Both the position numbers and the translations under genes were made by a program. The notes below the pieces were generated by a model that had not been told where the DNA came from, did no database searches, and saw nothing but the letters and a program-made list of their open reading frames with translations. Positions 1 through 44,962 of a stretch of 44,962 nucleotides of DNA are shown here, in pieces (position 1 is the stretch's first letter; the number at the start of each line of letters is the position of its first letter). The stretch is from Bacteroidales bacterium (GTDB lineage: Bacteria; Bacteroidota; Bacteroidia; Bacteroidales; Marinilabiliaceae), in NCBI GenBank assembly GCA_022361295.1, contig JAKSBD010000384.1, forward strand, positions 1-44,962, read 5' to 3'.

Positions 1-1230
1 ACTGTAAAAGCACAAGCGCGTATCAGATCCAGAAAATACAAAAAGGTCACTGTTCTTTTTGCCGACATACAAGGTTTCACAAAAATTGTTGAACACATTA
101 ATCCGGAGACCTTAATTGACGAGTTAGACCGATTCTTTTTCTTCTTTGATGGCGTAGTTGAAAAGTATAATATAGAAAAAATAAAGACCATTGGCGATGC
201 CTATATGTGCGCTGGTGGTATACCAAATATTAATCGCACCAATCCGGTAGAGGTTGTTTTGGCAGGACTTGAAATGCAAAAGTTCATGTTCGACAGTAAA
301 GTTCAGCAAAACAGCGAACTGGGTTTTTGGGAATTAAGAATTGGGATTCATACAGGTCCGGTTATCTCAGGTGAAATAGGACGAAAAAATGTTTCATTCG
401 ACATATGGGGAGACACTGTCAATATAGCTTCCCGCATGGAAAGCTCAGGGACAGCTGGCATGATCAACATTACAGGTGTTACCTACGAACTCATTAAAGA
501 CTTTTTTGACTGTGACTATCGAGGAAAGATGCCAATCAAATATAAGGGAGAAACTGATATGTATTTTGTCAAGAGAATAAAACCGGATCTTTGCACCGAT
601 GAGAACGGCATATTCCCAAACAAGAAGTTTGAAATTAAATTACAGCACATACGCTTTGGCGATTTGGAGGAGTTTATTCTCAATAAACTGGAAACCGAAT
701 TAGAAGATGGCATGTTCTATCATAACAAAGCACATACTCAGGATGTATTAACACAAATAGAAATTATTGCCCGTGGCGAAAAGGTTAGCTCAGAAGATCT
801 ATTACTGCTAAAAACAGCAGCCTTGCTACATGATATTGGTTTTATCGTCGAATATCATAATCATGAAGACAATAGTATTCGCTTTACCAGAGAGCTGCTA
901 CCTAATTATCATTACCACGACTATCAAATAGATCAGGTAGTAGAACTTATTAATGTTACCAGAGTTGGACAGCGACCTAAAAACTACCTTGAAAAAATAT
1001 TAAAAGATGCTGACCTGGATTACCTGGGAAGGGCTGACTTCATATCAATTTCAGATAATCTGTTTAAGGAGCTGAATCTGCACAATGGAAAGATGACTCT
1101 TGATGAGTGGAACAGGTTGCAACATGACTTTATAGAGCAGCACACTTATTATACATCAACAGCACGTGATTTACGACAAGTAAATAAGGAACGTCAACTT
1201 CAAAAACTAAAGATCCTAGTCAAAAATTAA
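1..1230 (+). CDS. Adenylate cyclase (class III) with C-terminal HD domain, 5' truncated by window edge
   Basis: The reading frame is open from base 1, so the N-terminus lies outside the window; 409 codons are visible. Visible residues 13-180 form a class III nucleotide cyclase domain. Metal-binding Asp22 sits in LFADIQGFT and Asp66 in KTIGDAYM. Lys62 and Asp134 (FDIWGD) occupy the adenine-specifying positions, and Asn141 and Arg145 (VNIASR) the transition-state positions, so a cAMP-producing enzyme is predicted. Residues about 235-400 carry an HD-type domain (AALLHDIGF followed by an H-x-H-E stretch), a metal phosphohydrolase fold that could hydrolyse a cyclic nucleotide or sense a ligand. 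The missing N-terminus probably holds a sensor or membrane part. Cyclase assignment is firm; the HD activity is inferred. Confidence 0.93.
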   Translation, partial: TVKAQARIRSRKYKKVTVLFADIQGFTKIVEHINPETLIDELDRFFFFFDGVVEKYNIEKIKTIGDAYMCAGGIPNINRTNPVEVVLAGLEMQKFMFDSKVQQNSELGFWELRIGIHTGPVISGEIGRKNVSFDIWGDTVNIASRMESSGTAGMINITGVTYELIKDFFDCDYRGKMPIKYKGETDMYFVKRIKPDLCTDENGIFPNKKFEIKLQHIRFGDLEEFILNKLETELEDGMFYHNKAHTQDVLTQIEIIARGEKVSSEDLLLLKTAALLHDIGFIVEYHNHEDNSIRFTRELLPNYHYHDYQIDQVVELINVTRVGQRPKNYLEKILKDADLDYLGRADFISISDNLFKELNLHNGKMTLDEWNRLQHDFIEQHTYYTSTARDLRQVNKERQLQKLKILVKN

Positions 1231-1419
1231 CAACCTGAAATAACATTGAATATCTGAATCAGGATTATTTCAGACTTGCATTTTCCTTACTTTTCGAAAC
1301 ACTATTTAGTTGATTTGATCCCGTATAACTATGCATGTATTATTAAATAAAAGCTAAAGTTCTGCTGTCTCATTTGTAATTTAACTAAACACTTCTGCCT
1401 AAAAACTAATGAACTATTG

Positions 1420-1427
1420 TATATTTG
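1420..1427 (+). promoter_or_regulatory. Bacteroidota -7 promoter element TATATTTG upstream of bactofilin
   Basis: TATATTTG matches the TAnnTTTG -7 consensus of the Bacteroidota primary sigma factor and lies 28 bases before the bactofilin ATG. No convincing -33 TTTG is visible, so this is a moderate prediction. Confidence 0.45.
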
Positions 1428-1455
1428 TTTTATTCTTAAAACTAACAATTGGAAA

Positions 1456-1839
1456 ATGGCTAAAAAATACGAGACGGAATCAAACTTGGCCGATATGATC
1501 GGTCCGGGAACAAAAATAAAGGGCGACATTGAAACCAATAACGATATTAAAGTTGATGGTACAATTGAAGGCAACATTGTATCTAAGGGAAAAATAATAA
1601 TTGGACAGACCGGTAAAGTTACAGGAGAATTAAAATCCACCAATTGCGATGTAATGGGAACAATTGAAGGTAAGCTAACCGTTACAGAGCTTTTATCTCT
1701 TAAAGCATCCAGCAAATTACATGGCGATGTTAAAACAAGTAAACTCTCTATAGAACCGGGAGCTATATTTACTGGTACATGTAAGATGGACGATAAAGAT
1801 ACACAACCAATACCAGGTGGAACAAATCTCAAGAAGTAA
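1456..1839 (+). CDS. Bactofilin (polymer-forming cytoskeletal protein)
   Basis: A 127-residue protein starting at MAKKYETES; an in-frame upstream start at 1417 would add a hydrophobic stretch unlike the family and overlap the likely promoter. The core (about residues 18-110) shows the bactofilin pattern of short beta-helix rungs: GTKIKGDIET, VDGTIEGNIV, GTIEGKLTV and SKLHGDVKT, with regularly spaced glycines and hydrophobic residues. Bactofilins self-assemble without nucleotides into membrane-associated filaments that position cell-wall enzymes. The gene sits just upstream of the small membrane protein and the ATP synthase genes, a linkage common in Bacteroidota, and its 3' end overlaps the next reading frame by 23 bases. 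Confidence 0.9.
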   Translation: MAKKYETESNLADMIGPGTKIKGDIETNNDIKVDGTIEGNIVSKGKIIIGQTGKVTGELKSTNCDVMGTIEGKLTVTELLSLKASSKLHGDVKTSKLSIEPGAIFTGTCKMDDKDTQPIPGGTNLKK

Positions 1840-2212
1840 TACTTCAATTACAATAATTCGTTCGTCATTTGTTTATTTAATTGTTGCAATCCTTTTAGGG
1901 AGTGGAGCATATATTATAAACAAATATGTACAGATAACATACGAGAAGGTAAGTTCGGGATTAGTATTTCTAACCGGACTTTACCTTCTTTTTTATTTTC
2001 TATTTGTTTTCATTCAAAAAAAGCACCCCGAAAAAAGCGGCTTTATATTCCTGATTCTAATGTCATTAAAGCTCATTTTTATTTTCGGATATTTATTTCT
2101 TTTTCTAAATCCCACCTCCGACGAAAACAAAAGAGAAGTACTATTGTTTTTAATGAACTATTTCGCGCTTCTGGTCGTAGACATGGCTATTAAGATTCGC
2201 TTAATGAAATAA
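1817..2212 (+). CDS. Small four-helix membrane protein upstream of atpB
   Basis: A 131-residue, very hydrophobic protein with about four transmembrane segments (residues 15-35, 48-67, 76-98 and 108-126), short basic loops and a C-terminal IKIRLMK. The start is a GTG inside the bactofilin gene (23-bp overlap); no in-frame ATG occurs until about residue 80, so the GTG start and translational coupling are likely. Its position between bactofilin and atpB is where Bacteroidota carry AtpI/AtpZ-like or DUF6168-like proteins. A role in assembly of the c-ring or F0 sector is an inference from place and topology; I do not recognise conserved AtpI motifs. Confidence 0.75.
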   Translation: MEQISRSNTSITIIRSSFVYLIVAILLGSGAYIINKYVQITYEKVSSGLVFLTGLYLLFYFLFVFIQKKHPEKSGFIFLILMSLKLIFIFGYLFLFLNPTSDENKREVLLFLMNYFALLVVDMAIKIRLMK

Positions 2213-2239
2213 GAAAGTAAAACAGCACACAATCACTTG

Positions 2240-3313
2240 ATGCAGAATATCAGAACAATTATTTCACTAGTGGCCTTCTGGGCTTTTTCTCAAACAATTT
2301 TTGCCGCCGATACACATGGCGAAAGTATTGAAAATGAGTTCGACCCCATGGAGATGATCATGCACCACATTGCTGATTCACATGAGTGGCACGTTATTTC
2401 TTACAAGAGTGGTGGTGAAGAAAAACACATTACAATTCCATTACCAGTAATTCTTATTGATGAAGGCGTTCATGTTTTTATGTCGTCTGCGTTTCATCAT
2501 GGAGAAAAGGTAGTCCTAAAAGGGAGCACTTACTACAAACTATATCACGGCAAAATATACAAGACAGATGCATCAGGAAGCATTGAATACGGTGAAGATC
2601 ATACTGTTTTAAACAAAAAACCTATTGACTTATCTATCACACGAAATGTGGCATCGATGTGGTTGAGTGTTTTAATAATTATCTGGCTATTCACCACAGC
2701 GGCCAAAAGGTACCGAGGAGCTCCGGCCGCTCCAAAAGGTGTACAATCCTTTGTGGAACCATTAATTCTATTTGTGCGTGATGACATTGCCTATGCACAA
2801 ATTGAAAAGGATAAAGCAGATCGTTTTTTACCATTTCTATTAACGCTATTCTTTTTCATTTGGATCAATAACCTTATTGGTTTAGTCCCCTTCTTTCCGG
2901 GAGGAAGCAACCTTACAGGTAATATTTCATTAACATTGGTTTTGGCTTTAATCACCTTTTTTGTGACCAACTTTAGTGGTTCAAAGAGTTATTGGGGGCA
3001 TATATTCTGGATGCCAGGTGTACCGGTACCAATCCGCCTGTTATTATCAGTGATCGAATTTATCGGTTTATTCACAAAACCATTCGCTCTGATGATTCGT
3101 TTATTGGCTAACATTACAGCAGGTCATATCATTATACTGAGTTTATTCTCTCTCATCTTCGTAATGAAATCCGTTGCCATTGCGCCGGTTTCAGTACTGA
3201 TGTCGCTGATGATGTTTATGTTAGAATTATTAGTTGCAGTATTGCAAGCTTATATATTTACCTTATTATCAGCCTTGTTTATTGGCATGGCTGTGCACAG
3301 TGAAGAACATTAA
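2240..3313 (+). CDS. atpB: ATP synthase F0 subunit a
   Basis: A 357-residue subunit a. The ATG at 2240 is preferred over the TTG one codon upstream. The N-terminus is a cleavable signal peptide (about residues 1-22, ending FAA) followed by about 110 histidine-rich periplasmic residues before the first transmembrane segment; this extension is usual in Bacteroidota and absent from the E. coli protein. The membrane domain begins near residue 135. The essential half-channel arginine is Arg287 in KPFALMIRLLAN, followed by the helix containing ITAGHI. The final helix region (ELLVAVLQAYIFTLL) carries the usual Glu and Gln. It is the first gene of atpB-E-F-H-A-G and acts as the proton channel stator beside the c-ring. 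Confidence 0.97.
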   Translation: MQNIRTIISLVAFWAFSQTIFAADTHGESIENEFDPMEMIMHHIADSHEWHVISYKSGGEEKHITIPLPVILIDEGVHVFMSSAFHHGEKVVLKGSTYYKLYHGKIYKTDASGSIEYGEDHTVLNKKPIDLSITRNVASMWLSVLIIIWLFTTAAKRYRGAPAAPKGVQSFVEPLILFVRDDIAYAQIEKDKADRFLPFLLTLFFFIWINNLIGLVPFFPGGSNLTGNISLTLVLALITFFVTNFSGSKSYWGHIFWMPGVPVPIRLLLSVIEFIGLFTKPFALMIRLLANITAGHIIILSLFSLIFVMKSVAIAPVSVLMSLMMFMLELLVAVLQAYIFTLLSALFIGMAVHSEEH

Positions 3314-3339
3314 TAGTTAATATTTTTAAACGTAATACA

Positions 3340-3549
3340 ATGGAAGGTTTATCATTAACCACAATCGGATTAGGCTTAATCATTATTGGAGCCGGATATG
3401 GAATTGGTCGAATTGCTCAAAGTGCTATGGAAGCCATGGGACGTCAGCCAGAAATAAGTTCTAAAATTCAAACGGCGATGATTATTGCTGCTGCCCTAAT
3501 TGAAGGTGCTGCCCTATTTGCGATTGTAGTTGCTTTGATGAAAGGATAA
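3340..3549 (+). CDS. atpE: ATP synthase F0 subunit c
   Basis: A 69-residue hairpin of two transmembrane helices joined by the polar GRQPE loop (Arg35-Gln36-Pro37) that contacts gamma and epsilon. The ion-binding carboxylate is Glu55 in ALIEGAALF. The residue after it is Gly rather than Ser/Thr, and the first helix lacks the glutamine expected in Na+-binding rings, so the ring is predicted to be proton-coupled. Glycine-rich packing (GLGLIIIGAGYGIG) in helix 1 is typical. It lies 26 bases after atpB. Confidence 0.97.
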   Translation: MEGLSLTTIGLGLIIIGAGYGIGRIAQSAMEAMGRQPEISSKIQTAMIIAAALIEGAALFAIVVALMKG

Positions 3550-3561
3550 AACTAAACGATT

Positions 3562-4056
3562 ATGGGATTGTTATCACCAGATCCCGGTTTAGTCTTTTGG
3601 TCGGCGCTAACGTTTGGGCTGTTGGTTTTTATTTTAAGGCGTTATGCCTGGAAGCCAATACTACAAGCTGTTAAGTCTCGTGAGGAGACCATTGAAATAT
3701 CATTAGCAGCAGCCGAAAAAGCCAAAGCTGAAGTAGAAGATTTAAATGCTACTAAAGTTCAGATAATGAACGAAGCCAAGGCAGAGCGTGACACACTGAT
3801 CAAGCAAGCTCGGGAACTAAAACAAACAATGCTGGATGATGCCAAAAATAAGGCGCAGGAAGAAGCAGATAAAATTATTGCATCTGCCCGTCTTCAGATT
3901 GAGCGCGAAAAGAATGAGGCCATCCTTCAATTGAAAGAAAAAGTTGCAGAATTCTCTGTTGACATTGCCGGTAAACTATTGGAAGAAGAATTACAAACGA
4001 CCGATAAGCAGCAGGCAATAATCGACAAATATCTGCAGGAAGTGAATTTTAATTAG
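3562..4056 (+). CDS. atpF: ATP synthase F0 subunit b
   Basis: A 164-residue peripheral stalk subunit. It has one N-terminal membrane helix (about residues 8-27, ending at RRYAWKPI), then a long charged Ala/Glu/Lys-rich coiled coil to about residue 145, as expected for subunit b. The YAWKPIL motif just after the membrane helix is conserved in the family. It begins 12 bases after atpE, consistent with a single transcript. Confidence 0.95.
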   Translation: MGLLSPDPGLVFWSALTFGLLVFILRRYAWKPILQAVKSREETIEISLAAAEKAKAEVEDLNATKVQIMNEAKAERDTLIKQARELKQTMLDDAKNKAQEEADKIIASARLQIEREKNEAILQLKEKVAEFSVDIAGKLLEEELQTTDKQQAIIDKYLQEVNFN

Positions 4057-4107
4057 TGATATTCACAATTAAAAAAACAAGTTGAACAACATTCTGATTA
4101 AAAGAGG

Positions 4108-4644
4108 ATGAATAGAAGTTTAATAGCAGACAGGTATGCCAAAGCTCTTTTCAAACTTGCTGAAGAGCAAAAAGAGCTGGAGCGCATTTATGAGGACGTT
4201 AACTTATTACAGTCCTATTGCAAAGATGCAGAAGGATTCACAGACTTACTCAACAGTCCTGTTATTAAGCCTGCGCAAAAAAGACAAGCTTTTCATTCTG
4301 TTTTAGACAAGAAAGTAGCTAAAAGCACGCTAAACCTGTTGGATTTATTAATTACCAACAATCGCGAAGTTCTGCTTGAAGACATCAACAGGCGATTTAT
4401 CTGGCTGTACAAAAATGAGAAAGGCATTAAAGAGATAACTGTATTTACAGCTATTGAGTTTGACAACAATCAACAAGAGGTGCTTAATCAATTTTTAAAA
4501 GAACAGTTTAAATCGCCAATTGAGCTCACTATTAAGGTAAAGCCTGAAATACTTGGCGGATTCATCCTAAAAGTAGATGGTAAAATGGCAGATGCCAGTA
4601 TGAGCACAAAGTTGAAAAAAATTAAAAAGCAATTGCTTAGTTAA
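4108..4644 (+). CDS. atpH: ATP synthase F1 subunit delta
   Basis: A 178-residue OSCP/delta subunit linking the b stalk to the top of F1. The N-terminal helical domain opens with the typical IADRYAKALFKLAEE. The C-terminal part has the conserved PEILGGFILKVDGKMADAS pattern, in which the GG and the Asp after Ala are characteristic. The gene lies 51 bases after atpF and 21 bases before atpA. Confidence 0.95.
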   Translation: MNRSLIADRYAKALFKLAEEQKELERIYEDVNLLQSYCKDAEGFTDLLNSPVIKPAQKRQAFHSVLDKKVAKSTLNLLDLLITNNREVLLEDINRRFIWLYKNEKGIKEITVFTAIEFDNNQQEVLNQFLKEQFKSPIELTIKVKPEILGGFILKVDGKMADASMSTKLKKIKKQLLS

Positions 4645-4665
4645 ACGTACTAAATTGATTTTCGG

Positions 4666-6249
4666 ATGGATACGATAAAACCGGCTGAAGTATCGGATTT
4701 ATTAAAAAAACAGATTGCAGGCTTCCAAACGTCAACCGACCTGGAAGAAGTAGGAACTGTTTTGCAGGTGGGTGATGGTATTGCCCGTGTTTTTGGACTC
4801 AACAATGTTAAAGCCAATGAGTTGGTTGAGTTGGAATCATGCATGGGCGTGGTGCTTAACCTCGAACAGGATAATGTTGGGGTAGTACTTTTTGGCTCAT
4901 CACAAGCCGTGAAGGAAGGCGATTTAGTTAAACGTACCGGGCGAATTGCTTCTATTAATGTAGGCGAAGGCATGGTTGGCCGTGTTATTAACGCCATAGG
5001 TGAACCAATAGATGGTAAAGGTCCAATACAAGGTGATACCTATGAAATGCCCTTAGAACGTAAAGCACCACAGGTAATTTATCGTCAGCCCGTAAAAGAA
5101 CCTTTGCAAACCGGATTATTGGCTGTAGATGCCATGACTCCTATTGGCCGTGGTCAGCGAGAGTTGATTATTGGTGACCGGCAAACGGGTAAAACTGCTA
5201 TTGCAATCGATACCATTATTAACCAGCGCTCGTTTTACGATGATGGAGAACCGGTATACTGTATTTATGTGGCGGTAGGTCAAAAAGGAAGTACCGTTGC
5301 TCAAATAGTAAACACACTGGAGAAACACGGTGCTATGGAATACACAACCGTTGTATCTGCACCAGCGGCCGATCCTTCAGCGATGCAATTTTATGCACCA
5401 TTCTCAGGAACAGCTATCGGAGAGTATTTCAGAGATACAGGTCGTTCTGCCTTGATTATTTATGATGATTTATCGAAGCAGGCAGTATCCTACCGTGAGG
5501 TAAGTTTGTTATTACGTCGTCCTCCGGGACGTGAGGCATACCCTGGTGATGTTTTTTACCTTCACAGCCGTTTATTAGAGCGTGCAGCTAAAATCATTGA
5601 ATCAGATGAAATTGCTGCACAAATGAATGACTTACCTGAGTCACTTCGTCCATTGGTTAAAGGAGGTGGATCGTTAACTGCGTTACCTATCATTGAAACA
5701 CAGGCTGGTGATGTATCTGCCTATATTCCAACTAACGTGATTTCCATTACAGATGGACAGATATTCCTTGAGAGTGATTTATTCAACTCAGGAGTACGGC
5801 CTGCGATTAACGTTGGTATCTCTGTATCGCGTGTTGGTGGTAGTGCACAGATCAAACCTATGAAAAAAGTGGCCGGTACCTTAAAGCTCGACCAGGCTCA
5901 GTATCGCGAGCTTGAAGCTTTTGCCAAATTTGGTTCTGATCTGGACCCTGCAACAATGCTTGTATTAGATAAAGGACGTAAAAATGTTGAACTATTAAAG
6001 CAACCTCAATATCAACCTGTAAAAGTTGAAGAACAAGTAGCTCTTATCTATTGTGGTACAAAAGGATTATTGAAAGATGTGCCAGCTGATAAAGTTAAAG
6101 AGTGGCAAAAAGAATTTGTGGAGAGCCTTTCAATGAGCCATCCGGAAATACTACAAGAAATTAAAAAAGGTGGATACAACGAGGATATTACTGCAAAACT
6201 GGATGCTATTGCCGGTGATGTTGCTCACAAATATCTAATCGAAGAGTAA
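4666..6249 (+). CDS. atpA: ATP synthase F1 subunit alpha
   Basis: A 527-residue subunit alpha, the non-catalytic nucleotide-binding partner of beta. The N-terminal beta-barrel runs to about residue 95. Walker A is GDRQTGKTA (about residues 170-178) and Walker B is the hydrophobic strand ending in IIYDD. The arginine-finger region is in the stretch following [14 protein letters not shown] ([10 protein letters not shown]). Length and motifs are canonical. Six bases separate it from atpG. Confidence 0.98.
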
Positions 6250-6255
6250 TCGCTT

Positions 6256-7137
6256 ATGCCAAGTTTAAAGGACATACGTATTCGCATTAATTCGGTAAAA
6301 ACAACCCGACAGGTTACCAGTGCCATGAAAATGGTGTCGGCAGCCAAGTTTAAAAAGGCACAGGACGATATCTCATACATTCGACCCTATGTCGATCGCC
6401 TGGCCGGCATTATCTATAAGCTATCCGGTTCATTGGATGAAAATTTTGAGCTGGAGTGGTCAGAAGTACGTGAGCCTAACAAGATATTGATTGTTCCCAT
6501 TTCATCTAACCGGGGCCTTTGCGGAGCTTTTAATGCTAACGTGATTAAGGAGGTTGAGAAACTTTGTAAGGTTACTTTTAAGATACAGAATGCTTTAGAT
6601 AATGTTGATATATTAGCCATTGGTAAACAGGCTCAGAAAATCCTGAAATCACATGGCTTCAATGTAGTTGGAGATCATAACGACCTATACTCGGATGTTA
6701 CATTTGAGAATGTAACTGAAATTGCTCAGGAACTAATGGAAGGCTTCCGGACGAAGAAGTACGACAAAGTTGTTCTGGTATATAATGAGTACAAGAATGC
6801 CGCTGTTCAAATTATGCGTGCTGAGCAATTCCTGCCTATGGAGTTACCAAGTGGTGATGATGCTCAAACTATGGCAACAGATTATATCATAGAACCGGAT
6901 ATACCTACATTTATTAAACAGGTCATACCTGATGCACTAAAAACAATGTTTTACCGTGTAATCCTTGAGTCATTAGCTTCAGAGCATGGTGCACGTATGA
7001 CATCAATGCATAAGGCTACCGATAACGCCACCGAAATGCTTAGCGAACTGCAGTTACAATACAATAAAGCTCGTCAGGGTGCCATTACAACCGAAATATT
7101 AGAGATTGTAGGCGGTGCTGAAGCATTGCAGAAATAA
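6256..7137 (+). CDS. atpG: ATP synthase F1 subunit gamma
   Basis: A 293-residue central rotor subunit. The N-terminal helix (SLKDIRIRINSVKTTRQVT) and the AMKMVSAAKFKKAQ motif are conserved; the C-terminal helix has the RMTSMHKATDNATEML pattern and ends QGAITTEILEIVGGAEAL, all diagnostic for gamma. The central Rossmann-like part (about residues 75-205) includes SSNRGLCGAFNANV. It is the last gene of this ATP synthase block and is followed by a terminator; atpD and atpC are elsewhere in the window. Confidence 0.97.
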   Translation: MPSLKDIRIRINSVKTTRQVTSAMKMVSAAKFKKAQDDISYIRPYVDRLAGIIYKLSGSLDENFELEWSEVREPNKILIVPISSNRGLCGAFNANVIKEVEKLCKVTFKIQNALDNVDILAIGKQAQKILKSHGFNVVGDHNDLYSDVTFENVTEIAQELMEGFRTKKYDKVVLVYNEYKNAAVQIMRAEQFLPMELPSGDDAQTMATDYIIEPDIPTFIKQVIPDALKTMFYRVILESLASEHGARMTSMHKATDNATEMLSELQLQYNKARQGAITTEILEIVGGAEALQK

Positions 7138-7173
7138 TTTTAAGAGAAGAGAATAAAAGATTTGAGATATGAG

Positions 7174-7200
7174 AAAGCCACCGTATGGTGGCTTTTGTTA
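7174..7200 (+). terminator. Rho-independent terminator after atpG
   Basis: A perfect 9-bp stem, AAAGCCACC / GGTGGCTTT, with loop GTAT, followed by a T-rich tract, lies 37 bases past the atpG stop codon. Confidence 0.85.
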
Positions 7201-7685
7201 TTATAATCTAATCCCTATACCAACCGTTAATAGTCCATTTATATTCTTCGCATTTGAATTGAGACCATAGTAATTCTTCGATTTCACAGCATTATTAAAT
7301 CCTGTGGCAGCTCCAAGCATTGCTTCCTCATACTCATTATCATGCAAACAATCGATCGACTTGACACCGAAGTTAAACAATAAATCAGCTTTCAGGTAAA
7401 GGGTTTGGGAGATGGACTTATTTAATCCAGTCCCCAGCGATAAACCATAATCAAACTTGGCAGTGTGTACTTTGTCTTTATCGTCAATGACTATATGCAT
7501 GGTTGAATAATTATAATCATCAGGAGCTAATGAACTATTAAAAACGTATTCTATCCCATTGGAAAGAGTTGATGCATAGGCATCAAACAGCCTGATGTTT
7601 CCTGATGATTACTTTTTGAATCTTCTAAATTAAGTCCTTTACCCTCATAGTTAAGAGAAACTACAGGCAATTTAAGTCTTAAACC
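7201..7685 (-). pseudogene. Decayed C-terminal fragment of an outer membrane beta-barrel protein
   Basis: On the minus strand two adjacent open frames together read like the end of a PorT/outer-membrane barrel protein. Upstream part (about 7685-7590): LKLPVVSLNYEGKGL, then a shift of frame near 7590-7610, then RLFDAYASTLSNGIEY, KFDYGLSLGTGLN, LYLKADLLFNFG and the terminal strand INGLLTVGIGIRL. The alternating hydrophobic strands and the last residues are typical of a barrel C-terminus. No start codon or signal peptide is found: an in-frame stop lies at 7686-7688 and sequence beyond it is unrelated. An ATG at 7498-7500 could still give a 99-residue product, but a truncated and frame-shifted remnant fits better. 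Confidence 0.65.
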
Positions 7686-7726
7686 TTATAGTTCCATTAT
7701 CTAACACCAACACCATTGATAACACT

Positions 7727-7864
7727 GTCGCTAATTGACGACAGCTATTGTCGTTAACTGACGACGTCACTGGTCGCTAATTGGCGACAGCAATTCTCGT
7801 CAACTGGCGACGCTGGTGGTCGCTACTTAGCGACGCATGGTGTCGTTAACTGGCGACAGTAGTT
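7727..7864. repeat. Hierarchical palindrome array: three 46-bp units, each two 16-bp palindromes at 23-bp spacing
   Basis: Six imperfect palindromes begin at 7727, 7750, 7773, 7796, 7819 and 7842, exactly 23 bases apart. They are 16 bp (consensus GTCGYTAAYTGRCGAC) with 7-base variable spacers. Odd units begin GTCGCTA; even units have T at the fifth position, so the real unit is 46 bp, repeated three times. Arms vary but mostly keep pairing: GTCGC/GCGAC, GTCGT/ACGAC, and a 7-bp arm GTCGCTA/TAGCGAC in unit 5; others need a G-U pair or one mismatch. The array is not coding (46 is not divisible by 3). The flanks 7686-7726 and 7865-7949 hold nothing else I recognise beyond a small hairpin (GCATTA/TAATGC, 7884-7901). 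Confidence 0.95.
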
Positions 7865-7949
7865 TCACATTATAGTGTTTACAGCATTAACCTTATAATG
7901 CTTTATTTGTCCACTCAATAATCTGCATTAATAACCTTACGCATATTAA

Positions 7950-8354
7950 TTATGACAATCCTTTTAGTTCCTCAATCTTTTGTAAACCTTCTTCCAGGGA
8001 AGCTACAACAATGCGAAAATGGTCATGATTGGCATTTTGAGCTGCATCCTGTAAACCGATTCGTTGTAAAGCATCCGGCATTATCTGAACAGAGCGTACC
8101 AGGTTATGAGTATTGGAGTATTTCATACCAAAACTCATTAACTCTTTAACTTTGGTGTCAACAGGTTTAAATTCAGGTGCCAGTTCAATTAATGAATAAA
8201 AGGGTATTCCATTGAATCCATCAACAGCTTTGGCATATTGTTCCTTAAACGTGTCACCAATTGTTTCGGCGACCATATTGTTCCAGCGGTTTTTGAGTTT
8301 AAGGTATAAAATGTCATTTTTTGTCTGTAGTTTAAAGTATTCTGTTGTGTCCAT
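7950..8354 (-). CDS. Small soluble protein, possibly STAS/SpoIIAA-like
   Basis: A 134-residue protein without signal peptide or membrane segments. Its layout, an N-terminal beta strand pair (NDILYLKLKNRWNN), an amphipathic helix, a strand (PFYSLIELA) and further helices, vaguely resembles SpoIIAA-like/STAS folds common in Bacteroidota, but no diagnostic motif is visible and the function is unknown. It is a single-gene unit, bounded by the palindrome array downstream and a promoter element just upstream of its ATG. Confidence 0.7.
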   Translation of the reverse strand: MDTTEYFKLQTKNDILYLKLKNRWNNMVAETIGDTFKEQYAKAVDGFNGIPFYSLIELAPEFKPVDTKVKELMSFGMKYSNTHNLVRSVQIMPDALQRIGLQDAAQNANHDHFRIVVASLEEGLQKIEELKGLS

Positions 8355-8372
8355 GCTTAGTTATTAAAGCAG

Positions 8373-8380
8373 CAAAAATA
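8373..8380 (-). promoter_or_regulatory. -7 promoter element TATTTTTG upstream of the 7950-8354 gene
   Basis: On the minus strand TATTTTTG matches TAnnTTTG and lies 18 bases before the ATG at 8354, giving a short leader as is common in this phylum. The -33 element is not clear. Confidence 0.5.
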
Positions 8381-8490
8381 CTTTAATTAGAACCAACGAA
8401 TCTTGCCATCCATCAAGGCAATATTATGTTTCGTCAATAAGTAAGTTCTAATGAAGGATAAGGGAGTAATACATTAGTACTTTAAGAGCA

Positions 8491-9723
8491 TCAACCAAAA
8501 AATAAGTAGGCAAGTAATATTGACGCTATTATTCCGGCAAAATCGGCTATTAAACCACAAGATAAGGCATGGCGCGTTTTCTTGATACCTACAGAACCAA
8601 AATAAACAGCCAACACATAAAATGTTGTATCTGTAGAGCCCTGAATGGTACTGGCCATCCGTCCGGCAAACGAATCAACGCCATGCGTATGAATAGCTTC
8701 TACCATCATACCACGTGCTGCTCCACCACTTAAGGGCTTCATAAAGGCCGTCGGTAATGCATCCACAAAGCGATTATCAAAACCAACAAGGTTTGCCATA
8801 ATTCGAAATCCTTCCAAAAGAAAATCCATCGTCCCTGATGCCCTGAAAACACCAACGGCAACCAGTATAGCCACCAGAAAAGGAATAATTTTAATGGCAA
8901 TGTTAAAGCCTTCTTTTGCTCCATCAATAAAGGCATCATACACATTTACCTTCTTGCGGATAGCCATTAATATAAAGGTAACTATCACTGAGAACAATAA
9001 AAGATTAGCCCCTAACAAAGAGACGGCATTAACCTCTTCTTTTGACAGTGTGCTTAAATAATAGATAAATCCGCCAATAAGTATAGAAAAAGCGCCAAGG
9101 TAGGCAAGTATGACCTTATCAAATAGATTAATACCTTGTACAATTGAAACTGAAATGATCCCAACTATAGTACTAAAGAAGGTTGCTAATAATATGGGTA
9201 AAAATATATCGGATGGATTTGCAGCCAGTTCGGTTGCTCTTATGGCCATCACACTAATAGGTATAATAGTGAGTCCACTGGTATTAAGCACCAGGAACAT
9301 TATCTGCGCATTGGATGCCGTATCACTGCTTTTATTGGTGGATTGTAACTCCTGCATGGCTTTCAGTCCAACAGGTGTAGCTGCATTATCAAGGCCCAGC
9401 ATGTTGGCAGCAATATTCATCATCATACTACCATAGGCCGGGTGATTCTTCGGTAATTCAGGAAACAAGCGACTAAAGAAAGGGCCGATTAATCGCGACA
9501 TCACGTTAATCATCCCGCCTTTCTCACCAATACGCATTAGCCCCATCCATAGTGTTAAGGCACCGGTTAATCCTAATGAGATATTAAAACCGGTCTTGGC
9601 ACTATCAAACGTAGCGTTCATCATCTCAGGAAACACATTTACATCACCAAAAAAGATCAGACGAACCAATCCAACTATAAAGGCAATCAGGAAAAATGCA
9701 ATCCAAAGATAATTAAGGGCCAT
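8491..9723 (-). CDS. Fused SpmA/SpmB-like nucleoside-recognition (Gate) membrane protein
   Basis: A 410-residue polytopic membrane protein with about ten hydrophobic segments. The first half resembles spore maturation protein A (GFNISLGLTGALTLWMGLMR, then NIAANMLGLDNAATPVGLKA). The second half resembles SpmB (KEGFNIAIKIIPFLVAILVA, PLSGGAARGMMVEAI, STDTTFYVLAVYFGSVG). Such SpmA-SpmB fusions occur in non-sporulating Bacteroidota, where the role is unknown; the Gate domain family is linked to nucleoside or small-molecule transport. The gene starts 10 bases after the stop of the secreted protein gene upstream, suggesting co-transcription. Confidence 0.88.
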   Translation of the reverse strand: MALNYLWIAFFLIAFIVGLVRLIFFGDVNVFPEMMNATFDSAKTGFNISLGLTGALTLWMGLMRIGEKGGMINVMSRLIGPFFSRLFPELPKNHPAYGSMMMNIAANMLGLDNAATPVGLKAMQELQSTNKSSDTASNAQIMFLVLNTSGLTIIPISVMAIRATELAANPSDIFLPILLATFFSTIVGIISVSIVQGINLFDKVILAYLGAFSILIGGFIYYLSTLSKEEVNAVSLLGANLLLFSVIVTFILMAIRKKVNVYDAFIDGAKEGFNIAIKIIPFLVAILVAVGVFRASGTMDFLLEGFRIMANLVGFDNRFVDALPTAFMKPLSGGAARGMMVEAIHTHGVDSFAGRMASTIQGSTDTTFYVLAVYFGSVGIKKTRHALSCGLIADFAGIIASILLAYLFFG

Positions 9724-9733
9724 AGCTTAATGT

Positions 9734-10432
9734 TTACTCAAAAAATGTTTTAGAATTCGTTTCAAAGGTTGATGCACTTATTTTTAAATTATCAATTTTA
9801 AGTGCACTGTTTGATGATCCAAAACCAATATGTCCTGAATCAAACGCCTCATCGGTGCATTGCAGCACTAATTCACCATTAAAATAAACTTTAATCTGCT
9901 TATCGTCTACTGTACGTTCCATACGTATATGCTGCCATTCTTTCATCTTCCAGATAACCCCTTTCTCATTGACTGAACCAACCCGTTTAGGTTTGTCACC
10001 TTTAACCATAAACACGTTGTGGCTCTTTTTGTCGGCTTTACTGGCTATCTGTGCATAACAATAATGTTCTGTGTCTTTTATTCCGAAAAAGATACAAAAG
10101 TCAAGCAGACTAAAATCTTTTCCGTTTTGTACCACATCCATTTCAACAACAAAGTCACTAAGCTCAAAATCATTCAATACAGCTACGACAACAGGCCCTT
10201 CATGCGAACTCTTATAGTCGCCAGAACCAAGGCACTTTAAGGACTTACCGGGTTTACCATTCTTACTGATAATCCATTTAGATGCATCAGAAAAACTAAA
10301 ATCTTTAGTGGACTTATCTTTACTAAATCCCTGGCTATAAACAACTTTATAATCTTTATATGCTTTAGTTTGAGCACTTGTAAGTGTAGAAAATCCAATT
10401 ACAATAAGAAGAAGACAGTGTGAGATTCTCAT
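9734..10432 (-). CDS. Secreted LamG/DUF1080-like concanavalin-fold protein
   Basis: A 232-residue protein with an N-terminal signal peptide (about residues 1-20, ending TSAQ). The rest has the beta-sandwich pattern of LamG/DUF1080-type domains: DFVVEMDVVQ, KEWQHIRMERTVDDKQIKVYFNGELV, and the closing GHIGFGSSNSALKIDNLKI, where the conserved G-x-I-G-F and D-N-x-x-I segments mark the last strands. Such domains bind or cleave glycans, but no catalytic residue can be assigned. It lies between the PNPOx-like gene (93-bp gap) and the SpmAB-like gene. Confidence 0.75.
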   Translation of the reverse strand: MRISHCLLLIVIGFSTLTSAQTKAYKDYKVVYSQGFSKDKSTKDFSFSDASKWIISKNGKPGKSLKCLGSGDYKSSHEGPVVVAVLNDFELSDFVVEMDVVQNGKDFSLLDFCIFFGIKDTEHYCYAQIASKADKKSHNVFMVKGDKPKRVGSVNEKGVIWKMKEWQHIRMERTVDDKQIKVYFNGELVLQCTDEAFDSGHIGFGSSNSALKIDNLKISASTFETNSKTFFE

Positions 10433-10525
10433 TCTTTAATCGTTAAGTTTTAGTAATCAAATACTAATATACAATAGTTCCCGGTTATTAAGGCGCGGGT
10501 ATAATTTATTTCTATTTAATGCTAA

Positions 10526-11050
10526 TTATTTTGTTCCCGGATGCTTTTTAAGCTCCTCAAGATTACGCTTCAATTTGTACTCATCATGGGGCGCTCCAAA
10601 CTCCTTGCAGGTCACTTCATCAATTGGTATTTTCCACATCTTCACATTACGAACTGCCGGATCGCTGTAATTAAACTCTTTTTCACTATAGGTTTTCATT
10701 AGAATATCAAGAGCCTCCCTCTTCTCTTCCATATCTTCAATCCATTGCACTTTACCCATCGCAACAACACTTTTTGATGTCATTCGATAACTGCATGCCA
10801 CTTCAGGATGTTGAAAAACCAGCTCATTATCGATAGAAAAAGTAATACAGATATTAGGATTGTTATTCACAATATCAATTAGACGTCCTTCAGGAGCCGA
10901 GTGCAGATAGATAACATTATCTTTGTAACCATAATTCATCGGAAGCACATAAGGCTTATTATCAGGATCAACCACGCCAACAAAACAAATATTGGCTTTT
11001 AGAATGATAGCTTCAACTACCTCTTTATCGGTGTGATTTAATGTTTGCAT
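10526..11050 (-). CDS. Pyridoxamine 5'-phosphate oxidase-like flavin-binding protein
   Basis: A 174-residue protein of the split-barrel FMN-binding family. The start at 11050 (MQTLNHTDKEVV) is chosen because the longer frame to 11125 runs through the dnaG stop and its first 25 residues look unlike the family. Conserved parts are NICFVGVVDPDNKPYVLPMN, the strand VIYLHSAPEGRLIDIV that contacts FMN, and CSYRMTSKSVVAMGKV. The pattern is closest to NimA-like/flavin-nucleotide-binding proteins, which reduce small molecules; the substrate is unknown. It starts 17 bases after dnaG ends, so it is probably in the dnaG operon. Confidence 0.85.
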   Translation of the reverse strand: MQTLNHTDKEVVEAIILKANICFVGVVDPDNKPYVLPMNYGYKDNVIYLHSAPEGRLIDIVNNNPNICITFSIDNELVFQHPEVACSYRMTSKSVVAMGKVQWIEDMEEKREALDILMKTYSEKEFNYSDPAVRNVKMWKIPIDEVTCKEFGAPHDEYKLKRNLEELKKHPGTK

Positions 11051-11067
11051 ATGCTTGTTTATATTTT

Positions 11068-13032
11068 TTATACTATTGTTCTTCCACCCAGTTCTTTTGA
11101 TATATGAGCCAGTACCTGTTGCCATGTTGACAGCTCCTGCATCACTTCCATTAATTCTTCCATGTTGCCCGAGGCTTCAAGCTGTTGTAACTGCAGCCGT
11201 TTCTCTTTAATAACAAATTTCACCTTTTTCCATTTAAGCTCCATCACAATTTTTGGTACTAACTCGGCAAGCTTTTCTTCGGCATGCGTTACCACACCAA
11301 ATTTATTATGTATTCGGCTTAAGTCATGCTCTTTGCCAATTAAGTCTGATGCCAGTTTACTCAAATCAGGGTCTGAGTTATTGACAAAAAACTTGAGTGC
11401 CGGCATTTGAGTACCAGCGCCGAAAGCATCGTAGGCTTCCATCATTTTATTATAAAGCGGATTGGCACTTAACAGGTCATCTTGTTTTAATTCATGCAAA
11501 ATATACTGCCCTACTGTTACCGACTCTTCTTCTGCAGGATTGACCGGTCTTTCGCCAAATTTAACCATAAAACGCAATATCTCACGTTCTTCAAGTTCAA
11601 GTGGATTAGCTGGCTGATTTTGGCTTGGTGCTGGTGTTGGGGCGACTTGTGTGCCAGAGCGAACGGGAGTCTGTTGTGGTGATGATCCGGGACGTGGGGT
11701 ATTACGCCTGAAATCTTCTTCCAGTTTCTTTTTTTGCAGTTTACCCGTTTCCTGCATCAATACACGCTCGTCAACCTTAAGCAAGGTACTACACTCTTTT
11801 ACATATACTGAACGGGTAATTGTGTCGGGTATAATCGAAATACTTCGCACAATATCCTGAATAAGCTGTGCCTTTTTAATCGGGTCATTTTGAGCATCGG
11901 CCAGCAACAACGAAGTTTTAAACTTTATAAAATCCTGTTGATGCTTTTCAATGTATTCAATCAGTTGTTCCTCGCTTCGTTCTTTGGCAAAAGTATCAGG
12001 GTCTTCTCCATCGGGCAAAAGCAGGATTTTTACATTCATGCCCTCAGCCAGCACCAGGTCAATTCCTCGTAGTGAAGCTTTTAAACCGGCTGGGTCACCA
12101 TCATAAATAATGGTAATATTTTTGGTAAACCGGGCAATCAAACGAATTTGGTCGGATGTAAGTGCAGTACCTGATGATGCCACCACATTACTGATGCCCG
12201 CCTGATGAAAAGACAGAACATCCGTATATCCTTCCACAAGGTAACAGCGATCTTTACGCGTAACTTCCTGTTTTGCGTGATAAATACCATACAAAACCCG
12301 ACTCTTGTGATATATCTCTGACTCGGGCGAATTCAGATATTTAGCGGTCTTCTTGTCATTCTTAAGAATACGGCCTCCAAAGGCTATTACTTTACCTGCG
12401 AGACTGTGAATGGGAAACATGACGCGGCCACGAAAACGATCGGCCTGATAGTTCTCTCGAACAACTGTTAATCCCGTCTTTTCTAAATATTCTAGTTTAT
12501 ATCCTTGTTTTTGTGCTTCTTTGGTTAGAGCATCCCGCATCTCGGGCGAATAACCCAGCTGAAATTTTTCAATAATATCATCGCGAAACCCCCTGCTTCT
12601 GAAATAAGACAATCCAACTGATTTGCCTTCATCTGTTTCAGTTAAGTTTTTGCTAAAGTACTGCCCTGCAAACTCACTGAGCACCATCATACTTTCCCGC
12701 TCATTCTTCTGCTTAAGCTGTTCAGGCGAATACTCCTCTTCTTCAATATGTATATTGAACTTATTACCCAGGTATTTGATCGCATCGACAAAGGATAATT
12801 GATCATGCTTCATTACAAAGTTGAGTGCATTACCTCCTTCGCCACATCCAAAACATTTAAAGATTCCCTTATGTGGTGAAACAGTAAATGACGGCGTTTT
12901 TTCGTTATGAAAAGGACAATTACCCAGGAAATTTATCCCCCTCCGACGTAATGTTACATAATCAGATACTACCTCAACAATCTGACTGTTGGCGGTCTCC
13001 AAAACCTTATCTACTGTAACCTGATCAATCAT
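11068..13032 (-). CDS. dnaG: DNA primase
   Basis: A 654-residue primase. The N-terminal CHC2 zinc ribbon has Cys39, His42, Cys60 and Cys63 (CPFH and CFGC). The TOPRIM catalytic core (about residues 260-345) contains the acidic motif LVEGYTDV and the metal-binding YDGDPAG. A Pro/Gln/Thr-rich linker (about residues 440-475) joins the core to a C-terminal helical DnaB-binding domain. It makes RNA primers at the replication fork. A good -7 promoter element lies 36 bases upstream of the ATG. Confidence 0.97.
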   Translation of the reverse strand: MIDQVTVDKVLETANSQIVEVVSDYVTLRRRGINFLGNCPFHNEKTPSFTVSPHKGIFKCFGCGEGGNALNFVMKHDQLSFVDAIKYLGNKFNIHIEEEEYSPEQLKQKNERESMMVLSEFAGQYFSKNLTETDEGKSVGLSYFRSRGFRDDIIEKFQLGYSPEMRDALTKEAQKQGYKLEYLEKTGLTVVRENYQADRFRGRVMFPIHSLAGKVIAFGGRILKNDKKTAKYLNSPESEIYHKSRVLYGIYHAKQEVTRKDRCYLVEGYTDVLSFHQAGISNVVASSGTALTSDQIRLIARFTKNITIIYDGDPAGLKASLRGIDLVLAEGMNVKILLLPDGEDPDTFAKERSEEQLIEYIEKHQQDFIKFKTSLLLADAQNDPIKKAQLIQDIVRSISIIPDTITRSVYVKECSTLLKVDERVLMQETGKLQKKKLEEDFRRNTPRPGSSPQQTPVRSGTQVAPTPAPSQNQPANPLELEEREILRFMVKFGERPVNPAEEESVTVGQYILHELKQDDLLSANPLYNKMMEAYDAFGAGTQMPALKFFVNNSDPDLSKLASDLIGKEHDLSRIHNKFGVVTHAEEKLAELVPKIVMELKWKKVKFVIKEKRLQLQQLEASGNMEELMEVMQELSTWQQVLAHISKELGGRTIV

Positions 13033-13067
13033 TAAAAGGAAAAAAATTTAGTTTTTTTAGCGGTTTA

Positions 13068-13075
13068 CAAAGATA
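13068..13075 (-). promoter_or_regulatory. -7 promoter element TATCTTTG upstream of dnaG
   Basis: TATCTTTG on the minus strand is a strong match to the Bacteroidota TAnnTTTG element, 36 bases upstream of the dnaG ATG. The 231-base gap also must hold the divergent sirtuin promoter, which I cannot place. Confidence 0.6.
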
Positions 13076-13263
13076 GAAAAATAAGCCATTGGGATGTTCG
13101 ATTTATAATGTTTGATATCTGTTGCTGCATATTTGCATGATACTTTCTGAGGATACAAGGCAGTTATTACAATGCAATAAGAACTTTTACCCGTCTGTTG
13201 GTTCTGGGATTTGAATACTCATTGATTTGATTTACTTTTATCTAACGAATAAATTATTGATTC

Positions 13264-13953
13264 ATGAGCAAAAAGAAGTTGGTAGTATTAAGCGGCGCCG
13301 GTATCAGTGCCGAGAGTGGCATCAAAACTTTTAGAGATAGTAATGGTTTATGGGAAAACCACGATGTAACAGAGGTTGCCAGTCCTGAAGGTTGGGCACG
13401 AGATCCACACCTGGTACTTGATTTTTACAATCAACGTCGTAAGCAATTATATGAATGCCAACCAAATGCCGGTCACTTTGGCCTTGTTGAACTGGAAAAG
13501 TATTTTGACGTCAGGATTATAACTCAGAATATTGATGATTTACATGAGCAGGCAGGAAGTTCTGATGTGCTTCATCTGCATGGAGAACTTAAAAAAGTAA
13601 GAAGTACAAAGGATGAATCGCTTGTTTATGAATTAGATGGCTGGGAATTAAAATGGGGAGATACCTGTGAGAAAGGCTCTCAACTACGTCCTCATATCGT
13701 TTGGTTTGGTGAAGCGGTTCCCGCAATTGAAACAGCTATTGAACTATCGGCACAGGCAGATATTTTTGTTGTTGTTGGTACATCGTTGAATGTATACCCT
13801 GCAGCAGGATTATTGAATTATGTAGCAGCGGGAACACCAATCTACATTATTGATCCTCATCAACCTGCCTTTACTCCATCAAAGAACATCACATTTATCC
13901 AGGAAAAAGGTACGGAAGGTGTACCTCAATTAATCAAACTATTAACAAACTAA
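13264..13953 (+). CDS. cobB: NAD-dependent protein deacylase (class III-like sirtuin, zinc ligands absent)
   Basis: A 229-residue sirtuin. NAD-binding motifs are SGAGISAESGI (residues 10-20), TQNIDDLHEQAGS and VVGTSLNVYPA; the catalytic histidine is His106 in HLHG. Tyr55 and Arg58 (FYNQRR) form the Y-x-x-R pair that in SIRT5/CobB binds acidic acyl groups, so desuccinylase or demalonylase activity is likely. The zinc module normally has four cysteines between HLHGE and LRPHIVWFGE, but only Cys135 is present, so the module is probably zinc-free. Four bases separate it from the following barrel gene. Confidence 0.93.
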   Translation: MSKKKLVVLSGAGISAESGIKTFRDSNGLWENHDVTEVASPEGWARDPHLVLDFYNQRRKQLYECQPNAGHFGLVELEKYFDVRIITQNIDDLHEQAGSSDVLHLHGELKKVRSTKDESLVYELDGWELKWGDTCEKGSQLRPHIVWFGEAVPAIETAIELSAQADIFVVVGTSLNVYPAAGLLNYVAAGTPIYIIDPHQPAFTPSKNITFIQEKGTEGVPQLIKLLTN

Positions 13954-13957
13954 GCCA

Positions 13958-14626
13958 ATGTCTAAAAACATCCTAATCCTACTATTTACAATTTTTGTTG
14001 TATCATCCACTGCTCAGGAGTTTAGAGCAGGACCGTTAATGGGTATAGCATTTTCACAGGTTGATGGCGATAATTTTGCCGGCTATAATAAGGTTGGCTT
14101 GAACCTGGGTGCCTTCGTTAGCCGTCAGATATCTGAAAAATGGGATATTCAGCTTGATATTGCCTATATGCAAAAAGGAAGTCGTGAGGCTCCCAATCCT
14201 GAAAAGGGGAAGTATGATGACTACAAGATTTCTTTATCATACATACAGTTCCCCATTGTCGGACGTTATCATTACAAAAAGTTTTCAGGCGAAGCGGGAA
14301 TTTCTATTGGTGCATTACTCAATAGTGAAGAAGAAATTGACGGAACTCCTATTGGAGATATCCCTTCACACGATGTAGTTCCTTTTCAGGATATAGAGTG
14401 GGCAACGGTATTTGGATTAAACTATCATTTTAACGATCGTTTATGGCTGAATGTGCGATGGCTGTACTCAATCAATCGTGTTCGTATTCCTTACGATGGG
14501 GAAATACCTGTTTATAATCCTAAGCCACATTGGTTTAGTCGTAAGCCGGGACAATACAACAATAACTTTGTTGTAACAGCTTATTACTCTTTTAACAGGC
14601 TACTACAGGTGGGCGCACGCAATTGA
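13958..14626 (+). CDS. PorT-family outer membrane beta-barrel protein
   Basis: A 222-residue protein with a signal peptide (about residues 1-19, ending STAQ) followed by alternating amphipathic strands: FRAGPLMGIAFSQVDGDNF, KVGLNLGAFVSRQISEKWDI, ISLSYIQFPIVGRYHYKKF and FSGEAGISIGALL. This is the usual eight-stranded PorT/outer-membrane-beta-barrel pattern in Bacteroidota. No specific function can be given. It lies 4 bases after the sirtuin gene, and its last 24 bases overlap the 3' end of the convergent comF gene. Confidence 0.88.
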   Translation: MSKNILILLFTIFVVSSTAQEFRAGPLMGIAFSQVDGDNFAGYNKVGLNLGAFVSRQISEKWDIQLDIAYMQKGSREAPNPEKGKYDDYKISLSYIQFPIVGRYHYKKFSGEAGISIGALLNSEEEIDGTPIGDIPSHDVVPFQDIEWATVFGLNYHFNDRLWLNVRWLYSINRVRIPYDGEIPVYNPKPHWFSRKPGQYNNNFVVTAYYSFNRLLQVGARN

Positions 14627-15331
14627 TGCTACACTAACCTTAACACCATTAATCGTCGTTAATTGATTAACACAAGCTTCCATGGTCGAACCGGTTGTGA
14701 TAACATCATCTACCAAAAGTATGTGTTTATCCCGGATTGCTCTGTCATCAATAATCGTGAATATATCTTCAACATTTTGCCAACGTTCAAAACGTCCTTT
14801 ACGTGTTTGGGATGGTGTGTGAATATTACGAATCACTGACGAAACATCCACCCTAATTCCTAAAACCTTAGCCATTCCCTGGGCGATCACTTCGGCCTGG
14901 TTATAACCGCGTTTTGCCATTTTTTTGGGGTGAAGTGGAATCGGAATTATCACATCAATAGTAGTATAACCTGATTTCATAATGTTATTACCGAGTTGTT
15001 TGCCTAATACTTCACCCAGCTGTTTGTTACCTCGATACTTAATCTCATATAATAAATGCTGTACGCGCTCCCCTTTACGATAAAAAAACAAGGCAAAAGC
15101 AAGTTCAATCCTGCAGCGTCCCCACATTAGAATAGAAATTTGATTTTCATGAGGTCTTTTTTCGAAATATGTACGTGGTAACCGCCTGATACACATTTTA
15201 CAGATTTCTACTTCATTTTTGAATAAATGAGTCCCGCAAGAAACACATACAGATGGAAAAAACAATTCTCCAATGGCCAATAATCCATCTGTTAACTTTT
15301 TGGTAAAACCCATATTATCATATTTATACAC
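14603..15331 (-). CDS. comF: ComF-family phosphoribosyltransferase-like protein
   Basis: A 242-residue ComF protein. The N-terminal double zinc ribbon has CVSC and CKMC. The C-terminal half is a type I phosphoribosyltransferase fold with the PRPP loop ILLVDDVITTGSTM (about residues 208-221) and the family motifs PIPLHPKKMAKRGYNQAEVI and TPSQTRKGRFER. In competent bacteria ComF helps import single-stranded DNA and interacts with primase/PriA. The start may be the first Met or Met7 (15313), which better fits the family. It converges on the barrel gene with a 24-bp overlap of coding ends. Confidence 0.92.
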   Translation of the reverse strand: MYKYDNMGFTKKLTDGLLAIGELFFPSVCVSCGTHLFKNEVEICKMCIRRLPRTYFEKRPHENQISILMWGRCRIELAFALFFYRKGERVQHLLYEIKYRGNKQLGEVLGKQLGNNIMKSGYTTIDVIIPIPLHPKKMAKRGYNQAEVIAQGMAKVLGIRVDVSSVIRNIHTPSQTRKGRFERWQNVEDIFTIIDDRAIRDKHILLVDDVITTGSTMEACVNQLTTINGVKVSVASIACAHL

Positions 15332-15430
15332 AATATATCGAAGCCATTTTAAAAGTCCAAATAATGTATAATTAACAGACTCTTAAACATCCAATAAAAG
15401 CTATTTAACGATTACGTAACATAGCCGCCC

Positions 15431-15438
15431 TATTTTTG
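15431..15438 (+). promoter_or_regulatory. -7 promoter element TATTTTTG
   Basis: TATTTTTG matches TAnnTTTG and ends 22 bases before the ATG of the secreted carboxypeptidase-regulatory-like protein. Confidence 0.5.
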
Positions 15439-15460
15439 TGTACAAATAATTAATAAGATT

Positions 15461-15811
15461 ATGAAGACACAGGTTATTATATTGGTTGCTTTTTTATTTG
15501 TAGGTATTTCAAACATTAAAGCAGAGAAGGAAGAGATTTCGAAAGAAACAGCAACAACTTTAACTACCGCCATTTCTGGAACAATTACAGATGCTGCAAC
15601 AGGTGAGAACCTGGTTGGAGTAAAGGTAGTTTTGGAAGAACTTAATACAGTGGTTTATACCGACTTTGATGGTAACTTTGAGTTCACCGGAGTAACACAG
15701 GGTAATTATACAGTATCTACAGACTATGTATCGTACAAGACTGACAAATCAGTTACAGTTGACACAAAAAAAGCAAAGAACCTTAGCATTAAGTTAGAGG
15801 CTGATTTGTAA
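15461..15811 (+). CDS. Secreted carboxypeptidase-regulatory-like (CarboxypepD_reg) domain protein
   Basis: A 116-residue protein with a signal peptide (residues 1-21, ending IKA) and a single transthyretin-like seven-strand domain: ISGTITDAATGENLVGVKVV, TVVYTDFDGNFEFTGVTQGN, YTVSTDYVSYKTDKSVTV. This is the domain that usually forms the N-terminus of SusC/TonB-dependent receptors; here it stands alone. A binding or structural role in the envelope is likely, but no partner is evident nearby. It has its own promoter element and a strong terminator. Confidence 0.88.
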   Translation: MKTQVIILVAFLFVGISNIKAEKEEISKETATTLTTAISGTITDAATGENLVGVKVVLEELNTVVYTDFDGNFEFTGVTQGNYTVSTDYVSYKTDKSVTVDTKKAKNLSIKLEADL

Positions 15812-15827
15812 AAAGAAATTTAAACGT

Positions 15828-15866
15828 AAAATAAAAGAGCGACCAAATTGGTCGCTCTTTTATTTT
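15828..15866. terminator. Bidirectional terminator between two convergent genes
   Basis: A perfect 39-base palindrome with 19-bp arms around A15847. The GC-rich core is GAGCGACC/GGTCGCTC and the outer arms are A-rich on one side and T-rich on the other, so it can terminate transcription from both the 15461 (+) and 15887 (-) genes. Confidence 0.92.
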
Positions 15867-15886
15867 GTGTCTATTACTAAACTACA

Positions 15887-16342
15887 TTAATACTTTTTAG
15901 TTCCAACTACTTTACCGGTTTCATCCCAAATGGTCCAGGTACTGTCTTTTGTTCCGTCGTTATAAGACATCTCATAACGCTTCACTCCGTTTTCGTCCCA
16001 AATAAACCACTTGCCATGTTTCTTACCACCTTTGTAGTTGGCAACACCAGTTTTTACACCGGTTGGTTCGTAGGTACTCCAGGTTCCATCCATCTGATTA
16101 TTTGAAAAAGACCGGATTTCCTTTGTTTTCCCATTCTCAAAATAAATGGTGGTAAGCCCATGCTTTTCACCATCCACCACATTCATTTCTAATTTCTTAC
16201 TACCAGATTCGAAATATTCTACGTACAGTCCTGAATATAACTCGTTATTCTGATTGTAATATTTACCATCTTTTTCAGTCAATTGTGCATCAACAGCTAC
16301 AACACCAAAAACCATTAGAAATACTAATACTAACTTGTTCAT
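15887..16342 (-). CDS. Exported MORN-repeat (YwqK-type) protein
   Basis: A 151-residue protein with a signal peptide (residues 1-19, ending VDA) and about five MORN-like repeats of roughly 22 residues: YSGLYVEYFESGSKKLEMNV, GEKHGLTTIYFENGKTKEI, MDGTWSTYEPTGVKTGVANY, KHGKWFIWDENGVKRYEM and DSTWTIWDETGKVVG. YwqK-type proteins are annotated as antitoxin-like, but in Bacteroidota they are mostly secreted with no known toxin; no toxin gene is next to it. A -7-like element lies about 100 bases upstream. Confidence 0.85.
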   Translation of the reverse strand: MNKLVLVFLMVFGVVAVDAQLTEKDGKYYNQNNELYSGLYVEYFESGSKKLEMNVVDGEKHGLTTIYFENGKTKEIRSFSNNQMDGTWSTYEPTGVKTGVANYKGGKKHGKWFIWDENGVKRYEMSYNDGTKDSTWTIWDETGKVVGTKKY

Positions 16343-16786
16343 AAGGCCTCCAATTTTTTACGTTTATACTAATTCCCAAAAGTCCTGTGTGTATACTTTT
16401 TTCGCATCAATATGACGTACGAAAACCCCATTGAGTTAATGCAAAGTTAACATTTAATTTACATCGAATAAAGCAATTGCCTGTTTTTTAGCCGAAAATG
16501 CTATAAAACACCTTTTTGGAACCTTTATTTATCACTCCTTCTTAATATTGTGTTAACATTGAAAAAACCCCAATAGAGCTCTTTTTCCAAATATTAAATC
16601 TTACGCCTTGTAAAGTAAATTGGTTTACGAAACTTTAAAGAATCAATTTATATAACATTAAAGAGATAGTAAGCTATTTATCCACACTCATTATCCGCTG
16701 TTTTTTCTTAATTAATTACATTTACAATAATATTCAAGATCATTAAAAAAAGAGACCTCAACAAGGTCTTTAGAAACAGTATACAC
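16343..16786. other. 444-base AT-rich intergenic region between divergent genes
   Basis: No coding sequence or RNA gene is seen. It holds a -7-like element for the MORN gene (16442-16449, minus), a single perfect DnaA-box 9-mer TTATCCACA (16678-16686), and a small hairpin AGACCT/AGGTCT (16753-16769) followed by TTT, 17 bases before the mpl ATG, which could be a leader structure or a chance fold. Confidence 0.5.
16442..16449 (-). promoter_or_regulatory. -7-like element TAACTTTG for the MORN gene
   Basis: On the minus strand TAACTTTG fits TAnnTTTG. It would give a leader of about 90-95 bases to the ATG at 16342. A TTG trinucleotide lies about 25 bases upstream of it, slightly far for a -33 element. 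Confidence 0.35.
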
Positions 16787-18142
16787 ATGAGAGTTCATTT
16801 TATTGCAATAGGAGGAAGTGCCATGCATAACCTGGCCATCGCACTCCATTTAAAAGGTTTTAATGTTAGTGGTTCTGATGATGAGATTTTTGAACCGTCT
16901 AAATCTCGTTTAAGTAAAAATGGACTATTACCACAAAATGAAGGCTGGTATCCTGAAATAATAACCACAGACATAGATGCTATTATATTAGGCATGCATG
17001 CACGTAAGGATAATCCTGAATTATTAAAGGCTCAGGAATTGGGGCTCAAAATCTATTCATACCCCGAATATCTTTATGAACAGACTAAAGACAAAAAGCG
17101 CATTGTTATTGGCGGAAGTCATGGTAAAACAACCACAACAGCTATGGTAATGCATGTACTTAAAAAGCTAAACAAAGACTTTGATTATATGGTAGGTGCC
17201 CAACTCGAAGGATTTGATACAATGGTCAGGCTCACAAAGGAGGCTCCTATCGCGGTTTTCGAAGGCGATGAGTACTTGTCATCCCCAATTGATTTGACGC
17301 CGAAATTTCATTGGTATAAACCTCATGTTGCCATGTTAACAGGTATAGCCTGGGATCACATGAATGTATTTCCAACATGGGAGAATTACATAAGCCAGTT
17401 TGCAATTTTTGCTGAGAGCATAAAGCCTAATGGTTCACTTATATATTTTGATGGTGATACAGAACTACAAAAAATTGCAGATGATAATCAGAATACCTTT
17501 AATAGCTTAGCCTACAACACTATTAATCACAAAAACAATAACGGACAAACGGTTATTAAATGGCTGGGGAAAGATTATCCCATGGAAATTTTTGGCAACC
17601 ACAACCTGCAGAATCTGAATGGTGCGCGATTAGTGTGTAATCAACTCAATATAACTGACGATGAGTTTTTAACAGCGATGCAAAGCTTTAAGGGGGCAGC
17701 TAAACGCCTGCAGTTACTTGAAAAAAGAGACGACTGCAATATTTATCTGGATTTTGCGCATTCCCCCAGTAAACTAGAAGCGACTGTTTCGGCTATGAAA
17801 CAGCAGTTTGAAAAAAGAAAGCTTATCGCAGTAATGGAATTACATACCTTTAGTAGTTTAAACAAGGCTTTCCTTCCACAATATAAAGGAACAATGAAGG
17901 AGGCAGATACTGCTATAGTATTTTTTAATCCAGAAGTATTAAAGCATAAAAAACTTCCGGAATTAGACAAAGAAGATATCGTTTCTGCTTTTAATCAAAC
18001 AGGATTGAAGGTCATTACGGAATCTAATGAGTTGGTTGAATGGTTAAGACATCAACAATATACTGATACCAACCTGTTAATAATGACCTCAGGTAATTTT
18101 TCTGGTGTTGATATCAAACAACTGGCGAAGGAATTAATATAA
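16787..18142 (+). CDS. mpl: UDP-N-acetylmuramate:L-alanyl-gamma-D-glutamyl-meso-diaminopimelate ligase
   Basis: A 451-residue Mur-ligase family protein that reattaches recycled murein tripeptide to UDP-MurNAc. The N-terminal Rossmann domain starts VHFIAIGGSAMHNLAIALHL, with the Ser-Ala-Met variant found in Mpl rather than the G-G-I-G-M of MurC. The ATP-binding P-loop is IGGSHGKTTTTAMV (about residues 107-120). EGDEYLSSPIDLTPKF and TGIAWDHMNVFPTW are diagnostic of Mpl. The C-terminal domain has DFAHSPSKLEATVSAM. Length is typical. It stands alone and ends at a hairpin shared with the convergent phosphatase gene. Confidence 0.93.
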   Translation: MRVHFIAIGGSAMHNLAIALHLKGFNVSGSDDEIFEPSKSRLSKNGLLPQNEGWYPEIITTDIDAIILGMHARKDNPELLKAQELGLKIYSYPEYLYEQTKDKKRIVIGGSHGKTTTTAMVMHVLKKLNKDFDYMVGAQLEGFDTMVRLTKEAPIAVFEGDEYLSSPIDLTPKFHWYKPHVAMLTGIAWDHMNVFPTWENYISQFAIFAESIKPNGSLIYFDGDTELQKIADDNQNTFNSLAYNTINHKNNNGQTVIKWLGKDYPMEIFGNHNLQNLNGARLVCNQLNITDDEFLTAMQSFKGAAKRLQLLEKRDDCNIYLDFAHSPSKLEATVSAMKQQFEKRKLIAVMELHTFSSLNKAFLPQYKGTMKEADTAIVFFNPEVLKHKKLPELDKEDIVSAFNQTGLKVITESNELVEWLRHQQYTDTNLLIMTSGNFSGVDIKQLAKELI

Positions 18143-18150
18143 ATTAATGA

Positions 18151-18174
18151 GAGTTGTAGCTCAGGCTACAACTC
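18151..18174. terminator. Hairpin between convergent mpl and SpoIIE-type gene
   Basis: A perfect 10-bp stem, GAGTTGTAGC / GCTACAACTC, with loop TCAG. It begins 8 bases after the mpl stop and its right arm contains the stop codon and last codons of the minus-strand gene. No strong T-tract follows on either strand, so its terminator strength is uncertain. Confidence 0.6.
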
Positions 18175-20769
18175 TATTCCTATCAATAGTACATCATCTA
18201 CTTGCTTTAGCTCGCCCATCCAGTCATAGAAATCATTGGAGAAATGACGCTCAAAATGTGCCATAGTCTGATTTGGTTCAGCTTCCAATGCTTCCCTGAT
18301 TCGTTTCGATTGATATTTACGTCCCTTCGGACCACCTACCTGATCTGGTAAACCATCAGAGAAAATAAAGAATTGATCGCCTTTTTTATATTGGACTATA
18401 TTGTTCTCAAAATCTTTCTCCACCTTTCTGGCCAAGGGCTTACCACCAATACCTTTTCTCGAACCTTTGTATACAGATAATTCGCCATCACTTAAATAAT
18501 ATAATGGATTGTGGGCACCTGCAAACTGCAGTTCATTGGATTCCAAATCAATTTTAACAAGAGCCAGATCCATACCATCACGTCCATTAGATCCTTCCTG
18601 ATCCTGCCTTAGCGTACGGCGCACATCAAGATGGAGTTTATCCAGTAATTCTGCTGCTGTAACACTATCACTCGCATTAACAATATTATTCATCAGGAAG
18701 TAACCTATGAACGACAACAGAGCACCAGGAACGCCATGACCAGTACAGTCGACTGCCGCCACATAGAAATGATTATCTTTCTTAAACATCCATGGAAAAT
18801 CACCACTTACAACGTCCTTTGGACGATAAAAGATAAATGAACGCGGGAAGAATTGCTGCAGAACATTAGTATCAGGTAATATGGCCGTTTGAATACGTTG
18901 AGCATAATTGATACTATCCGAAATCTTCTTATTCTTTTCTTTTATTTCCTGTTCAATTTTCTTGAACTCGGTCATATCATGCGCAACGAATAAAACGGAC
19001 TCCAGATCCTTATCTTCATTTAACTCAGGAATAGCCTTAATTTCCATGATAAGTGTTTGCTCTGAGGCCTCCACTTCAATTTCCGAAATAATCTGTTCTT
19101 CCTCCGAACGTATCTGCTTTAGGGAATCAAGCATATACTGCTTGAATCGCTCATCAATATTTAGCTCTGTCACTCGCTTCTTAACAAGATCATTGGCAGG
19201 AACCCCAATAAAATTGGCTACTTTAGGATTGACATAAACCAATTTACCTCCTGTATTAATACGAATAATCATATCTGGAGAGTTCTCAGAAAGGGATTGC
19301 ATACGACTCTTCATACGCTCCTCTTTCTCAGCTCGTTTACGTTCCGTTATATCCTGTGTATTGAAAATAATACCTTTAATTGCAGGGTCGTGCAATAAGT
19401 TTTTACCTGTTGTTTCAAGAAACAGCTTTTCACCACTCTTCTTCAGGTAAGTGTACTGTGCTGTTTTCTCACCACCAGGTGTCACCAGCAAATACTGGAA
19501 CAAATTATTAATAGTTTTATATCCACGGGGAGTCATCAACTCAGGGTCCATACCACTTACCTCATCTTCAGGACTATAGCCTAATATCTGTTTCACTGAC
19601 GGACTTTCAAAGACAAGTTCCTGCTTTTCGTTATAAATGGATATAAATTCAGACGCGTTAGTCAATAAAGCCTCCAAACGTTGCTGTGCGTGCTCAACTT
19701 CCTGAATATGTCCTTCCAGTAATTTATTAGACTTTTCCAGTTCCTCCTGAGCCTCCAACATTTCAGCAGCGTTTAACTGTAACTGCTTCTCATTTTCTTT
19801 GAGAGTTACAGTCATTTCTTGTGACTCTTGTAATAGCAGCTCGGTCTGCTCATTAATTTTAAGGTTATAAAACGTACGACCAATTACACTGCTCAACTCT
19901 TCAGCAAACTTTATCACATGCTTAGGTAACCTGTCTTGCAGATACCCGATTTCAAAAACACCTTGTAACTCTTCCTCTTGTAACAAAGGAACAATCAATA
20001 GACTTTTGGGCTTTCTGTCACCAAGTAAACCTGATGTAATGTGAAAATAGTCATCAGGAATTTCAGTTCGATAAATCAGTTGTTTTTCGTACGCAACATC
20101 ACCTAACAATCCCTTACCAACAGGTATTACCTGTTTTTCAAAGCGTTTACGATTATGTGCATAGGTGGCAATATTTACCAGCTGATTATCCTTCAGTAGA
20201 TATAAACTTCCCTGCAATCCTCCTGAATATTCAATAATACCACGTATAACATCATCGGCCAACAAATTGACCTTATTGTGCGTACGTAAAATATCAGATA
20301 TTTTTTCTTTTCCCTTGGATATCCAATTATATGCCTCTTCTTTCGACTTTGTATTTTTAAGATTTGATCCAAGATTGAACAAGGTTTCAGAAAGTTTACC
20401 ATCAACCAATTCGATATCATCCAATTCTCCCCGACCAATCTTTTCGGCTAATTCAATATTTTGATTTAACTGTTGTCTTAAGACCTCAATTTCTCCGCTT
20501 AATTTTTTCTTTTGCTGTGCATTGTAATTGATAATAGCAAGTATCACAACCGGTATAGAAATAACAAGCAAATCAATTCCCCATACTAAAAGCGAGCGGT
20601 GAATAACAGCAATGTTACGGGCAGAAAAATACAATCCATCAAAGGACATAAACCCTGACCACACGAGAAATAATATGAATAATAAACCCAGCATTAACAA
20701 ATACCAGTCACGCTCACTAAAAACTGACATTGATATTAATTGCTTTATTTTTTTTGAAAATCTAGCCAT
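18166..20769 (-). CDS. Membrane GAF-PAS-PAS-SpoIIE (PP2C-type) serine phosphatase
   Basis: An 867-residue protein. Two membrane segments (about residues 23-43 and 62-84) precede a coiled coil, a GAF domain (about 165-315), a long helical linker (315-375), two PAS domains (about 375-490 and 495-620), a signalling helix and a C-terminal PP2C/SpoIIE phosphatase (about 640-867). Phosphatase metal ligands are visible in VVSGDF, AAVDCTGHGVPGALLS, GRDGMDLALV and FIFSDGLPDQ. Such proteins dephosphorylate STAS-domain anti-anti-sigma-type proteins. It is the last gene of the 17-kb chemosensory locus, which contains a STAS gene near its other end, making that protein a likely substrate (inference). Confidence 0.93.
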   Translation of the reverse strand: MARFSKKIKQLISMSVFSERDWYLLMLGLLFILFLVWSGFMSFDGLYFSARNIAVIHRSLLVWGIDLLVISIPVVILAIINYNAQQKKKLSGEIEVLRQQLNQNIELAEKIGRGELDDIELVDGKLSETLFNLGSNLKNTKSKEEAYNWISKGKEKISDILRTHNKVNLLADDVIRGIIEYSGGLQGSLYLLKDNQLVNIATYAHNRKRFEKQVIPVGKGLLGDVAYEKQLIYRTEIPDDYFHITSGLLGDRKPKSLLIVPLLQEEELQGVFEIGYLQDRLPKHVIKFAEELSSVIGRTFYNLKINEQTELLLQESQEMTVTLKENEKQLQLNAAEMLEAQEELEKSNKLLEGHIQEVEHAQQRLEALLTNASEFISIYNEKQELVFESPSVKQILGYSPEDEVSGMDPELMTPRGYKTINNLFQYLLVTPGGEKTAQYTYLKKSGEKLFLETTGKNLLHDPAIKGIIFNTQDITERKRAEKEERMKSRMQSLSENSPDMIIRINTGGKLVYVNPKVANFIGVPANDLVKKRVTELNIDERFKQYMLDSLKQIRSEEEQIISEIEVEASEQTLIMEIKAIPELNEDKDLESVLFVAHDMTEFKKIEQEIKEKNKKISDSINYAQRIQTAILPDTNVLQQFFPRSFIFYRPKDVVSGDFPWMFKKDNHFYVAAVDCTGHGVPGALLSFIGYFLMNNIVNASDSVTAAELLDKLHLDVRRTLRQDQEGSNGRDGMDLALVKIDLESNELQFAGAHNPLYYLSDGELSVYKGSRKGIGGKPLARKVEKDFENNIVQYKKGDQFFIFSDGLPDQVGGPKGRKYQSKRIREALEAEPNQTMAHFERHFSNDFYDWMGELKQVDDVLLIGIEL

Positions 20770-20789
20770 ATCTCAAATTTCTCTGGTAA

Positions 20790-21518
20790 TTACTTAACTC
20801 CATCTAATTGATTCCATACATCAACTAAATCAAGCTTTTTAAATGCTGCAATTTCTATCACAATTCCGTTATCACCATCCACCAAAGGCAATATATACAA
20901 TACCAATGGTTTAGCATTACCTGAAGCAGAACCGACCTCAATATAATCAGCAGGAATATCGGTTATTTCAATAGCCTTATTGTCTTTAATTGCCTGCGCA
21001 TGCAAACCATCTTCCAATTCAATAGGTGCAATCTTTATTTCCTCATCAACTCCATAGAGTTTGACAGGCACATATTGTTTATCTTCATTACAGTAGTAAC
21101 CAATAGCTGCCATGACCTCATACCATTCAGTAATAGTAGTTAACAGGTCACTAACAGTCTTAATTCTATCGTTACTGACTTTACTTTTTAACTTTGAAAT
21201 AAACAATTCACTGTCCACTTTGTCATCTCTTTCACTATTAAGCTTTTCTTGCTCAAATCCTTTAAGCTTTGCTTTTAAGCGACTAATTTCAGCCTGCCGC
21301 TTTATACATTCTTTATCCATACCGGCCTCATTAGAACCATGCATGCATGTTTCAATAAAATTGAGAATGTAATAGATGAGGTATAGAATAACAAAAAATG
21401 AAAGAATTTCAAATACAATAAATGTTGTTGGCAGCTCTTCTCCAATAAAAGCATATTTAATCAATGCAAACAAGAAAAATAAAGCTCCCAGCAGGAATAT
21501 ATGTCTGTTTTTTCTCAT
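20790..21518 (-). CDS. Membrane protein with coiled coil and GAF-like domain
   Basis: A 242-residue protein with two N-terminal membrane helices (about residues 7-25 and 32-53), a coiled coil rich in Lys/Glu (about 68-105), and a C-terminal GAF-like sensor (about 110-235: TVSDLLTTITEWYEVMAAIG, then EEIKIAPIELEDGLHAQAI, ADYIEVGSASGNAKPLVLYI and NGIVIEIAAFKKL). The GAF segment matches the organisation of the GAF domains of the two larger proteins in this cluster, but there is no output domain. It lies between the stand-alone CheB esterase and the SpoIIE phosphatase and may hetero-associate with one of them. Confidence 0.8.
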   Translation of the reverse strand: MRKNRHIFLLGALFFLFALIKYAFIGEELPTTFIVFEILSFFVILYLIYYILNFIETCMHGSNEAGMDKECIKRQAEISRLKAKLKGFEQEKLNSERDDKVDSELFISKLKSKVSNDRIKTVSDLLTTITEWYEVMAAIGYYCNEDKQYVPVKLYGVDEEIKIAPIELEDGLHAQAIKDNKAIEITDIPADYIEVGSASGNAKPLVLYILPLVDGDNGIVIEIAAFKKLDLVDVWNQLDGVK

Positions 21519-21522
21519 ATCA

Positions 21523-22095
21523 TTAAATTGCTAATTGGTTTAAGTATTTTGATATCTCTTCCGGTGACAAAACTTTATCGGGCTTAATCAATCTCGCCAC
21601 GCTTTTAGGCATGGTATCCATTTCACAGGTTTTGGGATCCTGAATAATTGTTACACCTTTTTTATCAGCGATATCCTTCATTCCTTTTGCTCCATCTTTA
21701 TTGGCACCAGTTAAAACAATACCAATTAACTTATTTCGATAAACATATGCAGCAGAAGTAAGCGTATGATCAATTGATGGACGACTGTGATTTAATGGTT
21801 TTTCTGTTGATAAGGAAAAAGTACCATCATACTCAACAAACATATGGTAGTTTGAAGGGGCAAGGTAAACCTTACCTGCAGTAATCTGTTCTTTATCATT
21901 CGGTTCAATAACTTCAAGTTTTGACTTTAAACGTATGCTTTCCACAAGGCCTGAACGAACATGCTTAAGACGATGAAGACATATAATAACCGGCAATGGA
22001 AAATCTTCTCTAAGCTGTGATAACAGTTTAGAAACAACCGAAAAACTTCCGGCGGAACCCCCAATAACTACGGCTTTATATTTTGGTCTAATCAT
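21523..22095 (-). CDS. Stand-alone CheB-type methylesterase domain (no receiver)
   Basis: A 190-residue protein consisting only of the CheB catalytic domain. The Ser nucleophile lies in VVIGGSAGSFSVVSKLL, the catalytic His in VIICLHRLKHVRSG, and the Asp in GIVLTGANKDGAKGM. The RPSIDHTLTSAA segment is also typical. It lacks the N-terminal receiver domain of the CheB at 25709, so it would not be controlled by CheA phosphorylation directly. Its start overlaps the end of the divergent CheR gene by one base, indicating translational coupling. It probably demethylates or deamidates receptor glutamates/glutamines, or acts on another methylated partner. Confidence 0.9.
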   Translation of the reverse strand: MIRPKYKAVVIGGSAGSFSVVSKLLSQLREDFPLPVIICLHRLKHVRSGLVESIRLKSKLEVIEPNDKEQITAGKVYLAPSNYHMFVEYDGTFSLSTEKPLNHSRPSIDHTLTSAAYVYRNKLIGIVLTGANKDGAKGMKDIADKKGVTIIQDPKTCEMDTMPKSVARLIKPDKVLSPEEISKYLNQLAI

Positions 22096-22916
22096 TAGTC
22101 TCTTAAAAATTTAAACTTATTGTAGATTTTTTCCTTCACATCAATACACTCAAATCGATTATCGTATGGAGAAGCAAGTTGTTCCTTTACTCCAAGGCAT
22201 AAATAGCCACCTGACACCAACGATTTATCAACAATTTCTTTTACCACCTGATGATAGTCTCTGGTAAAATAAAGCATACTGTTACGCATTATAATCAAAT
22301 CGCAGCGCTCATCTGGCATTACCTCAATTCCGGCTTTCTTCACTGTTATCTTTTCAAGTAAAGAAATATCGAACTTTAATCCATCTTCTGAATTCTCAAA
22401 ATAATCTTCCAGTGAATGGCTGCCTTCAAACCGTTTGTAGTTATAGGCATTAACATCCATCTTTTTGGAAGAAAGCTGCCCTTCAATTATTTTATTGCAA
22501 CCAATTTCTGAAGTATTATTAATAATTACCGTTGCCCTAGTATGGCTATTCAATTCTTTCAACAGAATCATAAGGCTATATAATTCCTCACCGGAAGACA
22601 CATCGGGAAACCAGACTTTAAAGTTACTTCCTGAATAATATTCGCTTATAATTTTTCTTAAATGACGCCAAAATCCCGCATCTCTGAATAATTCAGTTGT
22701 TTTAACCGAAAAGAAATGGCAAAACTCATCTGCAAATTCCTCATTATCGAGCTGTTCCATCAAGCTATCTACCTTGCGAATGCCATGCATCTCAATAAAT
22801 TGAGATAGTCGACGCTTGAAAAAGGAATGCGTCATATGCTTAAATGGCAAGTTTAGCTTTTCACTCAATTGCTCCGACAACACCCTCAATTCACTGATAT
22901 TAAAACCTAATGCCAT
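22095..22916 (-). CDS. Divergent CheR-like methyltransferase
   Basis: A 273-residue CheR paralogue starting at MALGFNISEL; the longer frame would overlap the upstream gene. The fold is recognisable: an N-terminal helical domain (FFKRRLSQFIEMHGI) and a methyltransferase domain. Key signatures are altered, though. The SAM-binding motif reads WFPDVSSGEELYSL instead of WsAGCSsGEEpYsi, and the later motif reads LIIMRNSMLYF instead of (I/V)FCRNVLIYF. It may bind SAM weakly or act as a non-catalytic partner of the adjacent CheR. It starts one base after the stop of that CheR and overlaps the CheB-domain gene by one base. Confidence 0.85.
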   Translation of the reverse strand: MALGFNISELRVLSEQLSEKLNLPFKHMTHSFFKRRLSQFIEMHGIRKVDSLMEQLDNEEFADEFCHFFSVKTTELFRDAGFWRHLRKIISEYYSGSNFKVWFPDVSSGEELYSLMILLKELNSHTRATVIINNTSEIGCNKIIEGQLSSKKMDVNAYNYKRFEGSHSLEDYFENSEDGLKFDISLLEKITVKKAGIEVMPDERCDLIIMRNSMLYFTRDYHQVVKEIVDKSLVSGGYLCLGVKEQLASPYDNRFECIDVKEKIYNKFKFLRD

Positions 22917-22917
22917 A

Positions 22918-23760
22918 CTACTGATATTTAAAATGAAACACATTAGTTTTAGTATACAGTGGTCCGTTTTTAGAAAACTTAGTTTTATAAAAACCGGTCA
23001 GGCTTTCGTGATTACCAAGTATCATTGAACCCTTTGGATACAGTTGATTATGGAACATTTGATAAATTTTTGACTGTAGGCTTGCATTAAAATATATCAA
23101 TACATTCCGACAGAAAATGACATCAAATTTATTATAGAAAGGCACTTTTTCCTGCACCAGGTCATGCTGCCTGACTTCTATCTTATCTTTAAGAAAATCT
23201 TTAACATTAATCCGGTCATTGTCACCATCAAACTCAAAATACTTATTAAAGTCTATTGATGATATACCTTGAATAGGTGTTTTCTTTATGACCTTCTCAA
23301 AATCGCTAAGCTGTTTTTTGTTAAAGTCAAACCTGTAACTTCCTTTTTGGCATTGACGAACCATTCCCAGGCTGATATCACTTGCATAAATCCTTGACTG
23401 ATCAAGTAATCCAAGTTCATTGAGGATAATCATATTGGAATATACTTCCATACCAGAACTGCATCCTGCATGCCAGATATTGAACGTCTTCTTCCCTTTT
23501 AATGTAGGATATAACTTATCGTAATATAATGGCCAGACTTCAGGATCACGAAATAACTCGGTTGTATTAACTGTAATATCTTCAACCAGACGCTCGACGA
23601 ATCCTTTGTCATTTTGAGTTTTTTCAAGCAGTTCATCTATCGTAAGGCCATTATCCATTATTACCTTCTGCAACCTCCTCTTAATCGAATTATCAGAGTA
23701 ATCGCTAAAGTCATAAGGTGTATTGTCTTTCAATACTTTTAAATATTGCTTGAAATCCAT
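22918..23760 (-). CDS. CheR-type methyltransferase (second copy)
   Basis: A 280-residue CheR homologue. The N-terminal domain includes SDNSIKRRLQKVIMDNGL. The SAM-binding region is IWHAGCSSGMEVYSNMIIL, close to consensus but with GME in place of GEE, and the catalytic region has VIFCRNVLIYF and GSMILGNHESL. It is most likely active. In the canonical system CheR methylates receptor glutamates with SAM. It sits directly upstream of the divergent CheR and downstream (22 bp) of the GAF-PAS membrane protein, and appears to form a second adaptation module with the stand-alone CheB domain. Confidence 0.9.
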   Translation of the reverse strand: MDFKQYLKVLKDNTPYDFSDYSDNSIKRRLQKVIMDNGLTIDELLEKTQNDKGFVERLVEDITVNTTELFRDPEVWPLYYDKLYPTLKGKKTFNIWHAGCSSGMEVYSNMIILNELGLLDQSRIYASDISLGMVRQCQKGSYRFDFNKKQLSDFEKVIKKTPIQGISSIDFNKYFEFDGDNDRINVKDFLKDKIEVRQHDLVQEKVPFYNKFDVIFCRNVLIYFNASLQSKIYQMFHNQLYPKGSMILGNHESLTGFYKTKFSKNGPLYTKTNVFHFKYQ

Positions 23761-23782
23761 TCAATTGACGCTTAGCGTTTTT

Positions 23783-25660
23783 TTAAAACAATTCAACTTC
23801 AACCTGTTGAATAAATGCTGTATATGAGTGATCATCACCCACCTGTGCCTCAGACAGCAAAAATAAAACAGGCTCTTCACTTCCGACCTTATTCTTTATT
23901 GGCGCTTCGCGACGTTCTCCTATTATTTTATCCTTATCTGTGGATACAAAGGCAGCAATAAACTCATCATTAGCAGCCGTTGTTTCCGAGAACAACATTG
24001 AGACGTGTTGACCCAATACCTCGCTTCTTTCATATCCCCAAAGCTTCTCAGCAGCTGCATTGAAAAATTCAACAATACCATCTTTATTGGTTGTGATAAT
24101 CGAATCAAGAGCACCTTCAAGTGTTTTCTCATTACGAATTTTAACCGCTTCAACCTCTTTAAATTGTTCAGTAATCTCTTTCTTAGCATCTTCAAGCATC
24201 ACACCCAGCTCGTCTTTGCTGTGCTTAAGCTCTTCCTCCATCTTAACCTGTTCTGTAATATCATTCTCAAGGCTTAGAATTTTAATAATTTCTCCTTCGT
24301 GATCAATAACAGGCGTATATGTAGTTAAAAGATAAATTTCGTCTCCCATTTTAGTTCTGCGACGCACACGACCTTTGAAATTGTGACCATTACGAAGATC
24401 AGTCAAGATTTGATCCATCTCAGTGGCATCATCCTTAAAGAAGAATATTTTGATATTTTGCCCTTCAATCTCTTCAGGGTTATAACGGAATGTTCTTAAG
24501 AAATTTTGGTTGACATTAATAAGCGTACCATCAGTCTCAAACTCTGAACTAATTGCAGCATGTTCAATAGCCTCTAAAATACCTTTCATTTCAACCTCAC
24601 GCCTGTCGCTCTCTTCTTGTGTAGCTTGCATCTCCTCAAGGTTCTGTCGCAATTCTTCTTCCTGTTGCAACATTCGCTCGGCCTGATTTTGAGTTTCTTT
24701 CAGAAGTTTTGTTGTACGAATTGTATTCTGAACAGATGAAATGGTTAAGGCGATACTTTCAGCAATCTTTTCTACAAACTCTACTTCAAATTCAGCAAAT
24801 TCCTTGAAAGATGCCATTTCCAATACCCCGTAAACTTCATCATTTGTTTTAAGAGGTACGATTAGTATTGAACGCGGATTGGCATCCCCAAGTCCTGATG
24901 TTATATTTAAATAATTATCAGGCACATCAGTCAGATGAATTGTTTGTTTCTCAAGTGCGCAACGACCTATCAGGCCTTCTTCCCAATTGATACGCTTATC
25001 AGCAAATTTCTTTCTATCGTATGCTACGCACGCTGTCAGTTCAAAATACCTGTCTTTGTTATTAATGGTATTCAACAAGTAAAAACCAGCCTGGTTAATT
25101 TTCATATAATCAACCAAATACCTGATAATGTTATAGCTCAGGTCTTCTATATTATCATTTTCCTTACGCAGTAACTCTCCAAAATGCGCTAAACCTTGTG
25201 TGACCCAGGTGCGCTGATCTTCTTCAATACGGCGTTGTTCAATGTCCTTTTTACTTTGAATAAGGTAATCGCGCAGGCGTAGTAATGATTTACCAAGCTT
25301 ATCATCACGATTGGCCAGATTCAAATCAGATTCAAAATTATCCTGACGCAGGTTTTCAACAAACTCGTGTACTTGTTCACTTTTTGCTGATTCCTTCTTA
25401 ATATGTTTTCGTTGCTTTCGAATAAATATAGCAAAATTACCCGCTATTATATAGCCGGCAAACGCAGTTATAAATGGCAAGAAAGTAATAAACCATAAAC
25501 CAGGAAAAAACCGGTATAGATTATAGAAGGTTACCGGTTGATTAACATGTTCGAAAACACTTGTACTTGATATAATTGTCAGGATATAAATAATTATCCC
25601 AAGCATAAATCCACGTAAAGTATATCTGCTTCTGATATTCTTAATATTGACCTTTGCCAT
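23783..25660 (-). CDS. Membrane GAF-PAS-PAS sensor protein without output domain
   Basis: A 625-residue protein. Two membrane helices (about residues 16-34 and 54-77) are followed by a coiled coil, a GAF domain (about 165-315, containing NWEEGLIGRCALEKQTIHLT and SILIVPLKTNDEVYGVLEMA), a coiled coil, a PAS domain with a PAC tail (about 370-485; EDGT-like GTLINVNQNFLRTF), another helix and a second PAS (about 515-620; TTNKDGIVEFFNAAAEKLWG). It ends right after the last PAS and has no kinase, cyclase or phosphatase. Its N-terminal two thirds resemble the SpoIIE-type protein at 18166, suggesting duplication. It may relay signals through contacts with CheR/CheB proteins encoded next to it. Confidence 0.88.
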   Translation of the reverse strand: MAKVNIKNIRSRYTLRGFMLGIIIYILTIISSTSVFEHVNQPVTFYNLYRFFPGLWFITFLPFITAFAGYIIAGNFAIFIRKQRKHIKKESAKSEQVHEFVENLRQDNFESDLNLANRDDKLGKSLLRLRDYLIQSKKDIEQRRIEEDQRTWVTQGLAHFGELLRKENDNIEDLSYNIIRYLVDYMKINQAGFYLLNTINNKDRYFELTACVAYDRKKFADKRINWEEGLIGRCALEKQTIHLTDVPDNYLNITSGLGDANPRSILIVPLKTNDEVYGVLEMASFKEFAEFEVEFVEKIAESIALTISSVQNTIRTTKLLKETQNQAERMLQQEEELRQNLEEMQATQEESDRREVEMKGILEAIEHAAISSEFETDGTLINVNQNFLRTFRYNPEEIEGQNIKIFFFKDDATEMDQILTDLRNGHNFKGRVRRRTKMGDEIYLLTTYTPVIDHEGEIIKILSLENDITEQVKMEEELKHSKDELGVMLEDAKKEITEQFKEVEAVKIRNEKTLEGALDSIITTNKDGIVEFFNAAAEKLWGYERSEVLGQHVSMLFSETTAANDEFIAAFVSTDKDKIIGERREAPIKNKVGSEEPVLFLLSEAQVGDDHSYTAFIQQVEVELF

Positions 25661-25708
25661 ATGTAATATTCTTAAATAGTCGAATGATAAAAATAGTAAT
25701 TATTGCAA

Positions 25709-26785
25709 TTATCCTAAGCGAGATAATAAATAACCAGCCATTTTGTCTAATGCCATTATTTTTTCAGCAGCATCAAGCTTAATGGCTTCCTTGGGCATCC
25801 CAAAAACTACGGACGAAGCTTCATCCTGTGCAACAGTATGAGCGCCTGATTCTTTTAGTTCCAACAACCCTTTTGCCCCATCATTGCCCATACCTGTCAG
25901 TATAAAGCCCGTTGCATTATTGCCGGCATAACGTGCGGCCGAACGAAACAATACGTCAACTGATGGTCGGTGGCGATTAACCAATGGTCCTTCTTTAACT
26001 TCAACCATATATTCTTTACCAACCCTCTTAAGCAACATATGTTTACTACCGGGAGCTATCAAAACACGTCCCTGATACAGCTTATCACCGTTCTCAGCTT
26101 CTTTTACCTCCAAGTCACAAATGTTATTCAGACTATTGGCAAATGATTTAGTGAAGCCTTCTGGCATATGCTGTACTATAGCAATTCCAGGCACTTTTGG
26201 TGGTAACTCTTTCAAAAAATTACGAATTGCCTCTGTTCCTCCTGTTGATGCTCCAAGAACCACCACTTTATCCGTATCAATAATCTGCTTGAAACTGGAT
26301 GCCTTGTTTAAAATAACATCGGCAGAATATTTAGGTTTAACAGTTGTGGCGACTGGTGTTGCAATTTTACGCCTTTTCAGTTTAACCTGAGCAGCTGCTT
26401 TAACGGCATCGCAAAGCATTATTTTTGACTCGTTGATAAACTGTGCCGCGTTCATTGCAGGTTTACCAATTATTTCGCTGGCCCCATACTCAAGAGCCTT
26501 CATCGCAACTTCGGTACCTTCGGTTGTTAAGCTGGAAATTACAACAACGGGAATTGGATGTTGCGACATTATTTTGCGCAAGAATGTTAGGCCATCCATA
26601 CGTGGCATTTCGATATCCAGAGTAATAACATCCGGAATCTCTTTCATGATTTTCTTAACCGCAATAATAGGATCGGCAGCCGTTCCCATTACTTCAATGC
26701 CCGGATCAGATTCAAGGATTGAAGACAAGCTCTGCCTGACAACCGCAGAATCATCAACTACTAAAACTCGAATCTTTTTCTTCAT
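25709..26785 (-). CDS. cheB: Chemotaxis response regulator protein-glutamate methylesterase CheB
   Basis: A 358-residue, complete CheB. The receiver domain (about residues 5-122) has the acidic pair Asp11-Asp12 and the phospho-acceptor Asp57 in [14 protein letters not shown] linker leads to the methylesterase domain (about 168-355) with the nucleophile in [13 protein letters not shown], the His in [11 protein letters not shown] and the Asp in [13 protein letters not shown]. Phosphorylation by CheA should stimulate removal of receptor methyl groups. A 184-base gap with a hairpin separates it from cheD, so it might begin a separate transcript. Confidence 0.95.
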
Positions 26786-26940
26786 GCGTTAAAACTTTAC
26801 TCATTAACAGAAATCCCAAATTTCCCTATTAAATCGTTTTTACCCTTTTGGATAACTTTATCCCGTTTTTCCTATTCCGCCGCTACAGCTGTTTCATTTT
26901 CAAGTCATAATAAAACAACTATACATCTCCCTTTCTTCAT

Positions 26941-26958
26941 ACAGACCTTTTGGTCTGT
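26941..26958. promoter_or_regulatory. Intergenic hairpin between cheD and cheB
   Basis: A perfect 7-bp stem ACAGACC/GGTCTGT with a TTTT loop, 11 bases past the cheD stop on the minus strand. No T-tract follows it, so it could be a partial terminator, an mRNA 3' end stabiliser or a processing site within the long locus. Confidence 0.45.
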
Positions 26959-26969
26959 TCAATACAGGT

Positions 26970-27446
26970 TTAATATACCTTTTTTTCCAGAAACTTATGG
27001 CGTACTTCCCCTGTATCGTTAAAAAAAATAATTTTCCTACCCCTTCTTCCGCCTGTACTTGATGCCACAATCGGAATCTTTTTCTCTTCTAACATTAAGC
27101 GTGCTACCCTGATATTTCTTTCACCAATCATGTTGGAATTACCGGTAGCTGACTCAAGCAACTCTCCTCCACCAAATATTTTGGCTTGTATATCTTTAAT
27201 ATCGCTCCCTAAATACAGCATTTTTTCAACCAATTTATCAATGGCGATATTTCCATATTTTGGCGATGCTAAATCGTTACCATTCCAGTTGGGAAGCATG
27301 TAGTGGTTCATTCCACCAATTTTCAGCTTTTTATCCCACAGACAAATGGCAACACAACTACCTAGTATGGTTTTGATCACATACGGGTCCTTGCTCACAA
27401 ACAATGAAGAGGGGTATAGAAAATGTTGCAAATATCTATTATCCAT
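26970..27446 (-). CDS. cheD: Chemoreceptor glutamine deamidase CheD
   Basis: A 158-residue CheD. The catalytic Cys31 is in TILGSCVAICLWD and His48 in GGMNHYMLP. Further family motifs are YGNIAIDKLVEKM, QAKIFGGGELL and IGERNIRVARLML. CheD converts receptor glutamines to glutamates, and in many bacteria it is also controlled by binding CheC or CheY-P. No cheC is visible in this locus. It starts 11 bases after the histidine-kinase-like gene ends. Confidence 0.95.
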   Translation of the reverse strand: MDNRYLQHFLYPSSLFVSKDPYVIKTILGSCVAICLWDKKLKIGGMNHYMLPNWNGNDLASPKYGNIAIDKLVEKMLYLGSDIKDIQAKIFGGGELLESATGNSNMIGERNIRVARLMLEEKKIPIVASSTGGRRGRKIIFFNDTGEVRHKFLEKKVY

Positions 27447-27457
27447 CTATCATCGTC

Positions 27458-28357
27458 TTAAAAAATCTCATCATCCTCATCAAAGAACACGTCGTTACCA
27501 TCACCGCTAAAACCTTCAACGATGTTACGTGCTTCAGGCAATGAAACCGAAAATTCAGAACCCTCACCTTTTTGACTCTTAATATCAATATCTCCGCCTA
27601 ATACATCTAATAAGGCTTTTGTAATTGATAAGCCAAGGCCATGGCCTCTGTTTATTGAGTTAATACCTGAATCCAAGCGTTTAAAGCGCTCAAAAATTAT
27701 CTTCTGATTCTTCTCAGAAATACCAGTACCGTAATCCTGAACTGATGCATGAAGAACATCTTCATCCACCCAAACTTTAAGAATTACCTGACTATCCTTA
27801 TAACTATATTTTAAAGCATTATTAAGCAAGTTGCTTAATATCAACTTTAATTTCTCTGAATCAGTTTTGAAATAGAAGTTTTTACCAAAGCCGTGCTCAA
27901 TATTGAACTCAATTTTAATATCGATACCCATTTTGCGCGAAATGATGTTGAATGAATCAACCACCGTTTGCACCAGGCTTCTGATGTTTACTTTAGTAAT
28001 GTTTGGAGCAATTTCTCCAGCCTCAATCTTAGCAGCAACAAAAATATTACGCAACTGGAAATCAAGGTTAAATGCCTCACTATGAATTAATGCAACCATC
28101 GACACCACTTTTTTCCAGTCATTCTTTTCAACTGAAAGGATGGCTTTTGATAAACCAAGAATGGATGTAAAAGGGTTGACTATTTCGTTAGAGATATTTG
28201 AAATAAAATGGCTCTTTAAAGCTTCAGACTCCTTAAGTTTCTTTGTAACACTCTGAAAGTCTTTAGACAATTCTTTCATCTCATTATCTAACTTTTTCCT
28301 TTCTTCAAGTCGTAACCTGAGTTCTCGTAAAAGTTGCTTGTCAGATAAATTGCTCAT
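27458..28357 (-). CDS. Histidine-kinase-like protein lacking the phospho-acceptor histidine
   Basis: A 299-residue soluble protein. An N-terminal coiled coil (about residues 8-48) leads into a HisKA-like dimerisation helix in which the H-box reads HFISNISNEIVNPF, so Asn57 (codon AAC) replaces the histidine that is normally phosphorylated. The HATPase domain (about 145-275) is well preserved: LILSNLLNNALKYS (N box), VQDYGTGISEKNQ (G1), FERFKRL (F box) and GHGLGLSITKALL (G2). It should bind ATP but cannot autophosphorylate in the usual way; it could be a pseudokinase, phosphorylate another residue or protein, or be an RsbW-like partner of the STAS protein. It is embedded between cheR and cheD. 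Confidence 0.9.
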   Translation of the reverse strand: MSNLSDKQLLRELRLRLEERKKLDNEMKELSKDFQSVTKKLKESEALKSHFISNISNEIVNPFTSILGLSKAILSVEKNDWKKVVSMVALIHSEAFNLDFQLRNIFVAAKIEAGEIAPNITKVNIRSLVQTVVDSFNIISRKMGIDIKIEFNIEHGFGKNFYFKTDSEKLKLILSNLLNNALKYSYKDSQVILKVWVDEDVLHASVQDYGTGISEKNQKIIFERFKRLDSGINSINRGHGLGLSITKALLDVLGGDIDIKSQKGEGSEFSVSLPEARNIVEGFSGDGNDVFFDEDDEIF

Positions 28358-28383
28358 AATTAAATTTTTATATTCCGGACTAA

Positions 28384-29247
28384 TTATATTTTTCTAAATA
28401 TTGTTGGTTTTATATGCTCCAACGGCACATCCATTCCTGATAATGACTCAGAGTGACCTATAAAAAAGATTCCTCCGGGCTTAAGATAGTTACACAATTT
28501 ACCGATAACCTTCTCTTGTGTAGCTCTATCAAAATATATCAGAACATTACGACAAAACACAACATCAAATGTTTCATTCATATCGTAATGATTATCCATT
28601 AAATTAACATGCTTTAGCACGATATTTTTTTGCAATTCTGGCTTTACCCTAACAGTTGGATTGATACGATCTTTGCTTTTTAAAAAATAACGCTTCTTCA
28701 TATCAAGTGGCAAAAGGGCAATTTTATTCTCTGGATAAACTCCCTTTGCTGCCTTGGTTAGGACTTTGTTTGAAATGTCAGAACCATGAATCGAAAAGTT
28801 AAAGCCAGGCGATAGTCGTTTATATTCATTTAAAACGATAGATATTGTATATGGTTCTTCACCACTTGAACAACCGGCACTCCAGACCTTAAAAAAACCG
28901 TTTCCATTAAATTGAGGCAAAACGTCATCACGCAAAAAATCGAAATGAACAGGTTCACGAAAGAAATCTGTTTTGTTAGTCGTTACTACATTCAGAAAAT
29001 TAAATATTTCTTTCTTCTGCCCTTCTTTGCTAAAAAAATACTCTTTGTATTCGGTATATGATTTCATGTTTAGCTCACGAATACGTTTTAACAAACGCCC
29101 CTGCAGCATCACTCGCTTGACAGGAGGCATTTTAATACCATATTCGTTATAGATAAAATCACTAAATGCCTGAAAATCCTTCTCAGATAATTCAGCTTTA
29201 AAAGCATCCAGCTCTTTATCTTTTTCAGTATTATTTGCTGCAAACAT
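28384..29247 (-). CDS. cheR: Chemotaxis protein methyltransferase CheR (canonical copy)
   Basis: A 287-residue CheR with an N-terminal acidic extension of about 25 residues, the helical N-domain (MLQGRLLKRIRELNM) and a canonical SAM-binding motif FKVWSAGCSSGEEPYTISIV. It also has DVVFCRNVLIYF and GGIFFIGHSESLSG. It should methylate glutamates of the receptor at 33330, whose C-terminal tail resembles the CheR docking peptide. Of the three CheR genes in the cluster it is the most typical and the one nearest cheW/cheA. Confidence 0.95.
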   Translation of the reverse strand: MFAANNTEKDKELDAFKAELSEKDFQAFSDFIYNEYGIKMPPVKRVMLQGRLLKRIRELNMKSYTEYKEYFFSKEGQKKEIFNFLNVVTTNKTDFFREPVHFDFLRDDVLPQFNGNGFFKVWSAGCSSGEEPYTISIVLNEYKRLSPGFNFSIHGSDISNKVLTKAAKGVYPENKIALLPLDMKKRYFLKSKDRINPTVRVKPELQKNIVLKHVNLMDNHYDMNETFDVVFCRNVLIYFDRATQEKVIGKLCNYLKPGGIFFIGHSESLSGMDVPLEHIKPTIFRKI

Positions 29248-29257
29248 TTACCAAATC

Positions 29258-29734
29258 CTAATTAACAGCATCAATCACTTCACCCAGACTGATAATATCT
29301 GTTTCACTAAATATCTTATCTGCGTTTAATATCATCACCAAATCGTCATTATTTTGATAGGATGCCAGTATATATCCTGGTTTATAATCCGTTTCAATCT
29401 CTTTGATTTTAGACTCATCGGCTTCAAACACATCCGAAACAGCATCAACCAATACGCCTACACTCATTAGGCTACCATCTGCTTTGTTAATATCCAGTAC
29501 AACAAAACAAGACTGTGGGGTGATTTCAACAGTTCCTAAATTAAACTTAGCAGCAGCATCAATTACCGGAATGATTTTATCGCGATGATCAACCACCCCT
29601 TTCACATAAGCCATACTCTCGGGCACTGCTTTAGGCTCGATGTATTCTTTAATTTCGACTACTTTTTCAACGTGAACACCAAAAATGTTTTCACCAATCG
29701 AAAATGTAAGATATGCATTTACTTCCTGACTCAT
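29258..29734 (-). CDS. cheW: CheW coupling protein (first of two)
   Basis: A 158-residue CheW/SH3-like double barrel coupling receptor to CheA. Typical strands are AYLTFSIGENIFGVHVEKV, YVKGVVDHRDKIIPVID and SVGVLVDAVSDVFEADESKI. The usual V-x-N-x-R-G motif is changed to VKGVVDHRDKIIPV. It starts 8 bases after the preceding cheW. Two CheW proteins in one operon suggest different contacts in the array or different receptors. Confidence 0.92.
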   Translation of the reverse strand: MSQEVNAYLTFSIGENIFGVHVEKVVEIKEYIEPKAVPESMAYVKGVVDHRDKIIPVIDAAAKFNLGTVEITPQSCFVVLDINKADGSLMSVGVLVDAVSDVFEADESKIKEIETDYKPGYILASYQNNDDLVMILNADKIFSETDIISLGEVIDAVN

Positions 29735-29742
29735 GCTAGTGC

Positions 29743-30192
29743 TTATTTTTCAATTTCCTGTACTACTTCACTTAACTCAATGATATGAATAAACTCTTCA
29801 TTTTTATGGATACTGCCGGTGAAAGAATGCACTAAACCGGTGTTTCCATTAATAACTGACTCTTTTAATTCTGATTCGTCAAGATCGAAAACTTCTTTAA
29901 CACCATCAACCACAAAGCCAATTAATGAATCTGTTTTATCATCATCAGATACAACAATCACTGCCGTATCTTGTCCGTTCTCAATATTTTCCATTCCCAT
30001 CATCATGCGTAAATCTGCAATAGGAATGATGTTACCATGAAGGTTAATTACCCCGATTAAATAGTCTTTGGTATTGGGCACCCAGGTAACTTTATCAAAT
30101 TCAAGAATATTACGAACCTTAAGAGTATCGAACGCAAACACTTCTTTATTGATCAAAAACGATATAATGGATGTCATCTGTTCTTTCATCAT
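29743..30192 (-). CDS. cheW: CheW coupling protein (second of two)
   Basis: A 149-residue CheW. Conserved parts are SFLINKEVFAFDTLKVRNIL, DYLIGVINLHGNIIPIADLR (closest to the consensus GvinlRG, with His in place of Arg) and LIGFVVDGVKEVFDLDESEL. It is separated from cheA by a single base, so it is translated with it. It is likely the primary partner of the CheA P5 domain. Confidence 0.93.
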   Translation of the reverse strand: MMKEQMTSIISFLINKEVFAFDTLKVRNILEFDKVTWVPNTKDYLIGVINLHGNIIPIADLRMMMGMENIENGQDTAVIVVSDDDKTDSLIGFVVDGVKEVFDLDESELKESVINGNTGLVHSFTGSIHKNEEFIHIIELSEVVQEIEK

Positions 30193-30193
30193 A

Positions 30194-32230
30194 TTAATTC
30201 TTAGTTCGATATTTCTTCACTGCATTATTATGAATCAGGCGATTAGTATCAATTACCAGGGCAATTGTTCCATCACCCATAATTGAAGCTCCTGATATAT
30301 TTTCCTGCTTCTTAAGGAAGCGTCCAAGAGGTTTTACAACCGTTTGATATTCTCCTATGACCTGATCAACAAGCAAACCAACTTTTCTATCTTCGTACTT
30401 AACCAATATCAGCTGCTCAGTACCCTTACTGGCCTTTTCTGTTTCAAAGGTTTCGCGTAAATCAATAAACGGGTATTGCTCTTCATCAATATTGACTACG
30501 TGATTAAATGTCTTTCCAAAAGATATGGTATCCAGTGCAAATATTTTTTCGATATTGGCAATAGGAATGACATATTGATTTTTGAATACCTTAACCAGCA
30601 GACCATCAATAATAGATAAAGTCATTGGTAATTCGAGCGTAAGAGTCGTACCTTTTCCAATTTCAGAATCTAAAGATACTTCACCGCGAATCTCTCCAAT
30701 CTTCTTCCTTACTACGTCCATGCCAACGCCACGACCCGATACATCAGTCACCTCTTCTTTTGTTGAGAAACCACTTAAAAATACCAATTCAAATATTTCC
30801 TTACGGGTCAATTCGGTATTAGCGTCAATCAAGCCTTTACTAATGGCTTTATTACGTATGAATTCAGGGTCAATTCCTTTACCATCATCCATTACTTCAA
30901 CCATTACACTGGCACCAGAATAATAGGCTTTGAAGAGAATGGTTCCTTTAGGCGATTTACCATTCTTAATACGATCATCAGGCATCTCAATACCGTGATC
31001 AACCGCATTACGGATAATATGTAACAACGGATCTGTAAGGTGCTCAATAATGTTCTTATCTAACTCAATATCACCGCCTTCGATAACAAAATCAATATCC
31101 TTGTCTAACTCTTTGGATAAGTCGCGAACCAGACGCTGAAAACGCATTAATTCGCTTTGCAATGGTATAAGACTTATTGAAAAGGCATTATCCCTTAACT
31201 GACGGCTCAACTTCTGAATATTTTCTGCTAAGGCTAAAACAGCAGGGTTACCATCATTTTCGGCAAACAAGTTTAACTGAGCCTGAATAGTTACCAATTC
31301 ACTCACCAGGTTAACCAACTCATCAATCTTAGTTGAATTAACACGGATACTCGATATTTTATGTTCCTTGAGCTGAACCTTCTTTTTTATTTCTTTTTTC
31401 GCCTGATCAGTTGAATCAGATGCTTTAGCAACCAAATCCTGCTTTGTAAGGCTTTTCTGAAGTTTTGATGCTTCATCAATACTCTCAGAAATAGCATTGG
31501 CTGTTAACAGGTTACCCGCACCAATCTCTTCAATGCTGATTTCACATTCATCTTCAACAAAAATGAATACGTCTTTAATGTCATTAACTGATTCTTCGGT
31601 GTTCAGAACAACCTGCCAGTGACAATAACTTTTTACAGGATTGAAGCTGTTTAAAGCAGGCACTTTTTCAAAAAAGGCCACAACCCTTGCTTCACCCATC
31701 GCATGAAGATCATCCAGTAAATAAAATGGATTAGTTCCATTTCGAAGGATTTCTTCATTGGGCTTTATATTGATTAAAAATGTTTTTGAACCATCATCCT
31801 TAACTGCAGTTTCACTGCTGGCCTGAACAGCAGGCGCTGCAGCTTTTGTATCACTGTCAGAAAACTGTTGAACACGCTGAATAAAAGCAGCCTGATTAGC
31901 CAACTCATCAGCATCATCCACATCGCCCACCTCCAACATATGTTTGATGTGGTCAATAGATTCGAATGTTAGTGAAATAATATCATCGGTTATGCTGAGT
32001 TTATTATTCCTAACTAAGTCGAATACAGTTTCGAGGTGATGTGTAAATTCACTCAACTGGTTAAAGCCAAACATTGCTCCACCACCTTTAAGTGTGTGCA
32101 TCGCCCGGAAAATACGCTCAATTATTTCGTTGTTTGAGGTATCTTTCTCCAGAAGCAATAAAGCTTCCTCTAAGTCATGAACATTATCGTTTGACTCTTC
32201 TACAAATTTTGCCTTAAACTTATCAATCAT
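30194..32230 (-). CDS. cheA: Chemotaxis histidine kinase CheA
   Basis: A 678-residue CheA. The P1 HPt domain (residues 1-125) carries the phosphorylated His45 in AMHTLKGGGAMFGF. A variable domain (about 145-265) may be a P2-like docking module. P3 dimerisation starts SSIRVNSTKIDELVNLVSEL. The P4 ATPase has the N box LLHIIRNAVDHGIEMPD, G1 VMDDGKGIDPEFI and the SGRGVGMDVVRKKI G2 loop. P5, the CheW-like domain, runs from about 545 to the end (GLLVKVFKNQYVIPI). It should phosphorylate the CheY, CheB and perhaps the HPt protein in this locus. Confidence 0.96.
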   Translation of the reverse strand: MIDKFKAKFVEESNDNVHDLEEALLLLEKDTSNNEIIERIFRAMHTLKGGGAMFGFNQLSEFTHHLETVFDLVRNNKLSITDDIISLTFESIDHIKHMLEVGDVDDADELANQAAFIQRVQQFSDSDTKAAAPAVQASSETAVKDDGSKTFLINIKPNEEILRNGTNPFYLLDDLHAMGEARVVAFFEKVPALNSFNPVKSYCHWQVVLNTEESVNDIKDVFIFVEDECEISIEEIGAGNLLTANAISESIDEASKLQKSLTKQDLVAKASDSTDQAKKEIKKKVQLKEHKISSIRVNSTKIDELVNLVSELVTIQAQLNLFAENDGNPAVLALAENIQKLSRQLRDNAFSISLIPLQSELMRFQRLVRDLSKELDKDIDFVIEGGDIELDKNIIEHLTDPLLHIIRNAVDHGIEMPDDRIKNGKSPKGTILFKAYYSGASVMVEVMDDGKGIDPEFIRNKAISKGLIDANTELTRKEIFELVFLSGFSTKEEVTDVSGRGVGMDVVRKKIGEIRGEVSLDSEIGKGTTLTLELPMTLSIIDGLLVKVFKNQYVIPIANIEKIFALDTISFGKTFNHVVNIDEEQYPFIDLRETFETEKASKGTEQLILVKYEDRKVGLLVDQVIGEYQTVVKPLGRFLKKQENISGASIMGDGTIALVIDTNRLIHNNAVKKYRTKN

Positions 32231-32242
32231 TTGTTTGTGCTT

Positions 32243-32608
32243 TTAACCGGTGATGGTGTTAAAATAGTCTATCAAAACGTTCCTTTCTTCCTCTGTTTGT
32301 GGCGTATGGGCTTCTTCATTAACCAATAATTTCTGCAAAACAGAAACTGCTGATTTGGTTTTTTCTACCATATTGCCGTTAACCTCAAGATTATTATTCA
32401 GCACTTCTTTGTAAGCCAGCTCAATAGGGATAGCAATATTTGGAAGTTCATTAAATCCAACCATTGGTGCTGTCCCTTTAATATTGTGCATGGTACGTAT
32501 CACCATTTCAACAGCCTCATGAGACAATTGAACAGGTTCTGCCAACTCTTGCTCCAATACAGAGAGGTTATCAGACGTTTCTTTGATAAAAATATTCTTA
32601 ACTCTCAT
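32243..32608 (-). CDS. Stand-alone HPt-domain protein
   Basis: A 121-residue helical protein. His41 in TMHNIKGTAPMVGFNELP is in the same context as CheA His45 (MHTLKGGGAMFGFNQL), so it is a histidine phosphotransfer domain that probably arose from CheA P1. It could act as a phosphate sink or relay between CheA-phosphorylated receivers and another regulator. It sits between cheY (1-bp gap) and cheA (12-bp gap). Confidence 0.88.
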   Translation of the reverse strand: MRVKNIFIKETSDNLSVLEQELAEPVQLSHEAVEMVIRTMHNIKGTAPMVGFNELPNIAIPIELAYKEVLNNNLEVNGNMVEKTKSAVSVLQKLLVNEEAHTPQTEEERNVLIDYFNTITG

Positions 32609-32609
32609 C

Positions 32610-32975
32610 TTATCTTAAGACACGAGAAATTGCGCTCAACAACTTAGCTGGAACAAAAGGTTTAATAATCCATCCTGTTGCACCTGCCTGCTTAGCTTCC
32701 ATTTTCTTAGAAGCCTGAGACTCTGTTGTTAAGAATAAGATTGGAATATGCTTGTAAGCTTCAATCTCTCTGATTTTTCTAATCAATCCTAATCCATCAA
32801 GGTTAGGCATGTGAAGGTCGGTGATAACAATATCAATCGTTCTGCCATCCAGGAACTTTTGTGCATCTTCGCCATCTACACCAACCAATACTTCGTAACC
32901 TTCATTCTGAAGAGTAAAGTTGACTACTTCGCGGATACTTTCTGAATCATCAACGATGAGAACTGTTTTAGCCAT
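32610..32975 (-). CDS. cheY: CheY-like single-domain response regulator
   Basis: A 121-residue receiver. The acidic pocket is Asp9-Asp10, the phospho-acceptor Asp53 (VITDLHMPNLDG), the conserved Thr in ILFLTTES, and the Lys in WIIKPF. No output domain is present. It matches the CheY family closely. Because no flagellar switch is evident, its target may be a gliding-, pilus- or transcription-related protein elsewhere, or the HPt protein encoded next to it. Confidence 0.95.
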   Translation of the reverse strand: MAKTVLIVDDSESIREVVNFTLQNEGYEVLVGVDGEDAQKFLDGRTIDIVITDLHMPNLDGLGLIRKIREIEAYKHIPILFLTTESQASKKMEAKQAGATGWIIKPFVPAKLLSAISRVLR

Positions 32976-33006
32976 AATGTATTTTTCTAGTTATATATAT
33001 TTTAGA

Positions 33007-33318
33007 TTAATTAAGAACGTTTTGAAAACCTGAGTTTTTAATAAGCAGCTGTATTTCGGGCTTTAACTCAGCTTTAACAGTGGTTGCTTTACCATTCGCT
33101 TTGAGTGTAGCTTTTAAAGACAGTATAAGCTGTATAAAAGTAACATCCACGCTTTCGGGGTTATCGATTTCAATTTGCAAATCTTTATCGGTTTTCAAAC
33201 CATTTTTGACGGCATCTGCAATTTTCTCGATATGGTTAATGATAAGCTGGCCTGAAAAGCGAATAATTGATTGCTCAGGCAACTCATCATGCATAACTTT
33301 ATATGGTAAATTCTCCAT
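33007..33318 (-). CDS. STAS-domain protein (anti-anti-sigma-like)
   Basis: A 103-residue protein with the STAS pattern: strand IIRFSGQLIINHIEKIADAV, LQIEIDNPESVDVTFIQLIL and the C-terminal AELKPEIQLLIKNSGFQNVL. In partner-switching proteins the loop reads D-S-S-G; here it is VDVTFIQL, with Thr60 at or next to the phospho-acceptor position. It lies between the receptor and cheY and is a plausible substrate of the SpoIIE-type phosphatase at the end of the locus. It could instead be a MlaB-like structural STAS. Confidence 0.88.
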   Translation of the reverse strand: MENLPYKVMHDELPEQSIIRFSGQLIINHIEKIADAVKNGLKTDKDLQIEIDNPESVDVTFIQLILSLKATLKANGKATTVKAELKPEIQLLIKNSGFQNVLN

Positions 33319-33329
33319 TCTTGTACGTC

Positions 33330-35072
33330 TTAGAATTTCTCGTAATTATCTAAATCAAAGTCCTTATCAAAGTTTGAGAAAGGATTCTCTGGTTGAGAAG
33401 GTGTCTTTTCGGCAGGCTTAACTTCGGGCTTTTTAACCGCTTTTTTAGGCTCTACCTTTGGTTTAGCTGATACAGCAGGTTTTTCTACTTTATCCTTATC
33501 ACTTACTTTTTTAGCCTTAACCTTTTTGCTTTTAGCATCAATTTTAAAGTAGCTGACAGCGTCATTAAGATTATCTGCCAGGTTAGCTAATTGATCAGAG
33601 CTTTGAGTTAATTCGTCTGAAGATGAAGCATTCTCCTGGGTAATCATATTCAACTGCTGCATTGCCAGATTGATTTGCTCAGCTCCTGTTTTCTGCTCCA
33701 TACTTGCCGCAGAGATTTCCTTAATTAACTGCGTTGTTTTTTCAATATCAGGAACAAGTGCTTTAGATTTCTCACCTGCTTCTGTAGATACTTTTAAGCC
33801 GGTTGAAACAAGAGATACAATTTCATCTGCAGCAGACTTACTGCGTTCAGCTAATTTACGTACTTCGGCAGCTACAACAGAGAAGCCCCTGCCATGCTCA
33901 CCTGCACGAGCCGCTTCAACAGCAGCATTCAATGCCAAAATATTTGTTTGAAATGCAATATCACTAATGATGGTTATTTTTTCAGAAACATCCTTCATTA
34001 CCTTCGCCGCCTGAGACGACAGTTCATCAGCAACGCTAACATCTTTAGCTGTTTCAACGGTAATCTTTTCAGTCTGAATTGAATTATCGGTATTCTGATC
34101 GATATTGGCAACCATTTCTTCAATTGAGGTAGAAACCTCCTCAGCAGAAGCAGCCTGATCGGCCGATCCTTTAGACAATTGTAATGAACTTGACTTCAAC
34201 TGTGTACTTGAAGTTACCAAATCATCAGCATTCGCCTTAATAGTATTAACCGTCTTTTTAAGGTTATCGGCCATACTAACTAACGCTTTAGCCAAGTCTC
34301 CAATTTCATCATTCTGTTCAACATCAACTGTTGCCGTTAAGTCTCCCTCACCAATTGCCTGTGCAAATGTAACACCTTTATTAAGTGGAGCCACTATTGA
34401 GTTGTACAGCAGGTAAGCTGTACCAACGGCACCTGCAATAACCAATAAACTCATAATCAGTATCACCACCTGCAATACAGTAAAGCTACTGTTACTATCA
34501 GTTAATGCCTGGTTTGTTGCTTCATCGTATTTAGTAGCTAACTCTTTAATCTGGCTGTCCACTTCCTCTGTCAGAGTAATGATTTCTCCTCCATCCTGAA
34601 CTTTATCTTCAGTCTCGAACTTAATCATTACATCTTCATAAGCTTCAAAAGAGTTTAAGCTGCTCATGACATACTGCTGAATCTGGAAAAGTGAATCCAC
34701 ATCACTAAAAATGTGATTTAATTCATCCTTATCAGCCTGACTTTCCCATTCCTCACTTAGCTTAAGCAACTCATCCTTCAACTGAGGAAAATCTTTTTCA
34801 TGAAGTTCCTTTAAACGGATTTTATCAGGTGTATCTGTTTGAATATCGATAAATACCCAACTACGAATTAACATTTTACTGTCGATCACCAAATCGCTCA
34901 AACCATTCAACTTCTCCGATGATGGAGAGTAAACCTCTGTTAATTCTCTGTTTTTACTTTTACTTCCTGTTAAAGTCGAGTAAGTCCAGATTCCCTGCAC
35001 CACGATAAGTAGCAGTATTAATCCAAACCCGCCCAACAACTTCTGGGCAATATTCAGTTTGATGTTTTTCAT
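33330..35072 (-). CDS. Methyl-accepting chemotaxis protein with docking-like C-terminal pentapeptide
   Basis: A 580-residue chemoreceptor. Membrane helix 1 is about residues 12-30, an extracytoplasmic four-helix-bundle sensor follows to about 190, and membrane helix 2 covers about 197-222 ([20 protein letters not shown]). HAMP comes next, then the signalling hairpin with the conserved tip [20 protein letters not shown] and [18 protein letters not shown]. After the hairpin lies a Lys/Pro/Ala-rich tether (about 510-560), and the protein ends in [13 protein letters not shown] resembles the NWETF tail that binds CheR and CheB. It lies 9 bases after the YfiR-like gene. Confidence 0.95.
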
Positions 35073-35081
35073 GATTACTTC

Positions 35082-35594
35082 TTATAAGCTAATTGCATTT
35101 GACATCCCTTCAAGCTTCGAGCTAATTTGTAAACCAAACTTAGCTGCATTGGCTTTATGGATCTCAAATTTAAGTTTATCATCTCTAACAACAAAGTTTA
35201 TCATCGCTCCAGAGTTACATGCTCCTTCCGACTCTGTTATTATCAAGGTACTACCGCTATTAACTTTATCAATAATTGTTGCAGCATGCTTGTTAAAGTT
35301 AACATTGGCCGAAACATAAACCACTTGACAATCCACTACATCATCCGGCGATTTAAATTCCTTAATAACAACATTTTGGAAACCAAATTTCTTGCCGGCT
35401 GATAACTTACCCAACCAACTTGACATCTCCCTGTCGCGCACAACCCCAATAACAAAATCACCTTGTTTAGCGGACTCTGTCCAACCAATGTGTCTGATAA
35501 AACTTAAGGTAAATACTGACTTAAACTTTGCTACCTGGGCTTGTCCAGCCAGCGGTAACAAGCATAAGGCTAAAAAGAAAAAAATCTTTTTCAT
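35082..35594 (-). CDS. Exported YfiR-like (DUF4154) protein
   Basis: A 170-residue protein with a signal peptide (residues 1-19, ending GQAQ). The mature part matches the YfiR/DUF4154 pattern: FTLSFIRHIGWTE, GDFVIGVVRD, VVYVSANVNFN, STLIITESEGACNSGAMINF and LKFEIHKANAAKFGLQISSK. YfiR is a periplasmic regulator of a membrane diguanylate cyclase in Pseudomonas. Here it is the first gene of the chemosensory operon, directly before the receptor, so it may modulate the receptor's extracytoplasmic domain (inference). No promoter element of the TAnnTTTG type was found upstream of it. Confidence 0.88.
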   Translation of the reverse strand: MKKIFFFLALCLLPLAGQAQVAKFKSVFTLSFIRHIGWTESAKQGDFVIGVVRDREMSSWLGKLSAGKKFGFQNVVIKEFKSPDDVVDCQVVYVSANVNFNKHAATIIDKVNSGSTLIITESEGACNSGAMINFVVRDDKLKFEIHKANAAKFGLQISSKLEGMSNAISL

Positions 35595-35734
35595 AATAAA
35601 TCTGTCCTACAAAATTCAACATCTTAATGCGTTTTGGTACGGACAAGATGCTATTTAGTTTCTTTTTCGTCTAATATTTTTGATTTTTAGGTATAAAGAA
35701 ACTTAAATGATCAATTTTTATAATTCAATTCACT

Positions 35735-35742
35735 TAACTTTG
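35735..35742 (+). promoter_or_regulatory. -7 promoter element TAACTTTG
   Basis: TAACTTTG matches TAnnTTTG and lies 66 bases upstream of the ATG of the 35809 gene, in the divergent region between this gene and the chemosensory operon. Confidence 0.45.
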
Positions 35743-35808
35743 CCTCGATTTTTTCTTCACCAAACCCGCTTAAAGATATACGTTTTATCGGTAAATTGAT
35801 TAGTTACA

Positions 35809-36858
35809 ATGAAATACACCTCCTTTAAAATAGATACCCAACTGTTTTTAATGGATAAAACAGATGAAATTAATCGTGAGATTTCATCATTTTTATCAGA
35901 TTTAAGTATTGCACCTTCAACAATTGTGAAAGTAGAATGCCACGCTCCTGTTAACAACAACGATGAATATACAACTTGTTCCGCTTCATTCGATTCTGTT
36001 TTGTCGGGGGTATTTGAAGAAAAAATACCGGCCAACTTATTTGTTGATCAGCAATTAGCAGATGATCCTTCCAAAACCCTGTTAAACTTCTGCATTTGCG
36101 ATGAAAGTGCTTTTTCAATAGAATATAAAGAATTCCAGAAGCACCATTATTGCCTGGTTAAAAACAATGATGAAAACATATTAATAAGTGGCGGTATTAC
36201 CTTTGATGAATCGGATGATATGCTTCGCCTGGTGCAAAGTACATTTGATTTCATGGAGCAACTGCTTGACCATGAAGAAATGCATTTTGGACACCTTGCC
36301 TGTCAATCCAACTTCATTACTGATTTACAAGGCAAAGATAAAAATGCCAATACCGGATGGACTAACATTCAGACCATTGATGAGATCAGATCGCTTTATT
36401 TTGATCCCAACCTGTTTAAGCACGGCTATCCGCTGCAACACTTTTACAATTCTAATTCCAATGGTTTTGTTATTGACTTCATCGCTTCATCTAAAGACGG
36501 CTTTCCCACTGCACAATACAATCTAAATATTGAAAGCAATCAAACACAAAACTGCTTTATGCCCGGCCTTAACAAATTGTATTTTAAGCCAATCGTTGAC
36601 ACCAGCAACACCAGCAGTGAAGAACAATTACAAGACGCTCTGCGTTCGGTATTACAGGTAATAGATAATTGTGGTAAAAAAATCACCGAAACTGCTGATG
36701 AAGTTAAAGTGACCCTATCAGATAAAAACGACCTGAAACTGGTTCAAGAAATTATTTCAAACCAAATAAATACTAATAAAATGGTATTATTTCACTCACC
36801 TTTGATGGCGAAAGAGTTAAAGGTGGATATTGAAATTATTACCTCCGTTATGCGTTAA
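35809..36858 (+). CDS. Unassigned protein, possibly Rid/chorismatase-like
   Basis: A 349-residue soluble protein without signal peptide. It is not clearly recognised. Two segments recall the Rid/YjgF superfamily, including FkbO/Hyg5 chorismatase-like proteins: ENILISGGITFDESDDMLRL followed by a helix (compare the 'vSGt' strand), and FKHGYPLQHFYNSNSNGFVI, which matches the 'f..G.Paatgig' strand-turn-strand. The C-terminal half of the frame (LVQEIISNQINTNKMVLFHS, KELKVDIEIITSVMR) also fits a final Rid-like strand. Cysteines at positions such as ECHAP and CFMPG are not explained. It is 70 bases upstream of the RND gene and could share a transcript. Function unknown. Confidence 0.75.
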   Translation: MKYTSFKIDTQLFLMDKTDEINREISSFLSDLSIAPSTIVKVECHAPVNNNDEYTTCSASFDSVLSGVFEEKIPANLFVDQQLADDPSKTLLNFCICDESAFSIEYKEFQKHHYCLVKNNDENILISGGITFDESDDMLRLVQSTFDFMEQLLDHEEMHFGHLACQSNFITDLQGKDKNANTGWTNIQTIDEIRSLYFDPNLFKHGYPLQHFYNSNSNGFVIDFIASSKDGFPTAQYNLNIESNQTQNCFMPGLNKLYFKPIVDTSNTSSEEQLQDALRSVLQVIDNCGKKITETADEVKVTLSDKNDLKLVQEIISNQINTNKMVLFHSPLMAKELKVDIEIITSVMR

Positions 36859-36928
36859 ACATTTAATCATTGCCGATACTACCCTTTTTACCTATTTTCG
36901 CACAACTTATAAAAGGAATGAATAGCTA

Positions 36929-39337
36929 ATGTGGATTAATATAGCACGCTTCATATTGCGCAACAGGATTGCGATTTTAGTTGCCTTATTTATGGTAACA
37001 GTATTTATGGGCATCATGTCACGACGTATTGAGATGTCGTATCAATATGCACCATTACTACCCGAAGATGATCCTACCTACGTTGAATACCAGAATTTTC
37101 TGAGTATTTATGGAAACGAAGGGAACATGGTCATTGTGGGTATACAGAACGAAGACTTCTTTGAATTGAATGACTTTAACGCCTGGCAGGATTTTTCTGA
37201 ATCTTTACTTGAGGTAGAAGGTGTAACATCGGTTTTTTCGGTAGGACAGTCATATAACCTAAAAAAGAACAGTAAGCAGAAACGCTTTGAAATTGAACCC
37301 ATCTTCCCTGAACATGTCAAATACCAGAGTGAGTTGGATTCACTTAAAGAGGTATTTTACAGCTTGCCATTTTATAAAGAGCTTTTATACAATAAAAGTA
37401 ACGATGCATACCTCCTTGCAGTTTCCTTAGACGATGAAATATTACACAGTAAAGAACGTGTAAAACTCATTAACGATATTCAGGAGGCAGGTCAGGCGTT
37501 TGTTGAAAAGAGCAAGCGCGAAATACATTACTCCGGACTTCCGTACATCAGAGTGGTAACAGCCGAAATGATTAAGAAAGAGCTTAATATGTTCATATTT
37601 CTGGCTTTGGGTATTACAGCATTAATTATTTTCTTATTCTTTCGCTCATTCAAAGTAGTCATGTTCTGTATGCTGGTTGTTGGCATTGCGGTTATATGGG
37701 CATTAGGTATTCAGGCTTTGTTTGGCTATAAAATAACCATCCTTACGGGGATGATTCCACCACTTATTATTGTCATTGGTATACCCAACTCGGTATTCCT
37801 GCTTAATAAGTACCACCAGGAATACCGTAAACACAAGAATAAAATCAAAGCCCTTCAGCGTGTAATCAGAAAGATTGGTAATGCCACTTTCTTAACTAAC
37901 TTAACAACAGCATCGGGTTTTGCTACCTTTATTTTTACCAGCAGCAAAATATTGGTTGAGTTTGGTGTTATCGCAGCCATCAACATTATGGTGGTATTTG
38001 TTTTATCCATTCTTTTAATACCTATAATCTTCAGTTTCCTTGATGGACCAAAGGAGCGTCACCTGAATCATTTGGATAACCAGATGATTGGAAAAGCGGT
38101 TAACGGACTGGTCAGGATATCTCTTAACCACCGAACCAAAGTGTACTGGGTGGCTGGTATCATGCTGTTTTTAGGTATTATTGGTATCCTCAGAATCAAA
38201 ACCACAGGTTACATGTTGGATGATATTCCACATGACGATCCGCTGTATGTGGACCTGAAATTCTTTGAGGAGAACTTTAACGGCCTGATGCCTTTGGAAT
38301 TGATGATTGACACAAAAAAACCAAATGGTGCCATATCAGGCAGTAATCTTCGTCGAATGGACAAACTACAAGAAGAGCTGAAAGAGTTTGATGCTATATC
38401 ACATCCTCTTTCGATGGTCGAAGTAGTGAAGTTTGCCCGTCAGGCTTTTTACAATGGAAAACAAAAGCATTTTAAGGTGCCAAGCAGTCAGGAGCGCAAT
38501 TTTATCCTCTCCTACGTCAATCGGAGCAACAGCGACGCAGCCGGTAACGGATTGGTTACTACATTTATCGATTCAACCAAACAGCGTGCTCGTTTAAGCT
38601 TCAGAATGAAGGACATTGGCACCACCGAAATGGCGGTATTGGATCAAAAAATACGTGAAACCATTACCAAGGTATTCCCAACAGATAAGTATTACACCTC
38701 ATTAACAGGTGCCAGCGTGGTATTTTTTAAGGGGACAGATTACCTGGTTCGTAACCTGTTTACCAGCCTTATGCTGGCAGTGGTACTCATTGCGTCCTTT
38801 ATGGCCTGGATGTTCTCATCTAAACGAATGGTGCTGGTATCCTTAATACCAAACATATTCCCGCTGATAATGACAGCCGCTTTAATGGGTTTCTTCCAAA
38901 TTCCTATTAAACCATCTACAATACTGGTCTTTAGTATTGCCTTTGGAATTAGTGTGGATGACACAATCCATTACCTTGCCAAATACAGGCAAGAACTATC
39001 AGAAACCAATTGGAGCATTCGTGCTGCTGTAGTGTTGGCTTTAAAAGAAACCGGTGTTAGTATGATTTATACATCTATCATCCTGTTCTTTGGCTTTGGT
39101 ATTTTTAGTGTTTCGCAGTTTGGAGGAACCGTTGCACTGGGTGTGTTGGTAGCTGTAACACTTTTAATCGCCCTATTTTCGAACCTCATTCTGTTACCGG
39201 CGTTATTATTAACATTGGAGAAATCAATTACCAACCAGTCATTCAAAGAACCTTTACTACATATTTATGATGAAGATGAAGACATTGAGTTGGAAGAGTT
39301 GAAAATCGAAAGTAAAAAAGACAAGAAACCAGAATAG
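36929..39337 (+). CDS. RND/MMPL-family exporter (12 membrane helices)
   Basis: An 802-residue membrane protein with the duplicated RND layout. Membrane helix 1 is near residues 12-28, then a large extracytoplasmic loop (about 30-215) with YQYAPLLPEDDPTYVEYQ, then helices 2-6 (about 220-385). A repeat follows: helix 7 near 408-425, loop to about 615, helices 8-12 (about 620-765). The motifs PPLIIVIGIPNSVFLLNKYH and SIAFGISVDDTIHYLAKYRQ are the helix-4/10 proton-relay regions, the second with the typical GISVDDT aspartates. The first half has no acidic pair there. It ends in a charged tail. Substrates may be lipids or hopanoid-like molecules (inference). Confidence 0.92.
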   Translation: MWINIARFILRNRIAILVALFMVTVFMGIMSRRIEMSYQYAPLLPEDDPTYVEYQNFLSIYGNEGNMVIVGIQNEDFFELNDFNAWQDFSESLLEVEGVTSVFSVGQSYNLKKNSKQKRFEIEPIFPEHVKYQSELDSLKEVFYSLPFYKELLYNKSNDAYLLAVSLDDEILHSKERVKLINDIQEAGQAFVEKSKREIHYSGLPYIRVVTAEMIKKELNMFIFLALGITALIIFLFFRSFKVVMFCMLVVGIAVIWALGIQALFGYKITILTGMIPPLIIVIGIPNSVFLLNKYHQEYRKHKNKIKALQRVIRKIGNATFLTNLTTASGFATFIFTSSKILVEFGVIAAINIMVVFVLSILLIPIIFSFLDGPKERHLNHLDNQMIGKAVNGLVRISLNHRTKVYWVAGIMLFLGIIGILRIKTTGYMLDDIPHDDPLYVDLKFFEENFNGLMPLELMIDTKKPNGAISGSNLRRMDKLQEELKEFDAISHPLSMVEVVKFARQAFYNGKQKHFKVPSSQERNFILSYVNRSNSDAAGNGLVTTFIDSTKQRARLSFRMKDIGTTEMAVLDQKIRETITKVFPTDKYYTSLTGASVVFFKGTDYLVRNLFTSLMLAVVLIASFMAWMFSSKRMVLVSLIPNIFPLIMTAALMGFFQIPIKPSTILVFSIAFGISVDDTIHYLAKYRQELSETNWSIRAAVVLALKETGVSMIYTSIILFFGFGIFSVSQFGGTVALGVLVAVTLLIALFSNLILLPALLLTLEKSITNQSFKEPLLHIYDEDEDIELEELKIESKKDKKPE

Positions 39338-39424
39338 ATAAGGCCATGCGTTTACAGTAAGATGGCAGAATAACAAAACGACATCAGTAGCAACATTCCA
39401 TGGCAATAGATTAAATAAGTGTTT

Positions 39425-40399
39425 ATGTACAAAATATCCGACCTTCAAAAAATTGTTGAGAAAGAACTGAGTAAACAACAGTTTGTTGTTGAACCCAAAG
39501 GACTATACCAACCGATTGAATATGTAATGGGTATGGGTGGCAAACGCATTCGCCCTACACTATGCCTGGCGGGTTGTTACCTGTTTACCGATGAAATAGA
39601 GCAGGCTGTTAAACCAAGTCTTTCACTGGAGATATTCCATAATTTCACTTTATTGCACGATGACATTATGGATAATGCTGATGTAAGACGCAACCAACCA
39701 ACAGTACATAAAAAGTGGGATGAGAATACGGGTATTTTATCAGGTGATGCCATGCTCATTAAAGCCTATCAGTACGCTGCCCAGATTAATGGACAACACT
39801 TAAAAAAAGTACTCGACCTGTTTAGTCAGACAGCCATTGAAGTATGTGAAGGCCAGCAATATGACATGGAGTTTGAAACACGCGATGATGTAAAGGTTGA
39901 TGATTACCTGACCATGATACGTCTGAAAACTGCGGTACTATTGGCTGCCAGCTTAAAAACAGGAGCTATAATAGGCGGAGCCGGTGATAAAGATGCCGAT
40001 TTATTGTACCAGTTTGGCGAAAATATTGGTTTGGCATTTCAACTTCAGGATGATTTTCTGGACGTTTACGGTAACATCGAAACGTTTGGAAAAGCAATTG
40101 GCGGAGATATTGTTGCCAACAAGAAAACATTTTTACTCCTTAATGCGTTACAATTGGCGTCGGGTTCATTGCAAGAAGAACTGCTAACCTGGATTAATGC
40201 CAAAGAGTTTAATGCTGAAGAAAAAATAGAGAGCGTTCGAAACATCTATAACTCACTAAAAGTTGATGAGTTAGCCAGAGAAAAGATGAACTTCTATTTT
40301 GAAAAAGCAATCTCTGCACTTAACGAGGTTAATGGTCGTGACAGCATGAAAGAAGAATTACGTCAGTTTGCCATTAAGCTTATTGAACGTTCCCGATAA
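39425..40399 (+). CDS. Polyprenyl diphosphate synthase (short-chain type)
   Basis: A 324-residue trans-isoprenyl synthase. The ATG at 39425 is preferred over the GTG two codons upstream. Motifs in order: GGKRIRPTLCL, the first aspartate-rich motif LLHDDIMDNADVRR, GDAMLIKAY, and the second motif AFQLQDDFLDVYG, followed by GKAIGGDIVANKKTFL. An aromatic residue (Phe) stands five positions before the first motif (FTLLHDD), which in this family restricts chain length, so a C15 or C20 product such as farnesyl or geranylgeranyl diphosphate is likely. It begins 87 bases after the RND gene and 34 bases before atpD. Confidence 0.92.
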   Translation: MYKISDLQKIVEKELSKQQFVVEPKGLYQPIEYVMGMGGKRIRPTLCLAGCYLFTDEIEQAVKPSLSLEIFHNFTLLHDDIMDNADVRRNQPTVHKKWDENTGILSGDAMLIKAYQYAAQINGQHLKKVLDLFSQTAIEVCEGQQYDMEFETRDDVKVDDYLTMIRLKTAVLLAASLKTGAIIGGAGDKDADLLYQFGENIGLAFQLQDDFLDVYGNIETFGKAIGGDIVANKKTFLLLNALQLASGSLQEELLTWINAKEFNAEEKIESVRNIYNSLKVDELAREKMNFYFEKAISALNEVNGRDSMKEELRQFAIKLIERSR

Positions 40400-40409
40400 G
40401 GAACTTTAA

Positions 40410-41947
<1,538 letters not shown>

Positions 41948-41948
<1 letters not shown>

Positions 41949-42193
41949 TGGAAGATCTGTATTGCGAAATAGTAACGCCTGATAAAGTCATATATGGGGA
42001 GACCGTTGGTCTGGTAACAGTACCGGGAGAAAAAGGTCAGTTTACACTGCTTAAAAACCACGCTCCTATCATTTCTGTTTTGAAAGAGGGTAAAATCCGC
42101 GTTATCAGTAAAACCGGTCGTGAAGAGTACTACGACTGCAATAGTGGCGTTGTAGAATGTGAGAATAACCGGGTAACAATTTTAATTCATTAG
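41948..42193 (+). CDS. atpC: ATP synthase F1 subunit epsilon, short form
   Basis: An 81-residue epsilon starting in a TGATG overlap with atpD. Only the N-terminal beta-sandwich domain is present: LYCEIVTPDKVIYGETVGLV, TVPGEKGQFTLLKNHAPIIS and the strand EYYDCNSGVVECENNRVTIL. The two C-terminal regulatory helices of the E. coli protein are missing, as often in Bacteroidota, so the subunit should still anchor the c-ring but lack that self-inhibition mechanism. Confidence 0.95.
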
Positions 42194-42220
42194 AGCACTT
42201 AGTCGCTTCATGATATATTG

Positions 42221-42290
42221 AACCACAAATTACATAGATTGACACAAACAGCTCCGCATGGCGGGACTAAAATTTGAATAATTTGTGGTT
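42221..42290. repeat. Inverted-repeat element downstream of atpC
   Basis: AACCACAAAT (42221-42230) and ATTTGTGGTT (42281-42290) form perfect 10-bp arms flanking a 50-base interior that contains CTCCGC and GGCGGGA. It is AT-rich at its ends and GC-rich in the middle and looks like a small interspersed repeat; mobility cannot be judged from one copy. Confidence 0.7.
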
Positions 42291-42350
42291 GAATAAAGAA
42301 AGAATTAACAATTGATATTTGAAAAGTAATTTCACTGTATAAAGCGAATT

Positions 42351-42380
42351 AAATCCCGGCATTACGCCGGGATTTTTTTA
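42351..42380 (+). terminator. Rho-independent terminator downstream of atpDC
   Basis: A perfect 10-bp stem AAATCCCGGC / GCCGGGATTT with loop ATTAC, followed by a T-rich tract. Its T-tract overlaps the next promoter element. Confidence 0.9.
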
Positions 42381-42386
42381 TTTTTG
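42379..42386 (+). promoter_or_regulatory. -7 promoter element TATTTTTG for the GT9 gene
   Basis: TATTTTTG begins within the T-tract of the terminator and lies 18 bases before the ATG at 42405. It matches TAnnTTTG, so the gene can be transcribed independently of atpDC. Confidence 0.55.
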
Positions 42387-42404
42387 CGCTATAAAAGATG
42401 AGCA

Positions 42405-43421
42405 ATGAAAATCCTTATTATACGTCTCAGTTCCATTGGAGATATTATTCAATGCATGTCGGTTGTTACCGGCTTAAAAAATAAATTCCCCAATGCGGAA
42501 ATTCACTGGGTAGTGCGCTCAGATATGCAATCGCTGGTAAAAATTGATCCTCGTATTGACAAGATATGGGCTTTTGATCGCAAAGAAGGATTTGGCGGCG
42601 TATTTAAACTGGGTGCCAAACTCAAAAAGGAACAGTTTGACTTAATTTACGATGCACACAGCAATATCCGTTCAAATATATTAAAGCTGGTACTCTGCCC
42701 GTTTGGCCTCTGTAAGCTTGTTAAAAAGCATAAACTGGTTACCCGCCACAAAGACCGTTTTAAACGTTTTCTGCTTTTCAATTTCGGCATTAATAAATTA
42801 CCAAAACCATTCAGGGCTTTGGCCTCGTTTCAAACACCCCTGGCAAAGTGGGATGTTAATGAGTTTAATACGCCTTTTGAAAACTGGGCTTTCCCAAATG
42901 AAACAGAGCAAAAAATTAACCAACTCATTCTATCCAATATACCCCACAACCAAAAATGGGTAGCCTTGGTTCCCTCTGCAGCCTGGGAATTAAAACGCTG
43001 GCCTGTAAAATACTGGCAGGAGTTGGTTAAAATAAGACAAGATTTGCACTTTGTTGTACTGGGTGGTCCTGGCGATACATTTTGTGAAGACATACGAAGT
43101 ATTGCACCTGAACGAGTGATTAACCTGGCCGGCCAAACATCATTAATGGAAAGCTTTTGTACCGTTTGGCATGCTCCGTATGTTATTAGTGGGGATACCG
43201 GCTTTTTACATGCAGCCGACTTATTCCAAAAACCCGGACAAGCTATAATAGGACCTACTGCATTTGGTTATCCTTCAAATCCTAAAATGAAAATTATGGA
43301 AATTGACCTGCCTTGTCGTCCGTGTACAAAAGATGGAAGTACAAAATGCAAAATAAAAGAAGAGCGGAAATGCCTGATGGACATCACCCCTCGTACGGTT
43401 GCTGATGCAATTGACCTGTAA
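42405..43421 (+). CDS. GT9-family heptosyltransferase-like glycosyltransferase
   Basis: A 338-residue protein of glycosyltransferase family 9. The N-terminal Rossmann domain starts ILIIRLSSIGDIIQCMSVVT with the acceptor-side G-D motif. The C-terminal domain has VALVPSAAWELKRWPVKYW, FVVLGGPGDTFCEDI and the donor-site ISGDTGFLHAADLF. A cysteine-rich tail (CRPCTKDGSTKC and KCLMDITP) is found in many GT9 proteins and may bind metal. It transfers a sugar, probably to lipopolysaccharide core, at the cytoplasmic side of the membrane. The donor (heptose or other) cannot be fixed from sequence. Confidence 0.92.
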   Translation: MKILIIRLSSIGDIIQCMSVVTGLKNKFPNAEIHWVVRSDMQSLVKIDPRIDKIWAFDRKEGFGGVFKLGAKLKKEQFDLIYDAHSNIRSNILKLVLCPFGLCKLVKKHKLVTRHKDRFKRFLLFNFGINKLPKPFRALASFQTPLAKWDVNEFNTPFENWAFPNETEQKINQLILSNIPHNQKWVALVPSAAWELKRWPVKYWQELVKIRQDLHFVVLGGPGDTFCEDIRSIAPERVINLAGQTSLMESFCTVWHAPYVISGDTGFLHAADLFQKPGQAIIGPTAFGYPSNPKMKIMEIDLPCRPCTKDGSTKCKIKEERKCLMDITPRTVADAIDL

Positions 43422-43470
43422 GGTGTCGAATTGCTTAACTCATGAATTGTCGAACTGATTGTCCCTCGCG

Positions 43471-43520
43471 AGCGCGGATTTGTAATCTGTGCTATCAGTA
43501 TTGTAGTACAAATCCGTACC
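43471..43520 (+). repeat. Interspersed repeat family 1, copy A
   Basis: About 50 bases beginning AGCGCGGATTTGTAATC. CGGATTTGTA (43475-43484) and TACAAATCCG (43507-43516) form a perfect 10-bp inverted repeat; a smaller hairpin GGATT/AATCY competes with it. Copies B (44129) and C (44365) share sequence and order. Confidence 0.85.
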
Positions 43521-43576
43521 CATCTGCCCCACTAATCCCTTCGCGTAGTCCATCTAATCATCAACATTACCAGTAT

Positions 43577-43792
43577 TCAAAAACTCTCGAACAGATTCTT
43601 CACGACCTCAACCCCAAAGACTTCATCAGGGCCAATAAACAATATATTTTGTCTCGTGACAGTATTGCAGAAATGCTGATCCGCTATGATAACCGCTTAC
43701 AGGTGCAACTCCATATTGAGACACCTGAAAAAATCTTTGTAAGTAAAAATAAATCTGCTGAGTTTAAGAGCTGGTTTACTCAGCATATTTAG
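43577..43792 (+). pseudogene. Truncated LytTR DNA-binding domain remnant
   Basis: Seventy-one codons read like the C-terminal two thirds of a LytTR domain: KTLEQILHDLNPKDFIRANK, QYILSRDSIAEMLIRYDNRL, and EKIFVSKNKSAEFKSWF, with the conserved F-x-R-x-x-K/R-Q-Y-I-L core. The first strands of the domain and any receiver or membrane part are missing. The frame is open upstream to an ATG at 43442, but that segment translates repeat copy A and unrelated sequence. It is best read as a broken response-regulator-like gene cut off by the repeat. Confidence 0.7.
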
Positions 43793-43797
43793 TGCAC

Positions 43798-44049
43798 GAC
43801 TATGTCTCCTTACTTAAGCCTGTTGAATACGATTTCTGGCCTATGGAATGTATTCTTGAGCCAGTGGGAGGCTTACTCGTGCCTGTTAATTGCATTTTTG
43901 AACCCGATTGGCCACTTTTCGTTGGCTGTGGGCACTTACTAAAGTCTGTTGAATTCGATTTTTAGCCTATTGGACACGTTCTTGAGCCAATGGGAGGCTT
44001 ACTCGTGCCTGTTGGATAGTTTTCCATGCCTCGGGGCCAGTAAAATCAA
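43798..44049 (+). repeat. 21-bp tandem repeat array with 63-bp higher-order period
   Basis: About twelve degenerate 21-base units. Strongest higher-order copies begin at 43819, 43882, 43945 and 44008, exactly 63 bases apart; units 43861-43881 and 43987-44007 differ at only one position, and 43840 resembles 43966. Read in the 43819 frame, each 21-mer gives a heptapeptide of the type P-V-x-x-L-L-x (PVGGLLV, PMGGLLV, PMECILE, PIGHVLE), but stops occur at 43963-43965 and 44017-44019. It is either a decayed repeat-protein gene or non-coding DNA with two-helical-turn spacing. No start codon is evident. Confidence 0.8.
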
Positions 44050-44128
44050 GGCTTTTAGGTGATCAGGTATTTTTTCTGATAATTCCCTTGGGGTCTGTTC
44101 AATAAAATGGTGTAACATACACTTTGCT

Positions 44129-44177
44129 GGCGCGGATTTGCAATCCGTGCTATCAATATAATAGGACAAATCTTCAC
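44129..44177 (+). repeat. Interspersed repeat family 1, copy B
   Basis: Begins GGCGCGGATTTGCAATCCGTGC and diverges more in its second half (GACAAATCTTCAC). The GGATT/AATCC hairpin is intact, while the long inverted repeat is degraded. The following 187 bases (44178-44364) are AT-rich and show nothing I recognise. Confidence 0.75.
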
Positions 44178-44364
44178 AAAAACACCTTAACATCCTCGAA
44201 AAAAGTTTAATAAATACGCAAAATGCGTACTAAAACTACCAACTATGCTAATAATCACATTGACAGGACTTTGTAGCTTTACCGCAAACAAAATCCTTAA
44301 TGTCAATGACTATAAAAACAACTAATAAAAGGAATGATTCTTTAACCCTCTCTGTTCCCCCCCT

Positions 44365-44413
44365 AGCGCGGATTTGTAATCCGTGCAATCAGTATTATAG
44401 TACAAATTCGTAC
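44365..44413 (+). repeat. Interspersed repeat family 1, copy C
   Basis: Begins AGCGCGGATTTGTAATCC and ends ACAAATTCGTAC. CGGATTTGTA pairs with TACAAATTCG with one mismatch. It is the copy most like A. The stretch 44414-44542 that follows has no recognisable gene. Confidence 0.8.
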
Positions 44414-44542
44414 AAACAAAAGCCATGTTGCCCCCTTCCCATGCTAATACCTTCTCGTGGTTTGAATAGTTCTTCTTACTTACCACGCCTCTGTTTAATT
44501 CAGGAACACTTAAGCACTATACGTTTGCTGCTATTCATAGCA

Positions 44543-44617
44543 TCTCTGCGCCTTCGCGTCTCTGCGGTTAACTTTATTTCTCACATCTCACTTCTCACCT
44601 CTCTCAACCCCGCCTCC
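44543..44617 (+). repeat. Interspersed repeat family 2, first copy
   Basis: A CT-rich element starting TCTCTGCGCC and containing GCGTCTCTGCGGTTAAC, then TTTATTTCTCAC and several CTCAC runs. A nearly identical copy begins at 44662. Between them lies a short direct duplication of GTCATCCGTC (44629-44651). Confidence 0.8.
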
Positions 44618-44661
44618 AAGCCTCTTCTGTCATCCGTCACCTGTCATCCGTCTTTATAAGC

Positions 44662-44757
44662 TCTCTGCGCCTCCGCGTCTCTGCGGTTAACTTTATTTCT
44701 CACTTCTCATTGCTCACCGCTCACCTCTCTCAAACCCGCCTCCGCGTCTCTGCGGTC
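44662..44757 (+). repeat. Interspersed repeat family 2, second copy plus a partial third, abutting the next gene
   Basis: The second copy starts TCTCTGCGCC like the first and extends to CGCCTCCGCG, after which CGCGTCTCTGCGGT (44743-44756) begins a partial third copy. The third copy stops directly at the ATG (44758) of the following gene. Confidence 0.8.
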
Positions 44758-44962
44758 ATGCTTTTCCTCATTATCAGCCTATCCTCAATGATAGCACAAA
44801 CCACCTACCCAATCAGAACCTACACAGTACTTAACCCACCAATGCCCTACTCATTAAGTGCTTTCGCCTCTGAGTCGGGCCGTATGCAGCTTAATGTGGT
44901 GGTTGATGATGTGGCACTGGATCAGTACCCCGTTAAGTTTAGCCTGCACATACAAGGCAACG
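44758..44962 (+). CDS. Secreted protein, 5' part only (TANFOR-like N-terminus, tentative)
   Basis: Open frame of 68 codons running off the window. It begins with a hydrophobic segment ending SSMIAQ, a probable signal-peptidase site, followed by TTYPIRTYTVLNPPMPYSLS and MQLNVVVDDVALDQYPVKFS. The pattern 'PPYS... followed by a strand that ends in a conserved V-K-F/R-L' recalls the start of TANFOR/large surface proteins of Bacteroidota. No Lys or Arg precedes the hydrophobic core if the ATG is used; a TTG at 44710 within the repeat would add TRLRVSAV. Identity is tentative. Confidence 0.55.
   Translation, partial: MLFLIISLSSMIAQTTYPIRTYTVLNPPMPYSLSAFASESGRMQLNVVVDDVALDQYPVKFSLHIQGN

Follow-up and report, generated by a model that had tools for sequence, protein, structure and literature searches.

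The window, i.e. the whole 44,962-nucleotide stretch of Bacteroidales DNA that was analysed, carries at 7727..7857 an array of six imperfect 16-bp palindromes (no strand assigned) with the consensus GTCGYTAAYTGRCGAC and an exact pitch of 23 bp. The units occupy 7727..7742 (GTCGCTAATTGACGAC), 7750..7765 (GTCGTTAACTGACGAC), 7773..7788 (GTCGCTAATTGGCGAC), 7796..7811 (CTCGTCAACTGGCGAC), 7819..7834 (GTCGCTACTTAGCGAC) and 7842..7857 (GTCGTTAACTGGCGAC), the fourth and fifth each departing from the consensus at two positions; 7858-7864 is merely spacer behind the sixth unit. This confirms an earlier note on this DNA, which had described six 16-bp palindromes starting exactly 23 bp apart (7727, 7750, 7773, 7796, 7819 and 7842). 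The array is also reported by Tandem Repeats Finder. A general detector of evenly spaced chains of 16-bp palindromes, whatever their sequence, gave a score of 12.4 compared to at most 3.6 in five shuffles, the detected chain comprising eight units, namely the real six and two chance units after them. The array is intergenic by the open reading frame list, in line with its description as not coding. It resembles a CRISPR in having repeats and variable spacers at a constant pitch, but CRISPR repeats are about 21-48 bp long with spacers of similar length, while here an imperfect 16-bp repeat alternates with a 7-bp spacer, and no Cas genes were recognised by eye among the open reading frames near the array. 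The proposed 46-bp super-unit is weak. Identity is higher at a lag of 46 than at a lag of 23 (0.75 versus 0.63), but when the six units are permuted, 10% of the possible orders give an equally strong parity effect (order-permutation P = 0.10), and strict odd/even alternation is absent from the seven-unit sister array described below.

The array is flanked by two minus-strand open reading frames, a 134-aa frame at 7950..8354 with its 3' end towards the array and a 99-aa frame at 7201..7500 on the other side; neither contains a Pfam family, and the latter may, as a guess, be a decayed gene. A weak 20-bp direct repeat on the plus strand (7671..7690 and 7878..7897, 75% identity) brackets the array and may be due to chance. 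As to signs of an insertion sequence, no open reading frame lies inside the array and the flanking direct repeats are weak. No empty site was found for comparison, since the 7950..8354 gene is present in just two of the 13 other genomes of the genus and has different neighbours there. Elsewhere in the window, 43809-44014 holds a 63-bp tandem repeat of 3.3 copies.

We then searched the genome to which the window belongs, a Carboxylicivirga-like draft of 6.04 Mb in 739 contigs (96% complete, 4.2% contamination). Allowing one mismatch, the motif forms two arrays only, the one in the window and a second on contig C519 (4184-4337) with seven units at a 23-bp pitch. The C519 array starts 132 bp past the stop codon of a gene whose 232-aa product combines PF14848 (HU-DNA_bdg) with PF14734 (DUF4469, Ig-like), hereafter HU-DUF4469; a profile search found no such gene among the open reading frames of the window. 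Between the two arrays the palindromes are on average 83% identical, compared to 34% for the spacers (30% without their first two bases), and no clear flank homology was seen. By its palindrome, shared with an array 132 bp 3' of the gene, the window array fits a proposed HU-DUF4469-linked class, the link being a shared motif within a draft of 739 contigs with 4.2% contamination. A third array at 23-bp pitch (contig C163, 3917-3978 of locus L155) is built from a different, less palindromic unit, GTCGTTCAATCATGAC, and has no HU-DUF4469 gene beside it.

The same arrangement is found in a sister genome (G017), where a four-unit array lies 35 bp 3' of a 40%-identical HU-DUF4469 homologue, and a second, remote array of four units lies between convergent genes. 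Both loci also match Carboxylicivirga sp. McD6.26. The refuting outcome named in the earlier note, an array confined to one genome and without conserved dyads, was not observed.

To place these observations in a wider context we collected HU-DUF4469 loci from 71 genomes of the family (20 with a match) and 198 genomes of the phylum (five with a match, including that of the window). The resulting 75 distinct loci comprise 70 of the 72 places of the family search together with those of the phylum search. Two small fragments of one genome (G070) were left out, three loci (L119, L130 and L136) had no gene above the profile cut, and five duplicate loci were dropped; near-identical orthologues (L054 and L055), partial genes (L114, L115 and L122) and a doubtful two-unit case (L065) were kept. 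Usable flanks numbered 74 at the 3' side and 71 at the 5' side, one locus (L068) falling out of the 3' count with a flank of 63 bp. At a threshold score of at least 5, which was chosen after the detector results on the window array and the shuffles, arrays are present in 31 of 74 3' flanks versus 2 of 71 5' flanks. The pitch among these 31 is 23 bp in 27 cases, 22 bp in three and 25 bp in one. Among the controls, the threshold is reached by none of the 67 3' flanks belonging to other open frames of these loci, by one of 88 window tiles and by 8 of 407 other tiles, and three or more of these eight stem from loci that had been fetched by the pattern itself. The 43 of 74 3' flanks under the threshold tell against a strict rule; on inspection by eye, ten of them hold 22-23-bp arrays that are weak or degenerate. 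Among six genes from outside the family in the phylum sample, both of those in G221 fit at 23 bp; the three in G207 and the single one in G075 do not.

Unit number in the HU-DUF4469 arrays ranges from 2 to 11. For further analysis 40 arrays were combined, i.e. 30 with a score of at least 5 and a pitch of 22-23 bp and ten weaker ones recognised by eye, including that of G019 (L059, score 3.4). The next gene beyond these is convergent in 20 cases, codirectional in 13 and undetermined in seven. Since the array is present whichever way the next gene points, it goes with the HU gene. Different loci carry different palindromes, e.g. TGACCCAATTGGGTCA, ACACCCGCTCGGGTGC, GTCAACCTACGTTGTC, GGGGAGCATGCTCCCC and TCCCACGCCCATGGGA, at a nearly constant pitch, and averaging yields the loose frame TGnnCCnATnGGnnCA. 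One genome (G053) encodes seven HU-DUF4469 proteins, four of them beside different arrays scoring at least 5. In 36 arrays with a pitch of 23 bp, the 7-bp spacers are weakly dyadic at their outer positions, with pairing frequencies of 0.59 versus 0.33 expected for positions 1 and 7 and 0.47 versus 0.31 for positions 2 and 6 (0 of 1000 shuffles); the pair (3,5) is without excess. This places a dyad centre approximately every 11.5 bp.

There are also named examples. In Parabacteroides distasonis (NZ_OY725834.1) the gene for WP_048927267.1 is followed, 16 bp past its stop codon, by five units of the TCCCTAACGCTAGGGA type, 23 bp apart. On plasmid pTS2 of the spirochaete Treponema saccharophilum (NZ_AP025290.1), WP_002704221.1 is followed by five TGCGYYATTANGCTRRCGCA-type units spaced by 23, 23, 24 and 23 bp, an array below the detector threshold (2.6) that was spotted by eye and confirmed with a typed pattern. 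A second P. distasonis record (NZ_OY725757.1, L211) shows no clear array; its score of 7.6 derives from two unlike palindromes and was not counted. Both Pfam domains are present in the proteins of all three records. The neighbours of these genes (loci L213 and L212) encode a leucine-rich-repeat protein in T. saccharophilum and a fimbrillin in P. distasonis; in T. denticola, TDE_2258 and TDE_2259 likewise place a leucine-rich-repeat gene next to an HU-DUF4469 gene, judging by their adjacent locus numbers (PMC12724145).

The palindrome is common to related proteins and not to distant ones. A tree built from 72 proteins places the two with GTCG-class arrays as sisters (support 100/99), and in it the four associated with ACCC-class arrays form one clade (99/95), adjoining a protein from another family that also has a CCC..GGG palindrome. 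Among 14 genomes of the genus, GTCG arrays occur in two, those having that protein clade, and ACCC arrays in four, those having an ACCC-clade protein; a single three-mismatch GTCG match in G015, unsupported by the detector, was taken as chance. As deeper sisters can differ in their palindrome (L095 versus L100), the palindrome appears to change faster than the protein. PDB entry 4fmr is a solved, uncharacterised homologue. A structure predicted for one of the HU-DUF4469 proteins (L030) without an alignment reached a pLDDT of 37 and was set aside. Two proteins submitted to NCBIfam and PADLOC gave no match, and PHROGs returned weak matches only. No phage match was obtained.

Genes of the HU-HIG family (PF18291) were sampled as a control set (30 of 107 matches in the genus). 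On the 3' side 3 of 29 flanks score at least 5, and on the 5' side 9 of 30. Some of these scores reflect AT-rich noise, while 22-bp arrays upstream of L182, L187 and L202 and downstream at L183/L184 were judged real by eye, which weakens HU-HIG genes as a negative control and suggests that the pairing of array and gene is wider than DUF4469. The 3' flanks of L191 and L210 also contain palindrome arrays at 22-bp pitch, and the palindromes differ between HU-HIG genes. Tandem palindromes occur in other settings as well. The Tannerellaceae MAG Cf509_bin38 has many 22-bp-pitch GTCG..CGAC arrays of up to 38 units (loci L021, L024, L028, L036, L039, L042 and L043) with no HU-DUF4469 gene found in these loci (8 kb each, one of 5.9 kb). 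Short tandem GTCG..CGAC palindromes at a spacing of 18-24 bp are also found in Rhizobiales, Clostridia, Proteobacteria and Hymenobacter (L023, L025, L026, L027, L034, L040, L031, L037 and L045), where a profile search of the loci likewise found no HU-DUF4469 gene.

Arrays with the motif of a gene-linked array, located remotely from it, are present in six of eight genomes searched, with one to four in each: one in the window's own genome (the window array itself), one in G017, four in G016, one in G013, three in G053 and one in G019; none was found in G012 and G014. The remote arrays on C76 of G016 and C11 of G013 consist of just two units with one mismatch, a two-mismatch match on C45 of G016 was left out as chance, and for a second motif of the window's genome (L108) there is a remote match of two units that is doubtful. 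In the complete 6.27-Mb genome G019 the gene-linked array, which scores under the survey threshold, lies at 0.30 Mb and its remote counterpart at 4.19 Mb, i.e. 3.9 Mb apart. All 11 remote arrays are intergenic, six between codirectional, four between convergent and one between divergent genes. The short open reading frames of 73-105 aa that read through the array at L163-L165 are probably not genes.

We consider it reasonably probable, though well short of certain, that the window array is a remote row of putative sites for a cognate HU-DUF4469 dimer encoded on C519. Of the three functions offered in the earlier note, an array bound by a dimeric protein agrees best with the data, as the palindromes are shared and the spacers are not and a gene for a DNA-binding protein adjoins the sister array; binding, dimer stoichiometry, filament formation and bridging are what we infer from the sequences. 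An HU-DUF4469 homodimer would occupy each 16-bp dyad, and sites every 23 bp with dyad centres about 11.5 bp apart could support a cooperative, supercoiled nucleoprotein filament, which would form both on the array next to the gene and on the remote ones. The protein would most likely mark or bridge distant loci, for example in chromosome anchoring or insulation, rather than act as a classical one-operator repressor. This role is preferred since a gene-linked array is frequently matched by one or a few arrays far away in the genome.

An unlikely alternative is that the arrays are REP- or MITE-like dispersed repeats, small copied elements that the HU gene hitch-hikes with or accommodates without site-specific binding. 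Traces of copying do exist. In G016, three of the four remote arrays and the gene-linked one have about 45 bp of left flank, including a hairpin, and also a short right end in common, and one of them, on C49 (L159), is situated between two copies of a dispersed repeat of about 100 bp (an 87% direct repeat) found in 17 places at E < 1e-10, the query's own included. The two arrays of G019 have an upstream hairpin (about 30 bp) and much of their spacers in common, and four arrays of G053 share a boundary sequence. The shared flanks and hairpins in G016 and G019 show that some remote arrays arose by copying, and some may be passive copies; such transfer to new places also bears on the recombination site suggested in the earlier note. 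We saw no trace of this kind around the window array; it has neither spacers nor visible flanks in common with the C519 array, yet the palindrome is kept. REP/BIME elements with their RAYT transposases are likewise intergenic, dispersed palindromes in small clusters, but here only one to four remote arrays were found per genome, and the partner is an HU-type DNA-binding protein. A Pfam scan of ten neighbours of seven remote arrays revealed one DDE transposase and no Y1_Tnp (RAYT) domain, and the two open reading frames next to the window array contained no Pfam family. Further evidence against dispersal is the constant position of the arrays 3' of a single gene family, even on a spirochaete plasmid, with different letters and the same pitch. 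The explanations are not all mutually exclusive, as a protein-bound array may also be copied.

Similarly doubtful, and next in rank, is an operator function, in which HU-DUF4469 would regulate its own gene and the genes beside the remote arrays. The position of six of the 11 remote arrays between codirectional genes and of one between divergent genes is consistent with this, as are the P. distasonis array before a codirectional fimbrillin gene, the T. saccharophilum array before a codirectional small open reading frame followed by the leucine-rich-repeat gene, and the 22-bp arrays on the promoter side of some HU-HIG genes. On the other hand, arrays are found downstream rather than upstream of the gene itself (31 of 74 3' flanks versus 2 of 71 5' flanks), and among the 33 cases in which the next gene could be assigned, it is convergent in 20. 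The ten neighbour proteins sampled at remote arrays show no regulon theme, and single sites with up to three mismatches are not in excess in the window's genome (59/74 versus 156/186 for a reversed-pattern control).

That the transcribed array works as RNA, either as a chain of hairpins or as one long hairpin in a 3' UTR or small RNA, is very improbable. The window array folds strongly (-70.5 kcal/mol, z = -7.2), but strong folding is trivial for tandem dyads, and the fold is mostly one long hairpin spanning the array, not six. The earlier statement that the arms keep pairing although their bases differ is correct for symmetry in general but not for arm positions 5 and 12, where 21 units of the window motif class contain 10 Watson-Crick pairs versus 11.1 expected from independent columns, the rule being a pyrimidine at 5 and a purine at 12, so that what is conserved at these positions is not RNA pairing. 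In favour of RNA, the covariation is clear in pooled arrays with arms variable on both sides (162 versus 136.7 ± 6.0, 0 of 2000 shuffles), a value that is inflated by related units and that symmetric protein sites would equally produce. Mismatched pairs in the outer six positions of the 40 arrays, read on the gene strand, comprise 72 GT, 61 AC and 132 others, and the lack of a clear GT-over-AC bias weakens the hairpin reading. Together with the absence of any Rfam match over the gathering score in the whole window and a terminator-like hairpin, seen by eye, between the HU-DUF4469 gene and the array of G019, this speaks against the chain of RNA hairpins that the earlier note had suggested. Neutral tandem duplication without function, for which slippage and the variable unit number (2 to 11) might be cited, is the least credible explanation, given that palindromes are alike while spacers are not and that a 22-23-bp pitch recurs with different sequences beside one gene family.

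That sites for a protein are clustered next to the gene encoding it is an established principle, as in parS, parC and iterons. Like the arrays described here, ParB-parS, plasmid parC and iteron systems have clustered short dyads or iterons, often by the gene of the binder and with distant sites possible. Unlike these, the gene next to the array belongs to the HU superfamily and not to ParB, ParR or Rep (the C519 product consists of PF14848 and PF14734 and is not of the ParB family), the palindromes are clade-specific, the array lies 3' of the gene and a 22-23-bp pitch is maintained across unrelated palindromes. The array-adjoining genes belong to the HU-DNA_bdg/DUF4469 and HU-HIG families (PF14848, PF14734 and PF18291; PDB 4fmr), the latter reportedly surveyed by Burroughs et al. 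in 2017. In the open-access literature, a scope outside which most subscription papers lie, we found no paper on DUF4469, no array or DNA site for HU-DNA_bdg/DUF4469 or HU-HIG proteins and no description of HU-linked palindrome arrays, which is not proof of absence. T. denticola TDE_2259 (PF14848 and PF14734) comes up in RNA-seq work on a different regulator, and the passages on this gene contain no palindrome array (PMC12724145). The combination of protein superfamily, per-clade palindromes at a shared pitch and few remote arrays matches no system known to us, and we therefore rate the module as categorically new.

More tentatively, paralogous HU-superfamily proteins might constitute an addressing system in Bacteroidota and on a spirochaete plasmid, each drawing together only its own array-marked loci, a generalisation that we regard as possible without yet calling it probable. 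Each protein would have its own fast-diverging palindrome, repeated every 22-23 bp next to its gene and in a few places far from it, and several orthogonal protein-array sets could coexist in one genome, as the arrays of G053 may illustrate. The textbook picture of HU proteins is one of DNA benders with little sequence specificity. If the proposal is true, HU family members with their own specific site arrays would represent a new mode of chromosome organisation. It would point to a role for two Pfam families that are uncharacterised, with sites predictable from sequence alone, and the constant 22-23-bp pitch combined with freely changing letters would offer a natural code for reading protein-DNA specificity.
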